From assembly GCF_900104695.1 (NCBI RefSeq), contig NZ_FNSW01000001.1:2046001-2110000 (forward strand): 64,000 nucleotides of DNA, given 5' to 3'. How positions within the stretch are numbered: the first letter of the stretch is position 1; each line of letters opens with the position of its first letter. Below are positions 1-64,000 of the stretch, piece after piece. The position numbers were made by a program, and so were the translations under genes. The notes beneath the pieces were generated by a model that saw only the letters and a list, made by a program, of their open reading frames with translations, was not told the origin of the DNA and made no database searches. The stretch is from Paenibacillus sp. GP183. GTDB lineage: Bacteria > Bacillota > Bacilli > Paenibacillales > NBRC-103111.

Positions 1-888
1 TGGTTTTTTTGCAGTGTTAAGTGTAAGGTAATTCACCTGAGCCGCCTGGAAGTTTTGTACGGTATAATCCGGGTTGCTGCTGAGCTCTTTCATCTTATTA
101 TAAGGAACGAATGTAGCTACATCGATATCGCCCGATTGGAGCTGAAGCATACGGGTATTATCATCAGGAACTACAGTTAATTTTATTTCATCGGTCTTGG
201 GCAGGCCCTGAACCCTATAATTCGGGTTCTTTTTCAACGAAATGTATTCGCCCTTTACCCACTTGTCAAGCATATAAGGTCCTGTTCCTGCAGGCTTCTG
301 GCTGAAGCCTTCAACTCCCACTTTTTCAAAATAGGCTTTTGGAAGTACTGCAGCATTGAACATCGCGAGTGCCGCCAACAAGGGAACAAATGGCTGATCA
401 AGTGTAAGCACTACCGTCTTATCGTCAGGGGCTGCTATTTTGGTGATCGCTTTAAGATTGGAAGTCCAGATGCTTCCCTTTTCATCACGGGCACGAGTAA
501 GCGAGAAAATCCAATCTTCGCCTTTAACTGCTGTTCCGTCTGAAAATTTAAGGCCATCGAGCAGATGAAAAGTATAAGTCAGTCCGTCTGGGCTTATATC
601 CCAGCTTTTGGCAAGGTCCGGTTCGATCTTGGTTCCATCATCACTGCTTTTGACAAGTCCGTTCATCAGGAGATTAAGTACCCAAATGTTTGCGTTTTGT
701 GATTGAGTAACAGGGTCAAGGTTATCCGAATCTACTGGTCGGGCAATTGTTACTTTGGATGGAGCCACGGCACCTCCAGCTGTTTTTGCGGTCCCTCCGC
801 CATTGTTGCTGCATGCGGCCGTGTAGAAAATCATCGAAAACAAAATTAACATGGCCGTCAATTTCTTGAATCCTGGATTTTTATACAT
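1..888 (-). CDS. Peptide/nickel-type ABC transporter substrate-binding lipoprotein (SBP_bac_5), 3' end outside window
   Basis: The frame is open from an ATG at 888, with a GGGGGA ribosome site upstream, to the window edge; 296 residues are visible and the C-terminus is missing. The start is a lipoprotein signal: basic residues, a hydrophobic stretch, then a lipobox ending at Cys26 (YTAAC). Family 5 binding-protein features follow: a DNLDP segment, 'EPDLAKSWDISPDG', 'FSDGTAVKGEDW' and 'GTGPYMLDKW'. These are typical of extracellular receptors for oligopeptides, dipeptides or nickel that deliver ligand to Dpp/Opp-type permeases. It is a second, distinct binding protein from the one at 17985-19649. 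A palindromic TGGTCCGACCA lies about 90 bp upstream of the start and probably links it to the neighbouring GntR-type regulator. The transporter partners, if any, lie beyond the window. Confidence 0.9.
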   Translation of the reverse strand, partial: MYKNPGFKKLTAMLILFSMIFYTAACSNNGGGTAKTAGGAVAPSKVTIARPVDSDNLDPVTQSQNANIWVLNLLMNGLVKSSDDGTKIEPDLAKSWDISPDGLTYTFHLLDGLKFSDGTAVKGEDWIFSLTRARDEKGSIWTSNLKAITKIAAPDDKTVVLTLDQPFVPLLAALAMFNAAVLPKAYFEKVGVEGFSQKPAGTGPYMLDKWVKGEYISLKKNPNYRVQGLPKTDEIKLTVVPDDNTRMLQLQSGDIDVATFVPYNKMKELSSNPDYTVQNFQAAQVNYLTLNTAKKP

Positions 889-967
889 TTCTATTCCCCC
901 TATGAAATGATGCGGTACAAATTCTTACTCGAACATGAATCGCTAGCAATCTCATAACATACAATGT

Positions 968-985
968 TATCATGGTCCGACCAAT
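968..985 (-). promoter_or_regulatory. Putative GntR/FadR operator upstream of binding-protein gene
   Basis: At 973-983 the sequence reads TGGTCCGACCA, a perfect 5+1+5 palindrome. Read on the minus strand, TTGGTC is followed after 17 bases by TATGTT, so the site could overlap a weak -35 box. The block TGTTAT-Y-ATGGTCCGACC-W-AT recurs almost exactly at about 6748-6766. FadR-type regulators bind short palindromes of this kind. Assignment to the regulator at 1122-1838 or 1963-2595 is inference. Confidence 0.55.
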
Positions 986-1121
986 ATATTGGATGATTAA
1001 GACTCCAAATATTCGGACAAATTCATTTACAATTAATATACATCATACCTATTTTCTCGTCAATAATAGATATCCCTGATTGTAAAATACATTGTCATTT
1101 TATGTAACAATACATCACATC

Positions 1122-1838
1122 CTAAACATTGAGTTCATTACTCCAAATTTTGACTTCATTTTTCTGAAGATGCTCCAGCATGGCAAGTCGCGCTTCGACC
1201 GCATCTCTATTTTTCAAAGCTTTGACGATTCGTTCATGTTCTTCTTGCGCCTCTAGAATATATCGTTCCGATATTTTTTTGGATTGGTTTTTACCTATTT
1301 TCATAGCTTCGAGGAACTTGGGCGATATCAAATCAAATATCGTTTCGTAAATGGAATTACCGGATGAAATGATAATTAAATAATGGAATCGATAATCTAC
1401 CTCAATTCCGATACCTCCTTTTCGATTCACTTCAATTAATTCCAAATGAGCATTCTCGATCGCTTCCAGCTGTTCTTCATTGGCGCGTTCTGCCGCAAGG
1501 GCGACAGACTCAATCTCAATCCCTCGACGAAATTCCAATATTTCCCGCAGTGTCTGTTCCTCTACGATAAGCTTGCTTGTAATCGGTTCGATAAACGTAC
1601 TGCCCGTTAATTCTTTCAAAATACTGCCAACCCCGGGACGCTTCTCTAAAATCCCTTTCGCGGCAAGGACACTGAGCGCTTCTCTAACGGCTGTTTTACT
1701 AACTTTAAATATTTCAACCAGTTCATTTTCCGAAGGCAATTTATCACCGGGTTTTATATTCTTTTCCTGAATATATCGTATAATCTGGGACACTATTTCT
1801 TCATACAAATTTTTTTTCCTAATAACTTCAAATGCCAA
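1122..1838 (-). CDS. GntR family transcriptional regulator, FadR/FCD subfamily
   Basis: 238 residues from a TTG start; the GGGAGG site 8 bases upstream supports it. Residues 1-75 form the GntR winged helix (PSENELVEIF, KTAVREALS, 'GVGSIL' wing). Residues from about 95 to 228 form an FCD all-helical ligand domain starting LREILEFRRGIE and carrying the Asp/His metal-ligand pattern (DYRFHYL, then HERIV). FadR-type proteins usually repress carbon-acid or amino-acid catabolic genes until a carboxylate ligand binds. It is divergent from a second GntR gene, and the 124-bp gap between them holds two candidate operators. The nearby dehydrogenase/aldolase operon and the binding protein at 888 are plausible targets because they carry similar operators. 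Confidence 0.88.
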   Translation of the reverse strand: MAFEVIRKKNLYEEIVSQIIRYIQEKNIKPGDKLPSENELVEIFKVSKTAVREALSVLAAKGILEKRPGVGSILKELTGSTFIEPITSKLIVEEQTLREILEFRRGIEIESVALAAERANEEQLEAIENAHLELIEVNRKGGIGIEVDYRFHYLIIISSGNSIYETIFDLISPKFLEAMKIGKNQSKKISERYILEAQEEHERIVKALKNRDAVEARLAMLEHLQKNEVKIWSNELNV

Positions 1839-1875
1839 TTTGGTAACCTCCCGCTATCATTTATGGCCGTTAGTA

Positions 1876-1886
1876 TTGTCAGACCT
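1876..1886. promoter_or_regulatory. Degenerate GGTCNGAC-type operator between divergent GntR genes
   Basis: Read on the minus strand the bases give AGGTCTGACAA, matching the GGTCNGAC core at 968-985 and 6752-6765 with one arm altered. It lies about 40 bp upstream of the TTG start at 1838, where autoregulation would be expected. It is weaker than the other two copies. Confidence 0.4.
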
Positions 1887-1890
1887 TTTT

Positions 1891-1907
1891 GTATGATATT
1901 ATCATAC
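1891..1907. promoter_or_regulatory. GTATGATA-T-TATCATAC palindrome between divergent GntR genes
   Basis: A 17-base palindrome with perfect 8-base arms around one central T sits midway between the two divergent regulators. It differs in sequence from the GGTCNGACC sites, so it may be the operator of the other regulator (1963-2595). No binding data; inference from symmetry and position. Confidence 0.45.
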
Positions 1908-1962
1908 TATCTTTTTGTAAATGCGTGTAGTTTCTGAGTAAATGATTCAGGAGGATCCCAAT

Positions 1963-2595
1963 ATGGAGGGAAATGAAAATTACCAAATCAAACAAGTACC
2001 CAGAATGTTTGAACAAGTGATCAAACAAATTATGAATTATATGATTTCGGAACACATATCTACCGGATCGAAGATTCCTACAGAGAGGAGTCTTAGCGAT
2101 TTATTGGAGGTCAGCCGATCCTCAATCCGGGAAGGAATTCGAATTTTGGAATTATTGGGGTACCTGGAATCAAGACAAGGCGAAGGGACCTTTGCATCCT
2201 ATCCGCCTCCTTTTCTCATTCCTTGCCAGGTTTTAAATCAACAAATAGATTCCCAAAGTCTTCAGCGCTACTACGATATATTTCTCATGTGTTCGGAACA
2301 GATCGTCATGACCCTGGTTGATGAGGAACCATTAAGAAGTCATTTAGACTTCACTTTTCCCGAGAAGAGCTCAAACTTTGGCGCGGATTTTGCAAGGTGG
2401 ATCGCATATCTTGGAAATCAATTGCCAAACCCGCTTTTTCTTGCTTTATGGCGCAATATTTATGAGCTCCTAGAGGAAAACCAATTCTTTTTAAACTTTC
2501 ATTCAGATCTGCAAATCAATACTTTTAAGGAGCATTTTTCGGAAAAGAATAAAACGAAGCTGCTGGAGTTGTTTCAAGCTTTAAAGGTGAAGTGA
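1963..2595 (+). CDS. GntR family regulator with atypical C-terminal domain
   Basis: An ATG at 1942 is possible, but its first codons contain the AGGAGG motif that serves the ATG at 1963, so 1963 is preferred (210 residues). An N-terminal GntR winged helix is clear: 'GSKIPTERSLSDLL', 'SRSSIREGIRILE' and 'SRQGEGTF'. The remaining ~130 residues are shorter than a full FCD domain, and the Asp/His metal pattern is not obvious, so ligand sensing may differ or be lost. It is divergent from the FadR-type gene at 1838. The two probably form a regulatory pair for the downstream catabolic operon, but which operator each binds is unknown. Confidence 0.8.
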   Translation: MEGNENYQIKQVPRMFEQVIKQIMNYMISEHISTGSKIPTERSLSDLLEVSRSSIREGIRILELLGYLESRQGEGTFASYPPPFLIPCQVLNQQIDSQSLQRYYDIFLMCSEQIVMTLVDEEPLRSHLDFTFPEKSSNFGADFARWIAYLGNQLPNPLFLALWRNIYELLEENQFFLNFHSDLQINTFKEHFSEKNKTKLLELFQALKVK

Positions 2596-2613
2596 CACAG
2601 TCACGAGGAAGCA

Positions 2614-2654
2614 GAAAAAAAGGAAGGACCTCCGAGATATAGCTTTAGAGGTCC
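2614..2654 (-). terminator. Rho-independent terminator
   Basis: GGACCTC at 2626-2632 pairs with GAGGTCC at 2648-2654. On the minus strand the stem is followed by TTCCTTTTTTT, placing the end of the four-gene operon 24 bases after the stop codon at 2678. The hairpin may also stop the convergent GntR transcript. Confidence 0.75.
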
Positions 2655-2677
2655 ATGCTGTCCGGTCGGCAGAAGAT

Positions 2678-3697
2678 TCAAGCTTTAAACAAATTCAGCA
2701 GCTGGCGCTCCTCGGAAAACCGCTGCAGGTTCTCGCAGAATAGATCGGTCAGGCGTTGATTCTCCTGAGTCACCGTGCTTGCGGAATGAGGCGTGATCAG
2801 CACATTCTCCATCGACCATAGCGGGCTGTCTGCAGGCAGCGGTTCAGTCCGGGCAACGTCCAGGGCAGCACCGGCGAGGTGACCGCTTTGAAGAGAAGCG
2901 ATCAACGCGTCTTCATCCACCACCGCCCCACGGGCGATGTTGATCAATACGGCACCCTTAGGCAGGAGTGCCAATTCGCGTTCGCCGATCATCCCTTCTG
3001 TCTCGGGAGTATGCGGGCAGATGAGCACCAGGAAGTCGCAGCGAGGCAACACCATGGACAGGCTGCTCTGCGGGTAAAGCTCATCGACATTAAGGGAAGC
3101 GGGGTCCATATCGACGTTCCGCTTGACGCCGAGCACCTTTAATCCGTTGGCCTTCGCCAGCCGGGCAACCTCACGCCCAACAGCCCCAAGTCCCACAACC
3201 CCCAACGTACTGCCGCGCAACTCTTTACTGCAGTACCGCTCCCAATGGTGGGCCGCCTGCTCTTTGCGGATAAAAGGGACGTTTTTTGTAAAATAAAGCA
3301 TCGACAGCAGGCTGTGCTCCGCCAGCGGAATGGCATGAATACCGGCAGCATTGGTAATCGTGATCGAGCTTTGATCGAGCCCGAATTTTTTGACGATGTC
3401 GCCAATCCCGGAAGAGGTCGCCTGAATCCACTTGAGCCGGGGAGCCAACTCGGTCAGCCGGGGAGTGAGTCGGCGGTCAAAATCCCACATAATATCCGCC
3501 TCAGCCAGCCAGCTCAGAAATTTCTTCTCCTGCTCCGGCGTTCTACTCCAGTCGGACGGACCTATATGATCCGCCTGATAGCGGGGCTTATAGAGCAGCT
3601 CCGGATCATAAAGGACCCGTAGTCCGGGCAGTGTCTGCCGAATCCGTTCCACCTGTTCAGGCTCAAGGTATGAAGCAATCAATACGGTAAATGACAT
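2678..3697 (-). CDS. D-2-hydroxyacid dehydrogenase, NAD(P)-dependent
   Basis: 339 residues, the usual family length, from an ATG preceded by AGGAGGG. The Rossmann motif GLGAVG is at about 169-174. The catalytic set Arg256 (NIARGAVVDE), Glu285 (RTEPLP) and His304 (TPHSA) is intact. The enzyme interconverts 2-ketoacids and D-2-hydroxyacids with a nicotinamide cofactor in the cytoplasm. It is the last gene of a four-gene minus-strand operon with a DapA-type aldolase, an aminotransferase and an SDR. In that setting it could reduce the ketoacid made by the aldolase or the aminotransferase. The exact substrate (glyoxylate, hydroxypyruvate or a branched ketoacid) cannot be read from the sequence. 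Confidence 0.88.
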   Translation of the reverse strand: MSFTVLIASYLEPEQVERIRQTLPGLRVLYDPELLYKPRYQADHIGPSDWSRTPEQEKKFLSWLAEADIMWDFDRRLTPRLTELAPRLKWIQATSSGIGDIVKKFGLDQSSITITNAAGIHAIPLAEHSLLSMLYFTKNVPFIRKEQAAHHWERYCSKELRGSTLGVVGLGAVGREVARLAKANGLKVLGVKRNVDMDPASLNVDELYPQSSLSMVLPRCDFLVLICPHTPETEGMIGERELALLPKGAVLINIARGAVVDEDALIASLQSGHLAGAALDVARTEPLPADSPLWSMENVLITPHSASTVTQENQRLTDLFCENLQRFSEERQLLNLFKA

Positions 3698-3749
3698 GGT
3701 ACGCCCTCCTATGGTTAAATTATTCAGAATAAATGATTTCTTGCCCGAA

Positions 3750-4619
3750 CTAGGTCAATTGAACATAGTCCAGGACTCTGCTGATCTCATCATGAGCCAA
3801 GCGGTCCAGCTTCAGGCCCGGCGAACGAATATCCGAGCAACGGATTGCTCCCCGCCGCCGGAGAATCTCCTTGCGGACGGCCAAGCCGACCCCGATCTGC
3901 CCTTCGTAGCTGATCAAAGGCAGGTACTTGTAAAATGTCGCAGCCGCTTTCTCTCTGCGTCCCTCCGAGAAGTCCTTATAGATCGAGACCAGAATCTCGG
4001 TATAAGCGAACCCGGTCATCGTGCCCACGGCACCCCGTTCCAGCTCCTGGAGAAAGAAAACGCCCCCCAGCCCTCCGTAAATCCGGGCATCCGGGTTCTT
4101 CTCCAGAATCCGGCTGATCTTGATAGGAACAGGAGCTTCCTCAAGCTTGATCAGATTCAGGCCAAGGCCAGCCAGCAGCGATGCCGGCATGATGACTCCT
4201 GTAGTAACGGGCTCGTCCTGTACCACAATCGGTATCGAGACGGCCTCAGAAATCGTGCGGTAAAAATCCCCTACTGCATCGAGGTTTCGCAGATTGGTCG
4301 GCGGCGCTACCATGATGCCAGACGCACCCAGCTCCGCAGCGCGATGTGCGGTGTTGATCACCACACGGGTCCCTGTATGTGTGACATTGACAATTACAGG
4401 AATGCGACCATTTACCTGCTCGATCACCACGCGGGTGATCAGATCGCGCTCGGCATCGGTCAACTTGGAAACCTCTCCCATAATACCGAGAATAGTCAGG
4501 CCCACAGCTCCCGCCTTCAGTTGAAATTCGACGAGAGACTGCAAGCTATCCTCGTCCACAAGCCCCTGCTCCGTAAATGGCGTGGCCAAAATGTTAAAAA
4601 CACCATTAATCAATGTCAT
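3750..4619 (-). CDS. Dihydrodipicolinate synthase/N-acetylneuraminate lyase family aldolase
   Basis: About 289 residues with the TIM-barrel DapA pattern: 'NGVFNILATPF' near the start, 'GIMGEVSKLT' in place of GTTGESPTL, and the Schiff-base lysine at Lys158 (LIKLEEAP). The YN pair that carries the DHDPS catalytic tyrosine is replaced by QD (VQDEPVTTG). A biosynthetic DHDPS role is therefore unlikely; a catabolic pyruvate-type aldolase or hydratase fits better. The ATG at 4619 is only 3 bases from GGAGG. A TTG two codons later (4613) has better spacing and may be the true start. It lies between the D-2-hydroxyacid dehydrogenase and the aminotransferase in the same operon. Confidence 0.82.
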   Translation of the reverse strand: MTLINGVFNILATPFTEQGLVDEDSLQSLVEFQLKAGAVGLTILGIMGEVSKLTDAERDLITRVVIEQVNGRIPVIVNVTHTGTRVVINTAHRAAELGASGIMVAPPTNLRNLDAVGDFYRTISEAVSIPIVVQDEPVTTGVIMPASLLAGLGLNLIKLEEAPVPIKISRILEKNPDARIYGGLGGVFFLQELERGAVGTMTGFAYTEILVSIYKDFSEGRREKAAATFYKYLPLISYEGQIGVGLAVRKEILRRRGAIRCSDIRSPGLKLDRLAHDEISRVLDYVQLT

Positions 4620-4660
4620 CTACCTCCCGTAGTTTAAGTAATCGAAGCCGAATTGCGGCC

Positions 4661-5863
4661 TTATGAAACATGGTTCACTACAAAATCCCTGAATTGGATC
4701 ATTCCTTTTTCAATTGTGTTGATATCTGTAGCGTAGGATAAACGTATATAGTTTTTCACTTCAAAGCTGCTGCCCGGTACGACAAGAATATTCGCATGCT
4801 CTAACAGAAGGCGGCTCAGGTCATCGTCGTTACCGATCGTTTCCCCCATAGCCTGCTTGCCGATCAAGCCTTGAATGCTGGGAAACGCATAAAACGCACC
4901 TTTCGGCATGGGGCACTCCAAACCAGGAATTTCCCTTAGCATTTGCACCATCCGTATGCGGCGCCGATCGTATTCTTCCACCATATCCCGGATGGGCTCT
5001 TGGCTTCCTGTTAGAGCATCTATGGAGGCAACCTGGACGAAAGCTGTAGGATTGCTCGTCATATGACTCTGCAAATCTTCCATCGCTTTGGCAATTTCCT
5101 TAGGAGCAGCAGCATATCCCATGCGCCATCCAGTCATCGCATATGCTTTGGAAAAACCGTTGACGGTAATCGTTCTTTCGAAAATATCCTGGCCAAGACT
5201 GCCTATGCTTACATGCTTTTCTCCATCGTAGATCAGTTTTTCGTAGATTTCATCGGAAATCACAACGAGATCGTGCTTCACACAGACCTCAGCAAGCTTT
5301 TGCAATTCTTCGCGAGTATAAATGGAACCGGTTGGATTGCTCGGAGAGTTAATCACTACACATTTGGACTTCGGTGTAATCACAGCTTCCAATTGTTCCG
5401 AGGTAAGCTTAAATTCATTTTCCCCTTTGGTTGGGACTAGTACGGGAACACCGCCTGCCAATTTTACCTGTTCCCAATAACTGAGCCAAGCCGGCACCGG
5501 AATGATCACCTCATCACCGAGATTAAGCAGAGCGAAAAAGATATTGATCAATGAATGCTTTGCGCCACCGGATACGACAACCTGGTCCGGCTGATAATGA
5601 AGGCCATTGTCTACCCTGAGCTTCTCGCAGATCGCTTGGCGCAGCTCCATAATTCCTGCAGTAGGCGTATATTTGGTATGCCCTTCCTTGATAGCCTTGT
5701 AAGCTGCTTCATTAATGTGAGCGGGCGTAGGAAAATCCGGCTCGCCCTGTCCGAAAATCAGAACATCAATGCCCTGCTTGCGCAATTCCTTTGCTTTCAT
5801 CGTTAGCTGTATGGTTGCGGAGCCTTCCAACTGCTGAGCCCTCAATGACAATTTTGACTTCAT
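4661..5863 (-). CDS. Class I/II pyridoxal-phosphate aminotransferase (aspartate aminotransferase-like)
   Basis: The frame opens at 5923, but the ATG at 5863 has a GAGGGAG site about 9 bases upstream and gives the usual N-terminus (400 residues). PLP-binding features are complete: the SNPTG segment at 175-179, Asp204 (ISDEIY), the Schiff-base Lys239 (NGFSKAYAMTG), and a C-terminal 'YIRLSYA' arginine for the substrate carboxylate. The family transfers the amino group of Asp, Glu or aromatic amino acids to 2-oxoglutarate. It is 31 bases after the SDR gene and 41 bases before the aldolase, consistent with one transcript. A catabolic role is suggested because the operon begins with a GntR-type operator. 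Confidence 0.9.
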   Translation of the reverse strand: MKSKLSLRAQQLEGSATIQLTMKAKELRKQGIDVLIFGQGEPDFPTPAHINEAAYKAIKEGHTKYTPTAGIMELRQAICEKLRVDNGLHYQPDQVVVSGGAKHSLINIFFALLNLGDEVIIPVPAWLSYWEQVKLAGGVPVLVPTKGENEFKLTSEQLEAVITPKSKCVVINSPSNPTGSIYTREELQKLAEVCVKHDLVVISDEIYEKLIYDGEKHVSIGSLGQDIFERTITVNGFSKAYAMTGWRMGYAAAPKEIAKAMEDLQSHMTSNPTAFVQVASIDALTGSQEPIRDMVEEYDRRRIRMVQMLREIPGLECPMPKGAFYAFPSIQGLIGKQAMGETIGNDDDLSRLLLEHANILVVPGSSFEVKNYIRLSYATDINTIEKGMIQFRDFVVNHVS

Positions 5864-5894
5864 GGAGTTCAACTCCCTCATTAAAATATAGTTT

Positions 5895-6680
5895 TTAAAT
5901 GGATTTAACCATACCCCCGTCAACCAATAAGGAGCTTCCGGTCATATAGGTGTTAGCATCCGATAATAGGAATGTCACAACGTTGGCAAATTCCTCCGGT
6001 GTGCCGTAACGTTTAAGCGGTATAGACTTTTGCGATTCGTCCATGACTTGCTCGCGTGTAACGCCTAATTTGTCGGCTTTAAGCTGATCCAGATATGCAA
6101 TTCGATCGGTAGCAATTCTTCCCGGAGCAACCGTATTAATCAAAATATGATACGGAGCCAATTCCTCGGCTAACGTTTTTGTTAACCCGACGATGCCGAG
6201 TCGAAATGTGTTGGATAAAAGGAGACCGGGTATCGGTTGTTTAATGGAGGAAGAAGCGATATTAACGATTCGTCCCCCTGCTTTTTTTAATTCCGGAAGC
6301 ACTTCGCGGATCACGCGAATATAGCTCAGCAAATTCAGTTCAAACGCTTTTTGCCACATTTCATCGGAGAGCTGTTCGAACGTACCGCCTGGAGGTCCTC
6401 CTGCGTTATTGACCAAAATATCGATTCTACCATATGTATCTGTTGTCAATTGAACTAAAGCTCGGATATCTTCTGCCTTTGTAATATCCGCCACACCATA
6501 AGCCACTTTTCCTTTGCCCAGAGCTTGCAGCTCTTTCTGTAAGGCTGCCAGCTTCTCTCCATCGCGGCTCGTCAGCATCACGTGCGTTCCTTCTTTGACC
6601 AGCTGCGTCGCAATAGCCTTTCCGAGTCCCTGACTGGATGCAACAACAAGAGCAACCTTATTTGCCAGATTCAATTCCAT
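5895..6680 (-). CDS. SDR-family oxidoreductase lacking the YxxxK catalytic pair
   Basis: 261 residues from ATG with AGGTGA upstream. It has a Rossmann nucleotide-binding region (ASSQGLGKA at 14-22), NNAG at 91-94 and the Ser loop (IASSSIKQP), and it ends TGSSLLVDGGM as SDRs do. Aligning the conserved GLTKTLA segment puts Ser156 and Arg160 where the catalytic Tyr and Lys should be (SNTFR). It therefore belongs to the non-canonical SDR group; a normal hydride transfer may need another proton donor, or the protein may act differently. It is the first gene of the four-gene operon, directly behind the operator at 6752-6765. Confidence 0.82.
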   Translation of the reverse strand: MELNLANKVALVVASSQGLGKAIATQLVKEGTHVMLTSRDGEKLAALQKELQALGKGKVAYGVADITKAEDIRALVQLTTDTYGRIDILVNNAGGPPGGTFEQLSDEMWQKAFELNLLSYIRVIREVLPELKKAGGRIVNIASSSIKQPIPGLLLSNTFRLGIVGLTKTLAEELAPYHILINTVAPGRIATDRIAYLDQLKADKLGVTREQVMDESQKSIPLKRYGTPEEFANVVTFLLSDANTYMTGSSLLVDGGMVKSI

Positions 6681-6747
6681 CTCATATTCACCTATCTCTC
6701 ATTAAAAATAGAAAAAACGAGGAAGCATCATTATTACAATATAATAT

Positions 6748-6768
6748 GTTATTATGGTCCGACCTATT
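6748..6768 (-). promoter_or_regulatory. Putative GntR/FadR operator in front of the SDR-aminotransferase-aldolase-dehydrogenase operon
   Basis: The block at 6752-6766 reads TTATGGTCCGACCTA. Over about 18 bases it matches the copy at 968-985 at all but two positions. It lies about 75 bp upstream of the start codon at 6680. On the minus strand a possible -10 (TATATT) lies 17 bases after the AGGTC edge, so a bound repressor would block polymerase. Two near-identical copies in front of separate transcription units support a shared regulator. Confidence 0.58.
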
Positions 6769-6878
6769 TTTACAAATCAATCCTGTAAAAATGATGTCGC
6801 GTTATCCCCATGTAAACTTATTTTACATTTCCTCAATTTAGTCGTCAATCATTATTCGAATTCCGTTTACATTACTTC

Positions 6879-8006
6879 TCACACATCCTGCAGCTTTTTT
6901 AGAAGCTTGCTGAAAAGTGCCGCCCTGCCAGCGAGTTGATCGATCAAAACGTGCTCGTACTCCGCATGAGGTCCATCGCCAATGGGTCCTAATCCGTCCA
7001 AAGTTGGTATACCGAGCGCCGCAGTAAAATTCCCGTCGCTTCCGCCTCCAACCGATACTTCCGTCAAAGTGATCCCGAGCTCGGAGGCGCACTCTAATGC
7101 CAGGTTGAACAGCTTGGCCGTCCGCTCCGTACGTTCCATCGGAGGTCGATTCATTCCTCCTTCGACATGCAGCGATATTCCGTTCAAATGCGGTTTGGCA
7201 CCGCTGATCAGCGAGGTGATACGTTCCGCTTCTTCCAGACTGGTAACACGTACGTCAATCACGATGTCCGCCTGCTCCGCAACCACATTGGCACGATTGC
7301 CGCCATGGGCTATACCGACATTGACCGTAGTCCCTTTGGCGTAATCGGTCAAACTATGCAGGAACTGGATTTGGCGGGCCATCTCTTCTACGGCACTGAT
7401 GCCCTCTTCATGGTGATTGCCGGAGTGAGCGGCTTTGCCTTTAATCGACATCGTAAAACGTGCGGTGCCTTTACGTGCCGTCTTTACCGCACCGTGATGA
7501 GCGGGCTCGGGTACAAGCACGGCTTCACTTTTTAGCGCTTCCGCTTCAATGAGCCCACGGGAAGATTGGCTGCCCACTTCTTCATCGCTGGTGCACAGGA
7601 AGACGATCTTTTTGCTTAGCGGGATACCCAAATCGCAGCAAGCTTTGATCGCCCAGAGACTTTGGACGATGCCTCCCTTCATATCGAAGATGCCAGGCCC
7701 GTATGCCTTATTTCCCTCCACTCGATAAGAGAGGCGTCCGACGTCCCAAACCGTGTCGTAATGACTGGTAATCAAGATTTGATCCACCCCTTTGCCCATT
7801 GTAAAGCGCAGGTGGTTGCCCGCTTTTTCTTGAATGATGACTTCAGCTTCCAAACCGAGTCGCTCTTTAAACAGCACCTGCAGTTCTTGACTGCAGCGTT
7901 CCAGCATCACTTTGTCATGTGTTGGCGATTCCGCTTTGACGATCCGCTCCAAGTCGGCCAATATTTGCTGTTCGTTTTCCTTTAAATAAGCATACATTTT
8001 ATCCAT
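6879..8006 (-). CDS. M20 family metallopeptidase, carboxypeptidase G2/glutamate carboxypeptidase-like
   Basis: 375 residues from ATG with GGGAG upstream. The two-zinc M20 pattern is intact: His82/Asp84 (SHYDTVWD), bridging Asp108 (GPGIFDMKGG), catalytic Glu142 and ligand Glu143 (SDEEVGS), and a late His in 'GDGPHAEYEH'. The dimerisation domain in the middle (KGKAAHSGN) is typical. Such enzymes release C-terminal amino acids from peptides or N-acyl amino acids in the cytoplasm. It is the last gene of the long peptide-utilisation run, 34 bases after the amidase. The 198-bp gap below it holds the operator of the next operon, so the peptide run probably ends here. Confidence 0.9.
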   Translation of the reverse strand: MDKMYAYLKENEQQILADLERIVKAESPTHDKVMLERCSQELQVLFKERLGLEAEVIIQEKAGNHLRFTMGKGVDQILITSHYDTVWDVGRLSYRVEGNKAYGPGIFDMKGGIVQSLWAIKACCDLGIPLSKKIVFLCTSDEEVGSQSSRGLIEAEALKSEAVLVPEPAHHGAVKTARKGTARFTMSIKGKAAHSGNHHEEGISAVEEMARQIQFLHSLTDYAKGTTVNVGIAHGGNRANVVAEQADIVIDVRVTSLEEAERITSLISGAKPHLNGISLHVEGGMNRPPMERTERTAKLFNLALECASELGITLTEVSVGGGSDGNFTAALGIPTLDGLGPIGDGPHAEYEHVLIDQLAGRAALFSKLLKKLQDV

Positions 8007-8040
8007 AACCGTATCTCCCTGCTTCTTTATATTTGTGGGG

Positions 8041-9444
8041 TCATCCTTGTTTCAATCCCATAAATTTCAAATCCGGCCGTCTATTTAATCCTAATGCACG
8101 TTCAAATACATGGGCAATACCAAGCAGCCTGGCTTCACAGAAATGGCGGCCGACAAACTGAATACCGACAGGAAGCAATGAGGAGGTAAACCCGCCGTTG
8201 ACGGTAATGGCCGGATGACCCGATACATTGAAGGGGCCGCTGTATGTCATCTCGTCCACTTCATGGTCTCCAATCAACGGATCTTCTTTTGGAGCCGGAA
8301 ACGCAACGCTGGGGGTTATCAAAGCATCCATTACCTCAAGCGACCTCTGGAGCTCACGGCGAAACGATTCCTGCTCCCGCAGCGCTTCCAAATACCGGAC
8401 TGCGGTATGTCTGGTTCCTTCCTCAATCTGTCGGTAGGTATGCGGGGCATATTCGTCTCCCCGATCCATCCATTTGTGATGAATCACAGAAGCTTCCGGC
8501 AGCAAGACGTTCATCAGGATATCTTCAAACCGTTCATAGCCTGGAATCGTGACCTCCATCAGTTCCATGCCTAACTCCTGCAGCAGATGCAAAGCTTGTT
8601 GATAAATGTCAAGGACTTCTTTCTCCACGCCATGCAAAAGGCTGATCGGCAAATATCCGATCCGATTTCCTTTGCAATCTTCATTCAAATGGCTGCAAAA
8701 TGACCCGTGCGATCCGGCATCGGAGTGAGAATAACGGTCACGTGAATCGTATCCTGCGATCGCATCCAGCACGATGGCCGCATCTTCAACGGAACGCGTA
8801 ATCGGTCCTGCGTGATCAAGTGACCAGGAAAGTGGAAATACCCCGTATGTGCTGATAAGTCCATACGTTGGTTTCACGCCAACTGCGCCGCAGTACGATG
8901 CGGGGATTCGAATGGATCCGCCGGTATCGGTGCCAATGGAAGCAAAGCCCAATCCGGCAGCGACAGCAGCCGACGAACCGCTGCTTGAACCGCCAGCCGT
9001 GCGGCCCACATCCCACGGGTTGTTGCATTGGCCGTAATCGGGATGGACTACGCCATAGGCAAATTCCAGCAAATTGGTTTTACCGAACATAACGGCGCCA
9101 TTCTGCTCCAATTTTTCAACAATCGTTGCTGAATGATCCGGTACAAAATCATGTAAAATTCTCGAACCGCAGGTCGTTTTGATTCCTTTCGTATAGATCA
9201 AATCTTTGACGGAAATTGGAATCCCTGTCAGCAACGGGACCGTCTCTCCCCGCAAAAAAGAGTCTTCCGCCCGTTTTGCCGCTTGCGTCGCAGGTTCACG
9301 CAAAAAAGAGATAAAGGCATTCAAGTACGGCTCCAGCTCTTCCGCTGTTTGAAACAAGGTTTGCAGCAGTTCAACGGGGGATATTTGTTTTGCCCGGTAA
9401 AGTGACGCGACTTCAGAAATGGATGAAAATAAGATCTCTCTCAA
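8041..9444 (-). CDS. Amidase signature family hydrolase
   Basis: 467 residues from a TTG start with AAAGGAGG eight bases upstream. The Ser-cisSer-Lys triad of the family is visible: Lys80 (ISVKDLI), the GGSSSGSS loop at 151-158, and the nucleophile Ser177 in GTDTGGSIR. The family hydrolyses carboxamides; members include GatA, aryl-acylamidases and peptide amidases. There is no GatB/GatC nearby, so a tRNA-dependent role is unlikely. Its place between an SDR and an M20 peptidase suggests de-amidation or N-deacylation of an imported peptide-like compound. The substrate cannot be told. Confidence 0.9.
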   Translation of the reverse strand: MREILFSSISEVASLYRAKQISPVELLQTLFQTAEELEPYLNAFISFLREPATQAAKRAEDSFLRGETVPLLTGIPISVKDLIYTKGIKTTCGSRILHDFVPDHSATIVEKLEQNGAVMFGKTNLLEFAYGVVHPDYGQCNNPWDVGRTAGGSSSGSSAAVAAGLGFASIGTDTGGSIRIPASYCGAVGVKPTYGLISTYGVFPLSWSLDHAGPITRSVEDAAIVLDAIAGYDSRDRYSHSDAGSHGSFCSHLNEDCKGNRIGYLPISLLHGVEKEVLDIYQQALHLLQELGMELMEVTIPGYERFEDILMNVLLPEASVIHHKWMDRGDEYAPHTYRQIEEGTRHTAVRYLEALREQESFRRELQRSLEVMDALITPSVAFPAPKEDPLIGDHEVDEMTYSGPFNVSGHPAITVNGGFTSSLLPVGIQFVGRHFCEARLLGIAHVFERALGLNRRPDLKFMGLKQG

Positions 9445-9462
9445 CCATTTAACCTCCTTTAC

Positions 9463-10281
9463 TTAAAACATGTGATTCCCGCCATCGGCTGAAATGATTT
9501 GCCCGCTTATGTAGCTTGCATAGTCAGATGCGAAGAAAAGAACGGGATAAGCGATTTCTTCCGGTTCGCCCAAACGATGCAGCGAGATGGCATCCAGCAG
9601 CCGATTCTGCTTGTCTTCCTGCATCGTTTCCCACTGCTTCACAGTAGATGGATTCGACAGCACAAAACCGGGCGCCACGTTGTTCACCGTAATCCCATAT
9701 GCCCCAAGCTCTCGGGCCATCTGTCGGGTCAATCCGATTTGACCTGCCTTGCCGCTGGCATAAGCCTGGATGCCGGTTAAGCTGAAGCTTCGGCCGGCGC
9801 CGCTGGAAATATTGACAATGCGGCCGTACCTCTGATCCTTCATAATCGGAGCAACAGCACGAATCATATAGAATACCGCTTTTAAATTGATGTCCACTAC
9901 CCGATCCCACTGTTCATCCGTTACCTGTTCAACGGGTTGATGCGCTTGTCCGACAACGCCGCCCGCGTTGTTCACCAGAATATGCAGACCCTGAAATGTC
10001 TGTACCGTCTTGTCTACGAGCCGCTTTACTTCGTTCGAATCGGTCAAATCGCAAGCGCTCACCTCGATGTTCCCGCCTGTTCGATGCTCCTGGATGAGCT
10101 CTTCGATGTCCCTTTTCGTCTGGGTCAATTCTTCTTCACTCAGATCGGTTCCGAATACGGAAGCACCATTTCTCGCAAATTCCTTGCAGATCGCTTTGCC
10201 AAAGCCATGGCCAGCCCCGGTTACAATGACGACCTTGTCCTTAAAGCCTATCCATGGTCTTCCATTAGCACTCTCGAACAT
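9463..10281 (-). CDS. SDR-family NAD(P)-dependent oxidoreductase
   Basis: 272 residues from ATG with GGGAGG upstream. It has a canonical SDR set: TGAGHGFG at 21-28, NNAG at 104-107, Ser159/160, Tyr174 and Lys178 (YASGK), and a closing 'SADGGNH'. It probably oxidises or reduces a secondary alcohol/ketone in the cytoplasm. It sits between threonine aldolase (63 bases upstream) and the amidase (18 bases downstream), so it may handle a beta-hydroxy acid or the aldehyde from the aldolase. It keeps the full catalytic tetrad, unlike the SDR at 5895. Confidence 0.9.
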   Translation of the reverse strand: MFESANGRPWIGFKDKVVIVTGAGHGFGKAICKEFARNGASVFGTDLSEEELTQTKRDIEELIQEHRTGGNIEVSACDLTDSNEVKRLVDKTVQTFQGLHILVNNAGGVVGQAHQPVEQVTDEQWDRVVDINLKAVFYMIRAVAPIMKDQRYGRIVNISSGAGRSFSLTGIQAYASGKAGQIGLTRQMARELGAYGITVNNVAPGFVLSNPSTVKQWETMQEDKQNRLLDAISLHRLGEPEEIAYPVLFFASDYASYISGQIISADGGNHMF

Positions 10282-10344
10282 AGCAAACCTCCCAAACTTG
10301 ATAAAAGGCCGTTGTCTCCGTTAGAAAACCCACAATCTATCAAA

Positions 10345-11394
10345 TTACGATGTTGCCGAAATTCTGGCAAAAAACTGCTGCATGCAGTCGACCACGATGG
10401 GGATATCATTCGAATCAATATCTTTATGGGTTACAAGCCGGAATGTTTTGGAGTCGATGACATGGATGCGAATATACTGTTTTTCGAGTGAATCGGCTAA
10501 CTGCCTTGCAGTCAGATCAGGCTCGACGATGACCCCGTACACCATATTTGTCTGAACGGAATCCATATCGATAAATAAGCCCGGCAGCTTTGATAACCCT
10601 AGAGCCAAGCTGCGTGCATTCGTATGGTCATCTTGAAGCCGATCCGCCATCTTGGTCAACGCGACGATTCCGGCCGCCGCAATGACGCCGGCTTGTCTCA
10701 TACCTCCGCCTAACATTTTTCTGTATTTTCTCGCGGATTTGATAAATCGTTGATTCCCGGCCAGGATCGAGCCTACAGGCGCCGAAAGTCCCTTGCTCAA
10801 GCAAATTTGAACCGAATCAAACGGTGAAGCGAGTTCGGATACGGGAATTCCCAGAGCGACGCTTGCATTAAAGAGCCGAGCTCCATCCAAATGGGTCTTG
10901 ATTTCGTGAGCTTTCGCGAGTTCGCAAACCTTCTTTGTGTAGTCTAAAGAAATGACGGTCCCTCCACCGCGATTATGCGTATTTTCCAAACATATCAAGC
11001 CGGTTCGCGGATAATGAATATTTTCCACCCGGATTGTCTTTTCGATCTCATCGATGTCCATCATTCCTTTGATCCCGGCAATGGGAGCCGGTTGAACCCC
11101 GGATAAAGCGGACATACCCCCTACCTCAAAGTAGTATATATGGGAGGAGCGTTCAACGATGACCTCATCCCCCCGCTGGGTATGGCTTAAAACCGCTAGT
11201 TGATTGCCCTGTGTACCGGAAGTGACAAATAGAGCACTTTCTTTTCCCAACATCCGGGCCGCCAAGGTCTCAAGTTGATTAACGGTCGGATCTTCACCGT
11301 AAACATCGTCCCCTACCTCCGCGTGGATCATTTCTTCCAGCATCTCTTGGGTAGGCTTTGTAACCGTATCGCTTCGCAAATCAATTATTTTCAT
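10345..11394 (-). CDS. ltaE: Low-specificity L-threonine aldolase
   Basis: 349 residues, typical of PLP fold-type I threonine aldolases. It begins with the family's 'DLRSDTVTKPT', has the ring-stacking His85 (SSHIYYFE), HLDGARL at 168-174, and Schiff-base Lys201 (CLSKGLSAPVGS). It cleaves L-threonine, allo-threonine or related beta-hydroxy amino acids to glycine and an aldehyde. Its GGAGG site remains intact, but an insertion sequence ends only 29 bases upstream of the start codon. Transcription from the peptide operon may be blocked or replaced by a promoter in the element. The nearby SDR could process the aldehyde. Confidence 0.9.
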   Translation of the reverse strand: MKIIDLRSDTVTKPTQEMLEEMIHAEVGDDVYGEDPTVNQLETLAARMLGKESALFVTSGTQGNQLAVLSHTQRGDEVIVERSSHIYYFEVGGMSALSGVQPAPIAGIKGMMDIDEIEKTIRVENIHYPRTGLICLENTHNRGGGTVISLDYTKKVCELAKAHEIKTHLDGARLFNASVALGIPVSELASPFDSVQICLSKGLSAPVGSILAGNQRFIKSARKYRKMLGGGMRQAGVIAAAGIVALTKMADRLQDDHTNARSLALGLSKLPGLFIDMDSVQTNMVYGVIVEPDLTARQLADSLEKQYIRIHVIDSKTFRLVTHKDIDSNDIPIVVDCMQQFFARISATS

Positions 11395-11423
11395 GACTGA
11401 ATTCCTCCGATATCTTCTTATTT

Positions 11424-12888
11424 ACTTGAGTGTTGCGAAAATATTGCCGTCGATGACCGCAGATTTAGGGTAGAAATTTAGAAGCTTCGTCGAATCCATA
11501 AACAGAAGAAGGACATCGCCTTTGGATAGAGAAATTGTCGTTTACCACAACTACAATTTCCAAGAAAAGGAGATGTCCCAATCTCATGGTATCCCTCTAC
11601 TTGCCTATCGTCAAGTTCATTTTAGCCTTGAAGCTGGAATTTTCTAAACCACAGCTTGGTCATCTGTTTACCCTCATTCACGGCATCATTCTTTGTGCCG
11701 GCCGTAAAAATATGACACAAATTCAGCAAGCTGCCCGAGGAGATCGTCACCTCAGTAATGTCACGAATTTTTTGAATCATTCGCCATGGTGCGTTAATCG
11801 CATGCAGCGCCGACGCATGCAATTCATAATGGATAAGATTCGCGATAAACGAGCAAAGAGCGGTGACACTCGACAACTTGTATTCTTCATCGTGGATGAT
11901 ACTTGCTGTAAGAAGGAAACCTCGACGAAGAAAATGGAAGCCCTCAGCTTTCAATACTCACACGAAGCCGGAAAATCAGTCTGGTGCCACTGCGTTGTCA
12001 CTGCTCACATTGTAAGCGAAGGCAGTTCCTATGCTTGGGATTTTCGTCCCTATTACCGTGAAGAATATTGCGAGGAGCACCGCTTATCATTCAAAAGCAA
12101 GAACGATCTCGCTCTTGAAATGATTGAAGCATTCCCGGCTTCGAAAGACGAACAAGTTTACGTTCTGATGGATAGCTGGTACACCAGTGAGAAGGTCATT
12201 AATGCCTGTAACCTCAAGGGTTTTCATGTCATCGCCGCTGTAAAGACGAATCGACTGATCTGCGTCAGCGGTATAACGATCTCCATGGTTGATTTCGCTG
12301 TCCAGTATCTTCGCAAGTCTGACCTCCGCTCCGTTACGGTGGAAAGTCAGGGAACGTACTGGGTTTATGAATATGAAGGACCATTAAGCGAAATGGAAAA
12401 CGTCAAAGCTCTGCTGTCTTGGAAAGATGAATATGCCGATTCGAGCAAACCTCAGGTTTGTCTCCTGTGTACGGATTTAAGCTTGGATCTCGTCACGATC
12501 CAACGCTATTATCACGTACGATGGAACATCGAAACCGGCTATCGCTATTTCAAAGAACTGCTGGGCTTTGACCACTATCAGTTGCTCTCATTTGCAGGCA
12601 TTCAACGGTTTTGGACCATTCAGTATCTGACGCAGAACTTTCTGGAATCTCAGCGTCAGGACTGGATGAAGAGCGACAAGCATCTTACGCTTGGAGATGT
12701 GGTGTACAGAATCCGGCAAGAGTATTTCGGGCAGATCATCGTATACGTGTATCAACAAGCCCTAGAGAAAAAGCCCCTATTCGACATCCTTAAGCATCTC
12801 AAGATACCTGCCTGAGCAAGCGAGTTTCCCGTCATGCTACAAGTCTGCCCATTTTCGAAAGTTTCGTTGGAAATCGCAAGACTCAAGT
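11424..12888. mobile_element. IS4-superfamily insertion sequence, complete, with 5-bp target duplication
   Basis: A 1465-bp element with imperfect terminal inverted repeats: ACTTGAGTGTTGCGA at 11424-11438 and its partner at 12874-12888 (14 of 15 match). The target duplication TATTT flanks both ends (11419-11423 and 12889-12893). It encodes one intact transposase. It is inserted in the short gap between the threonine aldolase gene and the PepT-like peptidase gene; without it the gap would be about 100 bp. Perfect flanks and an intact reading frame point to recent insertion. Confidence 0.85.
11586..12815 (+). CDS. IS4/IS701-like DDE transposase
   Basis: The frame opens at 11535. The ATG at 11586, behind AGGAG, gives 409 residues and a family-like N-terminus (MVSLYLPIVKFI). 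The DDE catalytic set is visible: the first Asp in FIVDDTCCKKE, the second in LMDSWYTS, and the Glu within the Y-x2-R-x3-E-x6-K signature of IS4-type transposases (YHVRWNIETGYRYFK). No frameshift or stop is present, so the enzyme is probably active. IS4 and IS701 families are closely related; the 5-bp duplication does not fit the usual 4-bp pattern of IS701, so I leave the exact family open. Confidence 0.88.
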   Translation: MVSLYLPIVKFILALKLEFSKPQLGHLFTLIHGIILCAGRKNMTQIQQAARGDRHLSNVTNFLNHSPWCVNRMQRRRMQFIMDKIRDKRAKSGDTRQLVFFIVDDTCCKKETSTKKMEALSFQYSHEAGKSVWCHCVVTAHIVSEGSSYAWDFRPYYREEYCEEHRLSFKSKNDLALEMIEAFPASKDEQVYVLMDSWYTSEKVINACNLKGFHVIAAVKTNRLICVSGITISMVDFAVQYLRKSDLRSVTVESQGTYWVYEYEGPLSEMENVKALLSWKDEYADSSKPQVCLLCTDLSLDLVTIQRYYHVRWNIETGYRYFKELLGFDHYQLLSFAGIQRFWTIQYLTQNFLESQRQDWMKSDKHLTLGDVVYRIRQEYFGQIIVYVYQQALEKKPLFDILKHLKIPA

Positions 12889-12961
12889 TATTTAATTAAA
12901 GCAAATCAAGTTCATCTCGATAATTATTGTAACATACGGACGAACTTCATCCCTTTTTTCG

Positions 12962-14236
12962 TCACTTCTTTTGCAATAGAGGCTCCATCATGTTTTCTAC
13001 CCCTACGAGCCCAATCATGGTCAGAAATATTTTTTGCACTCCGTAATATGCATCTGTCGGATCAAACCATTCATCTATCGTATGACTTCCTCCGTTTGAG
13101 CCGCCTCCACCCAAGGTGACCGCTGGAACTCCTAAACTAATGGGCACATTGGAATCCGTACTGCTTGGTTCGCCGAGCAGCGGTTTAAAACCAAGGGCTT
13201 CAGTTGATGCCAAAGCAGCTTGAACAATAATAGCTTCTGCCGATTGGAACCCTGCAGGGCGATCTCCTACGAGTTTAATATCCACTTGAATCGCATCGTT
13301 TTTCCAATGCTCATTCTCTTCTTTTGCTGCTTCTTTTAAAAAGGTTATTACTTTCTCCTCCAGCTTCAGTAATTCTTCCGGCGAAGTAGAACGCATATCG
13401 AGCAGCATTGCAGCCTCGGCGGCAATGGTATTAACGGAAGTGCCGCCGCTTATCGTTCCAACGGTAAACGTTATTTTTGGCTCCTCTGGCACGTTCAGTT
13501 CAGATATTTTAGCAATCGCCCTTCCCAGAGCATGAATCGCGCTTGGAAGTCCGAAGGCTCCGTAGCTGTGGCCCCCTGGCCCCTTATAAGTAATACTGTA
13601 CCTGCGGGAACCTGTTCCCAAATAAGTCGTGCGGGAAGGGTTCCCTGGCTCAACGGATATAAATCCATCTAAGTCGAGCTGCTCTCTGAAAATCGCCTTT
13701 GTTCCCCGTAAATCTCCCAATCCTTCCTCTCCTACAACACCGCCGAATACAATGTCGCCCTTGGTTTGAATATTGGCTTTATTTAATGCTCTGGCAAGCG
13801 CAAGAACAGTCGTCAGGCCTCTGCAGTCATCAGCGATCCCCGGTCCAATGTACTTCCCGTCTTCCTTTCTAACCGTCGTATCCGTACCTTCAGGAAAGAC
13901 AGTATCCAGATGGGCGCAAACAAATAGTTTAGGTCCGTTCCCTGTCCCCGGACGGACTCCGAAAACATTCCCTTCCTGATCTGTCCGGATATCCTTTAAG
14001 CCTAAATCTTCCAAACGTTTTTTGTAATATTGCGCACGAACGTGTTCTTTAAAAGGAGGAGCCGGAATTTCTGTAATGGCAATCTGATCTGCCATTGTAG
14101 CATCGTTGTCCGATTTTATAAATTCCAATCCTGCTATTACATGTGTATCGGTTAGGAGATTCTCATATACTTTCTTCACATCGTTGGAGATGAAATAAGC
14201 TGTTTCATTCTTCACACGCTCATTGTCGATACTCAT
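12962..14236 (-). CDS. M20 family metallopeptidase, PepT-like (tripeptide aminopeptidase type)
   Basis: The frame opens at 14275. The ATG at 14236 with AAGGAGG nine bases upstream is the better start (424 residues). M20 zinc motifs are present: AHLDTVFP, GPGIADDCRG, GEEGLGD and a late GGSNGGSHT. The pattern matches PepT and related aminopeptidases, which remove N-terminal residues from short peptides. It lies 44 bases after PepF, so it is probably co-transcribed with the oligopeptide transporter. The IS element begins about 70 bases past its stop codon. Confidence 0.88.
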   Translation of the reverse strand: MSIDNERVKNETAYFISNDVKKVYENLLTDTHVIAGLEFIKSDNDATMADQIAITEIPAPPFKEHVRAQYYKKRLEDLGLKDIRTDQEGNVFGVRPGTGNGPKLFVCAHLDTVFPEGTDTTVRKEDGKYIGPGIADDCRGLTTVLALARALNKANIQTKGDIVFGGVVGEEGLGDLRGTKAIFREQLDLDGFISVEPGNPSRTTYLGTGSRRYSITYKGPGGHSYGAFGLPSAIHALGRAIAKISELNVPEEPKITFTVGTISGGTSVNTIAAEAAMLLDMRSTSPEELLKLEEKVITFLKEAAKEENEHWKNDAIQVDIKLVGDRPAGFQSAEAIIVQAALASTEALGFKPLLGEPSSTDSNVPISLGVPAVTLGGGGSNGGSHTIDEWFDPTDAYYGVQKIFLTMIGLVGVENMMEPLLQKK

Positions 14237-14280
14237 TCTTAATGCCTCCTTAAAATGATGTTTCACCTCAACCAATAGCC

Positions 14281-16086
14281 TTATCCAGCGAAAAGCTTTT
14301 CCAATTCGTCAACCAAGGAACCGACATAAGCGACAGCGCTCCGAATTGGCTGCTGCTGCGACATATCGACACCAACTAACTTCATAAGATCAAGCGGCCG
14401 CATACTGCCTCCTGCCTTAAGCGCTTCAAGCCAACGATCGACCGCCGGCTGCCCTTCCTTGCGGATGATAGATGCTGCTGCTGTAGAGGCTGTTAAACCA
14501 GCAGCGTATGTGTACGGATAAAGTCCTTTATAATAGTGCGGCTGACGCATCCACGTCAAGCTGGCCCCCGGATCTAATTCCACGGCATCTCCCCAAAACT
14601 CCGAAAGCACTTGACCTTTCAACAAGGAAAGCTTTTGGGCGGTAAGCGGTTCATCCGCCTCAGCTGCCGCATATACCCTGCTCTGCATATCTCCTTCGAG
14701 CAAATGGGTTACGAAGTTGTGATAATAAGTATTCATGAGTTGAAGGATGACCCAACGCTTCAGACGAAGATCGTCGGATTGTTCCGTCAGATATTGTGCC
14801 AGAAGGAGCTCGTTCATGGTCGAAGGCGCTTCGATGAAAAACATGGTAGGTCTAAAATTCGTATACCGCTGATTACGCGAGGCAAGCATAAGATGTCCGG
14901 CGTGTCCTACCTCATGCGCCAATGTAAATGCACTGCGCATATTGCCCGACCAGGTGATCAGAATGTAAGAGTGTGATCCATACGGAGTGGCACAAAACGC
15001 ACCTGTTGATTTCCCGATGTTGTCCGCATAGTCAACCCATCTTTCTGCCAGTGCTTGTTCCACGATTGCCGAATACTCCGGACCCAGCACCTTCAAGGCG
15101 TCCATAATGATGCTACCCGCCTTCTCAAAGGAAATCGGCGGGCTGAACTCGGGATCAAGAGGAGTGTGCAAATCGCAAAACAGCATTTGCTTAAGGCCTA
15201 GCTCCCGCTGCTTGAGCTTCGCAAACCGGCGCATATGAGGGGCCAGCTCCGTACGTATAATATCCAGAACATTGCGATGCATCTCTATGGTAACCTGTTG
15301 AGGCTGAAGCAGCATATGGGTAACCGATTCATAACCCCGCAGTCGCGACATCACAATTTGCTTCTTCACTTCTGTAGCATAAACAGCTGCAAATGTATTC
15401 TTGTACGCCTCTAACGTCCGTGCAAACGATTGATAGGCGGCACGACGAAGGATTGTGTCCGATGACAGCGCATAGTCCGCTTCGTATAATGCGAACGAAA
15501 CAGGCCATTTCGTGCCTTTTCCATCCTCCGCAGGAGAAAAAGACATGTCCGCCAGCTTGCTTCGCAGGTAAATCGTTTGCGGCGCTTCCAACACTTCACC
15601 GAGTGATGCCAGGACAGCTTCCGTGTCCGGATTCAGCCGGTGCGGTTTTGTTTCAAGCAAATCCGTTAAACTCTTCCGAAATGCCGCCAAGCCAGGCTTT
15701 TCCACCAAATAGCTTTCAATCGTTCCGTCCGGTAAAGCCAGCAGCTCCGATCGAATAAACGAAAGCGCCGCACTTACTTCCGAGACGACATCACCCACTC
15801 GCGCCGAATTGGCTTGGTGAATCGGATTCGTTCCATCTTCGGAAAGCCGTAAGCGCGCATAAGTCGCTGTCTGCTGGATACGAATGTGAATGGCTTCTTC
15901 CGCTTCCAAACAGGCAAGCACTTTGTCCGCTCCTTCATGTAGTTTATCCTTATAGTTTAGCACGGAAGGAACCAGCTCTTGAATACTCTGCAATTCCGCT
16001 TCCCATGCCTCGATATTCGGAAACAAATCATCAAGGTTCCATTGTTGCTCCGTCATGACCTGGTCTCGCGAACTTCTCTCTCTCAT
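14281..16086 (-). CDS. pepF: M3 family oligoendopeptidase F
   Basis: The frame opens at 16116. GGAGGTAA directly upstream of the ATG at 16086 makes that the likely start (601 residues, the usual PepF length). The zinc site HEVGH is at 391-395, with the downstream glutamate in 'FFIEAPSTMNELL'. PepF-type enzymes cut medium-length peptides inside the cell. It follows the DppC-type permease by 30 bases and precedes the PepT-like peptidase. Import and intracellular hydrolysis are thus encoded in one transcript. Confidence 0.92.
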   Translation of the reverse strand: MRERSSRDQVMTEQQWNLDDLFPNIEAWEAELQSIQELVPSVLNYKDKLHEGADKVLACLEAEEAIHIRIQQTATYARLRLSEDGTNPIHQANSARVGDVVSEVSAALSFIRSELLALPDGTIESYLVEKPGLAAFRKSLTDLLETKPHRLNPDTEAVLASLGEVLEAPQTIYLRSKLADMSFSPAEDGKGTKWPVSFALYEADYALSSDTILRRAAYQSFARTLEAYKNTFAAVYATEVKKQIVMSRLRGYESVTHMLLQPQQVTIEMHRNVLDIIRTELAPHMRRFAKLKQRELGLKQMLFCDLHTPLDPEFSPPISFEKAGSIIMDALKVLGPEYSAIVEQALAERWVDYADNIGKSTGAFCATPYGSHSYILITWSGNMRSAFTLAHEVGHAGHLMLASRNQRYTNFRPTMFFIEAPSTMNELLLAQYLTEQSDDLRLKRWVILQLMNTYYHNFVTHLLEGDMQSRVYAAAEADEPLTAQKLSLLKGQVLSEFWGDAVELDPGASLTWMRQPHYYKGLYPYTYAAGLTASTAAASIIRKEGQPAVDRWLEALKAGGSMRPLDLMKLVGVDMSQQQPIRSAVAYVGSLVDELEKLFAG

Positions 16087-16116
16087 CGTTTCTTTACCTC
16101 CAATAGGTTTACGCAA

Positions 16117-16989
16117 TTAACGTGAATCGAAAGCGCTTCGCAGCCCGTCGCCGATAAAGTTGAAGCACATGATCGTCAAGAAAATCATGAAGCCCGGAAT
16201 GAATGGACACCAAGGCGCTTTGGTCATGATCGTCAAGCTCTGCGCGGATTGGAGCAGATTTCCCCAGCTCGCCGTAGGGGGTTGAATCCCGAGTCCAAGA
16301 AAGCTTAAAGTCGATTCCGTCAATATCAAGCCGCCCATCTGCAGGGTGGCTGAGACGATGACCGGAGCCAAAGCGTTCGGCAGTATATGCCGAAAAATAA
16401 TTCGAAAATCGGACATCCCGATAGTTCGAGCCGCATCCACGTACTCACGGTTTTTCACGGTAAGGATTTGGCCTCGCAATAGCCTCGCTTTGGCCATCCA
16501 CCCGAAGACGATTAACACCATGATAATATTGAAGAGACTTGGCTTTAATATGGTGACAACGGCGATCAGGACAAATTGCTGCGGAAATGACAGCATAACG
16601 TCCGTAAACCGCATCAATAATCCGTCAATTTTACCGCCATAAAAGCCGGCTATAGAACCAACCGTTATCCCGATTATAACATTGAACAGAACAGCGAAGA
16701 TCCCGACGGACAAGGATATCCGTGCGCCATATAGAACACGGCTGAGTAAATCCCGCCCCAAATCGTCGGTTCCGAACCAATGCCCCTTACTCGGCGGCTT
16801 CAGCTTATTTAGCAGATTCTGCTCCGTCGGATCGAATGGAGCGATCCAGGGCGCTAGCAGTGCAAGCACGATAAGCCCCACTATGATGAACAAGCTGATC
16901 AGCGCCGTCTTGTTCTGCTTGAACCGTTCCCACGCCCGGTTTTTGGGCAAGGCCGTCTGCAGCACTTTGTTGGAAACAACTACATCCAT
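16117..16989 (-). CDS. Peptide ABC transporter permease, DppC/OppC type
   Basis: A GTG at 16998 opens the frame, but it is too close to the AAAGG site; the ATG at 16989 gives 290 residues. It has the N-terminal segment of OppC/DppC (ALIAPFDPTEQNLLNKL...HWFGTDDLGRD), about six membrane segments and the cytoplasmic EAA-type loop 'DAARTIGMSDFRIIFRHILPN'-like region around residues 195-215. It forms the membrane channel with the DppB-type partner, whose stop codon lies only 5 bases upstream. Confidence 0.92.
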   Translation of the reverse strand: MDVVVSNKVLQTALPKNRAWERFKQNKTALISLFIIVGLIVLALLAPWIAPFDPTEQNLLNKLKPPSKGHWFGTDDLGRDLLSRVLYGARISLSVGIFAVLFNVIIGITVGSIAGFYGGKIDGLLMRFTDVMLSFPQQFVLIAVVTILKPSLFNIIMVLIVFGWMAKARLLRGQILTVKNREYVDAARTIGMSDFRIIFRHILPNALAPVIVSATLQMGGLILTESTLSFLGLGIQPPTASWGNLLQSAQSLTIMTKAPWCPFIPGFMIFLTIMCFNFIGDGLRSAFDSR

Positions 16990-16994
16990 CGCCC

Positions 16995-17966
16995 TCACAC
17001 CTTTACTTCCTTTTTATTAAAGCTAACTCGAGGATCCAGAACGGCGTACAACAAGTCAGCTAATAGATTGCCGAACACATGCAAGAAGGCACCGATCGTC
17101 GTGATTCCGAAAATAACCGGATAATCCCGTTGGAATGCCGCCTCGATAAACAGCCGACCCATCCCGGGAATACTGAAAATCGATTCCGTGATCAAGGCTC
17201 CTGCGAAAAACGTCGGCAGAGACAGACCTAACAAGGTGGCCAGCGGGATCAAGGCATTTCTCAAGCCATGCAGCATAAGCACCCTTCCATTCATTAATCC
17301 TTTTGCCTTCGCCGTCCGCACGTAATCCTGGTTGATGACCTCCAGCATGCTGGAGCGGACATATCTCAGCCAAAACGCGACTTCGTGCGACGCCATCACG
17401 CACACCGGCATAATGAGATGAATGATTCGATCCGGCAAGCTGAACGGAGCGTTAATCGTCAACAATCCTCCGGACGGCAGCCACCCAAATTTTACGGAGA
17501 AGAGCAAAATGAGCAGCAAGCCAAGCCAAAAGGCGGGTGTGGAAATCCCTACAAACGTGATGGCCGATACGATCTGATCCAATCGGGAGTTGACTTTCAC
17601 CGCGCAAAGTACTCCGAGTGGAACCGCAATGATTATAGCTGAAAGGAAAGCAGACACCGTGAGGAGCAGCGTAAACGGAAGCCGGTTCACAATCATTTGG
17701 TTAACCGGTTCATGCTTGATAAATGAAGTTCCGAAATCCCCTCGCACCATGCCGCTGACCCAATTCCAGTACTGAATAAGGAGCGGTTGATCCAACCCGT
17801 AGGCTTTCATCATATTTTCCTTGTCGGCGGCCGTGATGGTCGGATCATCCAGAAGATGGGAGAGCGGGCTTCCCGGAGCCAAGTGGATAATGAAAAACGA
17901 GATGATCGTGATGCCAAACAAAATCGGGATGGCGTTCAGAAAACGCCGCAGCGCGTAGTTAGCCAT
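16995..17966 (-). CDS. Peptide ABC transporter permease, DppB/OppB type
   Basis: 323 residues with the family N-terminus (LRRFLNAIPILFGITI), 'FFIIHLAPGSP' and the EAA-loop 'RTAKAKGLMNGRVLMLHGLRN' around residues 215-235. Six membrane segments are apparent. It pairs with the DppC-type permease directly downstream. Its start lies 18 bases after the binding-protein stop, consistent with an Opp/Dpp operon. Confidence 0.92.
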   Translation of the reverse strand: MANYALRRFLNAIPILFGITIISFFIIHLAPGSPLSHLLDDPTITAADKENMMKAYGLDQPLLIQYWNWVSGMVRGDFGTSFIKHEPVNQMIVNRLPFTLLLTVSAFLSAIIIAVPLGVLCAVKVNSRLDQIVSAITFVGISTPAFWLGLLLILLFSVKFGWLPSGGLLTINAPFSLPDRIIHLIMPVCVMASHEVAFWLRYVRSSMLEVINQDYVRTAKAKGLMNGRVLMLHGLRNALIPLATLLGLSLPTFFAGALITESIFSIPGMGRLFIEAAFQRDYPVIFGITTIGAFLHVFGNLLADLLYAVLDPRVSFNKKEVKV

Positions 17967-17984
17967 CGTTGGTCACAACCTTCA

Positions 17985-19649
17985 TTATTTTGTAAAATAC
18001 CAATTTTCGATATCTTTCAGGTTGGATTTTTTCGGATTCATACCTTCCAGTTTGACCGGATAGGCCATTGTATCCGTAGGTGAGTACAGGAACGAATACC
18101 CTTGATCCTCGGCGATCAACGAATCGATTTTAGCAAGCGTTTCTTTCCGTTTGTTGATGTCTAATAATCTTAAGTCTTCGTCGATCAGCTTATCAACTTC
18201 CGGATTGCTATAGTTAGCATGATTGTTACAGCCTGCGCAATTTGAGGAGGTATGCCATGTACCTTTAGGGTTCGGGTCGCCGTTTCGATTCCAACCATAA
18301 ACAGTTGCTTCATATTTGCTGCTGCGGACGTTTTGTGAGTAAGCGGTATTCTCCATCACACGTGGTGTAACGGTAATTCCGACTTTTTTCAGATTTTGCT
18401 GAATCACCGTTGCGATTTTCTGGCGCTCAACGCTTGCTTGGCTGACCAACAGTTCGAATGCTAAGGGCTTCCCGTCTTTCACCAAAACTCCATCGCTTCC
18501 AGGCTTCCAACCGGCATCGGCAAGCATTTGCTTCGCCTTCGCCTCGTTATAATCGAACTTCGGCACTTTGTCTGTATAATTCCAAAATGGCGGAGGAGTC
18601 TGGCTGTTAACAATCACTCCCTGCCCCTCGATGACGTTGCTGATGATGCCTTGACGATCAATAGCCGTAGTGATCGCTTGGCGAACTAATTTGTCCTTGA
18701 AAATCGGGTGATTGTTATTCCAGGCAATAGCCGTGTAGGAGGTGGTGGGAATGCTTTCCTTCAGCTTGATTTTCCCCGATTTTTGTGCGAATTCCTTGAT
18801 CGCTGCAATGTTTTCGCCGGTAACGAGATTGACGTTAATTTCTCCGGTTTGCAGCTGCGCCATCGCAACGTTAGAGCTTGGAATCACTTTAATGGTGACT
18901 TTTTCAATCGAAGGCTTGCCTTTGAAGTACGTTTCGTTGCGGACGAAAGTCAAGTATTGCCCATCCTTCCACTCCACTAGCTTATAGGGTCCGGAGCCAA
19001 CAGGCGACTGCTTGTAGAACGGCGACTTTTCTATCTCTTTGATCGGCACGTCTTTCAGCACATGCTGTGGCACTACCGCATAGGCCAACATACCGTAATA
19101 TCCAGCGAATGGCTCTTTAAACGTAAACTTGACAGTTGTATCATCCACTTTCTCGATTTTTTGCAGCTGCTCGAAGACACTTTTGCGCAAGCCGACATAA
19201 TCCTTGCTAATGGGAATGTTGTAACTGAATACGACGTCGTCAGCTGTTAGCGGATGGCCGTCGGAGAAAGTGATGCCTTTGCGGATTTTAACTGTTAATT
19301 CCTTAGAATCGGAAGAAACCTGAGGCATGCCATCCGCCAGATCCGGCTCTATGTCTTGAAGATCAGTTAATTTGTACAAGCCGTTGAATACGAGCTCCTG
19401 TATCTCAGTCGATACTTGCGACGTAGTCCAGAGCTTCATCCAACCCTGATGTTCGGTCGTGTTGGAGACGATGATTTCGCCGCCGTCGACCTTATCCTTT
19501 TTAGAAGAGGTTGTCCCGGCGGATGGTGCGGACGACTCTTTTTGAGCGGTGTTGCCCCCCGCCCCTGTGCAGCCGGCTAAAATGACGATGGCACCCATCA
19601 TGGACGCAATCACGATGGAAGCAAATTTTCGATACGGTTTGTACGGCAT
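17985..19649 (-). CDS. Peptide ABC transporter substrate-binding lipoprotein (SBP_bac_5)
   Basis: 554 residues with a lipoprotein signal and lipobox ending at Cys27 (ILAGC). Family 5 marks include 'DIEPDLADGMPQVS', 'FSDGHPLTADDVVFSY', 'PVGSGPYKLVEW' and 'RQAITTAIDRQGI'. Such receptors sit on the outer face of the membrane and pass oligopeptides to the DppB/DppC channel encoded next. Starts with ATG behind GAGGGGA. It differs in sequence from the binding protein at the window start. Its gene lies inside the ATPase-receptor-permease-peptidase run. Confidence 0.92.
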   Translation of the reverse strand: MPYKPYRKFASIVIASMMGAIVILAGCTGAGGNTAQKESSAPSAGTTSSKKDKVDGGEIIVSNTTEHQGWMKLWTTSQVSTEIQELVFNGLYKLTDLQDIEPDLADGMPQVSSDSKELTVKIRKGITFSDGHPLTADDVVFSYNIPISKDYVGLRKSVFEQLQKIEKVDDTTVKFTFKEPFAGYYGMLAYAVVPQHVLKDVPIKEIEKSPFYKQSPVGSGPYKLVEWKDGQYLTFVRNETYFKGKPSIEKVTIKVIPSSNVAMAQLQTGEINVNLVTGENIAAIKEFAQKSGKIKLKESIPTTSYTAIAWNNNHPIFKDKLVRQAITTAIDRQGIISNVIEGQGVIVNSQTPPPFWNYTDKVPKFDYNEAKAKQMLADAGWKPGSDGVLVKDGKPLAFELLVSQASVERQKIATVIQQNLKKVGITVTPRVMENTAYSQNVRSSKYEATVYGWNRNGDPNPKGTWHTSSNCAGCNNHANYSNPEVDKLIDEDLRLLDINKRKETLAKIDSLIAEDQGYSFLYSPTDTMAYPVKLEGMNPKKSNLKDIENWYFTK

Positions 19650-19684
19650 TTTTTTTCTGTTCCCCTCTCATTTTTCCTGAATTT

Positions 19685-20641
19685 TTAAACGAAATGGCAC
19701 GAGGCATAATGCCCAGCTTCTGTTTCCTTAAAAGCAGGCCTTTCGATTGAGCAGCGATCAACGGCATGCGGACAGCGCGGATGAAATGGGCAACCCGCAG
19801 GCGGATTGGCTGCACTCGGCACTTCGCCTCGCAGCACCATCCGTTCCCGCTTGAGGTCAACGTCAGGCTCTGGCACGGAGGACAGAAGCGCCTGGGTATA
19901 CGGATGTTTCGGATTTTCGAACAGCTGGTCCCTGCTCGCAGTCTCTACGATACGTCCTAAATACATCACCGCTACGCGGTCTGAAATGTTTCGCACAACG
20001 CTTAGGTTGTGGGAGATGAACATGTAGGAAACTTTCGATTCCTTCTGCAAATCGCCGAGCAGATTGACGATTTGGGCCTGAATGGATACATCCAAAGCGG
20101 ATACGGCTTCATCCGCCACAATGAGCTTCGGCTTTAAGGAGATCGCCCTGGCGATGGCAATACGCTGTCTTTGACCTCCGGAAAACTCGTGAGGATACAA
20201 TCGGACGACATTTCTGCTGAGGCCTACTTTTTCCAGCAATTCTTCCGCTTGCCGCATGGCCTCTGAACGGTTCATTCCTTCTTGAACAATCATCGGTTCG
20301 GCGATAGCGTTCCCAACTGAAATCCTCGGGTTAAGCGAGGCGAATGGATCCTGAAAAACACACTGCAGGTTTTTCCGAAAAGGCCGAAGCTCGCGCTGGC
20401 TCATCGAACCTATGGAGACTCCGTTAAAGAGGATTTCGCCTGCGGTTGGATCCAAGAGCCGTAAAATCAATCGACCCAGCGTCGATTTCCCGCAGCCCGA
20501 TTCGCCTACGATTCCCAGCGTTTCTCCTTCGCGTACGATGAAGTTCACTTCGTCGACGGCCTTGATGGAGCCCTTCTTGAAGCTTTGGTCGATCGGAAAA
20601 TACTTTTTGAGTCCTTTTACTTCCAGAAGTGGAGTGGTCAA
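19685..20641 (-). CDS. Peptide ABC transporter ATP-binding protein, OppF/DppF type
   Basis: 318 residues from a TTG start with GGGGGA eight bases upstream. Walker A GESGCGKST is at 46-54, the signature is in 'EFSGGQRQR', and Walker B is 'LIVADEAVSALD'. The C-terminal oligopeptide-transporter extension with paired cysteines (CPFHPRCPHAVDRC) is typical of OppD/OppF and may hold an iron-sulphur centre or zinc. It works with the OppD-type subunit encoded 23 bases upstream. Confidence 0.93.
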   Translation of the reverse strand: MTTPLLEVKGLKKYFPIDQSFKKGSIKAVDEVNFIVREGETLGIVGESGCGKSTLGRLILRLLDPTAGEILFNGVSIGSMSQRELRPFRKNLQCVFQDPFASLNPRISVGNAIAEPMIVQEGMNRSEAMRQAEELLEKVGLSRNVVRLYPHEFSGGQRQRIAIARAISLKPKLIVADEAVSALDVSIQAQIVNLLGDLQKESKVSYMFISHNLSVVRNISDRVAVMYLGRIVETASRDQLFENPKHPYTQALLSSVPEPDVDLKRERMVLRGEVPSAANPPAGCPFHPRCPHAVDRCSIERPAFKETEAGHYASCHFV

Positions 20642-20663
20642 GCCGATTATCCCCCTTTACTAG

Positions 20664-21626
20664 CTATACAAGAATGCAGCGGACTTTATGGCCGGGGCGA
20701 TATTCCCTAAGCTCTGGCACTTTCTCGCGGCATTCCGCCGTTGCCATCGGACAGCGATCCATGAATCGGCAGCCTTCCGGATAGTGTCCGGCAGGAGGTA
20801 CCGTACCTGAGATCGGGCTTAGCTTCTCAATCTTTCCATGCATACGCGGGGTAGAGTTCAGCAAGCCCTTCGTATACGGATGAATCGGCGATGTGAACAA
20901 TGTCCGAACGTCGGTAGTTTCCACAATCTGTCCGGCATACATGACGATCACACGGGTCGCCATCTCGGCCACCACTCCGAGGTCATGCGTAATAAAGAGA
21001 ACGGACATATCGGATTCTCTCAGCAATTGCCGAATCAGATCGAGTACCTGGGCTTGAATCGTCACATCAAGCGCGGTCGTCGGCTCGTCGGCGATGAGCA
21101 AATCCGGCTTGCATGACATGGCCATGGCCAGCATGATCCGCTGCCGCATGCCGCCGGACAATCGATGCGGGAATTCCTTCCGAATTCGCTTCGGCTCGGG
21201 GAATCCGACCCGGCGAAGCCATTCGTCCGCAATGGTGACTGCCTCAGTTTTCGAAACTTTCAAATGACGGACGATCGATTCGGTCAACTGCAAGCCGATC
21301 GTCAGCACCGGGTTCAGCGAGGTCATTGGCTCCTGAAAGATCATCGCGATTTGCCGTCCGCGGATCTGCGACATTTCCCGGTAATTGAGTCCGACCAGAT
21401 TACGCCCCCGAAACCGGATTTCACCTTTGGAGATTTCCCCCGTTTTAGGCAATAGCTGCATGATGGACAGCGACGTCATACTCTTGCCGCAGCCCGATTC
21501 GCCAACCAGCGCCACTACTTCTTTTGGCCCAATCTCGAAGTTGATGACGTCTACTATGGTTGTTACCTTCTGTTTGTCTCTAATTACCGTTTTGAGATCT
21601 TTTACTTCCAAGATCGCTTCAGCCAT
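20664..21626 (-). CDS. Peptide ABC transporter ATP-binding protein, OppD/DppD type
   Basis: 320 residues. Walker A GESGCGKSM is at 42-50, the signature is in 'RLSGGMRQR', and Walker B is 'LLIADEPTTALD'. The C-terminal cysteine-bearing extension (CRFMDRCPMATAEC) marks an Opp/Dpp ATPase. 'FQEPMTSLNPVLTIG' is characteristic of the OppD branch. It lies 49 bases after the S9 peptidase gene and before OppF. Confidence 0.93.
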   Translation of the reverse strand: MAEAILEVKDLKTVIRDKQKVTTIVDVINFEIGPKEVVALVGESGCGKSMTSLSIMQLLPKTGEISKGEIRFRGRNLVGLNYREMSQIRGRQIAMIFQEPMTSLNPVLTIGLQLTESIVRHLKVSKTEAVTIADEWLRRVGFPEPKRIRKEFPHRLSGGMRQRIMLAMAMSCKPDLLIADEPTTALDVTIQAQVLDLIRQLLRESDMSVLFITHDLGVVAEMATRVIVMYAGQIVETTDVRTLFTSPIHPYTKGLLNSTPRMHGKIEKLSPISGTVPPAGHYPEGCRFMDRCPMATAECREKVPELREYRPGHKVRCILV

Positions 21627-21674
21627 GTGCTCACCTTCACTTTATGGAGATTCGCCGAGTCCTAATATTAAAGC

Positions 21675-23474
21675 TTAAAGCTCCAAATGCTGCCGAAAAA
21701 ATTGCGCGACTTTCTCGTTCATCAGGATGTGATTCTCGAGCTTTTCTGTCTTATGCCCCTCGTCGTCGAAGACAATCAACTCAGCTTGCTGCCCTCTTGC
21801 TATCATATCTGCATACATCTGTTCGGATTCGCTAACCGGCACGCGAGTATCGTTTCTACCATGAAAGATTAGCAAGGGAGCTTTAATGTTATGAGACAGA
21901 TTCAATGGAGCGATCTCTTCAAAGAAGTCCGAATCGTCCGCCAAAGTGCCGTACTCCATCTCCCTTAGCTTCCTGCGCCAAAGTCCGGTATTTTCCAGAA
22001 ACGTGCGGAAATGCGAAATGCCGACAATGTCTACGCCTGCCGCCCACAAATCGGGATATTGGGTCAACGCAGCGAGCACCATGAATCCGCCATAGCTTCT
22101 GCCGATAATACCGATTTTCTCGCTATCCACAGCATCGATTCCGGCTATGTCTTTGACCAGCCAGGCCAGATCTGCAACGGAGTCCAGTCTTTTTCTTCCG
22201 TTATCCAAGTTCATATATTCATTGCCGTACCCTGAGCTTCCCCGAACGTTGGGTACGAATACGGCAAAACCTTGTCCGGCCAAGTACTGAACGACCGCAT
22301 TGAATTCATATTTGGCTTGCGATTCGGGACCGCCATGCACATAGACAACAGCAGGCGATTTCTTCGCTTCCTGCTTATAATAAAAATAAGGAACCTTGAG
22401 CCCGTCAAACGAAGAAAAGGTGCGCAATTCCGGCTCTCGCCAAGACGGATCATCTCCTTCTGTCCGGCCGAAATGAGTAAGCCTTTCCAGGGAATGGGTT
22501 TCCACGCCGTAGCGGAATATATCCCCCGGTAAAACTGGACTCTTCAGAGTGAAAATCAGCTGCCTTTCATTAAACCATGCGATCGAGTCGATCACGCCTT
22601 GCGGAATTTCTGCGATTACATCGGATTGTCCGGTTGTCACGTCGTATATGTGAAGGATTGAAATACCGCCTTCGTTAACCGTATAAGCGATCGTGGTTTC
22701 GTCGGGAGACAGCTTGGCTTCCTCGATATCCCATTTGGGGAAATGCGCCAGTTTGGTCAGCTCACACCTCAAAGTAAAACGATATAAAGCCATTGTGTTC
22801 TCCGCAGCGTCGGACAATAAATACCCCAAGCTTCCATCCTTCACTATCTGCACGGACTCATAACGGCTCAGAGCTTCAAACCCGATCCTTGTCGTACCGC
22901 CGGAATTCAAATCCAGAACATATAACCTTTGCAAATGACTGCCTTCCCGACATTTGATCAGCAGGCTGTTGCCGTCCGGCAGCCAGCGTTCGGGATCGCA
23001 TCTGCCTTCGAACCGGTAGACGACTTCGGTTTGTTTTGTCTCTACATCTTGCACGAACACATCGAAATATGCGGGATTCCTGCGATTGCTGGACCAGGCA
23101 ATTTTCTTCCCGCAGGGGGACCAACCTCCCAAGTAATGAAAATACTCCGGGGCTATCATCAATTCTTCAACCGCTCGAGTTTCATTATCGATCAGATAAA
23201 GCTGCTGCTTTTCGTTTCCCTTGTAGTCCATGCCGATGACGATTTTATCTCCGTTTGGAGAATGACTGACATCCATCACCGAGTCGGGCATAACGTTGAA
23301 TTGTTCACTGCGAGATTCGGCTGCATCCCAGTACCAAAGCTGAGGAATTCCGGTTTTTTTCGATAAGAATGTTACCTGTTCCTTGTGCGGAACAACCTTC
23401 GGAGAATAGGCGGAGCCAATGTCAAGATAAGCTTTAAAAGAATGAATTATTTCTGTCACGTCTCTAATTGTCAT
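21675..23474 (-). CDS. S9 family peptidase (acylaminoacyl/prolyl oligopeptidase type)
   Basis: 599 residues from ATG with AAAGGAGGG upstream. Residues ~20-330 form repeated beta-propeller blades (repeated 'SP.G..I' segments such as 'SHSPNGDKIVIGMDYKG'). The C-terminal alpha/beta hydrolase holds the triad Ser460 (GRSYGG), Asp542 (GRNDTRVP) and His574 (DDEGHKT). There is no signal peptide, so it acts in the cytoplasm, cutting short peptides or N-acyl peptides. It is the first gene of the peptide run. The control region upstream carries two sigma-54-type promoters. Confidence 0.9.
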   Translation of the reverse strand: MTIRDVTEIIHSFKAYLDIGSAYSPKVVPHKEQVTFLSKKTGIPQLWYWDAAESRSEQFNVMPDSVMDVSHSPNGDKIVIGMDYKGNEKQQLYLIDNETRAVEELMIAPEYFHYLGGWSPCGKKIAWSSNRRNPAYFDVFVQDVETKQTEVVYRFEGRCDPERWLPDGNSLLIKCREGSHLQRLYVLDLNSGGTTRIGFEALSRYESVQIVKDGSLGYLLSDAAENTMALYRFTLRCELTKLAHFPKWDIEEAKLSPDETTIAYTVNEGGISILHIYDVTTGQSDVIAEIPQGVIDSIAWFNERQLIFTLKSPVLPGDIFRYGVETHSLERLTHFGRTEGDDPSWREPELRTFSSFDGLKVPYFYYKQEAKKSPAVVYVHGGPESQAKYEFNAVVQYLAGQGFAVFVPNVRGSSGYGNEYMNLDNGRKRLDSVADLAWLVKDIAGIDAVDSEKIGIIGRSYGGFMVLAALTQYPDLWAAGVDIVGISHFRTFLENTGLWRRKLREMEYGTLADDSDFFEEIAPLNLSHNIKAPLLIFHGRNDTRVPVSESEQMYADMIARGQQAELIVFDDEGHKTEKLENHILMNEKVAQFFRQHLEL

Positions 23475-23513
23475 CTGTTTTCCCTCCTTTTGAAAAGAAT
23501 TATATAAAGATCA

Positions 23514-23529
23514 AGCAATTTTCATGCCA
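23514..23529 (-). promoter_or_regulatory. Proximal sigma-54-type promoter of the peptide operon
   Basis: On the minus strand the sequence is TGGCATGAAAATTGCT. It matches the TGGCACR-N4-TTGCW consensus at all positions but one (T for C). Transcription would start about 12 bases after the GC of the -12 box, near 23503. That leaves a ~28-base leader with the AAAGGAGGG site before the ATG at 23474, a natural arrangement. Confidence 0.65.
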
Positions 23530-23743
23530 ATACTCAGGAAATCCTGTTTTATAGGCTTTGGAGAAGATCAACTTTATTTTTGCATCGACTCATAGTTTAA
23601 TGAATATTCTGACTTTAATTCGGATGACATAGCCCAAGTGAAGGCGCGGGAGTATGAATTCTTCATTGCTTCAGTTCCAACTCCATCATAAATGGACATT
23701 CAATGGCAATTTTGTTTACATAAAAATTTGATAATTAATTCGA

Positions 23744-23759
23744 GCAATATTCGTGCCAA
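23744..23759 (-). promoter_or_regulatory. Distal sigma-54-type promoter of the peptide operon
   Basis: On the minus strand the sequence is TGGCACGAATATTGCT, a complete match to the sigma-54 (SigL) consensus TGGCACR-N4-TTGCW. It lies 270 bp upstream of the S9 peptidase start. Such promoters need an enhancer-binding ATPase; none is encoded in this window. Confidence 0.7.
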
Positions 23760-23871
23760 TTATTATATTTTCGTTGTTCTTACACGTTTTGAGTACAATA
23801 ATATTAGTGGAAATGTGTTAATTGGTTTTCAGGGTAACCTATTCTTGAATTTATAACTCTATGTACAACAG

Positions 23872-23888
23872 TAAAATGTCACATTTTA
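23872..23888. promoter_or_regulatory. Candidate enhancer (UAS) palindrome upstream of the sigma-54 promoters
   Basis: TAAAATGTCACATTTTA is a perfect palindrome with 8-base arms around one C. Its centre is about 123 bp upstream of the distal -24 element, the distance usual for enhancer-binding activators. The remainder of 23475-24014 shows no gene. Confidence 0.5.
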
Positions 23889-23955
23889 TTCCATATTACA
23901 TGCATAATTTTTACATGTCTAGATACTTTTTCACACAATCCAATCAATCGGAGAG

Positions 23956-23985
23956 AAAAAAGCCATGGAACTTATCGTCCATGGC
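23956..23985 (-). terminator. Rho-independent terminator after the acetamidase/formamidase gene
   Basis: GCCATGGA at 23962-23969 pairs perfectly with TCCATGGC at 23978-23985. On the minus strand the stem is followed by six T residues. It isolates the peptide-operon control region from upstream transcription. Confidence 0.8.
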
Positions 23986-24014
23986 ATAGTTGTTGGTCTA
24001 ATTTCCTTCTTCTT

Positions 24015-24920
24015 TTATAACATGGATAATACGGCTTTTGGAACTTTACACACGACGCTGTATGCGGGATTGAATACATTAGCTACCTCGTACTCAACAG
24101 CCTGGCCCATAAGGAGGCTTGCTTCCGAATCCGTTAAGCCGTAATCTTCCTTAAGCAAAGACAGCATTTCCGTCGTTGCATGCTGCAGCGCTTGGTCCAG
24201 CGGCCTGGCGTTGCCGATGCAAAACAAATGTGTTTCGGATTCGCCTCTCGGCCACCCGATTGTTTTTCCTTTCAGCACCCGAACCGTGAAACGGACATCC
24301 AAGGAAATTTCCACACCGGTACCCACAATTTCCCCGCAGCCTTGAACGGCATGCCCATCCCCAAGATGAAAAAGCGCTCCTTCCGATAAAACCGGAAAAT
24401 AGACAGTAACACCGGATACAAGTCCTTTATAGTCCATATTTCCGCCGTATACACCGCTCGTAGCCGTTGAAATGGCCTGTCCCCTGGAAGGCGCCACCCC
24501 AAAGCATCCCAGAAATGGACTTGCCTTCAGCTTCAAATTGACCAGACCGGAAGTGGGCTTCTCCAGAAAAACCAAATCTTCCTGAACAGACCACCGAGTT
24601 ATTTCGGATGGCGGTAAAGCAGCGGCAGCCGTGGGATCGACGACGTTCGGCGCTAATACGCTGGACGTCCAACCCCAGCCCCGGTTGGGGGTCATCGACT
24701 CTAGCTGAATAGCAAGCGTATCTCCAGGCTGTGCGCCTTCCACATAGAATGGCCCTGTCATCGGATTGCCTCGTCCGGCCACGCTTTCCCCACTGTGATC
24801 CCAGCCTCTTGCATCAACTGTGTTTGTCACGACGGTATCCCCATCGGCAATTTTAAGCACGGGTTGATGTCCACCTATTGTGTTGTAGTAAATTTCGGGT
24901 TGAAAATGGTGTACTGTCAT
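24015..24920 (-). CDS. Acetamidase/formamidase family protein
   Basis: 301 residues from ATG behind AGGAGGAGG. Family marks of FmdA/AmdA are present: 'NTVDARGWDHSGE' near the start, 'GNPMTGPFYVEGAQPGDTL', 'GDGHAVQGCGEIVGTGVE' and a late 'NPAYSVVCKVPK'. These cytoplasmic amidohydrolases free ammonia from short amides such as formamide or acetamide. It has its own terminator and probably its own promoter in the ~80 bp upstream, so it is a single-gene unit. An ammonia-scavenging role next to a peptide cluster is plausible but inferred. Confidence 0.9.
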   Translation of the reverse strand: MTVHHFQPEIYYNTIGGHQPVLKIADGDTVVTNTVDARGWDHSGESVAGRGNPMTGPFYVEGAQPGDTLAIQLESMTPNRGWGWTSSVLAPNVVDPTAAAALPPSEITRWSVQEDLVFLEKPTSGLVNLKLKASPFLGCFGVAPSRGQAISTATSGVYGGNMDYKGLVSGVTVYFPVLSEGALFHLGDGHAVQGCGEIVGTGVEISLDVRFTVRVLKGKTIGWPRGESETHLFCIGNARPLDQALQHATTEMLSLLKEDYGLTDSEASLLMGQAVEYEVANVFNPAYSVVCKVPKAVLSML

Positions 24921-25048
24921 TATTCATCCTCCTCCTAAAATCTTTTTATTCCAGTATAAACGAAGTTCCTATGAATTAGCACTTAAAAAATCATGCTTAT
25001 TTAAAATAGTCTTCTGAAATCCATTACTATCATCCAAATAAAAAAACA

Positions 25049-25356
25049 TTCCAAAAATTTGGAAGGTTCAGATTGTCGAGTAACCCAACTCTTCAAGAGA
25101 GAGAGTCGCTGGAAGGATGAAAAACATCTTTCCAGCACGGGATTTCTTTTTTCAGAATGCTGGAAGACTGAAAAACAATCTTCCAGAGCCAATAAAAGGC
25201 TTGCTGGACCATATTCGGTCGCTGGAACGATGGAAAACATCTTTCCAGCGTCGATTTTCGTTTTCCAGAATGCTGGAAGGCTGAAAAACATCCTTCCAGA
25301 AAAATAGAAAGACCGTTGAGACTTTCTCGACGATCTGACCTTCCAAAAATTTGGAA
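25049..25356. repeat. 308-bp non-coding element: terminal inverted repeats enclosing two tandem ~82-bp units of paired hairpins
   Basis: The left arm (25049-25080) and right arm (25326-25356) are inverted copies matching at about 30 of 32 positions. Each contains the palindrome TTCCAAAAATTTGGAA. Between them lie two direct repeats, 25106-25185 and 25219-25300. Each unit holds two hairpins whose arms begin GCTGGAA and end TTCCAGC (25108-25136, about 25160-25184, 25221-25249, about 25272-25299). Reading frames across it translate only the repeat and have no ribosome site. It looks like a MITE/REPIN-type mobile element or a structured RNA. Confidence 0.72.
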
Positions 25357-25370
25357 AGTTCATCTTTGTT

Positions 25371-26837
25371 TTAACAACCTGAAATGTATGCTGTCCCGTT
25401 AACGTTAATCACAGTTAAGCCTTGTGAGTCTTTAGGACCGTTGTCCACTCTAATTTTCGAAACTTCCGAAACTTCATGCTCCTTAAGATCCTCTGTCAGC
25501 TCCGGCCGGAATGCTTCGGCAAGCACTCTGCCGTCGAAGCCTGATTCCGTACGAAGACCGATCAAATGGCACACCGTCGGTGCGATATCGACGATGCCGC
25601 AGGGTATGTCAGAAACGTGGCCTTGCTTGAAGCTGCCGCCGACGCCCAAACAAAAGCAATGTATATCGTAAGGACTCATTGTGCCGTGCGTGGAACGAAT
25701 CGGTGAAGAAGTGAGCGCCTGAATCATACCGGGTACGCCGAATTCATTCAATTCGCTATCCCATTTCGGTTGGATCGCAAGAAGCGGAGCGCGGCTGTGC
25801 TTGATTGGTCCGAGCAGATGCTCAAGCGGCAGCACGCCCGGCAAATCCTGATATTTCGAAGGTCCTGCAAACACTAGACTGCACCATTCTTGAGCCTGCA
25901 GCCATTCGACAATGGCGGCGACATCCTGATCCGACGGCTCTTTCCCTTCGGGAGCATGCAAGTAATTGCCAGTTGTGATAAAGCCGGACTGCAGTCCCAA
26001 TGCCTCGATGGCTGTTTGCAGATGTCCTTGAAGAGAGCCCTGCGCTTGCACCGTGGAATGCCCATGATCGCTTATCAGCAAGATGTTCAGCTGTTCGCCC
26101 AGGCCTTGTTCTTCGATGGCTTTGAGCACCTCAGACACACAATAGTCGACCAATTGCAGTGCTTCTTTGTTTTCCGGGGACCCGATTCCATAGTCATGCT
26201 GGCTCATGTCAGGCTCGGACAACCATAACACCATGACTTGATTATTCGGGTTTTTCAAATGAATATCGGTCAGCGCCCGTGTAGCCCAAAGTGCGCGCTC
26301 CTTCTTCACTTTGCTTTGTTCTTCGGGAACGCCGCCCAATTGGGTATGCAGCTGTTCAAGCTCACCAACTCCATACCAGGAGGACGGATTCACGACCAGT
26401 TCAGGGTGATTCAAGTTCCACAAGAGCGATGCACCTGGCGAGCTAGAAGCAGCAACAGCGAGACATGTTCCATGCTCGTGCAGACGATCGCCCAAGGTCG
26501 GACGCAGAATGAACGGCTCTGACTTCATCTGGCTGTAAGACAACAGGTGCTTGTCGTTTCCGGTTTGAACAAATCCGTCTTCACCGAAGCCAGGCACGTA
26601 TTTCAAATTGCTGACAACGCCATGACGTCCGGGATAAACCCCAGTCGTCAAGGTTGTCATACTGACCCTTGTTTCCGACGGATATGCGGCATGAAAAGAG
26701 GTGAACAACGTACCGCTTTCCATCAGCTTCGCATAAGTCGGCATAAGCTCAAGGTCGACACTGTCCGGTCGCAAGCCGTCCGTCCCGATAATCAGCACAC
26801 GACGGTTCGCTGAATGGCTCTCAGCTTTAGACACCAT
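25371..26837 (-). CDS. Alkaline-phosphatase-superfamily phosphodiesterase/nucleotide pyrophosphatase
   Basis: 488 residues from ATG behind GGAGG. Type I phosphodiesterase/NPP marks: metal ligand Asp20 (IIGTDGLRPD), nucleophile Thr56 (YPSETRVS), 'TTGVYPGRHGVVSN', 'EPDMSQHDYG' with Asp/His ligands, 'LISDHGHS', and a late 'STHGTMSPYDIH'. There is no signal peptide, so it probably acts on an imported phosphodiester, pyrophosphate or phosphonate ester. Its start overlaps the end of the ComB-family gene by 11 bases, showing translational coupling. It closes an operon that starts with a Ugp-like ABC transporter. Confidence 0.87.
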   Translation of the reverse strand: MVSKAESHSANRRVLIIGTDGLRPDSVDLELMPTYAKLMESGTLFTSFHAAYPSETRVSMTTLTTGVYPGRHGVVSNLKYVPGFGEDGFVQTGNDKHLLSYSQMKSEPFILRPTLGDRLHEHGTCLAVAASSSPGASLLWNLNHPELVVNPSSWYGVGELEQLHTQLGGVPEEQSKVKKERALWATRALTDIHLKNPNNQVMVLWLSEPDMSQHDYGIGSPENKEALQLVDYCVSEVLKAIEEQGLGEQLNILLISDHGHSTVQAQGSLQGHLQTAIEALGLQSGFITTGNYLHAPEGKEPSDQDVAAIVEWLQAQEWCSLVFAGPSKYQDLPGVLPLEHLLGPIKHSRAPLLAIQPKWDSELNEFGVPGMIQALTSSPIRSTHGTMSPYDIHCFCLGVGGSFKQGHVSDIPCGIVDIAPTVCHLIGLRTESGFDGRVLAEAFRPELTEDLKEHEVSEVSKIRVDNGPKDSQGLTVINVNGTAYISGC

Positions 26838-27552
26838 GTGGTTGCCCTCCTTGCGATAATACCTCTACTTTATGAAGCTTAACCAGAGAATCTCCGAACG
26901 GCTCCGCTTTTAATACGAATGGGAAGCGGTCCAAGCTTAAACACAATTCAAAGTCTTCAGGCGGAGCGGAAGCTCCGTCGCGAACGTCGAGAAATTTACC
27001 GGTCTTGCTTTCATGGCGCATAAAATGGAGGATGGCTTCGTAATCGTTAGGTTTCCCTTCCAAGGCGTTCTTCACATAGATGGCGAATAATGTATCTTCA
27101 TCCGCCTCTTCCACAGCATCCCAGCCCATACACACCAGGGACACGTGATCCGGATTTTTCGCACGGATGTAATCGATGATGGCCTGTGCGTTGACAAAAC
27201 TTCCCGTTATAATTTCATCGGCGTGAACGGCATTGACAATTCCTTGTGTACCCGCACTTGTCGTATGCACTACGGTTTTTCCGGCAAAATCGACGGATTT
27301 CACGGTGGAGGGGGAGTTGCCGTAATCGAAGCCGGGTTGAATGAGGCCTCCCCTTTCTCCCATCAAAATATAATCGGGGTTTTCCCGTTTCAGCTCGTAA
27401 GCCGTCTCCATGCTTCCCACCGGAAACAGATCTTTAACGCCGTTGTCCGTTACATAGCATGCGACCGAGAAGGCTCGAAACACGTCGATGATGACCGTTA
27501 AGCCTTTCGCCTGCTGCGCCCCTTCGACGAAATGGTAGATATTGATTTCCAT
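26827..27552 (-). CDS. ComB/2-phosphosulfolactate phosphatase family protein
   Basis: The frame opens at 27588. The ATG at 27552 gives the conserved N-terminus (MEINIYHF, 241 residues), with GGAAGGA 12 bases upstream. Family signatures are clear: VIIDVFRAF at 20-28, MGERGG at 64-69, GFDYGNSP at 74-81 and HTTSAGT at 96-102. ComB removes phosphate from 2-phosphosulfolactate in coenzyme M synthesis. Many bacteria that make no coenzyme M carry homologues whose substrate is unknown. Here it lies between an ABC-transporter binding protein and a phosphodiesterase, suggesting dephosphorylation of an imported compound. Confidence 0.85.
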   Translation of the reverse strand: MEINIYHFVEGAQQAKGLTVIIDVFRAFSVACYVTDNGVKDLFPVGSMETAYELKRENPDYILMGERGGLIQPGFDYGNSPSTVKSVDFAGKTVVHTTSAGTQGIVNAVHADEIITGSFVNAQAIIDYIRAKNPDHVSLVCMGWDAVEEADEDTLFAIYVKNALEGKPNDYEAILHFMRHESKTGKFLDVRDGASAPPEDFELCLSLDRFPFVLKAEPFGDSLVKLHKVEVLSQGGQPHGV

Positions 27553-27594
27553 AAACTTATGATATCCTTCCCTGTGGATCCGTGCCACCCGTTG

Positions 27595-28941
27595 TTATTT
27601 GATGTACCCTCTAATCTTGTCCGCCGCTTCCTTCATCGCTTGCTCGGCAGGGATATTGGTCGTAACCGCTTTTTCCATGGCTTTATCGATTTCCGTCTCA
27701 ATCCGCTTCGTTTGTTCCAGCGAAGGCACTTCTTTGGCGTAATCCAGCTGTTTCAATGCAACTGTAAAGAGCGGAAATTTTTTATAATAGTCTTGCATTT
27801 CCGTCGATTTCTCCGCGGATTCGCGAATCGTCAAATATCCGGATTTTTGCGAGAAGTAAATGGTCTGCTCCTTGGACGTCATAAACTTGATAAACTTCCA
27901 AGCCGCATCCTGCTTTTCCTTGGACGTTTTGGCCAAAATCGCCAGGTTGGCTCCGCCCGTAGGAGTCGCGTATTCATTGAATTTGGGCAGGAACGTAGCG
28001 CCTAGCGAGAACTTCGCGTTGTTCATTACTGTCGAAAGGCTGGCTGTACTCCCGATGAAGAAGGCGACCTTGCCGCTATAGAAGCTTTGATCCAAGCTTT
28101 GACCTGCTCCAGTGCCGCTTGTGCTCGTTCCGCCGACTGGAGGCATCATGGTCTTATCTTTATTAACCATATCAACCCATAGCTGCAATCCACGCGCCGC
28201 TTCGGGCTTGTCAAGCAATACAGTCTTCATGTCAGTCCCGAGCACATTGCCGCCTGCGGACCAAATCATCGAATAATCGTACCATCCCGACATACTGGCG
28301 GCAAAGCCGAAGCGCTCTGTTTTGCCATTATTGACAACTGTCGCTTTTTTCGCTGCGGCAACCAGTTCGTCCCAGGTATGCACCGGATCTTCCGGATTGA
28401 GTCCAATTTCCTTCATAATATCTTTATTGTAATACAAAATCGGTGTGCTGCGGTTATAAGGCAGCGTATATTGCTTGCCGTTCAACGCTGTGTTAACCAT
28501 CAAGCCTTTTTTCAAATCTGCGGCGTTAAAATCCTTATCGGTTTTCACATAGTTGTCCAAAGCCAGCAGGGCGCCATTTTGGGCAAATGCCGGCCATACG
28601 CGCGTATTGAGCTGAACAATATCCGGAACGTTTCCGGCCACTACGGCAGCCTGCAATTTTTCCCCGGTTACGTCATAGCTTTGCTGGAATACCGGTTTAA
28701 CCACAACCTCGGTTTGTGATTGATTGAACGTATCGATTTGCTGCTTCAGAACGTTTCCTAAATCGCCGCCCATAGCGTGCCAAAATTCGATTTCGACGGG
28801 TGCCTTCTTAACAGCAGCAGCTGTGCTAGCCGGATTTGCAGACGTGCTCGCGTTACTGGTGGTGGCAGCAGGCTTAGAGCTCGCGCATGCCGAAGCGACC
28901 AGGGCAAGAGAGGTTAACAATACAATACTTTTCTTATTCAT
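27595..28941 (-). CDS. Extracellular solute-binding lipoprotein, family 1 (UgpB-like)
   Basis: The frame runs back to 29202, but the ATG at 28941 begins a classic lipoprotein signal (MNKKSIVLLTSLAL, lipobox 'ASAC' at Cys19), giving 448 residues. Family 1 features include 'VEIEFWHAMGGDLGNVL', 'VPDIVQLNTRVWPAF' and 'ALNGKQYTLPYNRSTPILYYNKDIMKEIGL'-type segments (about residues 150-180). 'FWHAM' and 'NRSTP.LYYNKD' resemble glycerol-3-phosphate binding proteins. With a phosphodiesterase and a phosphatase downstream, a phosphorylated ligand such as a glycerophosphodiester is a reasonable guess. Confidence 0.88.
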   Translation of the reverse strand: MNKKSIVLLTSLALVASACASSKPAATTSNASTSANPASTAAAVKKAPVEIEFWHAMGGDLGNVLKQQIDTFNQSQTEVVVKPVFQQSYDVTGEKLQAAVVAGNVPDIVQLNTRVWPAFAQNGALLALDNYVKTDKDFNAADLKKGLMVNTALNGKQYTLPYNRSTPILYYNKDIMKEIGLNPEDPVHTWDELVAAAKKATVVNNGKTERFGFAASMSGWYDYSMIWSAGGNVLGTDMKTVLLDKPEAARGLQLWVDMVNKDKTMMPPVGGTSTSGTGAGQSLDQSFYSGKVAFFIGSTASLSTVMNNAKFSLGATFLPKFNEYATPTGGANLAILAKTSKEKQDAAWKFIKFMTSKEQTIYFSQKSGYLTIRESAEKSTEMQDYYKKFPLFTVALKQLDYAKEVPSLEQTKRIETEIDKAMEKAVTTNIPAEQAMKEAADKIRGYIK

Positions 28942-28994
28942 GTGCAGTTGCTCCTTCTCAATTAAAAATGGTTGGTAGTTGCAAGAATGGCGGT

Positions 28995-29831
28995 CTATTT
29001 TATGCCTGTTGTGGCGATTCCCCTGACGATGTGCTTTTGAACCATCAAGAATAAGATAATCAACGGAAAAATAATGAGCGATGATGCCGCCATCACCAAA
29101 TTCCACTGTGTTCCCTTGCCTCCGCCCTCCTCCGAGATCATGCTTGCCAGACCCACCTGCAGCGTTCTCAGCTCTTCGCTGTTCGTTATGACAAGCGGCC
29201 AAAAGAAGTCGTTATAGTGCCAAATGATGCTGAGCAAACCAAACGTAAGGATCGGTGACATCGATAACGGGAGCATGACATGCCAAATGATTTGCATATG
29301 ATTGCACCCATCGAGCGTGGCCGCCTCCTCCAATTCTTTCGGAACCTGCAGAAAGGCTTGTCTCATCATAAAAATGCCGAAGGCGCTGGCGCAGAATGGA
29401 ACGATCAATGCCCAATACGTATTGAAGATACCGATTTGTTTAATGATCAAAAAATTAGGAATAAACGTGACATAAATCGGGACCATCATCGTGGAAAGTA
29501 CGATCAGAAACATCGTTTGCCGGCCCTTGAAGCTCATGCGTGCAAAAGCATAGGCGGCAAGCACGGAGCTGAGCAATTGAAGGATTGTAATCAGGATCGT
29601 CATCGAAACGCTGTTCCCGAAATATCTCGCAAAAGGCGCAGCCTTCATCACGTCGGCATAGTTCGACCAATGAAACATGGCCGGAATAAACTGCGGCGGG
29701 AAAACGAAAACCTCGTCATAGGCTTTGAACGATGTGACGAACATCCAAATAAATGGAAGCGCCATGAACAGTGAAAGTACGGATAAAAATGCGATAAGCA
29801 GCGTATTTTGCACCTTCTGCAAGCTTCTCAT
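28995..29831 (-). CDS. Carbohydrate ABC transporter permease, MalG/UgpE type
   Basis: An upstream in-frame start exists at 29873, but the ATG at 29831 overlaps the previous stop codon (ATGA) and gives a normal 278-residue permease. It has six membrane segments and the EAA loop 'EEAATLDGCNHMQIIWHVMLP' around residues 185-205. It forms the transport channel with the MalF-type partner upstream. Confidence 0.9.
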   Translation of the reverse strand: MRSLQKVQNTLLIAFLSVLSLFMALPFIWMFVTSFKAYDEVFVFPPQFIPAMFHWSNYADVMKAAPFARYFGNSVSMTILITILQLLSSVLAAYAFARMSFKGRQTMFLIVLSTMMVPIYVTFIPNFLIIKQIGIFNTYWALIVPFCASAFGIFMMRQAFLQVPKELEEAATLDGCNHMQIIWHVMLPLSMSPILTFGLLSIIWHYNDFFWPLVITNSEELRTLQVGLASMISEEGGGKGTQWNLVMAASSLIIFPLIILFLMVQKHIVRGIATTGIK

Positions 29832-30775
29832 GAGTAATGCACCCACTTTTTCGAGACATACATTTGCAGCCAAGTGATCAGAAACAATACGATAAACAGG
29901 AACACCGATACGGAAGACGCATAGCCTACCTCAAAAAACTGGAATCCGAATTGATATAAGTAATAAATCAGCATGTTCGTGCTGTCAGCCGGCCCGCCAT
30001 GGGTCATGGTGAACACCATATCGAAATCCTGGAACGAAGCGAGAATAGCTACAATCATGATGAACAAAATGTAGGGTGAAAGCAGGGGCAGCGTAATTTT
30101 GAGAAAGATCTGCTTTTCCCCGGCTCCATCGATCCTGGCGGCTTCATTCAAGTCTTCGGGAATGTTTTGCATACCGGCGATCAGCAGTATCGTGTAATAC
30201 CCGACGACCTTCCAGACCTTTGCGATAATAATCGCCGCCATTGCCCAGCCCGGCTTGGTCAGCCAAGGAATTTGCGGCACTCCTAACAGACCTGTAAACC
30301 AATTGATTAATCCGAAATGCTGATCGTACATCCATATCCACACCGTACTGACTGCAACCATTGGCGTAATATAGGGCAAAAAAATCAAGCTCCTGAAAAA
30401 GCGGATCCCCTTCATTTTTTTATCTAGCAGCACGGCCAGAAGCAATGCGGCGCCAATCGTAAAGCCGACTGAAAAAAAGCCGAACACCAGCGTATTTCGG
30501 ACGACCTTCCAAAAGTCTCGGTCTCCCAACATTTTTCGATAGTTGTCCAAGGCGACCCAATTGAAATCTACCGAGATTAAATTCCAATCCGTTAAACTCA
30601 GTACAAACGTCATGATCAACGGCAGAAGCACAAATATAAACAGAAACAACATCGCCGGAAATACGAATATATAAGGTGTCAGTAGACGGTAGAATTTTCC
30701 TTTCCTCCGCGACATTTGCTTTGACAGCTCAGCAGGCACTTCGCTTATCCCGCTTGTTACAGCTTGTCCATCCAC
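29828..30775 (-). CDS. Carbohydrate ABC transporter permease, MalF/UgpA type
   Basis: 315 residues. After a charged N-terminal stretch come six membrane segments, with the EAA loop 'NEAARIDGAGEKQIFLKITLP' around residues 210-230. It is the first gene of a five-gene operon (two permeases, binding protein, ComB-family phosphatase, phosphodiesterase). It is divergent from a LysR-type regulator, which probably controls it. No cognate ATPase is encoded here; as in many Firmicutes a shared MsmK-type ATPase may serve. Confidence 0.9.
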   Translation of the reverse strand: MDGQAVTSGISEVPAELSKQMSRRKGKFYRLLTPYIFVFPAMLFLFIFVLLPLIMTFVLSLTDWNLISVDFNWVALDNYRKMLGDRDFWKVVRNTLVFGFFSVGFTIGAALLLAVLLDKKMKGIRFFRSLIFLPYITPMVAVSTVWIWMYDQHFGLINWFTGLLGVPQIPWLTKPGWAMAAIIIAKVWKVVGYYTILLIAGMQNIPEDLNEAARIDGAGEKQIFLKITLPLLSPYILFIMIVAILASFQDFDMVFTMTHGGPADSTNMLIYYLYQFGFQFFEVGYASSVSVFLFIVLFLITWLQMYVSKKWVHYS

Positions 30776-30925
30776 GTCATTACTCTCCTTTCAACTTGAT
30801 ATTATTCATTGTAAGGGGCAAGTGTTTTACGAAAGTTATCACAGTTTTAATATAAAATAAATATAACAATGACATTTATGCAGTATTGTATAGATAAAAT
30901 CTATAGTTATGAGGAGTCGGGAAAT

Positions 30926-31816
30926 TTGTTTACTTTGCAGCAGTTGAGAATAGTAGTATTACTCTCCGAATATAAGAAGCTTACGGCCGTCGCGGCCCGC
31001 CTCAATATCAAACAACCGTCCGTCTCGTTCCATATGAAGAAGCTTGAGGAAGAGGCGGGGGTTCCACTCTTTATTCATAGGCACAAGCTGATACTATTTA
31101 CAGAAGAAGGCAAGGCGCTGCTTCATTACGCCTCCCGTATCGTCTCGTGGAGCGAGGAAGCGGAGCAGGTGCTGTCCGATTACGCACAGTCTAAATTAGG
31201 AAAAATTGTCATCGGTTCAAGCAATACCCCGGCAACGTATTTACTTCCGAAGCTGCTGGGGAAAATGCGCGAAGTGTATCCCGAGGTCAATATCGTTTTG
31301 CAAATAAAGAATACGCCTCAAATCGTGGACATGGTGAAAAAGTTTGAAATTAATTTCGGTCTCGTCGCCGAGAATAAAATCGATGATCCGGAGCTGGTCA
31401 TTATTCCATTGGTTGATGATGAGCTTGGTCTCGTCGTCTATCCGGATCATCCGCTGGCGCAAACCGAAGTGATCGGACCGGAGCTGCTGCAGAACGAAAA
31501 ATGGATTTTGAGAGATCAGGACTCGTCTTCACGCCGAATGATGGAAATATGGTCCGGCCAGTATCAAATTGACAACAAAGGCGGGATGGAGCTGGGGACA
31601 ACGGAAGCCATCAAACGCGCTGTCATATGCCGGCTGGGCATTTCCGTTTTATCGAGGTTGGCTGTTGAGGATGAGGTGAAGAAGGGGCAGCTGATTTATA
31701 AAAGCTTGGATTCTCGAACATTGTCCAGAAGCATATTTTTCATTTACCACAAGAACCGGTTTATTACGCCTATCGTTAAAGAATTTATTCATTTTTTTGA
31801 AACCGCGCGATTGTAA
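30926..31816 (+). CDS. LysR family transcriptional regulator
   Basis: The frame is open from 30869, but GAGGAG at about 30911-30916 lies nine bases before a TTG at 30926. That start gives 296 residues beginning LFTLQQLRIVVLL, the normal LysR N-terminus. HTH: 'KKLTAVAARLNIKQPSVSFHMKKLEEEAG' region at residues ~16-45. The rest is the two-lobed effector domain ('GKIVIGSSNTPATYLLPKLL'). It is divergent from the phosphodiesterase/ComB transporter operon with a 150-bp gap, the usual place for LysR targets. The effector is unknown. Confidence 0.88.
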   Translation: MFTLQQLRIVVLLSEYKKLTAVAARLNIKQPSVSFHMKKLEEEAGVPLFIHRHKLILFTEEGKALLHYASRIVSWSEEAEQVLSDYAQSKLGKIVIGSSNTPATYLLPKLLGKMREVYPEVNIVLQIKNTPQIVDMVKKFEINFGLVAENKIDDPELVIIPLVDDELGLVVYPDHPLAQTEVIGPELLQNEKWILRDQDSSSRRMMEIWSGQYQIDNKGGMELGTTEAIKRAVICRLGISVLSRLAVEDEVKKGQLIYKSLDSRTLSRSIFFIYHKNRFITPIVKEFIHFFETARL

Positions 31817-31863
31817 CCGCGAAAATGACCCGTACTGAAGGTGATCCGAAGGTACAACAAAGA

Positions 31864-31892
31864 GGCAGCTACTCTCGAAAGGAGTAACTGCC
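31864..31892. terminator. Hairpin between convergent LysR and SRPBCC genes
   Basis: GGCAGCTACTC at 31864-31874 pairs with GAGTAACTGCC at 31882-31892 with one mismatch. It lies between two convergent stop codons. The T-run is short on the minus strand (TCTTTG) and absent on the plus strand, so termination strength is uncertain. Confidence 0.55.
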
Positions 31893-31928
31893 TTAGATAC
31901 CTCTGTACATAAGATTCGCATTTTTACA

Positions 31929-32384
31929 TTAATTAGCTTGTGCAGACAACGGATCGACGCCTGGATCTTGTCCTTGCGCTATCGATTGCAGGCGAGGCAT
32001 GTAATGCATCCATCCTTTTTCATGTGGGGCAACTTCCGATGCCGGCAGATCGTAGTGCGTCAAAACCAAGAGAGTGCCATTGTCTTTGGGGAGTAGACTG
32101 AATTCAAGGGTGCTGGATCCGGGAGGCAGTACCTTCGATTTCTCCCATCCAAACGACATGACGATTTTCTCGTTCGGGATCATTTCCTTATATTCACCCA
32201 TGGCAATATCACTCCCGTTAATATCAATGCGAAATTTACCGCCGATACTCGGGTCGAGTAATACGTGACGTCCCATCCAACGAACTAATTTGTCAGGGTC
32301 AGTAAAGAAGGAGAACAATGTCTCCGGATGGCATTCGATAAAAATCTCTTTCTTGATCGTGTCACTGCTGTTGATTGAAGTCAT
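31929..32384 (-). CDS. SRPBCC/AHSA1-domain protein
   Basis: 151 residues; the ATG follows GGAGAAAGC and overlaps the ArsR reading frame by 23 bases. AHSA1-type features: 'IKKEIFIECHPETLFSFFTDPDKLVRWMG', 'GGKFRIDINGSDIAMGEYKEM', and a C-terminal 'GWMHYMPRLQSIA' helix. The fold is a helix-grip cavity that binds a hydrophobic ligand; function is usually unknown. An ArsR-SRPBCC pair in one transcript is a common arrangement in Bacillales. Confidence 0.88.
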   Translation of the reverse strand: MTSINSSDTIKKEIFIECHPETLFSFFTDPDKLVRWMGRHVLLDPSIGGKFRIDINGSDIAMGEYKEMIPNEKIVMSFGWEKSKVLPPGSSTLEFSLLPKDNGTLLVLTHYDLPASEVAPHEKGWMHYMPRLQSIAQGQDPGVDPLSAQAN

Positions 32385-32691
32385 GCTTTCTCCTCTCCTC
32401 CTCTTCCGCGGCTTCCTTTAAGCGCATCAAACTGTCATCCCAGAAGCTCTCGATATACTGCATTAATTCGGCAAACCCTTCCCTCCTAATCCCATAAAAT
32501 CGTTTGGTGCCAGCTCGCCTCACCACGACGAGTCCGGCTTCTTCCAAAACTTTAAGATGCTGCGATATGGCCGGTGCTGAAACGTCAAAATGCGAAGCAA
32601 TGGCACTGGAGGTCAGCTCCCCATCACGGACGAGATGTAAAATATCTCTGCGCCTGGGTTCCGTTATTGCTTGAATGGCTTTATCTATCAT
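32362..32691 (-). CDS. ArsR family HTH regulator
   Basis: 109 residues starting IDKAIQAITEPRRRDIL, the standard beginning of the SRPBCC-linked ArsR group. Winged helix: 'SSAIASHFDVSAPAISQHLKVLEEAGLV' region at residues 28-56 with wing 'RRAGTKRFYGI'. The arsenic-binding CxC is absent, so it does not sense metals in the ArsR way. A strong promoter ends only about 6 bases before the ATG, so the mRNA may be leaderless. A perfect palindrome lies inside that promoter, suggesting autorepression. Confidence 0.88.
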   Translation of the reverse strand: MIDKAIQAITEPRRRDILHLVRDGELTSSAIASHFDVSAPAISQHLKVLEEAGLVVVRRAGTKRFYGIRREGFAELMQYIESFWDDSLMRLKEAAEEEERRKHDFNQQQ

Positions 32692-32697
32692 ATTTAT

Positions 32698-32726
32698 ATT
32701 TTAGCATATACTTAATTAAGTGTCAA
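32698..32726 (-). promoter_or_regulatory. Sigma-A promoter with embedded palindromic operator for the ArsR-SRPBCC operon
   Basis: On the minus strand TTGACA (32721-32726), a 17-base spacer and TAAAAT (32698-32703) form a near-consensus promoter with an extended -10 (TATGC before it). The spacer holds the perfect 12-base palindrome ACTTAATTAAGT (32710-32721). Transcription would start at or within a base or two of the ATG at 32691, and no Shine-Dalgarno is visible. Confidence 0.75.
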
Positions 32727-32842
32727 CTTAAAATAAGTATTTGAAACCATCGAGGTTTTCCTTTTGAGAGGATTTCGACATGCTATGTCGAAGTATTGCG
32801 GTGGGTACCTGATAGAGTAGATGATTAGAATTGGGGTCGTTA

Positions 32843-33520
32843 ATGTTGAAAACATTCAGTGCTATACTCTTGTTTTCCCTTGGATTGTTATATTGCAGCA
32901 GTACTCCTCCTATCAATGCAGCTGAAGAATTCCATTATTATCACATAACAAATACTACTCCCCTATCACAACTTCCTGATTTGTCGAATGGTTGTGAAGC
33001 TGTTGCAGCCACCATGTTATTGAATTGGGCAGGAGTAAGCGTGAAAAAAGAAGATATCGCAAACGCATTACCTAAAGGAGATATGCCTGCTGCCAACGAT
33101 GATGATGCAATGATTGGGGCAAATCCACAGTATGTTTTTGTCGGGGATCCATTCTCTGTTGGTTTTGGGGTGTTCCATGCCCCTGTTGCTAATGTTATTA
33201 ACACCTATCTACCGGGTAACATAAAAGACATTACTGGGGCCTCATTCAATGATCTTCTGGAAACGATTAAATCCGGAAAGCCTGTCGTTGTTTGGGCTAC
33301 GGAAAACATGGTTACGCCGAATATCGCTTTAGAATGGCAGGATTATAACGGAGATATAGTTGATTGGTATGAACCGGAACATGCTTTGCTTATGACCGGT
33401 TGGGATGACGATCATGCATATATGAACGACCCTATGACTGGAAAAGAGGAACGATATAGTTTATGGGATTTTAAAGATGTGTGGGAGACAATGGGCAGCC
33501 AGGCTATTACTGTTAACTGA
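32843..33520 (+). CDS. Exported C39-like cysteine peptidase domain protein
   Basis: A TTG at 32831 opens the frame, but the ATG at 32843 starts a signal peptide (MLKTFSAILLFSLGLL, cleavage likely near INA-AEEF); 225 residues. Peptidase_C39_2 marks: catalytic Cys51 in LSNGCEAVAA, later His in 'PEHALLMTGWDDDHAYMNDP' and Asp in that same segment. Unlike bacteriocin transporters it has no membrane or ATPase domain, so it is a free-standing secreted or wall-associated protein. The ribosome site is weak. It has its own terminator. Substrate unknown. Confidence 0.82.
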   Translation: MLKTFSAILLFSLGLLYCSSTPPINAAEEFHYYHITNTTPLSQLPDLSNGCEAVAATMLLNWAGVSVKKEDIANALPKGDMPAANDDDAMIGANPQYVFVGDPFSVGFGVFHAPVANVINTYLPGNIKDITGASFNDLLETIKSGKPVVVWATENMVTPNIALEWQDYNGDIVDWYEPEHALLMTGWDDDHAYMNDPMTGKEERYSLWDFKDVWETMGSQAITVN

Positions 33521-33572
33521 CAATTTTGTACCGCTGGGCTGTTAATACTTGATTCCGCCTAAAAAGGATGCT

Positions 33573-33604
33573 GGCACGGTTCATGCAGGATCCGTGCCTT
33601 CTTG
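33573..33604 (+). terminator. Rho-independent terminator after the C39-like gene
   Basis: GGCACGG at 33573-33579 pairs with CCGTGCC at 33592-33598, followed by TTCTTGTT. It lies 53 bases after the stop codon and just before the convergent thioesterase gene. Confidence 0.7.
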
Positions 33605-33612
33605 TTGGGCGC

Positions 33613-34080
33613 TCATTTTTTATCAATAATTGCCACCGTACAGCGGGAGATACAGATCAATTTATCCTGTTCGTCAGTGATCCTGATATCCCAAACCATC
33701 GTTTTGCGTCCTTTGTGTAAAGGAATAGCGACCGCAGTCACGATGCCGTCGCTTTTGCTCCGGAGGTGGTTGGCGTTAATCTCCAGCCCTACCGCCGCAT
33801 ATTGCTGGTTGTCGATATTGATGATGGAAGCGATGGAAGCCGCCGATTCCGCCAATAGAACCGAGGCTCCTCCGTGCAGAATGCCCGCCGGCTGATGGGT
33901 TTTCGGTCCAACCGGCATGGTCATGACGACGCGATCCGGGTGAAGCTCAGTGTAGTCAATGCCCAGCGATGCCAATGCCGAATTTCTTCGTCCTTCCTCC
34001 ATGTGCAGGATAAAGGTTTCCTTGTCCATTCCAAAGTTTGCCAATATGGCATCTGCTACGATCACTTTACACAACCTCAT
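33613..34080 (-). CDS. Hotdog-fold thioesterase (PaaI/YdiI-like)
   Basis: 155 residues. PaaI-type marks: 'QPAGILHGGASVLLAESAAS' (HGG motif) in the middle and 'HLRSKSDGIVTAVAIPLHKGRKTMVWDIRI' region in the second half. The family hydrolyses acyl- or aryl-CoA thioesters. The start overlaps the end of the acyl-CoA ligase gene by 14 bases, so the two are coupled and may balance formation and release of a CoA thioester. An internal ATG (residue 18) is an alternative start. Confidence 0.88.
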   Translation of the reverse strand: MRLCKVIVADAILANFGMDKETFILHMEEGRRNSALASLGIDYTELHPDRVVMTMPVGPKTHQPAGILHGGASVLLAESAASIASIINIDNQQYAAVGLEINANHLRSKSDGIVTAVAIPLHKGRKTMVWDIRITDEQDKLICISRCTVAIIDKK

Positions 34081-35692
34081 CTCTATCCGAATAGTGAAGC
34101 TGGAATTGCTCCCGCAAGCTGCGCTTCAAAAACTTGCCGACTGAGGTCTTCGGGATCTCCGTAAGAAACACGATATCGTCCGGTAACCACCATTTTACCA
34201 CACGTTCGCTTAAAAATTGGAGCAGCTCTTCTTTTCCTGCCGATTGAGCGGGATCCTTAAGAACGACGCAGGCAAGCGGACGTTCTCCCCATTTCTCATG
34301 GGGAATCCCTACCACGCAAGCTTCAAAGACAGTGGGATGCGCCATCAGCTCGTTCTCCAAATCAACGGTGGAGATCCACTCGCCGCCGCTTTTGACCAAA
34401 TCTTTGGTGCGGTCAATGAGCTTCACATACCCCTCGGCATTGACTACAGCGATGTCTCCGGTTAGCAGCCAGCCGTCTTGGAAGGCTTCTTCCGTCCGTT
34501 CATCCTTATAATATTCCTCCGCGATCCAGGGACCGCGTAGAAGCAGTTCGCCCATTTCCTTGCCGTCCCATGCGACTTCGCCGTTTGCACCGATAATTTT
34601 CATTTCCACTCCCGGGACGAGCAGTCCTTGCATGGAACGAATGTCCAGCAACTGATCCTTCGAGCTGTTTTCCAAATCGCTTTTGATCCGCGCGTACGTG
34701 ACCACGGGGCTCGTTTCCGTCATGCCATAGGCGTGATAAAAGGGAATACCGTAATGATATTCAAACTTGTCGATAATACTGCGCGGAGCGGCTGAGCCTC
34801 CGCATATTAAAGCTCTCACGTGCGAAAAGTCAAAGGATTTCTGTTCCATCACCTTGAGGGCGGCAATCCAAACAGTGGGAACCCCTGCTGAAATCGTCAC
34901 TTTCTCATCGGCGATCAGGTTCAGTAATATTTCAGGCGTAGGAGCGGTTCCGGGAAGGACTTGCCTGCTGCCGAACCAGACCGAAGCAAATGGCAGTCCC
35001 CATGCGTTGACATGGAACATCGGAACGATAGGCATGACCGTATCCCGTTCAGATAAACCTAGCGTATCCGCAAGTCCCAAGCAGAAGCTGTGTAGATAAA
35101 TGGCACGATGAGTATATATAACGCCCTTCGGGTTGCCGGTCGTCGCGGAAGTATAGCACATGCCTGCGGGAGCGCTTTCATGAATGTCATCCGGGAATTC
35201 ATATGCCGCGTTTCCTTCCGCAAGGAGCCGTTCATAAGAATAAACCGGCTGAAAGGAAGTGGCAGGAAGGCTTTCTTGATTTGTCATCACGATATAACTT
35301 TTAACGGTTTTCAGCTTGCTGCTGATCCTTTCGATTATGGGCAGCAAGCTTTCATCGACCAAAAGCAAGGTGTCTTCCGCATGGTTCAAAATGTAGATGA
35401 TGTGCTCGTCGAGCAGCCGAATGTTTACGGTGTGCAGCACAGCACCCATACAGGGGACGGCAAAATAAGCTTCAAGATGCCGATGGTCGTTCCAGGCAAA
35501 TGTGGCTACACGGTCGCCGCGTTTAACGCCAAGCGCCTGCAAAGCGGAAGAAAGCCGTCTCGTCCGTTCGGCAAAATCCCTGTACGTATAACGAAATATT
35601 TGCCCACCGGTTCGGGAAACCACCTCTTTTTTCGGAAACAATGCCTCGGCTCTCTCCAGCATGGAACGTAATGTCAAAGAATACCCTTCCAT
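34067..35692 (-). CDS. AMP-dependent acyl-CoA synthetase/ligase
   Basis: 541 residues. ANL-superfamily core motifs: P-loop-like 'YTSATTGNPKGVIYTH' near residues 180-195, 'YGMTETSPV' near 320, 'GWLLTGDIAV' near 425, 'DRTKDLVKSGGEWIS' near 440, and the catalytic Lys in 'PKTSVGKFLKR' near 520. It activates a medium- or long-chain fatty acid or related acid to its CoA ester through an acyl-adenylate. It is co-transcribed with the thioesterase. The precise chain length cannot be read. Confidence 0.9.
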   Translation of the reverse strand: MEGYSLTLRSMLERAEALFPKKEVVSRTGGQIFRYTYRDFAERTRRLSSALQALGVKRGDRVATFAWNDHRHLEAYFAVPCMGAVLHTVNIRLLDEHIIYILNHAEDTLLLVDESLLPIIERISSKLKTVKSYIVMTNQESLPATSFQPVYSYERLLAEGNAAYEFPDDIHESAPAGMCYTSATTGNPKGVIYTHRAIYLHSFCLGLADTLGLSERDTVMPIVPMFHVNAWGLPFASVWFGSRQVLPGTAPTPEILLNLIADEKVTISAGVPTVWIAALKVMEQKSFDFSHVRALICGGSAAPRSIIDKFEYHYGIPFYHAYGMTETSPVVTYARIKSDLENSSKDQLLDIRSMQGLLVPGVEMKIIGANGEVAWDGKEMGELLLRGPWIAEEYYKDERTEEAFQDGWLLTGDIAVVNAEGYVKLIDRTKDLVKSGGEWISTVDLENELMAHPTVFEACVVGIPHEKWGERPLACVVLKDPAQSAGKEELLQFLSERVVKWWLPDDIVFLTEIPKTSVGKFLKRSLREQFQLHYSDRDEVV

Positions 35693-35806
35693 TTCTTTCG
35701 CCCCCTTATTAACTAATATTACTTAGCCCTTACTAATCATATAAGCCGTGGAAGAGACTTATGTATAGCTGGATGGAAAAGACTGTACCGCAAATACCAA
35801 TTCTTT

Positions 35807-37447
35807 TTACTCCAATGCTTTGGAATTTCTGTATTCCTGAGGGGGCAAGCCAAAATGCTTTTTAAATACTTTGATAAAATAATGCGGATTTTGATAGCCT
35901 ACTTCAATAGCGATTTCGTAAATTTTGTTTGTGCTGTGTTTTAGAAGCTGCAGTGATTTTTCCATTTTTAGGCTGGTGATATAATCACTAATGTTCTCCC
36001 CTGTTTCTAATTTATACAGCCTCGATAAATAAGCAGGGTGCATCTGCAGGTGCTCGGATATCGATTGCAAAGAAATATCGCTGGACAGATGGGATAAAAT
36101 ATACTTCTGCGCTTTCTTGACCGCGAGCATTCTTGCGCTCTGAGTTTCGTGTACCGCTTGGTCCTTAAACTTCCCAAAAACCCTCCATACCCAATCGCTT
36201 AAATGCTTCACCGTCTTGCTCGGTGTCAGCTCCTTGGCCCGGACGTAATCGGCATCAATCAGGTCTGCCAGTTTCCTGCCGTTCTTGTGAGCTATGAAAG
36301 AAAAAGCGGAAAAAAAGTAAAAGAACGCTTCCGTAATATGCTCGGACGACTCCGACCAATCACTTTCCAATTCTTCAAGTATGCCTTCGAGCTTTTGCCC
36401 GACGGCCTCCCAGTGTCCTGCTTCCATTAAATGTACAAGCAACGGAGGTTCATACAGTAGAACCAAGGTTCTAATTTCAGATATATCCGAATCATCAGCT
36501 ATATAAACCGGCAAATCCTTTTCATGACCGAATCTTTTGCTGAAAATGAGCAGCATGCTGTTGTACAGCTTGGTTATTTCCTCAGGAAAAACGCCCCAAT
36601 GTCCAAGAAGGACGGAAACCCGCTTTTTCAGAAAATGCTGAATGTTCATTTGCAGCTGATTGGTCAACCTGTTTACATGGTATTGAAGGGACTCTCCCAA
36701 CTCCAGTAGACCGTTGTGTACCCATTCCTTGGGAATCAACACTAATGCCAAGTAATCGTGCACATCTTTACAGGACCAAACGTGAAAATATTCCTCAAAG
36801 GTCTCCTCAGCCAAGTTCACGATGGCAAATTCCATTAATGACATTTCGAACGGGTCATAATCGGAAAACTGTTCTTTGAATCGTACCAATATCATCACGA
36901 TGTCGTCATTGACTCGAACCGGCACTTCAAGTAAGTTGATCTTCTCGGTTAGCTTCTCCATGGTGATCCGTTTGCCTTGCAACAAATCGTGTAACAACTC
37001 TCCCCGAAGTCTTGGAAAGTGATCGCGCATCGCTTTCATCGCCCGATGATAAGTATCGTTACTTTCCCTTTCGGCGCGAATCGCTCGAACAACCGTGGAA
37101 ATTCGCTCGACCATTTCTTCCTGACTGATGGGTTTCAGCAAATAATCGCAAATATTTCTTTTGATTGCCGTCTGCGCGTATTCGAAATCGGCATGAGCTG
37201 TTAACAGAATGCATTTGATATGCTTCCACTGCATGGAAACTGTTCGCACCAGCTCAAGTCCGTCCATCACGGGCATCCGTATATCTGTAATCATAATATC
37301 GATCGGGTGCATATTCATAATGTCCAGCGCTTCCGTTGCCGAATACGCTTTATGAATCGTTTCAAACCCCATCTCTTTCCATGGAATCGTGATGGCCAAT
37401 GTTTCCACCACACTCATCTCATCATCGACTAGAAGCAATTGCAGCAT
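35807..37447 (-). CDS. YesN-type response regulator with AraC DNA-binding domain
   Basis: From the ATG at 37447 (GGGGGA upstream) 546 residues. An N-terminal receiver holds acidic Asp8/Asp9 (LVDDE), phospho-acceptor Asp55 (IMITDIRMPVMDG) and Lys in 'YLLKPISQEEM'. A ~300-residue linker with little similarity follows. The final ~100 residues form a double AraC HTH ('SLQSISEHLQMHPAYLSRLYK', 'YEIAIEVGYQNPHYFIKVFK' regions). It overlaps the histidine kinase gene by 26 bases. It probably activates the adjacent sugar ABC transporter. Confidence 0.92.
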   Translation of the reverse strand: MLQLLLVDDEMSVVETLAITIPWKEMGFETIHKAYSATEALDIMNMHPIDIMITDIRMPVMDGLELVRTVSMQWKHIKCILLTAHADFEYAQTAIKRNICDYLLKPISQEEMVERISTVVRAIRAERESNDTYHRAMKAMRDHFPRLRGELLHDLLQGKRITMEKLTEKINLLEVPVRVNDDIVMILVRFKEQFSDYDPFEMSLMEFAIVNLAEETFEEYFHVWSCKDVHDYLALVLIPKEWVHNGLLELGESLQYHVNRLTNQLQMNIQHFLKKRVSVLLGHWGVFPEEITKLYNSMLLIFSKRFGHEKDLPVYIADDSDISEIRTLVLLYEPPLLVHLMEAGHWEAVGQKLEGILEELESDWSESSEHITEAFFYFFSAFSFIAHKNGRKLADLIDADYVRAKELTPSKTVKHLSDWVWRVFGKFKDQAVHETQSARMLAVKKAQKYILSHLSSDISLQSISEHLQMHPAYLSRLYKLETGENISDYITSLKMEKSLQLLKHSTNKIYEIAIEVGYQNPHYFIKVFKKHFGLPPQEYRNSKALE

Positions 37448-39185
37448 CCGAGTATCCCCCTTCCGCCACAAAATTCTCTATAACGCTCCATTGAATCGTA
37501 ACTCTAAGTCCTCCAAGAGGTGAAAGTGAGAACGTGAGGCCGGATTGCTGTCCGAACTGATAAGTCAACCTTTGATGGACGTTCCATAATCCGCAGCCCT
37601 TCTCCTGATCCAGGGGATTTGATACTTTTTGTTGAAGCTCGATTAATTGCTGCTCTGATAATCCGACTCCGTTGTCATCTACCATAATTCGGTATCCACC
37701 AGCCCACTGTTCGCCTGTAACGTTGATGATGCCGTAGCTTTTGCTTTTTTCTATGCCATGAACAATCGTGTTTTCGATAATAGGCTGAATCATCAATCTT
37801 GGAATTTGTTGATCGAGCAAATCATCCGGGAGATCAATTTCATAATGAAATCGCTCAATCCGCAAATTTTGGATCGTCAAATAATTTTCTATCAGCTTTA
37901 GTTCCTCACGAAGTGTTGTAAGCGTATGCTCCAGCATCGTGATATAACGAAAATATTGCGATAAATTCAAGACCATCGTCGTAGCGGCCTGCTTGTCGTC
38001 AATGGAGATCATATTATGAATAAAAAACATGCAATTGGACAAAAAGTGCGGATTAATCTGCGATTGCAGATGCTTTAATTTGGCATCGCGAAATCGTATA
38101 TTTTCCATATAAACCTTCTCCAGCAGCCGTTGGATTTCTTCTGCCATTTCATTAAATCGCGTGAACAAATAATCAAACTCGTTTCTCGGACGATAATTCA
38201 GCCGGTGCGAGTAAGCGCCCTTTTGAATCTTTTGAACCCCGAGCAGCAGCTGCTGAATTGGCAACTGAACCTGCCTGTACAGGAAAACGGCCGCCAAGAT
38301 ACTGATCAGCAGCATAAGAGAAATGGACAAATAAAACAGATTGCGGCTCTCGGTAATAGGCGCCAGCACTTGCTTAAGCGGCAAATAGTCAACCACATAC
38401 CAGCCTAGGCTTTTCGATCGCACATAGTTCACCATATATTGTTCATTGCCGATTACTACAATGCGATGGCCGGTCTGATCCTGAGGTTCCAGGTTCAAAC
38501 GTGCGACAATGTCCTCCGTAATCCCAGTGCTCCCCGCGTTATCCGTGATCGGTTTGAATCCCGGTTTATAATAAAAGGAATTTCCATTCCCGTCCTGGGC
38601 ATAATCATTCAGCAAGCGTATCATGTTGCTCTCGGAAAAGCGTACTTCCACCACTGCTTCGGCATCGGTCAGCCTTCTGTTGACCAGCAGAGGACTCCAA
38701 ACCACTTTGGAGAAGTATGATTCGCCGCTGCGGCTCAAGTGAAAATCCCAATACGCTGTCGATTGCTGCAAATAACTATCGTCGTACACACTATAATAAT
38801 CATTTGACAGCACCTGCTTTATCTTTGGCAAATAAATGGTCAGCCTGTTGCGCCAACTGCTTGTTGCGCTCAGCAAGCTTAACTTTTGGATGAGAATCTC
38901 CTGCGCCTTCAGCTGATTGAAAGGGTCGCCCTGGGCAAGAGGATTCCCAAGCTCGATGATACTGGGATCTCTGCTAACAATAATGGACAGAATTGATAAT
39001 TGATCTACAATATTATCCATTTGAGTGGTGAAAAAGGAAAGCCTGTTCAGATTCTTCTCTCTAAGTTCCTTCTCGACAACGTTCACTGAAACATGATTCG
39101 TATAGCTATAGATCATTACGATCGGCAGCAATAAACATACGATGAGCAATACCATTTTACTGAACGTATTCCACCTGCGCAGCAT
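37422..39185 (-). CDS. YesM-type sensor histidine kinase
   Basis: 587 residues. Membrane segments at about 10-30 and 290-310 flank an extracellular Cache-like sensor. A HAMP follows (~310-365). The H-box is 'SQINPHFLSNCMFFIHN', slightly diverged from the usual NPHFLYN. The HATPase domain has 'QPIIENTIVHGIEK' and 'GLWNVHQRL'. It senses an extracellular sugar, often with the binding protein of the neighbouring transporter, and phosphorylates the response regulator encoded next. Encoded directly after the two permeases. Confidence 0.92.
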   Translation of the reverse strand: MLRRWNTFSKMVLLIVCLLLPIVMIYSYTNHVSVNVVEKELREKNLNRLSFFTTQMDNIVDQLSILSIIVSRDPSIIELGNPLAQGDPFNQLKAQEILIQKLSLLSATSSWRNRLTIYLPKIKQVLSNDYYSVYDDSYLQQSTAYWDFHLSRSGESYFSKVVWSPLLVNRRLTDAEAVVEVRFSESNMIRLLNDYAQDGNGNSFYYKPGFKPITDNAGSTGITEDIVARLNLEPQDQTGHRIVVIGNEQYMVNYVRSKSLGWYVVDYLPLKQVLAPITESRNLFYLSISLMLLISILAAVFLYRQVQLPIQQLLLGVQKIQKGAYSHRLNYRPRNEFDYLFTRFNEMAEEIQRLLEKVYMENIRFRDAKLKHLQSQINPHFLSNCMFFIHNMISIDDKQAATTMVLNLSQYFRYITMLEHTLTTLREELKLIENYLTIQNLRIERFHYEIDLPDDLLDQQIPRLMIQPIIENTIVHGIEKSKSYGIINVTGEQWAGGYRIMVDDNGVGLSEQQLIELQQKVSNPLDQEKGCGLWNVHQRLTYQFGQQSGLTFSLSPLGGLRVTIQWSVIENFVAEGGYSDAAIASSR

Positions 39186-39286
39186 CCCAACGCCCCTCTC
39201 TAGCTGTTATACCGATTATTATACTTGAATCGTTTGTGCTATGGGTACTGGGTATTGTACTAGGCAGGTGGCGTGTGCAGATTCTA

Positions 39287-40102
39287 TTATCCTTTTACAG
39301 CTCCGGCTGATAATCCACTAATGATATATTTTTGTGCAAACAGCGCAAGTATGACAACCGGAAGGGTAATGATACAAGCTGCAACCATCAAGGCTCCCCA
39401 GTTAATGGACGTATTAGCGATAAAGGCGAAGACGGCTATGGGGAGCGTTTTTGTTTTTTCCCCCGATAAAATCAACGAAAACATAAAGTTATTCCAAGAG
39501 AAAATGAAGGCGAGCAGCGAGGACGTCACAATCCCCGGAATTGAAACCGGCACTACCATCTCAAAAAAAGTACGAATCTTCGAACTGCCGTCGATCCAGG
39601 ATGATTCTTCCACTTCTTTAGGGAACGATTCAAAGAATGGAATCATGACCCACATAATAAAAGGAAGTCCGATAACCATATGGCTGAAAATCATGCCGGT
39701 GAACGTATCGATAAGCTTAACTTTGTTGAACAAAATGTACCATGGCACCAGATAGGTAATACCCGGAATAATTTTGGCGATCAATATAGTGAGCGCTAGG
39801 TACTGCATACGGTACTTAGCAATGGCATATGCTGCGGGCAGACCAAGCAGAAGAGCACCGAAAGTAGAGACAGCAGCGATCAGAAAGCTGTTCATAATAT
39901 ACTTCAAATAATCGTATTCGCGAAATACAGTCAGATAGTTTTTAAAAGTAGGCGTAAATGTAAATAGATGTTCCGGAGACAGCACCTGCACCTGCGTTTT
40001 GAAGGAAGCTGACAGCATCCATACGAAAGGAAATATGAAAAAAAGAAGGATAAGGATGTTGACAACCGTGTAGTTTATTCTCATCAAGATCGATGTTCTC
40101 AT
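39287..40102 (-). CDS. Carbohydrate ABC transporter permease, MalG type
   Basis: 271 residues with six membrane segments and the EAA loop 'EESSWIDGSSKIRTFFEMVVP' around residues 182-202. The start overlaps the stop of the MalF-type partner by four bases (ATGA type). It belongs to a sugar import operon followed by a YesMN two-component pair. The cognate ATPase is not present and is probably supplied in trans. Confidence 0.9.
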   Translation of the reverse strand: MRTSILMRINYTVVNILILLFFIFPFVWMLSASFKTQVQVLSPEHLFTFTPTFKNYLTVFREYDYLKYIMNSFLIAAVSTFGALLLGLPAAYAIAKYRMQYLALTILIAKIIPGITYLVPWYILFNKVKLIDTFTGMIFSHMVIGLPFIMWVMIPFFESFPKEVEESSWIDGSSKIRTFFEMVVPVSIPGIVTSSLLAFIFSWNNFMFSLILSGEKTKTLPIAVFAFIANTSINWGALMVAACIITLPVVILALFAQKYIISGLSAGAVKG

Positions 40103-40980
40103 TGAACTCCACCCAGCCTTTTTCGAATTGCGGTCAATAGTAGAATAATGAGTAGAATAATGGCAAAAAACATGATCAGAAATGCGGATGCGGATCCTAA
40201 TTTAAAGTTTTGGAAGGCCGTATCGAATATCATCAAATTGATCGTTTGAGAGGCAAAATTAGGGCCTCCTTGCGTCGTTGCATAGATAGTATCGAATGTT
40301 TTCAGCAGATCAATAATCCTTAAGGTAATAGCTGTAATAATAGTCGGCATCATAAGCGGCAATGTGATATGCACAAGCTTCTGAAAGGAGGATGCGCCGT
40401 CCACATCCGCAGATTCATAAGGGTCCGTAGGCAATGTAGCCAAACCGGCAATACAGATAAGCGCGATCATCGGCGTCCACTCCCATACATCTATTAGTAT
40501 AAGTGAAGGGATGACCTGAGTAACGGAGCCAAGCCATTCCTGAGTATGCAAGCCGAATTTTTTCAATAATTGATTCGCGAGGCCGATGGACGGCTCATAA
40601 ATGAGCAGCCAGACCAATCCTATTGATACGGGAGTGGCCACCATGGGAAACATCATCACGGTTTTAACGAGCTTTTTCCCGGCAAACTTTCGTGAAAACA
40701 AAATCGCGATGGCGACGCCAAGGACAGCTTCCAGTACAATACTGATAAAAGAATGATAAAACGTTATGCGGAGAGAGTTCCAGAACCGATGATCATTTAA
40801 CAGCATCATGTAATTATTAAGGCCAACCCATTTGGGAGGTGTAATAGCGGACATGCTCCATTCGTAAAAGCTGATACGCCCTGTATACACAATCGGAAAG
40901 GCAACCATCAAGGCTATGAAAAATACTGCCGGCAAAGTAAATACCCACTTGAGATTGCGGTCCAACCAGTTCATCATCAC
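40099..40980 (-). CDS. Carbohydrate ABC transporter permease, MalF type
   Basis: 293 residues from a GTG placed eight bases after AAAGGAG; ATGs follow immediately at 40977 and 40974. Six membrane segments and the EAA loop 'YESADVDGASSFQKLVHITLP' around residues 190-210. It pairs with the MalG-type permease downstream and receives substrate from the binding protein encoded 73 bases upstream. Confidence 0.9.
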   Translation of the reverse strand: MMMNWLDRNLKWVFTLPAVFFIALMVAFPIVYTGRISFYEWSMSAITPPKWVGLNNYMMLLNDHRFWNSLRITFYHSFISIVLEAVLGVAIAILFSRKFAGKKLVKTVMMFPMVATPVSIGLVWLLIYEPSIGLANQLLKKFGLHTQEWLGSVTQVIPSLILIDVWEWTPMIALICIAGLATLPTDPYESADVDGASSFQKLVHITLPLMMPTIITAITLRIIDLLKTFDTIYATTQGGPNFASQTINLMIFDTAFQNFKLGSASAFLIMFFAIILLIILLLTAIRKRLGGVQ

Positions 40981-41053
40981 AAATTCGACTCCTTTGTAAG
41001 GACAAGCCAGAGAGTGATTCTCCGACTTGTCCTCATGTTGACTCCATTAGCGG

Positions 41054-42364
41054 TTATTTCGATTTGTCTTTGTCAATGATCGCTTGCAGCTCTTTGTTCG
41101 CTTGGTCGGCAGCCGCTTTAATATCTTCGCCCAGCATAGCCTTGACGGCGATACTTCCGACGGCATCACGCGCTTCACCCACGCTGATAACCTGCGGGAC
41201 GTTGTGGCCGATACCGATTTTCATGGTTTCCTGAATGGCTGCCGCAAGGTCGACCGGATACGTTTCTACGCCTTCCTTTGAAGCCCAAACGGAATTGCGG
41301 GCTCCCGGCACCCCGGTACGTTGAACCTTAAGAACGTTTTCTTTGTTGGTGGCCCACTCCATAAATGCCCATGCAGCATCCTTATTTTTCCCTTGAGGGT
41401 TCATAGCAAGCGACCAGGATGCGGTACTGTAGGGTTTAGCTCCCGCAGTTCCAGCCGGGAACGTTGCAAAACCTACATTGTCCTTAACAAGCGATTTCTC
41501 CGGATCCGTAGTATTTTTGTATATGGACGCCGTTTCGGCATAAAATGCCGCCTTTCCTTGAGCGAATATTCCGGCTGCCTGAGGCCAGCTCATGTTCAAT
41601 GTTCCTTGCGGACCGTAATTTTTCAATAAATTGGCATAAATTTGGAAGCCGCGAATCGCTTCCGGCGTATTAACCGCTGCCTTATCTCCGATTATAAAAT
41701 CTCCGCCTTCCGAGAAAACGTAGGAGGCTGCTGCCGTTACCAATGCGCTGCGCTGACCTCTGCCGACAATGCCGTAAAAGTCTTTTCCCGGATCATGCAG
41801 TTTTTTAGCCGCCGCTTCCAGCTCTGTGAGCGTTTTCGGGATAGGTATATTATTTTTTTGCAAAATATCCTTGCGGTAATATAAAACAAATTGATCTGTA
41901 AACAGAGGAATGGACATCAGTTTACCGTCAATTGTGCTGGCCTCTATGGTTGCTTTGGAGAAATCGGCAAACTCATAGCTTGCGTTTTTCTTAACATAAT
42001 CGTCTAAAGGTGCTGTCCATCCGTTTTTGGAATACAATATTTTATCCATATAAGGTCGATACATAAAAACGTCCGGCGTTTCCGAACTGGATGTGAATTG
42101 AACGGCCAATTTCTGCTGCAGCTGATCCTCTGCAAAGGCTTGGAGATCCACTTTCATTCCCGTGGCCTCTTCAAATTGAGGAAGCTGCGCTTTGATCGAA
42201 TCGTTCCACTGATGGTTGAGATCAAATACAGTAATTTTTTTCCCGGCAAAAGGCTTTGCCGCAGCAGAGGGTGCCGCCGTCTTTTCCGCTTGTCCGCATG
42301 CGGACACCGTCATGACCAGAGCCAGCGTCACTCCCAGCATGCCGCTTTTGTTCCATTTCTTCAT
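41054..42364 (-). CDS. Extracellular sugar-binding lipoprotein, family 1
   Basis: 436 residues with a lipoprotein signal (MKKWNKSGMLGVTLALVMTVSACG, split here as hydrophobic segment plus lipobox ending at Cys23). Family 1 features: 'ITVFDLNHQWNDSIKAQLPQFEEATG', 'TPDVFMYRPYMDKILY' and 'DQFVLYYRKDILQKNNIPIP'-like segments. It captures an unknown saccharide for the two permeases downstream. Only 41 bases separate the start codon from an IS1380-family element, so the original promoter has been displaced or destroyed and expression may depend on the element. Confidence 0.9.
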   Translation of the reverse strand: MKKWNKSGMLGVTLALVMTVSACGQAEKTAAPSAAAKPFAGKKITVFDLNHQWNDSIKAQLPQFEEATGMKVDLQAFAEDQLQQKLAVQFTSSSETPDVFMYRPYMDKILYSKNGWTAPLDDYVKKNASYEFADFSKATIEASTIDGKLMSIPLFTDQFVLYYRKDILQKNNIPIPKTLTELEAAAKKLHDPGKDFYGIVGRGQRSALVTAAASYVFSEGGDFIIGDKAAVNTPEAIRGFQIYANLLKNYGPQGTLNMSWPQAAGIFAQGKAAFYAETASIYKNTTDPEKSLVKDNVGFATFPAGTAGAKPYSTASWSLAMNPQGKNKDAAWAFMEWATNKENVLKVQRTGVPGARNSVWASKEGVETYPVDLAAAIQETMKIGIGHNVPQVISVGEARDAVGSIAVKAMLGEDIKAAADQANKELQAIIDKDKSK

Positions 42365-42405
42365 GTGGTAACCCCTTTCATTTCTTTTATTGTCGACAAT
42401 TTAAA

Positions 42406-44119
42406 CCTGAAATATTCATAGCACTTCACTAACAATGCTATAAAAGCAGTAGTGACAAGGGATCTAAGCGATTTAATGGGTCACTTAAAAAGTGAAACGA
42501 AAACATGGAAAAAGAGTCCATTCTTTGGTAGTGTTGATGGTGACCAAACACAACAAAACTACAAAGGAGACTCTTCTATGTCAAGTTTACAAGAGTACGG
42601 CATGAACTTCAACCCCCGAATGAAAGTGAATTTTGAAGGCGGCGATCTGACTTCGGACGCTGGCCTACTTCTATATAAAGAATTCGACCACAAACTTGGT
42701 CTTACTCAGACCGTTAAGCAATTACTCGTTGTACACGATCCCGTTCATCATCGGGATCATTCCAATTCAGATGTTGTGCTCCAGAAGATCTATCAGCATC
42801 TGTGTGGCTACCATACCGATGATCATGCAGATGACTTGTCTCACGAACCGTTGTTGACCGCCTTGTTAGCAAAAGAACGGCTGGCTTCTCAGCCGACAAT
42901 CTCTCGCTTTAATGAAAAGGCGAATATCGCGACCGCCAAATCGTTGGAGAACATCAATGAAATGCTACAGGGCCGGGCATATGCAATCGAGACACGTGAT
43001 CAGTTTGTGTTAGATTTGGATTCCTCCGGCTTTGCTACCTCAGGTAAGCAACATGGAGCGAACTATAATCATCACTACGCACAAACCGGATTCCATCCGC
43101 TGTTTTGCTTTGATGGATTGACTGGTGACTGTTTACGGGCGGAACTTCGTGCCGGCAACGTGTACACTTCCCGCCAGGTTGTACGATTTATGGGGCCTAT
43201 CCTGAAACGTTATCAATTTTGGGCACCGAAGGCCTTACTTGTCTTTCGCGGGGACAGCGGCTTTGCCGTTCCGGGATTGTTTGACTTTGCCGAAACGAAG
43301 GGGCATAAATACGCGATCCGTCTGAAAGCCAATGCCCGTCTGCAATCTGCTGCACAAGAGATGGCAGACCAAGTGCTTAATCCCCAAAAGCTACATGAGA
43401 GACAAGTACACTACCGTGAAATCCAATACAAGGCGAAATCTTGGAATTGTGCGCGTCGTGTAATCGTTAAGATGGAACGGCCAGCAGGAGAGTTGATTTT
43501 TCAATTCACCTTTATTGCTACGAACATGACTTTGCAAGCACGTAACGTCATTCGCTTTTACTTTCAACGAGGTCACATGGAGAATTTCATCAAGGAAGCG
43601 AAGAACGGCTTTGCTTGCCATAAGATGAGTAGCACTGCATTCGAAACCAATGCCGTTAAATTACAATTGGCGATGTTGGCATATAACTTCAACAATTGGT
43701 TTCGCAGGTTGTGTTTACCCGAGAGACTCAAGCCAAGTCGTATGGAAACGCTGCGAACCAAACTGATTAAAATTGCGGGGAAATTGATCTATTCCGGCCG
43801 CTACTGGACATGGAAATTGTGCAGTTCCTGTATTTATCGTGAGCCATTCCTTGAAACCTTGAACAATATCCAATGCTTGCCTCGGTTCGGTTGATGGCTG
43901 GATTTGACTGACAAAATCCAAAAGTAGTACTCCGGCGTAACGGGCAAGTGCGTCCATTTCCACACCACTAAGAAGGAATGTTGCTCATTTTCTCGATAAC
44001 CGCTTAAAAGATCCACTCTCTGCTATCTCTTAAACACAGATAGGAATGATATCGTGAGAATTTTTATCTTTATTTCCCCAATTCAACTAAGTAGCTTAGG
44101 GCTCCATGAATATTTCAGG
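42406..44119. mobile_element. IS1380-family insertion sequence, complete
   Basis: A 1714-bp element with terminal inverted repeats CCTGAAATATTCAT (42406-42419) and its exact complement at 44106-44119. TTAAA flanks both ends (42401-42405 and 44120-44124) and reads as a target duplication. It encodes one intact transposase. It is inserted between the binding-protein gene at 42364 and an IclR gene remnant, in what was probably the regulatory region of the sugar transporter operon. Confidence 0.87.
42578..43894 (+). CDS. IS1380 family transposase
   Basis: The frame is open from 42452, but the ATG at 42578 with AAAGGAG upstream gives 438 residues and the family's N-terminus ('FEGGDLTSDAGLLLYKEFD'). 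The catalytic aspartates are in 'FVLDLDSSGFATSGKQ' and 'LLVFRGDSGFAVPGLFD'; the late Glu is in 'QRGHMENFIKEAKNGF'. All are typical of IS1380 DDE enzymes. No internal stop or frameshift, so it is probably functional. Confidence 0.92.
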   Translation: MSSLQEYGMNFNPRMKVNFEGGDLTSDAGLLLYKEFDHKLGLTQTVKQLLVVHDPVHHRDHSNSDVVLQKIYQHLCGYHTDDHADDLSHEPLLTALLAKERLASQPTISRFNEKANIATAKSLENINEMLQGRAYAIETRDQFVLDLDSSGFATSGKQHGANYNHHYAQTGFHPLFCFDGLTGDCLRAELRAGNVYTSRQVVRFMGPILKRYQFWAPKALLVFRGDSGFAVPGLFDFAETKGHKYAIRLKANARLQSAAQEMADQVLNPQKLHERQVHYREIQYKAKSWNCARRVIVKMERPAGELIFQFTFIATNMTLQARNVIRFYFQRGHMENFIKEAKNGFACHKMSSTAFETNAVKLQLAMLAYNFNNWFRRLCLPERLKPSRMETLRTKLIKIAGKLIYSGRYWTWKLCSSCIYREPFLETLNNIQCLPRFG

Positions 44120-44191
44120 TTAAATTCTAATTCTCATTTCGGGTCGATCATATAGCAATTATTAAAGAATTATATATCAATTTTTAAACTC

Positions 44192-44494
44192 TTATGGTTC
44201 GGAAACGCCTAACGAGTGTGTAATCTTTTGTCCGCATGCTTTCAGCGCTTTCAGCAGCGCTGCATGGGAATAGTTCCGATTAGGCTGTCCTAGGCAAGGT
44301 ACTGCAAGTGCCGCCATGAGACAGATCCTCGGATTGCCGACCAGAACAGCGTAATCTCTTACGCCGAGGTGATCCTCGCCTTCAGCACTGCTGAACCCTT
44401 CCTCCCTCACTGTCTCAAGCTTGTCAAGGAAAAGAGCTTTCTCTGAAACTTTCATAGCGATAAAACCTGGATGATGCTCCAGAAACCAGGTACG
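44192..44494 (-). pseudogene. C-terminal remnant of an IclR family regulator
   Basis: About 100 codons encode the end of an IclR effector domain: 'HHPGFIAMKVSEKALFLDKL', 'VREEGFSSAEGEDHLGVRDYAV', 'PNRNYSHAALLKALKACGQKI'. An in-frame TAA lies just upstream, there is no winged helix and no ribosome site at the first ATG (44455). The start of the gene is lost. It sits between the IS1380 element and the terminator of the dehydratase gene. It may once have regulated one of its neighbours. It is not a fragment of the intact IclR at 45867, whose C-terminus differs. Confidence 0.75.
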
Positions 44495-44544
44495 TTATGG
44501 ATTAAATGATAGTGCATTATCGCGAGTCAATAGTTCATTTCGTC

Positions 44545-44575
44545 AAAAAGAAACCCTGTTTGCATAGACAGGGTT
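44545..44575 (-). terminator. Rho-independent terminator of the enolase-superfamily gene
   Basis: AACCCTGT at 44552-44559 pairs with ACAGGGTT at 44568-44575. On the minus strand the stem is followed by TCTTTTTG. It lies 25 bases past the stop codon at 44600. Confidence 0.8.
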
Positions 44576-44599
44576 CCTTGCTTTGCATAATTGCCTTAT

Positions 44600-45697
44600 C
44601 TATTTGATACGATATTGTTCAAAATAAGATGGGATAATTTCCGTAGAGGCTCCCGGCATTTCCGGCAACACATAGTACCCATCTTTAACCGTTGCAGGTT
44701 CTACAAAAATATGTCGGATCCACGGAATATACTCCAGCATGATGGCGTTTTGTGTGGACGCAACCAAATGCTGATGAATCTGACCCATATCGCCTACATG
44801 CGGACAAATGGGAATATCATAGGAAGCCGCCAAGCCAGCTACTTGAAGCCATTCCGTAATACCGGCCACCCGTGTCACATCCACTTGACAATATTCTACG
44901 GCACCGTTGTGTATGTAGTCGCGGAATGCATATTTGTTGTACACGTGCTCCCCCAGGGCAATGGGTACATTCAGCTCGTCTGCAAGCTTTTTATGGCCCA
45001 TAATGTCATCTGGATTAAGCGGCTCCTCTAACCAAAACAGGTCGAACTCCTCCAGCTTCTTGCCCCAAGTCATTGCAGTGTTGATATTCCATTGTTGATT
45101 CACGTCGATCATAAAAATCGTCTTCTCGCCGATCACTTTGCGCACGGCCTTGACGCGATCGTAATCTTCGTGCGGATCCGTTTTGCCCACTTTTATCTTA
45201 ACACCGGTGAATCCCTGTTCGACGATCTCGGCTACATCTCTAAGCAGACGCTCCTTCGACCAGTTCAGCCAGCCTCCGTTGGTGTTATATGCTTTGATTT
45301 GTTTCGATTTATGACCGCCAAGATATTGCCACAACGGCTTATTCGCCGCTTTGGACATGATATCCCATAAGGCGATATCCACCGCTGCCAAAGCCATGTG
45401 AGTAATGCCCGAGCGGCCGATCCAGTGCATTTTGCCGAACCGCAGCTCATCCCAGATTTGCTTGACCATAAACGGATCCTTACCCAGCAGCTCCGGTGCG
45501 TAGTAGCGATCAATCGTATCAGTGATCATCTCATCGCCATTTGCACATGTGCCCGTATATCCATAGCCAACGAACCCTTCGTCGGTATAAATTCGAACTC
45601 CCGCCAGTCCCCAATGCGTTGCAACATTAATGGCATCTGTAATCGGTGGAGTAATCGGAACATGCAAAATAAAGCTCTCTACCTTGGTAATTTTCAT
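44600..45697 (-). CDS. Mandelate racemase/muconate lactonizing enzyme family protein (sugar acid dehydratase type)
   Basis: 365 residues from ATG behind AAGGAG. Enolase-superfamily layout: N-terminal cap (1-125) and barrel. Catalytic and metal residues: Lys167/Lys169 (GVKIKVG), Asp198 (MIDVNQQW), Glu224 (WLEEPL), Glu250 with His251 (ALGEHVY), Asp273, His300 (CPHVGD) and Glu322. The pattern fits acid-sugar dehydratases of the mandelate racemase group. Neighbouring genes encode an IclR regulator, an SDR and an FAH-family hydrolase, the set used in non-phosphorylated L-fucose/L-rhamnose breakdown. A fuconate- or rhamnonate-type dehydratase is therefore plausible, not proven. Confidence 0.87.
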   Translation of the reverse strand: MKITKVESFILHVPITPPITDAINVATHWGLAGVRIYTDEGFVGYGYTGTCANGDEMITDTIDRYYAPELLGKDPFMVKQIWDELRFGKMHWIGRSGITHMALAAVDIALWDIMSKAANKPLWQYLGGHKSKQIKAYNTNGGWLNWSKERLLRDVAEIVEQGFTGVKIKVGKTDPHEDYDRVKAVRKVIGEKTIFMIDVNQQWNINTAMTWGKKLEEFDLFWLEEPLNPDDIMGHKKLADELNVPIALGEHVYNKYAFRDYIHNGAVEYCQVDVTRVAGITEWLQVAGLAASYDIPICPHVGDMGQIHQHLVASTQNAIMLEYIPWIRHIFVEPATVKDGYYVLPEMPGASTEIIPSYFEQYRIK

Positions 45698-45744
45698 CCA
45701 GCAGTTCTCCTTATTTGTAATTTGGTCTATTCTTTTATCTCATA

Positions 45745-45773
45745 TAGTATATCATGTATGATACATTATACTA
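45745..45773. promoter_or_regulatory. Palindromic operator candidate between dehydratase and IclR genes
   Basis: A 29-base interrupted palindrome has 7-base outer arms TAGTATA and TATACTA and an inner ATCATGTATGAT near-palindrome. It is centred in the divergent gap, about 62 bp from the dehydratase start. It suits an IclR-type dimer. Binding is inferred. Confidence 0.55.
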
Positions 45774-45866
45774 GAAGATGTTTCAATTGATCATTTTTCT
45801 GAACGGTGATATGATAGAGAAATGTTATAAAACTTGGTTTTCTATAATAAACCACAGAAGGTGAAC

Positions 45867-46619
45867 ATGGACAAGAAATATTGGGTTCCCGCTTTAGAAA
45901 AGTCACACGAGATTCTGAATATGATTGCTTCCCAGCCGCACAAGCTTAGATTGATTGACCTTTCCAAGCAGTTGGGCATTCACAAAAGCTCCCTGTTTTC
46001 CTTGCTTTCCACGATGGAAGCGCTGCATTGGGTAGAACGGAACAAGTCAGATACGTATGCTTTAGGATCGCTGATCGGTACTTTGGGCAGCCAATATTTT
46101 CGCGGTTACGACATCATTACTTCTTTTCATCAAGAGGCTGCCATGACTATGCGGAGCATTGGGGAGACCATCCAGCTCGCAAAGCTGGAAAAGAATGAGG
46201 TGCTTTATTTAGCCAAGGAGGTAGCGCCTTCTCCTGTTCAATTGGTTTCCGAACCTGGGATGAGGCTTCCGGCGCATGCTACAGCTCTTGGCAAAGCGAT
46301 GCTTTCCGTGCTTCAAGAAGTCGATGTGCTTGAGTTATATAGGGGTGTTTCACTTGCGAGTCTTACTCCCTACACGTTAACCACACTTGATTCGCTTCTG
46401 AATAATTTGAGGCTCGTCCAATCTGATGGCTGCTCCTACGACCTCCAGGAAGCTGTTCTGGGATTTTGTTGTATCAGCGCGCCGGTTATGAATCAAAGCA
46501 GCCAGGCCGTTGTCGCCGTCAGCTGCTCGATGCCCCTGCACGCCTGGGAACAAAAAAGGGATAGGGCTAAAGAAGATATTGTTGGGCTGGCCCAAAGGCT
46601 CTCTGTTGGATTAGCTTGA
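45867..46619 (+). CDS. IclR family transcriptional regulator
   Basis: The ATG at 45867 with AGAAGGTG upstream gives 250 residues. Winged HTH in residues ~10-70 ('LRLIDLSKQLGIHKSSLFSLLS', 'WVERNKSDTYALG'). The effector domain follows ('MRLPAHATALGKAMLSVL' is the family signature). Divergent from the dehydratase and directly upstream of the SDR and FAH genes, so it probably controls both arms. The ligand is likely a sugar acid or its breakdown product. Confidence 0.9.
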   Translation: MDKKYWVPALEKSHEILNMIASQPHKLRLIDLSKQLGIHKSSLFSLLSTMEALHWVERNKSDTYALGSLIGTLGSQYFRGYDIITSFHQEAAMTMRSIGETIQLAKLEKNEVLYLAKEVAPSPVQLVSEPGMRLPAHATALGKAMLSVLQEVDVLELYRGVSLASLTPYTLTTLDSLLNNLRLVQSDGCSYDLQEAVLGFCCISAPVMNQSSQAVVAVSCSMPLHAWEQKRDRAKEDIVGLAQRLSVGLA

Positions 46620-46648
46620 AATAAATTTGATTCTGGAGGATGCAGCTC

Positions 46649-47422
46649 ATGAGATTGAAAGACAAAGTTACATTAATTACCGGGTCAGGATCGGGAATCG
46701 GCAAGAGCTCTGCGCATTATTTTGCCAGAGAAGGCGCAACGGTAATCATCAATGATTTGGACGAGCAAAAAGGGCAAGAAACTGTACGGGAAATTGCGGA
46801 ATTGGGTGGGGAAGCGGTTTTCATCCATGCCGATGTGACCCATCCGGAATCTGTTAAAGCTATGGTCGATGAAGCGCTGGGTCAATTCGGCCGTATCGAC
46901 GTGCTGTTTAACAATGCAGGCATCAGCGGTGTTGGTGCGATTCACGAAATTGAACCGGATGCTTGGGATAGAGTGATCTCTGTCAATATCAGAGGGGTGT
47001 TCTTGCCATGTAAATATGTGCTTCCTTCCATGATGGAGAGAAGGTCAGGAAATATTATCAACATGTCTTCCTGCATCGCAGAAATCGGATTGGCCCGCAG
47101 AGCTTCCTACTCAGCTACGAAAGGCGCTGTGCTGGCGCTGACTAAATCCATGCAGGTCGATTATGCCCCTTATAACATTCGTGTAAACGCTCTTCTGCCG
47201 GGGACGATTCTTACGCCATTTGTTGAAAATTATTTAAAGACTTCATATGACGATCCGGAAGAAGCCATTGAATCACTCAAAAAGCGCCAATTAAGCGGAG
47301 ATTTGGGCAGACCTGAAGATGTGGCGCAAGCGGCAGTATTTCTGGCATCGGATGAATCGAAATTTATGATGGGCTCGCCTTTATACATTGATGGCGGTGT
47401 TGTTTTCGGAAAAAACGCATAG
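46649..47422 (+). CDS. SDR-family oxidoreductase (candidate 2-keto-3-deoxy-sugar-acid dehydrogenase)
   Basis: 257 residues from ATG with GGAGG upstream. Canonical SDR: 'TGSGSGIGKSS' at 12-22, NNAG near 89, Ser near 139 (MSSCIA), and Tyr/Lys in 'ASYSATKGA'. The end reads 'GSPLYIDGGVVFG'. Directly between an IclR regulator and an FAH-family hydrolase, it is well placed to oxidise a 2-keto-3-deoxy acid to the diketo acid split by the hydrolase. That pathway role is inferred from gene context. Confidence 0.88.
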   Translation: MRLKDKVTLITGSGSGIGKSSAHYFAREGATVIINDLDEQKGQETVREIAELGGEAVFIHADVTHPESVKAMVDEALGQFGRIDVLFNNAGISGVGAIHEIEPDAWDRVISVNIRGVFLPCKYVLPSMMERRSGNIINMSSCIAEIGLARRASYSATKGAVLALTKSMQVDYAPYNIRVNALLPGTILTPFVENYLKTSYDDPEEAIESLKKRQLSGDLGRPEDVAQAAVFLASDESKFMMGSPLYIDGGVVFGKNA

Positions 47423-47436
47423 GGGGAAACGAAATT

Positions 47437-48345
47437 ATGAAACTACTTACTTTTTATAAAAATGAAAGTTTACAATTGGGCATTAAGACGACTCATGGCA
47501 TTCTGGATGTGGCAGCTGTATCAAGCGCATCTAATTTTCAAAACCAACTCATCCCTGATTCCATACATAAAGTTATTGAGGGCGGTGCTTCAGCAGTCGC
47601 TGCTCTTCAAAATTTGGTGGATCGTTTGGAATCGTCCTCCGCAGGTGATCCCTATTGGCTGGATGAGGCTTCCTTGACATTAGGTCCATGTGTCACCCAC
47701 CCCAACAAAATAATTTGTGTGGGCCTTAATTATCGCAAGCATGCCGAAGAAACAAATGCGGCTATTCCACAGTATCCCATTTTGTTTAACAAATTCAACA
47801 ATACCCTTACTGGGCATGGCGACTCTATCCCATTACCCAAAGTATCTGCTAAGGTAGATTATGAAGCGGAACTGGTCATTGTCATCGGGAAAACAGCGAA
47901 ATACATCAGTAAGGAGCAAGCTTTGGACCATGTGTTCGGATACTGTAATGTGAATGATCTATCTGCGCGCGATCTGCAAATGCGAACTCAGCAATGGCTG
48001 CTCGGTAAATCATGCGACAAATTTTCACCTTTAGGTCCGTATCTGGTGACATCCGATGAAATCGGCGATCCGAACCAGTTGACTATCCAGTGTACGGTCA
48101 ATGGCGAAGTTCGCCAAAACTCCAACACATCGGATATGATTTTCCATTGTGATGAAATCGTCAGCTATATTTCCCAGCACATGACATTGGTCTCCGGTGA
48201 TATTATATTGACTGGCACACCTGAGGGCGTCGTGCTGGGTTATCCGCCAGAGAAGCAAGTGTATCTTCGTGACGGCGATGTGGTGACCATTGAGATCGAA
48301 AAGCTGGGCAAATTAACCAATCAAATGGTTGCGGAATTACAATAG
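47437..48345 (+). CDS. Fumarylacetoacetate hydrolase family protein
   Basis: 302 residues, 14 bases after the SDR. The FAH C-terminal domain is complete: 'KIICVGLNYRKHAEETNA', metal ligands in 'DYEAELVIVIG' (two Glu) and 'CNVNDLSARDLQ' (Asp), 'LGPYLVTSDEIGDP', and 'GDIILTGTPEGV'. Members cleave or isomerise beta-diketo acids. In bacterial L-fucose/L-rhamnose routes such a protein splits a diketo-deoxy acid into pyruvate and lactate. Other substrates (oxaloacetate decarboxylation, acylpyruvates) remain possible. Confidence 0.9.
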   Translation: MKLLTFYKNESLQLGIKTTHGILDVAAVSSASNFQNQLIPDSIHKVIEGGASAVAALQNLVDRLESSSAGDPYWLDEASLTLGPCVTHPNKIICVGLNYRKHAEETNAAIPQYPILFNKFNNTLTGHGDSIPLPKVSAKVDYEAELVIVIGKTAKYISKEQALDHVFGYCNVNDLSARDLQMRTQQWLLGKSCDKFSPLGPYLVTSDEIGDPNQLTIQCTVNGEVRQNSNTSDMIFHCDEIVSYISQHMTLVSGDIILTGTPEGVVLGYPPEKQVYLRDGDVVTIEIEKLGKLTNQMVAELQ

Positions 48346-48378
48346 CACAACTGCCACGCTAACCGTGATTGTAATGGT

Positions 48379-49272
48379 CTAATCAATAACGCCAACCACT
48401 TCTTCCGGAGTTCTGTAAATCTCATCTATAGATTTCCCGATTGCCCGTTTAAGAATATCCATTCGAATTTGGACCTGAGTCATTGAGAACTGCAATGATG
48501 CTTCCGGAGGGATATCAAACGGGCTTTTACCATTGCTCTCACCAATTTCCCGGTTTATGGATAAAGCCATCGGTGCCAGTTCCTGCATACGATTGGCAAT
48601 TCGATCAAAAAGATGCGGATGCTCACAAATCAGCCTTTGAAGCAAGAACGTTCCGTATCCAATATGTCGGGATTCGTCTTTCTTAAGATAGCCTATTCCC
48701 TTCATTAGCCCTGGCATTTTACCCATTTTATTCAGACCTTGGTAAAAAGACCAATAACCTGTTTCAGCCAGAACGCCCTCTACGAACATATTGTATAAGA
48801 CTGACGCATCTGCTAACGCTTCTGGTGTATGGTCAATTAATAATCGATTCATGGTTTCAGGCAAAATCTCATAAAAAATCTTACGGTATGTGGGTACATG
48901 ATACTTAGAAATATCTTCGTTAACACCTAGGACATTCAAGACGATGCGGAAAAACTCCGTGTGTTTCGCTTCTTCAAATAGGAAAGTCGTGAGATACATT
49001 TCTTCTTCGAGTCGTCCTTCTCTGGCAATAGTCATAACAAGCGGCAGCAAATCGAGGGTAACCGCTTCTTCTCCTGCTTGGAACTGGGATAGCAGACCCA
49101 GCGTTCCAATGCGCTGTGATTCTGTCAACGTTGTCCAATCCAAAACATCTTGTCTGAAATCTATATCTTTCGGATCCCAGATCCCAAATTTCTTTGCCTT
49201 TTGAAACAAACGATATGGCAAAGAATCCTCTCGCAGCGAACGACTTGTTGTTGTGAATTGTTCATGTTTCAT
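48379..49272 (-). CDS. R2-like ligand-binding oxidase (R2lox), ferritin-like Mn/Fe protein
   Basis: 297 residues from ATG behind AAGGAGG. Six metal ligands appear in R2 spacing: Glu68, Glu101 with His104 (EEAKHTEF), Glu165, Glu200 with His203 (DESRHIGYG). Val71, three residues after Glu68, and Tyr160, five before Glu165, occupy the positions that form the Val-Tyr ether cross-link in characterised R2lox proteins. It is therefore not a ribonucleotide reductase subunit, and no NrdE/NrdA is nearby. R2lox proteins assemble a mixed manganese/iron site and are thought to be oxidases of unknown substrate. It is the third gene of an operon with two ChrB-domain proteins. Confidence 0.9.
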   Translation of the reverse strand: MKHEQFTTTSRSLREDSLPYRLFQKAKKFGIWDPKDIDFRQDVLDWTTLTESQRIGTLGLLSQFQAGEEAVTLDLLPLVMTIAREGRLEEEMYLTTFLFEEAKHTEFFRIVLNVLGVNEDISKYHVPTYRKIFYEILPETMNRLLIDHTPEALADASVLYNMFVEGVLAETGYWSFYQGLNKMGKMPGLMKGIGYLKKDESRHIGYGTFLLQRLICEHPHLFDRIANRMQELAPMALSINREIGESNGKSPFDIPPEASLQFSMTQVQIRMDILKRAIGKSIDEIYRTPEEVVGVID

Positions 49273-49334
49273 ATTCAGTTCCTCCTTGGTTAGTTATAAA
49301 TCATACGAGCCTTATTAATTGGTTAGACAGCCGT

Positions 49335-49766
49335 TTAAATCACTCGTGTTTTTCGTTGGCACCAAGCATACAATGCGTCATACATTGCGGATTGTATCCG
49401 GATTTTCTCGAGATCATCTACACCTAAATAATGAAATCCAAACCCTATCGCTCTAATACCCGCTGACTCTGGTGTTATATCGATATCCACAGGAATATCC
49501 GCTCCATGAATGATAGAGCCCATATAAACGAGTGCGGGATCCTTGTCCAATTCATATTTTAAAAGGAATGATTCGAAGCTGCAGCGGCCATTGTGATGCC
49601 CGAGTTCTACCCCTTTCATATCATAGGGGGTGCCGTCTGTAATGGTGGCCGGATCTGTATCGTTAGGAACAAATACAAATTCTGCATCAGTATCTATAAA
49701 TCGTTTAATTAGCCAAGGGCATGCTACCCGCTCTACATTTCCATGTTCTCTAGATACCCATTTCAT
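49335..49766 (-). CDS. ChrB C-terminal domain protein (chromate resistance-associated)
   Basis: 143 residues starting 'MKWVSREHGNVERVACPWLI', the hallmark of the Chrome_Resist (ChrB C-terminal) domain, with 'DTDAEFVFVPND' and 'GCRSFE'-like 'GRCSFESFL'. Conserved His, Cys and Asp suggest metal or sulfur chemistry. In proteobacterial ChrB this domain is fused to the N-terminal domain; here it is separate. It lies 35 bases after the ChrB N-terminal gene and 62 before R2lox. No ChrA chromate pump is visible. Confidence 0.85.
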   Translation of the reverse strand: MKWVSREHGNVERVACPWLIKRFIDTDAEFVFVPNDTDPATITDGTPYDMKGVELGHHNGRCSFESFLLKYELDKDPALVYMGSIIHGADIPVDIDITPESAGIRAIGFGFHYLGVDDLEKIRIQSAMYDALYAWCQRKTRVI

Positions 49767-49801
49767 CCCAATTAACCCCTTTTATATAGGCTGCAACCAA
49801 G

Positions 49802-50299
49802 TTAAAAATGCTGATTCATTTGTTTTCTGCATTGGTCGATCATCAATTGCAACTTTTTTCCCATTGCTGTCTCGAAATAATCCCTTGAACTCACGATTTG
49901 AAACTGCCGTTGCATTTTCCGAAATTCTTCTTTAATTTTCTGAATCTGTGATTCACTATACTCCCAAGCTTCTTCTTCTTCAAAATATTGCATGATACTT
50001 TGGATCCAAGGGATTAATTCCTCATATTCCTTCTCCCTCGCTTCGTCAAACTGCCGAATCAAATCTTTGTTTTGCTCCTCGGAAAACGCCTTGGAATGAA
50101 AGGAATATTCGTGGCCGCCGAAAGAAACTATTTTTTCGCCCAGGGCGCTGATATACAGCTGCACATCATCGAAATCAGGTACAAGGCAGACGCCGTCCTG
50201 TAAATACAAAGCGCCGATTTTTTTCATTTCTCTCCATACAGCAGCACGGTACTTAGTTGGTTTGGGCGGAATTTTATAAACGAATAGTATCCAATTCAA
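49802..50299 (-). CDS. ChrB N-terminal domain protein
   Basis: 165 residues from a TTG six bases after GGAGGG. Begins 'WILFVYKIPPKPTKYRAAVWREMKKIGALYLQDGVCLVP' region (residues 3-41), the typical start of ChrB N-terminal proteins. The C-terminal half is highly charged and probably coiled-coil ('YEELIPWIQSIMQYFEEEE'). ChrB is linked to chromate sensing/resistance in some bacteria; the biochemical role of this domain is unclear. First gene of the ChrB-N, ChrB-C, R2lox operon and divergent from an iron-type ABC transporter. Confidence 0.85.
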   Translation of the reverse strand: MNWILFVYKIPPKPTKYRAAVWREMKKIGALYLQDGVCLVPDFDDVQLYISALGEKIVSFGGHEYSFHSKAFSEEQNKDLIRQFDEAREKEYEELIPWIQSIMQYFEEEEAWEYSESQIQKIKEEFRKMQRQFQIVSSRDYFETAMGKKLQLMIDQCRKQMNQHF

Positions 50300-50536
50300 A
50301 TGAAACCCTCCATTCCACCTACGATATATTTAACCAAAACCGACTTCATAATATTAGCATACATGAAGGCAGTGTTTACAACAAAATATTCCGTAAACTT
50401 TTGAATCGGGTGTTTTATTTTGAAAAGTGATCTTTACAAAATCTTATAACCACCGTTACACAATATCCGTTGTTATATTTTCAACATGCCTATAAAATCA
50501 AAGTGTAATAAGCAAAACACACTCTTAGGAGGAACC

Positions 50537-51679
50537 ATGTTGAAAAAGCTAAAGTACATTGCAACTGTTAGTTCCGTATTAAGTATTGCCGCATTGCTTG
50601 CAACAGGTTGTGGATCTGTGAGTACGCCCAATCAAAATGCCTCAGCAAATTCAACTTCTTCACCTGCCGCAAATTCATCCGCTCCGACTGCTTCAAGCTC
50701 ATCTGCACCAACCGCTTCTCCAGCAGCAGTTAGCAAAGAACTCGTTGTCTATTCAGCAACAGGTTTTGATAAGCCCGTAGCGGATGCTTTCCAAAAGAAA
50801 ACAGGCATTACAGTCAAACTTGTACAGGATTCAACAGGACCTCTGCTCGCGAGATTACAAGCTGAAAATTCTAATCCACAGTGGGATATCATATGGGCCG
50901 ATGGCGCACCCAGTATGCAAGGGCTCGACAATCAGAATATGCTTTTAAAAGATTATGTACCAGCTACCTCTTCCAACTATACAGATCTGGGGAAAAAGCT
51001 GGTGCCTAGCGATAATTCGTATCATCCAGTAACCGTTACAGCTGCCGGAGCGATAGCTTATAATACACAATTAGTGAAAGATTCAGAGGTTCCAAAAGAT
51101 TGGTCCGACTTATTAACTCCAACATATAAAGGCGCTTTTGCAATGAATAATCCTAGTATTTCTGGACCGACCTATACCACGGTTTTTGGCTTGATGATGC
51201 TTCAAGGCGGAATTTCCCAAGGTGAGGATTTCTTTGCAAAATTTAAAGCGAATGGCTTGACCGTATTTGATTCAAACGGTCCGACGCTGACAAACCTTCT
51301 CAAAGGAACTGTAAAGTTTGCAATCGCGCAAGACTCAGCTATCATTGCCAAGATGAAAGATAAAGCCAACCCGATAAAAATCGCTTATCCTGCATCTGGC
51401 GTTTCGACGCTAAGCAACAATATTGCGATTGATGCAAAGGCTCCTCATTTGGATGCGGCCAAACAATTTGTCGATTATGTACTAACTGTAGAGGCTCAGA
51501 AACTTGCCCAAGCTGCTGACACAGGAGATGCTGCATTTGAATCCATTATTCAAGGGGCTCCTGCTGCTGCGGGTTTGCGTCCTGACGGCATCAAGTGGAA
51601 TACAGTTGATCCAATCGCAGGCGCTCAGCACGAGAACGAAGTGAAAACATGGTTTACGCAGAACATTGTTCAAAAATAA
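50537..51679 (+). CDS. Iron-type (Fe3+/thiamine class) ABC transporter substrate-binding lipoprotein
   Basis: The ATG at 50537 behind TAGGAGG gives 380 residues with a lipoprotein signal (MLKKLKYIATVSSVLSIAAL, lipobox 'ATGC' at Cys25). A long Ser/Ala/Pro/Asn linker (28-72) follows. The binding fold shows 'LVVYSATGFDKPVADAFQKKTG', 'WDIIWADGAPSMQGL' and 'AYNTQLVKDSEVPKDW'. This is the family of FbpA/FutA/AfuA iron receptors, which also includes phosphonate and thiamine receptors. A downstream FTR1-like gene favours metal. Confidence 0.87.
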   Translation: MLKKLKYIATVSSVLSIAALLATGCGSVSTPNQNASANSTSSPAANSSAPTASSSSAPTASPAAVSKELVVYSATGFDKPVADAFQKKTGITVKLVQDSTGPLLARLQAENSNPQWDIIWADGAPSMQGLDNQNMLLKDYVPATSSNYTDLGKKLVPSDNSYHPVTVTAAGAIAYNTQLVKDSEVPKDWSDLLTPTYKGAFAMNNPSISGPTYTTVFGLMMLQGGISQGEDFFAKFKANGLTVFDSNGPTLTNLLKGTVKFAIAQDSAIIAKMKDKANPIKIAYPASGVSTLSNNIAIDAKAPHLDAAKQFVDYVLTVEAQKLAQAADTGDAAFESIIQGAPAAAGLRPDGIKWNTVDPIAGAQHENEVKTWFTQNIVQK

Positions 51680-53483
51680 GTTAAGTAAAGCCCAGATTCA
51701 AAAGCTTCTGCTAACTTGGCCTAGCATACTCGTGCTGCTAGGCCTTGTTGCTTATCCATTGGGAACTGTACTGCTGCAAAGTTTGTTTCCTAAGCTGATG
51801 AGTCAAGGCTTTACGAATTTTTCCTTACAATCTTTCATCATTACCTTTAAAGATAATTACACGTATAGATCCATTTTGGATGCACTTTATTTGGGTGGTG
51901 CGACGGCAGCTTTAACCTCGATTTTCGGAACCTTTTTTGCTGTGCTGGTTTATCGGAAAAAGATACATGGCGAAAAATTGATTACATTATTAATTTGGCT
52001 TATTTTCTTTACTCCATCCTATCTGATTGCCGAGGGTTGGGTATTGATGATGCAGCGCAAAGGAATTTTAAGCGAGATGCTGGCTATCCCAAACGGAGGT
52101 CTGGATTGGTTCTTTACACCGGGAGGGCTTATTACAGCGATGTCTTTTCGGCTTTTTCCCGTTGTATATATTTCTGTTTTAGCGGGACTTCGCGGGTTAG
52201 GTTCCGAATATGAAGAAGCTGCAAGAACACTTGGAGCCAAATCGTTTCTAGTTTGGATGAAAATCAATGTACCGCTTCTTTTCCCATCCATTCTGGCTGG
52301 AGCTACCATAGCATTTGCAGAATCCGTCAGCGACTTTGGATTTGCATCTGCCCTTGTCCCTCAAGCGCACATTCCTTTGATTACTTATTCCATTTATACG
52401 GCTATTAATAAAACCCCAGTGAATTTTTCGCAGGTGGGCGTGCTTTCTATGGTATTGATCGGAGTGATCGCTTTAGCTTTATGGAGCCAACAATTGATCC
52501 TCGGGAAGGGCTCCTACAGTTCGATTAAAAATCAAATCCGGCCTTTCCGATTGACGAACCATAAGCCGATTGCCCTTACGATCTTTGCTTATTTTTTCTT
52601 ATGTATAGCTTTTGTTTTGCCTTTAAGCGGTGAGCTCTTCAGCTCATTTATGAAAAATACCATACGTGGATTTATCGCTTCAAATTTTACATTTCAGAAT
52701 TATATCGATGCATTAAAGATCGGCAGTGAATCTTATCGAGCCGTAGTAAGATCTCTGCTTCTAGCGCTAGGAACAGGAGTGTTTGCAGCATTTCTTGGTG
52801 TTGGGCTCGCCTTTGTTATTCAAAGAGGGCAGGGATTCAGCACCAGGTTCTTGTATGTGCTTACGATGTCTACACTTGCGATTCCGGGCATCGTATTAGC
52901 AGCTGGATACGTGTTTGCTTGGAACGCCTCTTATTTAGTTCCCATGCATTTAAATCTTTATGGAACGCTTGTTTGTGTGTTTTTGGCCTATTTAGCGGGT
53001 TCATTGCCTCATTCCATTCGTTTGCAAATTGCGGCCATCACACAGATTAGTCCTTCTTTACTGGATGCTGGGCAAGTCCATGGAGCAGGAATTTTCACGC
53101 TGTTCAGCAAGATTTTAATACCTTTGCTTTCTGGAACTTTGACCGCGACTATATATCTTATTTTTAGTCATCTATTATTCGAATTGCCGGCTTCCGAGCT
53201 TCTGTACCCGCCTGCCCAACAGCTTCTGCCAGTAGAAATTGTTCATTTCTATAACGAATTATTAGTGGAAAAAGGCTCCGCTCTCACCGTTCTTGGGATC
53301 GTTTTAATTTTAATTGTATATGGCATCGGTCAGCTTGTGATATACGCTTTGAAGAGGATCAAACAAATGAATTCCGAACGAATAGTTCAAGATATATTGT
53401 CTGATATCAAAGTTGGCTCAGATTTGAAGATGTCTGTTCCTAACTCGGCGATTCAAATGGATATAGAAAGGCAGGTTACTTGA
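51666..53483 (+). CDS. Two-domain ABC transporter permease, FbpB type
   Basis: 605 residues with two permease halves, each with about six membrane segments and an EAA loop ('YEEAARTLGAKSFLVWMKIN' near 180 and 'LLDAGQVHGAGIFTLFSKIL' near 465). Such fused permeases are typical of iron and some thiamine importers. The only N-terminal start in frame is a TTG at 51666, inside the end of the binding-protein gene; no good ribosome site is visible, so translation is probably coupled. The C-terminal tail after residue 565 is hydrophilic. Confidence 0.88.
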   Translation: MFKNKLSKAQIQKLLLTWPSILVLLGLVAYPLGTVLLQSLFPKLMSQGFTNFSLQSFIITFKDNYTYRSILDALYLGGATAALTSIFGTFFAVLVYRKKIHGEKLITLLIWLIFFTPSYLIAEGWVLMMQRKGILSEMLAIPNGGLDWFFTPGGLITAMSFRLFPVVYISVLAGLRGLGSEYEEAARTLGAKSFLVWMKINVPLLFPSILAGATIAFAESVSDFGFASALVPQAHIPLITYSIYTAINKTPVNFSQVGVLSMVLIGVIALALWSQQLILGKGSYSSIKNQIRPFRLTNHKPIALTIFAYFFLCIAFVLPLSGELFSSFMKNTIRGFIASNFTFQNYIDALKIGSESYRAVVRSLLLALGTGVFAAFLGVGLAFVIQRGQGFSTRFLYVLTMSTLAIPGIVLAAGYVFAWNASYLVPMHLNLYGTLVCVFLAYLAGSLPHSIRLQIAAITQISPSLLDAGQVHGAGIFTLFSKILIPLLSGTLTATIYLIFSHLLFELPASELLYPPAQQLLPVEIVHFYNELLVEKGSALTVLGIVLILIVYGIGQLVIYALKRIKQMNSERIVQDILSDIKVGSDLKMSVPNSAIQMDIERQVT

Positions 53484-54479
53484 ATGAGCCTCCAAATTGC
53501 ATCGGTCCATAAAAGATTTGGGGAAAAGCAGGTTTTATCCGGTATCCACATATCCATAGAAAAGGGCACTTTCTTGGCGCTCCTTGGACCATCAGGCTGC
53601 GGGAAAACCACCCTGCTGCAAGCTATTGCAGGTCTAACCTCCATTGACGAAGGAAAGATCATGATTGATGGGACCGTAGTATCGGAATCCGGGCGGGAAG
53701 TGCCTGCAGAGAAAAGGAATATCGGAATGGTTTTTCAGGATTTTGCCTTATGGCCGCATATGAATGTATTTGAAAATGTTGCATTTGGGCTTAAGCTGCG
53801 CGGAATAAAGGGATCCGAACTGAAAACACGTGTTGTTGAGACCCTATCTATTTTCCATATGGAAGAATATGTCGCAAGATATCCGCATGAATTATCGGGA
53901 GGGCAAAAGCAAAGAATCGCCATGGCTCGCGCCATTGCGCCTAAACCTCATTTGATTTTAATGGATGAACCGTTATCAAGTCTGGATGCGGGTCTTCGGG
54001 ACGAGATGAGGTATGAATTAGTTCGAATTTTCAAAAGCTTAAACATGACGGTCGTTTATGTCACTCATGACCAAATGGAAGCCATGAGTATGGCGGATCA
54101 GATCGTCATTTTGAAAAATGGAAAATGCGAACAGATCGGGGTACCGGAATCTCTTTATTATGAGCCTGTATCAGAGTACGTAGCAAGGTTTATGGGCGCT
54201 GCGAATATCCTTCGTAAGAAGGGGGAGCCTACTGAGAGCTTTATTCGTCCGGACGACGTTCAATTGATTGAATTCGAAAGTGCCGATCAACTCCTTTCTC
54301 ACCAAGACCAGATAGTTACAGGAAGGATTCTGCAATGTTCCTTTCAAGGTCATAAATATCGGTATTTTGTCGATGTTCCCGATTTTGAAAAGTCCATTGA
54401 GGTGACCTATCCGCAAAAAATCAGGATTGGAGAGCAGGTCAGACTATTCATTCCGCTTAATAAATGTCGCGAATTATAG
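53484..54479 (+). CDS. ABC transporter ATP-binding protein, FbpC type
   Basis: 331 residues; the ATG is directly after the permease stop. Walker A GPSGCGKTT near 35-43, 'FQDFALWPHMNVFENVAFGL', signature LSGGQKQR near 135, Walker B 'LILMDEPLSSLD'. A short C-terminal TOBE-like region ('FIRPDDVQLIEF') follows. Consistent with a metal importer ATPase that drives the FbpB-like permease. Confidence 0.92.
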   Translation: MSLQIASVHKRFGEKQVLSGIHISIEKGTFLALLGPSGCGKTTLLQAIAGLTSIDEGKIMIDGTVVSESGREVPAEKRNIGMVFQDFALWPHMNVFENVAFGLKLRGIKGSELKTRVVETLSIFHMEEYVARYPHELSGGQKQRIAMARAIAPKPHLILMDEPLSSLDAGLRDEMRYELVRIFKSLNMTVVYVTHDQMEAMSMADQIVILKNGKCEQIGVPESLYYEPVSEYVARFMGAANILRKKGEPTESFIRPDDVQLIEFESADQLLSHQDQIVTGRILQCSFQGHKYRYFVDVPDFEKSIEVTYPQKIRIGEQVRLFIPLNKCREL

Positions 54480-54502
54480 AATTTTTGTTAGGAGTGTTTA
54501 AC

Positions 54503-55285
54503 ATGTTATTTAATTTTTATGCGATGCTGGCTAGTTTTTTAGGAACAGCTGTCGAATTTATCGAAGCATTAACTATTATTTTGGCGGTAGGAACGGTTCG
54601 CGGATGGAAAACCTCTCTATCTGGCGCTGCTGCAGCAATTTTGATTTTGCTTGCTCTGGTCTTGGGGATCGGCGAGTCACTTGTTCAAGTGATTCATATT
54701 TTTTGGGTGCAGCTTATTGTGGGTCTGTTTATGCTCTTGTTTGGCATTCGCTGGCTCAGAAAAGCTATCATGCGCTATTCAGGACTTAAAGCTTTACATA
54801 ATGAAGCTGAAAGTTACCAAGAAGAATTAGATCGTCAACGCAAAGCGGGTAAAGTTAAAAGCGGGATCGATTCTTTCGGGTTTATGACAACGCTGAGCAT
54901 TACTTTTCTGGAAGGAATGGAAGCGATATTTATCGTGCTCACACTGGGTTCAAGCTCAAAAGCTCCCGGTTCCACACTGATGCAATATACAATTCTAGGA
55001 GCCCTTGCAGGTATAGTCGTTGTATTGCTAACCGGAATTTTACTGCGTAAGCCTCTTTCCACAGTGCCTGAAAATACGATGAAGTTTATCGTTGGAGTCA
55101 TGTTAACCAGCTTCGGCGCTTTTTGGGTAGGGGAAGCTGTCGGGGTTTCTTGGCCTCAAGCGGACCTTTCGATTATTTATATAACGATAACCTTATTACT
55201 GTTTTCATGGTTCACAGTTATTCGCGTCAAAAAACTTCTAAGTACTTCCTCTAAAACTAGTCAGTCAAACATGGGGGGCATGTAA
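54503..55285 (+). CDS. FTR1-like integral membrane protein with duplicated ExxE motifs
   Basis: An ATG at 54464 overlaps the ATPase gene, but TTAGGAG eight bases before the ATG at 54503 favours that start (260 residues). Six to seven membrane segments. Two halves carry similar motifs: EFIEALTIILAVG (18-30) and FLEGMEAIFIVLTLG (135-149). Each has Glu-x2-Glu like the REGLE iron-binding motif of FTR1 permeases. A charged loop (~95-122) separates them. It probably moves a divalent metal or its counter-ion together with the ABC system. Confidence 0.75.
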   Translation: MLFNFYAMLASFLGTAVEFIEALTIILAVGTVRGWKTSLSGAAAAILILLALVLGIGESLVQVIHIFWVQLIVGLFMLLFGIRWLRKAIMRYSGLKALHNEAESYQEELDRQRKAGKVKSGIDSFGFMTTLSITFLEGMEAIFIVLTLGSSSKAPGSTLMQYTILGALAGIVVVLLTGILLRKPLSTVPENTMKFIVGVMLTSFGAFWVGEAVGVSWPQADLSIIYITITLLLFSWFTVIRVKKLLSTSSKTSQSNMGGM

Positions 55286-55286
55286 G

Positions 55287-55487
55287 TTGAAAATATTATC
55301 TACCTTGTGGGGATTGCTTGTTGACGACGGACGCCTTGCGTCCATACTTTTACTTTCAATAGTCATTGGATGGGGTTTATCCCAAATGCAAAAACCGTTT
55401 CTTGCAGCCATTGTGATTTGGGCAGGGTTAATTGTCTCGCTTGCTGTTTCCATTGAACATCAATTGAACTTGAAATTGAAAAAATAA
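55287..55487 (+). CDS. Small two-span membrane protein
   Basis: 66 residues from a TTG immediately after the FTR1-like stop, with a G-rich ribosome site in the end of that gene. Two hydrophobic segments at about 17-31 and 38-55 with a short polar link. I do not recognise it. Tight coupling suggests it is an accessory subunit of the FTR1-like protein or ABC importer. A terminator follows 22 bases later. Confidence 0.7.
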   Translation: MKILSTLWGLLVDDGRLASILLLSIVIGWGLSQMQKPFLAAIVIWAGLIVSLAVSIEHQLNLKLKK

Positions 55488-55509
55488 AATGACACCGGAA
55501 TGAAAAAAA

Positions 55510-55542
55510 GGCAAGCTGGGGAGATCCCAAGTTTGCCCTTTT
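55510..55542 (+). terminator. Rho-independent terminator of the iron-type operon
   Basis: GGCAA..TGGG at 55510-55520 pairs with CCCA..TTGCC at 55526-55537 with a small internal bulge, followed by CTTTTGC. Confidence 0.75.
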
Positions 55543-55551
55543 GCATTTCCA

Positions 55552-55683
55552 TTGGTGAAGTCATATGGAGATGTGAAGGCAGTGAATAATGTCAGCTTCT
55601 CTATGGATGAAGAGAAGATCTATGGACTGCTGGGCAGAAATGGTGCTGGGAAGACGACGATCATGCACTCTTCTTTCTATTAG
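55552..55683 (+). pseudogene. N-terminal fragment of an ABC transporter ATP-binding protein
   Basis: Starting around a GTG at 55555 the frame reads 'VKSYGDVKAVNNVSFSM', then 'KIYGLLGRNGAGKTTIM' with a complete Walker A, and then runs into unrelated codons and a TAG at 55681. There is no upstream ribosome site or start region and nothing of the rest of the ATPase. It is a leftover of an ABC-2-type drug or multidrug exporter ATPase gene, too short to be functional. Confidence 0.8.
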
Positions 55684-55692
55684 CAACTGTCA

Positions 55693-56457
55693 TTATTGAC
55701 CATATACGAAATCGTTCGGCTTCACTTGATCCGTACTTTGCAGAATCATTGATCGTTTCTTAGGATCATAATGGAAATGATATACATCAATGAAATCCTG
55801 TCCCGCCCCATATCCGCCAGTCAGTATGAGTTCCCCATTGGCTACCTTGAAGGGGCGGTGCGGCAGCTGGCTTATATTCTTCCAGATCTGTTCCGGTTTC
55901 ATCTCGAATGATATCGAGAAAGCCTTCCCTTTATTTACTCCGAAAAGGTAAGTTTCGAGACCATGACAATCCGTATAACGTGGAACATACGTGAATATAT
56001 CCGTATCACCCAAGCTAAATTGCTGCATGATGATGGGTGAATCATTTTGCTGCACAATTTCGAAGTCAGCTGGAAATGTCATTACTTTGATCGGAGTCCC
56101 CTGAGATTTGGATTCCCATACAACTTCATATTCTCCTGACCAATTCAGGTCAGTCTCAAGCCCATAACAGCTAGGCGCCCCCAAAGAGGCTACGCTTGCT
56201 TTGCTAGCAGGTTTCACGAGCAGCCGCCCATCCGAATGCATCCCAATTGCTCTGATCGAGTCATCTTCTTTCACTAAGTTGACCTCTATAGCTTTTGAAG
56301 ACGAAATTGACGTAGACGTGGGAGGAAATGATGATGATGCAGGCGTTGGGTCAACCGACAACATAGTCGGAGATGTTCTAAGGTTTGCTGGCCTGTCTCC
56401 ACAGCTCGTTAACATGAGAGCGAATAATAATATTCCCAGCGTGATAACATTCTTCAT
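55693..56457 (-). CDS. Hypothetical lipoprotein
   Basis: 254 residues. The N-terminus is a lipoprotein signal (MKNVITLGILLFALMLTSC, Cys19) followed by a Pro/Ser/Thr-rich linker (26-55). The rest is a probable beta-rich domain with no motif I recognise; 'YVPRYTDCHGLETYLFGVNKGKA' and 'NGELILTGGYGAGQDF' are notable for glycine turns. Two cysteines in that domain (about 98 and 164) could form a disulphide. It stands alone, its stop codon just after the ABC remnant. Confidence 0.7.
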   Translation of the reverse strand: MKNVITLGILLFALMLTSCGDRPANLRTSPTMLSVDPTPASSSFPPTSTSISSSKAIEVNLVKEDDSIRAIGMHSDGRLLVKPASKASVASLGAPSCYGLETDLNWSGEYEVVWESKSQGTPIKVMTFPADFEIVQQNDSPIIMQQFSLGDTDIFTYVPRYTDCHGLETYLFGVNKGKAFSISFEMKPEQIWKNISQLPHRPFKVANGELILTGGYGAGQDFIDVYHFHYDPKKRSMILQSTDQVKPNDFVYGQ

Positions 56458-56651
56458 TTTTATAGTCCCCTTTACTTACTTATAAATTAACCCTATAGCA
56501 AAAAAAAGCCATTTCGAGTAGCTTTCTTCCGACGTGAACGCCAAGCTTTTCATTATTGCTTTCACTTTTATTACTTAAACGTGTATGGAAGAATTTTGTT
56601 GCACTAAACTGCCCGTTCATCAAAACAGGTGTGAAACACACAAAATATGAC

Positions 56652-56680
56652 TTGACATAAAATTATTTATATGGTATGAT
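56652..56680 (+). promoter_or_regulatory. Sigma-A promoter of the MBL-fold gene
   Basis: TTGACA at 56652-56657, a 17-base spacer and TATGAT at 56675-56680. It predicts a transcription start near 56687 and a ~90-base leader. The rest of 56458-56651 shows nothing else I can support. Confidence 0.75.
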
Positions 56681-56778
56681 TATAGGTTTTGGTGTTTACA
56701 TCTGCATTATTTATCGTTAGGATAAAGATTAAGACCCCGGCCGGGTATCTTCCATCCTTCAAAGGAGTGAGAACTTTA

Positions 56779-57531
56779 GTGCGTATTGATCAAGGTATTG
56801 TTATGCTCTCTATCTCAACCCAAATACTGGGCCGTACAGATACAGTCCATCCGGTTCTGCTATGGGACAATCATGACATTGTGCTTGCGGATACGGGTTT
56901 TCCAGGTCAGACCAAACAACTCTACTCCGCAGCGGACTCCAATGGAGTAGATTTGGACCGGCTGAACAGAATCATAATCACGCATCAAGACATTGATCAT
57001 ATCGGTAATCTACAAGTCTTAGTTGAGGGCTCATCCTCACGAATCGAAGTGTCGGCACATGTGATCGAGAAGCCATACGTTCAGGGGGATAGAAGACTTC
57101 TCCGGTTTACGGACGATGCGATTGCTCGTATTGATATGCTTCCTGACCACGTGCCGGAGTCCTTCCGGAAAGGGCTCAAAGCAATAATGCTTCATCCGCC
57201 GCGGGCCGCAGTCGATCTTGTTATCGCCGATGGCGAGCGTCTTCCATGGTGCGGAGGAATCATTGTTATCGATACGCCAGGCCATACGTCAGGACATATT
57301 AGTCTTTTTCATGAACCGTCACGCACCTTGATTGCTGGGGATGCTCTCATGGTAAGGGATAACCAGCTATGGGGACCGGATCCCGAGACGACGCTAGATC
57401 GGCAGGCCGCTCAAGCTTCTATCGTAAAGCTGTCCTCCTTCGACATCGAATCGGTTATATGTTATCATGGCGGTTTATTTAGAGACAATGTCATGGAGCG
57501 GCTGGCAGAGCTTGCAACCGAAGGCGTATAG
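56779..57531 (+). CDS. MBL-fold metallo-hydrolase
   Basis: The frame is open from 56689, but AAAGGAGTGAG precedes a GTG at 56779, giving 250 residues. Metallo-beta-lactamase fold: 'VLADTGFPG', 'IIITHQDIDHIGNL' (H-x-D-x-D-H variant of the zinc motif), 'DTPGHTSGHISLF', 'LIAGDALMV' and 'CYHGGLF'. General hydrolase of thioesters, lactones or phosphoesters; the substrate is unknown. It has its own promoter and a strong hairpin after the stop. Confidence 0.87.
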   Translation: MRIDQGIVMLSISTQILGRTDTVHPVLLWDNHDIVLADTGFPGQTKQLYSAADSNGVDLDRLNRIIITHQDIDHIGNLQVLVEGSSSRIEVSAHVIEKPYVQGDRRLLRFTDDAIARIDMLPDHVPESFRKGLKAIMLHPPRAAVDLVIADGERLPWCGGIIVIDTPGHTSGHISLFHEPSRTLIAGDALMVRDNQLWGPDPETTLDRQAAQASIVKLSSFDIESVICYHGGLFRDNVMERLAELATEGV

Positions 57532-57572
57532 AGTCGACTTTAACCTAGTGATAAAGCCATTGACAAAAAAAG

Positions 57573-57598
57573 AGATCCACAGCAACAGCTGTGGATCT
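57573..57598. terminator. Strong hairpin after the MBL-fold gene
   Basis: AGATCCACAGC and GCTGTGGATCT form a perfect 11-bp stem with a four-base loop. On the minus strand it is followed by CTTTTTTTG; on the plus strand the T content is lower. Likely a terminator for the MBL gene, possibly bidirectional. The ~280 bases after it, up to the riboswitch, show no gene. Confidence 0.7.
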
Positions 57599-57884
57599 TA
57601 AGTTTATATATTTTAAAAGGGGGTCGAGTTTTATTATAAGCTTTGTTCATTATCGCAGTGTAAACGGCTTATTTCATTTTGATTACAAATGCCGCTGGAA
57701 CTGGCTAAAAGTAAGCTAGAGCTTGGGATTACGTGATAACGATAGTTGAAGAAAGATAATCGTATTTGTAAGCGGATTCTTTATCTAATTTATTAGCATT
57801 TATCAATTTTTTAATAAATCGTAAGCCTTTACAGTTACCTCATGAAAGAGTAACATTCAATGGGTATAAATTGCATAATGTAAT

Positions 57885-58062
57885 TTTCGCTGAATTTTCT
57901 TATCGAAAAACGGGGGAACCAATTTTCTTGGGGTGAATGAGGGTATAGTTACTGTACTTTCTAGGGCAATTCTCGCTGTCCGAATCCGCCAGTTAACCTC
58001 GTAAGCGATCGTGGGGAGGACCAGACATGTATACATCACAGGGTCTAGCCTTGTGTTTTTTT
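57885..58062 (+). ncRNA. c-di-AMP (ydaO/yuaA-type) riboswitch with terminator, upstream of kimA
   Basis: The conserved ydaO blocks occur in order: CGCTGAATTTTCTTATCG, AAAAACGGGGGAACC, TTGGGGTGAAT, AGGGCAATTCTCGCTGTCC, GAATCCGCCAGTTAACC and CTCGTAAGCG. The outer stem pairs TCGCT (near 57887) with AGCGA (near 58005). After it an imperfect hairpin (about 58018-58050) is followed by seven T residues, the expected off-switch. In Bacillus this element shuts down potassium importers when c-di-AMP is high. Confidence 0.92.
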
Positions 58063-58121
58063 GTGCTTTCAAGGATTAAATATCCAGATATACATAACAA
58101 GAGCTTTATGGAGGAGTACCC

Positions 58122-59954
58122 ATGACAAGTGATTCACTAAGAAAGATCTTTCTTGGCAAACCATTGAAATCAAGTGAGATTGAGTCAGAAAAAATGCCTA
58201 CATGGAAGGCTTTGCCGATATTATCATCAGATGCCCTTTCCTCTGTAGCTTACGGTACCGAACAAATCCTGCTCGAGCTCGCTTTGGTAGGTGTAGCGGC
58301 TTTTTCCTTTTCGCTGCCGATTGCATTAGCCATTATATTACTTATTGCGATTTTAGTTATCAGTTATCGCTATGTCATTGATGCCTATCCGCAAGGCGGC
58401 GGAGCTTATATGGTATCTAAAGAAAATTTAGGTATGATATGGGGTAGATTGGCAGGTGTTTCTCTCCTCATCGACTATACATTAACTGTTGCCGTATCCA
58501 TCTCAGCTGGTGTGATGGCTATCACTTCTGCGTTTCCAAGTACAGTGAATTATATAGTTCCTATTGCGATTGTATTGGTGTGGTTTATGGTTTTAATGAA
58601 CCTGCGCGGCACATCAGAATCAGGTACTTTATTTGCACTGCCAACGTATCTATTCATTTTCTGTATGCTTGCCCTGGTTGGAAAAGGTACTTGGGATTTA
58701 TTAATGGGTACCCCTAGCAATATGCATACTCTCCATCTTCCACCCGCCATACCTAGCGGTCTTACCTTATTTGTACTGCTTAGAGCTTTCTCTTCTGGAT
58801 GTTCAGCAGTTACAGGAATAGAAGCCATTTCAAATACCGTCCCGAACTTTAAAACTCCCAGCCAGAAAAATGCAAAAAACACACTCGTTATCTTGGCTGT
58901 CTTGTTAGCGATTATTTTTGGCGGGGTGACCATACTTGCATTAGCTTATGGAGTCGAACCCGACCAAAATGGCCACACATCCGTTTTATCTATGGTGACG
59001 GAGCAAGCCTTTGGTCGAGGCGGCATGTATTTCATCACTCAAATCGGAACGATGCTCATCCTTACATTGGCTGCAAATACGAGCTTTAACGGCTTTCCCG
59101 TTCTTGCATCTATTATGGCTATGGATAAAAACTTTCCTAGAATGTTTTCTCATCGAGGCGATCGTTTAGCATACAATTACGGGATCATAACATTGGGTGT
59201 TCTGTCGAGTCTCTTATTAATTGCCTTCAAGGGAAAAACAGATCTCCTGATACCGCTCTATGCGATTGGTGTCTTTCTATCATTTACGTTATCGCAAACC
59301 GGATTAGTCTTAAAGTGGTTACGTGAAAAACAAAAAGGTTGGATCATTAAAATATTGATAAATGGAATCGGAGCCATTGTAACCTTTGCAGTTGTAATCA
59401 TTTTTAGCATAACAAAATTTACGGAAGGTGCATGGATTGTCATTATTATCACTCCCATCATGTTGTGGATGATTACGAAAGTGTACAACCATTATGAAGA
59501 TGTTGCCAATGAATTAAGAATTTGTTTAGATGATCCCTTACCTGAAAAAGAATCCGTTATTATTATACCTATTGCAGGGATACATCGTGTCGTTGCTTCC
59601 ACGATTGCTTACGCAAAAACGTTGACACCGAATGTCATTGCTTTTTATGTGACCTATTCGGATGAAGATGAGCAAAAGATGGAGGAAAAATGGAAGAAAT
59701 GGAATCCTGGCGTAAGGCTCATCGTTTTTAAATCACGTTATCGTTCACTATTGAAGCCATTAGAGGAATTTATTGAGCGAGTCCAAACACATGTTGAAGA
59801 GAAACAAACCGTGATGGTTATGCTGCCCCAATTTGTGGCCAGCAAATGGTGGCATCGTTTGTTGCACAACCAATCCGCGAAACGCATTCGCTCCAAGCTT
59901 CAAGCCAACAAAGATATTGTAGTTACGATTGTGCCTTACCATCTGCATGAATAA
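58122..59954 (+). CDS. kimA: KimA-type potassium importer (APC superfamily)
   Basis: 610 residues from ATG behind GGAGG. It begins 'IFLGKPLKSSEIESEKMPTW', 'LPILSSDALSSVAYGTEQIL', 'VIDAYPQGGGAYMVSKENLG', as in the YdaO/KimA family. About 12 membrane segments (to ~450) and a soluble C-terminal domain follow ('SVIIIPIAGIHRVVASTIAYAKTL' region), where c-di-AMP binds in B. subtilis KimA. It is a high-affinity K+/H+ symporter. Placement behind a c-di-AMP riboswitch strongly supports this identity. Confidence 0.93.
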   Translation: MTSDSLRKIFLGKPLKSSEIESEKMPTWKALPILSSDALSSVAYGTEQILLELALVGVAAFSFSLPIALAIILLIAILVISYRYVIDAYPQGGGAYMVSKENLGMIWGRLAGVSLLIDYTLTVAVSISAGVMAITSAFPSTVNYIVPIAIVLVWFMVLMNLRGTSESGTLFALPTYLFIFCMLALVGKGTWDLLMGTPSNMHTLHLPPAIPSGLTLFVLLRAFSSGCSAVTGIEAISNTVPNFKTPSQKNAKNTLVILAVLLAIIFGGVTILALAYGVEPDQNGHTSVLSMVTEQAFGRGGMYFITQIGTMLILTLAANTSFNGFPVLASIMAMDKNFPRMFSHRGDRLAYNYGIITLGVLSSLLLIAFKGKTDLLIPLYAIGVFLSFTLSQTGLVLKWLREKQKGWIIKILINGIGAIVTFAVVIIFSITKFTEGAWIVIIITPIMLWMITKVYNHYEDVANELRICLDDPLPEKESVIIIPIAGIHRVVASTIAYAKTLTPNVIAFYVTYSDEDEQKMEEKWKKWNPGVRLIVFKSRYRSLLKPLEEFIERVQTHVEEKQTVMVMLPQFVASKWWHRLLHNQSAKRIRSKLQANKDIVVTIVPYHLHE

Positions 59955-59961
59955 CAAACAT

Positions 59962-61674
59962 TTATATTTTTTCCGGCGATTCTAAACCAATCAACTTTAA
60001 TCCATTTCGCAAAGTGATCTTAACGCATTTAACCAAAGCAAGGCGGGCTTCGCGCACGGACACATTGTCGACGAGGATTGGACATTCATGATAAAAGCGA
60101 TTGAACGCTTGTGCAAGATCAATAAGATACCTGCTTATGATTGAAGGCTCCAGCTTTTGCATCGCCGATTCTATACGCTCGCTAAACATGGAAAGCTCCT
60201 TCAGTAAATTTATGGTCGGATCATTGATAAGATGCTCAGAACTAACTTCCATTTCAACTATTAATGTGCCAAATTGATTAACAGCTTTGGCTAGGACGCT
60301 TGATGCGCGCGCATGCGAATATTGTACATATGGACCCGTTTCTCCTTCGAAGTTTAACGCTTCTTCCCAAGAGAAAACGATATCCTTAATTCGATTTGTG
60401 CTCAAATCGTTAAAAATGACTGCCCCGACGCCAACCTGTCGCGCGACCTCATCCATATTTTCCATATCGGGGTTTCTAGCCTCCATGATGGTTTTTGTTT
60501 TAGCTATGGATTGCTGCAAGACATCTTCAAGCTTCACAATATTTCCTTTACGTGTAGAAAGACTCATTCCTTCCAAGCTTACACGTCCAAAAGCAACATG
60601 AATGAGATCATTTGACCATTCATGCCCCATTAGCTCGATAATCTTAAACCATTGTTGAAAATGATGGTTCTGCGCGTAGTCGGTCACATAGATTGCTTTG
60701 TCAAATCTGTATGTTTCTTTTCTATAGATTGCAGCGGTTATATCACGTGTATGATACAACGAACTACCATCCTTTTTTAGGATTAAAGCCGGCGCCATTT
60801 CAAAGGCATCCAATCTTACTAACCAAGCACCTTGATCTTCTTCAAGCAGGTCTTTTTCCTTAAGTTTTTCCACTACTGCTCCCATTTTATCGTTATAGAA
60901 GCTCTCTCCAGTATATGAATCAAAGTGAACACCCAGGAGCTGATAAATACGTTTAAATTCCTTCATGCTAATGTCAACAAACCAATGCCATAAACGCAGC
61001 GCCTCTTGATCGCCTTGTTCCAATTTTACAAACCAAGCACGAGCTTGATCCTCAAGTAAAGGATTATGCTCCGATTCGTCGTGGAATTTAACATAAAGAC
61101 GAAGAAGTTCATCAATCCCGCCAATTTCCACATCATTCGAATTTCCCCACAATTCATAAGCAACGATCAGCTTTCCAAACTGCGTACCCCAATCCCCTAG
61201 ATGATTGATTCCGATACAGGTATAACCTTGAAACGAATAAATCCGATATAACGCATTTCCAATGACTGTGGACCGAAGGTGGGCCACATGAAAGGGTTTT
61301 GCTATGTTCGGTGATGAAAAGTCAATGACCACAGTCTTACCTTTTCCAGCGTCTTGAGAGCCATATTGATCTCCCTGGGACAGAATGGTTTTAACGATGG
61401 TTTCTGCAAAACGTTCATTATTCAAGTAAAAATTAAGATATCCAGATACCGACTCGACACGTTGGATTTCATCCATTTTTATATGCTGCTTTATATCATC
61501 AGCTATTGCTTGTGGTGCCTTTCGAAGCTTTTTACTTAGTATAAAACAAGGCAATGATAAGTCACCCATCTCGGAATTAGGCGGATATTCAATTAATGCA
61601 GCAATGTCTTTCTCTGTAAAACCATCCAATATGGACGATACCTCTTTGGCAATCAGCATTTTATAATTTTTCAT
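59962..61674 (-). CDS. argS: Arginyl-tRNA synthetase
   Basis: A GTG at 61683 opens the frame, but AAGGAG lies 10 bases before the ATG at 61674, which is preferred (570 residues). Class I marks: HIGH-like 'FHVAHLRSTVIGNALYR', KMSK-like 'MSLSTRKGN', Arg-tRNA synthetase N-terminal domain and the C-terminal DALR anticodon domain ('ARASSVLAK', 'FNRFYHECPIL'). It charges tRNA-Arg and is essential unless a second argS exists elsewhere. A T-box leader with a CGG specifier lies directly upstream. Confidence 0.95.
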   Translation of the reverse strand: MKNYKMLIAKEVSSILDGFTEKDIAALIEYPPNSEMGDLSLPCFILSKKLRKAPQAIADDIKQHIKMDEIQRVESVSGYLNFYLNNERFAETIVKTILSQGDQYGSQDAGKGKTVVIDFSSPNIAKPFHVAHLRSTVIGNALYRIYSFQGYTCIGINHLGDWGTQFGKLIVAYELWGNSNDVEIGGIDELLRLYVKFHDESEHNPLLEDQARAWFVKLEQGDQEALRLWHWFVDISMKEFKRIYQLLGVHFDSYTGESFYNDKMGAVVEKLKEKDLLEEDQGAWLVRLDAFEMAPALILKKDGSSLYHTRDITAAIYRKETYRFDKAIYVTDYAQNHHFQQWFKIIELMGHEWSNDLIHVAFGRVSLEGMSLSTRKGNIVKLEDVLQQSIAKTKTIMEARNPDMENMDEVARQVGVGAVIFNDLSTNRIKDIVFSWEEALNFEGETGPYVQYSHARASSVLAKAVNQFGTLIVEMEVSSEHLINDPTINLLKELSMFSERIESAMQKLEPSIISRYLIDLAQAFNRFYHECPILVDNVSVREARLALVKCVKITLRNGLKLIGLESPEKI

Positions 61675-61726
61675 GTTTGCCACACTCCTTTTGTAGGCTG
61701 CGAAATGGTAAAACCGTTTATCAACA

Positions 61727-61980
61727 TAAAAAACCCTCGCCTCTATATAAGAGACGAGAGCCTAGCTAGTTCCCGTGGTGCCACTCTAATGTGTTAAACG
61801 AATCGTTTAACCACTCAATATTGATAACGGTCATGGACCGGATTTGCCTACTGTCCTTTTTCAGCAAACCATTTCTCGGGTCCGATTCCTCCATGAGAGA
61901 CGTACCGGCTTCCACCAACCCGGCTCGCTTTGACTGTTCGTCATGGAATACTATCCCGTTCATTAACGTTTTACATTATT
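61727..61980 (-). ncRNA. T-box riboswitch for argS, specifier CGG (Arg)
   Basis: On the minus strand: an AGTA/GAA loop-E pair in stem I followed by T-CGG-A (specifier at 61882-61884), the T-box core GTGGCACCACGGGA (61771-61784), and the terminator CTCTCGTCTC...GAGGCGAG (61736-61758) with a T-run before 61727. The sequence matches T-box leaders in Firmicutes and the CGG triplet agrees with arginine. Uncharged tRNA-Arg would favour the antiterminator and turn argS on. Confidence 0.93.
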
Positions 61981-62088
61981 TTCTTAAAAGTTACGGTATC
62001 ACAAAAACGGTTGGATAGCAAGATACCCGGAAGCTACCATCATAAGCGAGCTTAGCCGCTATTGTATAGCGTTAGAATGAAAACTCTA

Positions 62089-62511
62089 TTAATTGAAAAA
62101 CTCCATATGTTCTTTTTCCAGTTGATAATAATCCAATCTGTCTTGCAATGTACCTGTATGGAATTCGAACTTATGACCATCTGGATCTGTAAAGTAAATA
62201 GATTTTTTATCTTTTTCATCTCTTGGACGACCTGAAAGGATGTTTACATTCAATTTCTTTAGCTTCTCATACATTTTAACAAAGTCTGCTTCTTCTATTG
62301 AAAAAGCTATGTGAGTGTACGATTCGGTTATTTCATTACGAGGAATATCTTTTTCTACATTCAAGGCAAGCCATATACCATTTAAATCGAAATAGGCAGT
62401 ACTTCTCCCTTTAACTAACAGCTTTGCATCAAAAACGCCTTCATAAAACTCAATAGATCTCTCTAAATTAGATACTGAAAACAAAAAATGGTTCAAACCT
62501 TTTACAGTCAC
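62089..62511 (-). CDS. fosB: FosB-type bacillithiol-dependent fosfomycin resistance transferase
   Basis: 140 residues from GTG behind GAGGTG. Vicinal-oxygen-chelate fold: metal ligands His8 (LNHFLFS), His67 (YTHIAFS) and Glu116 (FEFHTGT), with '[11 protein letters not shown]', 'IPRNEI' and '[10 protein letters not shown]'. These match FosB, which opens fosfomycin with bacillithiol or cysteine using Mg/Mn. It is the last gene of a three-gene operon with a lipoprotein and a DUF3888 protein. Related VOC proteins without fosfomycin activity exist, so resistance needs testing. Confidence 0.88.
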
Positions 62512-62527
62512 TCCATCACCTCAAAAT

Positions 62528-62950
62528 TTACTTATGTGCTTTAACATAGTTATCATACCATTCTCTACCTGAAACCCACTTTTTAGTAGCAGGATTCTCT
62601 TTAAGTATTTCAGAACAGGCGATTGCCATAATATATTCTTCTAATCCATTTTTATTGTTATCAGCAAATTTGTTGAGAATATAATTTAAAGACTTTTCTC
62701 CTTGCAAAACAATGTATTTGTAATCCTTATTACTATCTATAACCTTCAAATAGTCATATGGATTAGAGGATATTGATACATTATAATCCTTTGGGTTAGA
62801 AATATTGTTGAGTTTTCCATCGATTGTTTGCTCAAAGTTTTTATCCGTTGAAGCTTTCTTTGCAGTATTACTGCATCCAATCAAACTAACTACAAATAAA
62901 ACAGTGAGACATACAACCATCACGTTCATTAATCTTTTTCTTTTACTCAT
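62528..62950 (-). CDS. Hypothetical lipoprotein
   Basis: 140 residues from ATG behind AAAGGAG. Lipoprotein signal with lipobox ending at Cys26 ('VSLIGC'). The mature part is hydrophilic, Asn/Lys-rich, with no motif I recognise. It lies between a DUF3888 gene and fosB, 16-17 bases from each, so all three are probably co-transcribed. Confidence 0.7.
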   Translation of the reverse strand: MSKRKRLMNVMVVCLTVLFVVSLIGCSNTAKKASTDKNFEQTIDGKLNNISNPKDYNVSISSNPYDYLKVIDSNKDYKYIVLQGEKSLNYILNKFADNNKNGLEEYIMAIACSEILKENPATKKWVSGREWYDNYVKAHK

Positions 62951-62966
62951 AAACTTCTCCTTTCTT

Positions 62967-63362
62967 TTATTTAGAAGAAAATATTTTGTAGCTTAACAAA
63001 TAGTATTGAGCTGTTGCGGTATCATTTTTTAGAATTAATTCAACGTTATCTTTATTGGGTCTGCAGATAACAACTGTGATCTCAAAAAAGGTTGCTCCAT
63101 GCATAGCATCGACCGGACTTGCTTTCTTATCTTTGCGTTTTACGGTTACTCGTTCGTTGATTAAAGTAATTCGACTGCAGCCAAATTGTGGATATTTTTC
63201 TTTGTAGATATCTTTAAGGGAGGACACAATAACGGAATGCAATTGTTGCAATAGTGCGTTTTCAATTAGAATTTCCCTTGGCTCTGCGAAGGCTTTAGAT
63301 GAAAAAATTGTCATCAAAAAACAAAATAATATCAAGAGTTTATTGGCCAATTTGCTGCTCAC
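62967..63362 (-). CDS. Exported DUF3888 family protein
   Basis: 131 residues from a GTG. A signal peptide covers about residues 1-26 ('LILFCFLMTIFSSKAFA'). The mature part has the DUF3888 pattern 'LENALLQQLHSVIVSSLKDIY'-like helix followed by 'ATFFEITVVICRPNKD' and 'NDTATAQYYLLSYKI'. Such secreted proteins are common and uncharacterised in Bacillales. First gene of the operon that ends in fosB. Confidence 0.75.
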   Translation of the reverse strand: MSSKLANKLLILFCFLMTIFSSKAFAEPREILIENALLQQLHSVIVSSLKDIYKEKYPQFGCSRITLINERVTVKRKDKKASPVDAMHGATFFEITVVICRPNKDNVELILKNDTATAQYYLLSYKIFSSK

Positions 63363-63431
63363 TTTGTCACCCAGTCATTTTTGGGTTATTATGACCAGTT
63401 CATTTATGATTATGCTCGCTTTAAAAGCGTC

Positions 63432-64000
63432 TTAATTCTCCATAATATATTTATTCAAGAAGTCGTTTTGGAACTTTCCTTGGGGGTCGTAGTGAAGGAT
63501 TAGTTGTCGAAAGTCAGACAGTTTCACGTAGAGCGATTGCAGCCGGGCTGGCGACATGGCAAACAGCTTGCCCCAATGTGGTCGAGCATGGAAAGGCGCA
63601 AGCTGCTCCTCAATGATCGGCAACACTTGTTGAACTGCTCCCCAATTGGCTTTCCATGTAAAATGGATAGCAACCGACTCCTGCTTGTAACAGGGACTCA
63701 TCCACAAATTGTCTTCTGCAATCGTGCGAACCTCGGAAACATGAAGGAGTGGCGATATGTACTCCCGCAGCCTGTCAATCGCACACAATGCCTGATAGGC
63801 ATCTTGGCGCGATACGAAATACTCGCTTTGCAGCTCTTCACCAGAGCTTGGGGTGAAATCCATGCGAAAATGCGGCAGTCGTTCGTACCATGGTCCCGAA
63901 ATGCCCATCTGTTCGTTGCAATTCTCCGCTGTGTGACCTGGTACTGGGTGTCGATGCGCGGTTGCTCGTGTCGCGCCGAAAAACTCAGGTTCCACCTGAT
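63432..64000 (-). CDS. Alditol/xylitol oxidase-like FAD protein, C-terminal part (gene continues beyond window)
   Basis: The frame is open to the window edge, so the N-terminal FAD domain is missing; 188 codons are visible. The C-terminal cap domain of the ALO/AldO family is clear: 'WYERLPHFRMDFTPSSGEEL', 'SEYFVSRQDAYQAL', 'ARPHWGKLFAM' and 'YDPQGKFQNDFLNKY'. These flavoenzymes oxidise polyols or sugar lactones with oxygen to give H2O2. Alditol oxidase is the best guess; L-gulonolactone oxidase-type remains possible. Confidence 0.87.
   Translation of the reverse strand, partial: QVEPEFFGATRATAHRHPVPGHTAENCNEQMGISGPWYERLPHFRMDFTPSSGEELQSEYFVSRQDAYQALCAIDRLREYISPLLHVSEVRTIAEDNLWMSPCYKQESVAIHFTWKANWGAVQQVLPIIEEQLAPFHARPHWGKLFAMSPARLQSLYVKLSDFRQLILHYDPQGKFQNDFLNKYIMEN

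Follow-up and report, generated by a model that had tools for sequence, protein, structure and literature searches.

The locus analysed here raises the question of whether a cluster of peptide-use genes is under sigma-54 control and, if so, which activator serves it, since sigma-54 promoters cannot fire without an activator. The window, by which we mean the whole 64,000-nt stretch under analysis (C1:2046001–2110000), belongs to a 5.83 Mb genome in three contigs. It encodes an S9 peptidase (nearest solved structure, 5l8s), an oligopeptide ABC transporter and two further peptidases, which we treat as one putative operon, S9-oppDFABC-pepF-M20 (Table 1). The original prediction placed a sigma-54 control region in a 540-bp gap before the S9 gene. 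The gap holds, ending at the end of a formamidase-like ORF, and sigma-54 control of the peptide operon is well supported by the comparisons below.

Table 1. Features of the putative operon, its upstream gap and its flanks (positions in the window).
Feature	Position	Strand	Remarks
Transposase-like ORF (named by eye)	11535..12815	+	Occupies the place of P. filicis rpoN after M20
M20 peptidase	12962..14275	-	PF01546; start codon uncertain
Oligoendopeptidase F (M3)	14281..16116	-	TIGR00181 above its cut-off
oppD, oppF, oppA, oppB, oppC oligopeptide ABC transporter	16117..21626	-	Named from order and similarity
S9 peptidase (acylaminoacyl/prolyl oligopeptidase-type)	21675..23474	-	PF00326, E 5.3e-45; first gene of the putative operon
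Proximal sigma-54 promoter TGGCATGAAAATTGCT	23514..23529	-	Likely counterpart of the P. filicis S9 promoter TGGTATGAAAATTGCA
41-aa ORF between both promoters	23574..23699	-	Without clear ribosome site; possibly spurious
Distal sigma-54 promoter (-24/-12) TGGCACGAATATTGCT	23743..23758	-	Exact consensus match; likely counterpart of the P. filicis oppD promoter
Candidate enhancer block GGTTACCCTGAAAACCAATTAA	23818..23839	-	-81 to -60 from the distal -24 element
Palindrome TAAAATGTCACATTTTA	23872..23888	.	Exact; core TGTGACA at 23877-23883 (-); possible second, degenerate activator site
Terminator-like hairpin after formamidase-like ORF (named by eye)	23962..23985	-	Upstream border of the gap

Both of the predicted minus-strand sigma-54 matches are present, the distal one a single base off the 23744–23759 given for it earlier. 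Each carries GG and GC dinucleotides 10 bp apart within TGGCAYR-N4-TTGCW; the proximal element TGGCATGAAAATTGCT has one mismatch to TGGCACR and none to TGGCAYR. Both elements lie upstream of the gene, point in its direction and are kept in one relative. The S9 start codon (23474) is 40 nt from the proximal site and 269 nt from the distal site. In Bacillus thuringiensis, the distance to the start is 32–55 nt for 9 of the 16 sigma-54 promoters tabulated (PMC4428206).

Two strict TGGCAYR-N4-TTGCW matches in 541 bp arose in none of 5000 dinucleotide shuffles, and at least one match arose in 5 of the 5000. With the pattern of the original prediction, the whole window holds 27 matches at up to two mismatches against a shuffle mean of 17.7, a mild enrichment (4 of 100 shuffles reach 27). 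The same pattern at up to one mismatch finds 110 sites in the genome, compared with 61 for a reversed control pattern; gene placement covers those of the 110 whose loci were fetched. Eight sites among the matches listed genome-wide fit TGGCAYR-N4-TTGCW: four are intergenic, three lie in genes and one (2127157) is close to the beginning of an ORF with an uncertain true start. The intergenic four are the two S9-upstream sites and a duplicated pair near the sigL operon. The three matches inside genes (5010499, 561749 and 3609777) were set aside, and a one-mismatch site at 432419 also lies inside a gene.

The sequence between the promoters was examined for other features. For the 41-aa ORF, the compared loci gave only the ORF itself at a meaningful E-value, and it was set aside as possibly spurious. 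By eye, this patch is higher in G+C than its flanks. Rfam gave no structured-RNA match in window positions 21000–25000 at E-values up to 1. Because the 259-nt leader from the distal promoter to S9 folds no better than its shuffles (z 0.76), we claim no structured leader.

A counterpart of the operon occurs in Paenibacillus filicis dW9 (NZ_JAQAGZ010000016.1), from the same family as the window genome. The S9, oppD-F-A-B-C, M3 and M20 genes are common to both clusters at 75–88% identity, oppD being 88% identical. The P. filicis order is promoter, oppD-oppF-oppA-oppB-oppC-M3-M20-rpoN, and then S9 with its own promoter. After S9 come a divergent promoter, asparaginase II, a second OppA, an AstE-like protein, an amidohydrolase (IadA-like by our reading) and a 719-aa activator. 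Of the two clusters, only that of P. filicis carries the rpoN, activator, asparaginase, amidohydrolase and AstE-like genes, and S9 forms its own unit in it; neither the activator nor the cluster rpoN has a match in the window. This rpoN is 48% identical to the sigL of the window genome, versus 36% to a second P. filicis rpoN. An enolase-superfamily-like gene at window positions 44603–45697, 21 kb from the promoter region, is 83% identical to a P. filicis gene that follows the activator gene at a distance of 3.5 kb. An activator gene once present between the operon and this enolase-superfamily-like gene may have been lost.

All three P. filicis promoters stand close to their genes. The oppD promoter TGGCATGGATATTGCA is a strict match 43 nt before the start codon. 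The S9 promoter TGGTATGAAAATTGCA and the asparaginase promoter TGGCAAGGATATTGCT have one mismatch each and stand 51 and 53 nt before their start codons, respectively. For S9 this is the start that aligns with the window protein, chosen because the longest ORF runs back over the promoter.

Homologous peptidase genes elsewhere served as controls. Among 104 genomes of the family, 12 contained S9 matches, 13 in all, with P. filicis closest. The 11 other matches, which include a second copy in P. filicis, have no site within one mismatch in their 1.5 kb upstream. Because these first loci reached only 1.5 kb upstream, 14 kb upstream was then fetched; these regions mostly contain diverged oppA-B-C-D-F genes (22–57% identical where assigned); none has a strict site, and the two one-mismatch sites they contain share a single region. 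Likewise, the M3 search gave 24 matches, 22 of which belong to neither the own nor the P. filicis cluster; the 14 of these 22 that were fetched hold no strict site and one one-mismatch site. The M20 search gave 16 matches in 392 genomes of the order, and the 14 other regions, two of which are truncated by a contig end, contain five one-mismatch sites and no strict one. These M3 and M20 orthologues were considered as further copies of the cluster and rejected: they sit elsewhere, without strict sigma-54 sites. In the set compared, sigma-54 sites track the cluster and not single genes. The only other genome of the same genus (G001) had no S9 match that passed the threshold, which left no close relative for footprinting.

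The upstream comparison thus has two sequences, the window and P. filicis, the sole other genome with both the cluster and its promoters. When 200 nt upstream of the distal promoter were compared, conservation was highest in a block of 22 bases that begins with GGTTACCC and lies between palindrome and distal promoter. This block, GGTTACCC-T/A-GAAAA-C/T-CAATTAA, is identical at 20 of 22 positions to the sequence upstream of P. filicis oppD, where it lies at -114. Its match score of 18 was reached by none of 1000 shuffles (largest, 17). The best match of the same region to the P. filicis S9 upstream sequence is not significant (300 of 1000 shuffles). The block that they have in common points to the P. 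filicis oppD promoter as the counterpart of the distal promoter. The proximal promoter resembles the P. filicis S9 promoter, its likely counterpart, in both sequence and position. Given these two likenesses, the tandem promoters look like an opp promoter and an S9 promoter brought together by the merger of two transcription units that are separate in P. filicis; we infer both the merger and its direction.

The palindrome had been proposed as the enhancer. It is exact, as claimed. Its near edge stands 113 bases upstream of the distal -24 element, and its centre 122. It is statistically weak, with arms of at least 8 bases in 87 of 2000 shuffles. No other place in the genome matches it within one mismatch and two do so at two; at up to three mismatches there are 30 places versus 31 for a control, which is no excess. 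It was not seen in front of any of the three promoters in the P. filicis cluster, over 260 nt each, and within that span no palindromic enhancer of the PspF/RocR/LevR type is conserved at the counterpart promoters. These comparisons do not support the palindrome as the enhancer; for that role the GGTTACC block is a better candidate.

This block may belong to a pair of sites. The palindrome core TGTGACA and GGTTACC are 44 nt apart in the window, forming a KGTNACM pair at -125/-81. The P. filicis oppD upstream region carries GGTTACC and GGTTACT 43 nt apart, only one of which fits KGTNACM. The P. filicis S9/asparaginase intergenic region contains GGGTTACAT and GGGTCACC, 33 nt apart, with the S9 pair at -90/-57. 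None of 71 control upstream regions has two KGTNACM sites; a single GGTNACC copy proves little because 6 of the 71 hold one. The TGTGACA core may be a second, degenerate activator site. The proximal promoter has no GGTNACC site within 260 nt.

The original prediction named the absence of sigL as evidence that would count against it. The genome encodes one sigma-54 (PF04552, E 5.6e-55) with all three sigma-54 Pfam domains. It also has one strong sigma-54 activator (PF00158, E 1.7e-70) at C1:2558764–2560110, 490 kb from the operon. This receiver-AAA+-Fis protein is an NtrC-type response regulator with GAFTGA, and it adjoins a histidine kinase-like ORF (by eye) and an OsmF-similar protein (below the model cut-off). 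Three other PF00158 matches are weak, their ORFs being Lon-, Clp- and MoxR-type ATPases by eye. An exact-match sigma-54 promoter near the NtrC-type gene, at 2550606, heads a same-strand ORF run that takes in sigL and stops after the next gene. Sigma-54 may thus control its own expression; likewise, rpoN in P. filicis follows sigma-54-promoted opp genes. The run (C1:2536646–2550621) is largely catabolic, with sigL as its second-last gene. The 2550606 promoter and its flanks are duplicated at 2555906, upstream of a 1579-aa ORF that by eye is surface-layer-like.

The P. filicis activator combines an AAA+ domain and a GAFTGA motif with a C-terminal HTH_12 winged helix; no Fis domain was detected. 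As a family-wide query at E up to 1e-30, it found no activator of its type in the window genome, where its sole match is the AAA+ domain of the NtrC-type protein (E 1.8e-60). By eye, the two weak HTH_12 matches in this genome are DeoR-like and ArsR-like proteins rather than activators. Relatives of the P. filicis activator (36–42% identity) adjoin strict sigma-54 sites in two genomes, with neighbours that by eye are Opp/asparaginase-like in G043 and M20-like and C26-like in G013. Because these relatives adjoin such genes and strict sites, the association of this activator type with peptide-use genes recurs in the family. HTH_12 falls just below the cut-off in G043 and was detected neither in G013 nor in a second P. 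filicis relative. At C5 in P. filicis, a related activator lies beside a strict sigma-54 site and transporter/M20-like genes. The G043 and G013 promoters have no GGTNACC in front of them, so this activator type does not always go with that site.

The best explanation, and in our judgement probably the correct one, is that sigma-54 genuinely controls the S9-oppDFABC-pepF-M20 operon from this region, as originally predicted. Promoter statistics, the sigL gene and a P. filicis cluster with three promoters, rpoN and an activator all argue for it. Sigma-54 RNA polymerase would bind the two tandem -24/-12 promoters. Opening would need an AAA+ activator bound ∼80–125 bp upstream at GGTTACC and perhaps also at TGTGACA. 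In P. filicis the 719-aa AAA+ protein with the HTH_12 C-terminus is the most likely candidate for this activator. Several observations stand against this explanation: searches of the genome did not find the cognate activator, the footprint has two sequences, one GGTNACC copy is not rare, P. filicis oppD has one KGTNACM site, the G043, G013 and proximal promoters lack GGTNACC, and two of the three P. filicis promoters, those of S9 and asparaginase, have one mismatch each. The original prediction also held that the regulator acts from elsewhere. Indeed, the window yielded no enhancer-binding protein; the rest of the genome did not yield one of the P. filicis type either, and the NtrC-type activator, 490 kb away, shares no upstream site with the operon. 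Because the activator gene was not found, the operon is either served by the NtrC-type activator, or silent or driven otherwise.

That the motifs are chance matches in an AT-rich gap, with an ordinary sigma-A promoter driving the operon, is very improbable. Five sigma-A-like sites can be found in the gap, against a shuffle mean of 3.0 (SD 1.7), not a clear excess, and this reading has to face both the shuffles and the P. filicis counterpart promoters with rpoN and an activator in their cluster. A more serious contender is that the promoters are relics: the P. filicis-type activator and the cluster rpoN are gone, and the operon is now sigma-A-driven or silent. For the past this is a sub-case of sigma-54 control; for the present it is a rival, to which we give somewhat less than even credence. 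Besides the missing activator, it draws on the transposase-like ORF in the place where rpoN directly follows M20 in P. filicis. In addition, GGTNACC is missing from the 200 nt next to the presumed target promoter of the NtrC-type protein, and this promoter has no significant block in common with the distal promoter. Decay is harder to reconcile with two elements that still fit TGGCAYR-N4-TTGCW, an enhancer block conserved at 20 of 22 positions and a proximal element nearer consensus than in P. filicis; the sigma-A-like sites, which show no clear excess, count against it too.

The other sub-case, in which the NtrC-type two-component activator took over both promoters, is tentative and on balance doubtful. 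This protein is the only strong activator profile match and has GAFTGA, the promoters look preserved, and the distal core AATTGGCACGAATATTGCT is near-identical to AATTGGCACGATTATTGCT, the promoter before the gene run neighbouring the NtrC-type gene. Against a takeover, no upstream site is common to both promoters, the best ungapped match between the upstream sequences being reached by 500 of 500 shuffles for one strand and 351 of 500 for the other, and the HTH is Fis-type, unlike the P. filicis winged helix. A broader version is unlikely: a modular peptide-use unit would have lost its own sigma factor and winged-helix activator, and its promoters would have been rewired to the NtrC-type protein, giving a minimal two-locus regulon. 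It is equally unlikely that the palindrome binds an unrelated repressor or activator acting on top of sigma-54; its perfect 8-base arms and lack of another genomic copy within one mismatch fit such a role, but the frequency of equal palindromes in shuffles and its absence from the P. filicis upstream regions do not.

An Opp/peptidase cluster had been called an unusual sigma-54 target, which holds in part. A literature search that had most subscription journals outside it gave no report of such an operon under sigma-54 control in Paenibacillaceae. In Clostridiales, the predicted sigma-54 regulons XcyR and YpdR are labelled peptide degradation (pepT; pepABC), which resembles the window (PMC6615313). 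Sigma-54 control of peptide degradation having already been predicted there, the kind of control is itself not new. Unlike in the window, no oligopeptide transporter or peptidase is named for these regulons, the words oligopeptide and peptidase being absent from the main text of that study, in which 335 of 490 activators have a Fis-type HTH (PMC6615313). The regulon of B. thuringiensis HD73 shares the -24/-12 form and the start-codon spacing and includes a sigma-54-dependent proline dipeptidase, HD73_4161 (PMC4428206). It differs in having eight activators, most beside their targets, and no Opp operon in its Tables 2 and 3 (PMC4428206). In Clostridioides difficile, predicted SigL promoters of the TGGCATA-N4-TTGCT type precede peptidase and amino acid transporter operons, in another class of bacteria and before different genes (PMC9130780). 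A table in a study of a Listeria sigB/sigL mutant lists oligopeptide transporter genes with negative fold changes (PMC7690807). The word oligopeptide was not found in the text available for two further papers (PMC3162934, PMC12316311).

For the family, the locus adds an oligopeptide transporter and S9, M3 and M20 peptidases to the likely targets of sigma-54. It also points to a P. filicis cluster that holds its own sigma-54 and activator genes, and it names GGTTACC as a candidate enhancer site for a winged-helix activator. Finally, it offers a clean case in which to follow the fate of sigma-54 promoters once the activator gene disappears.
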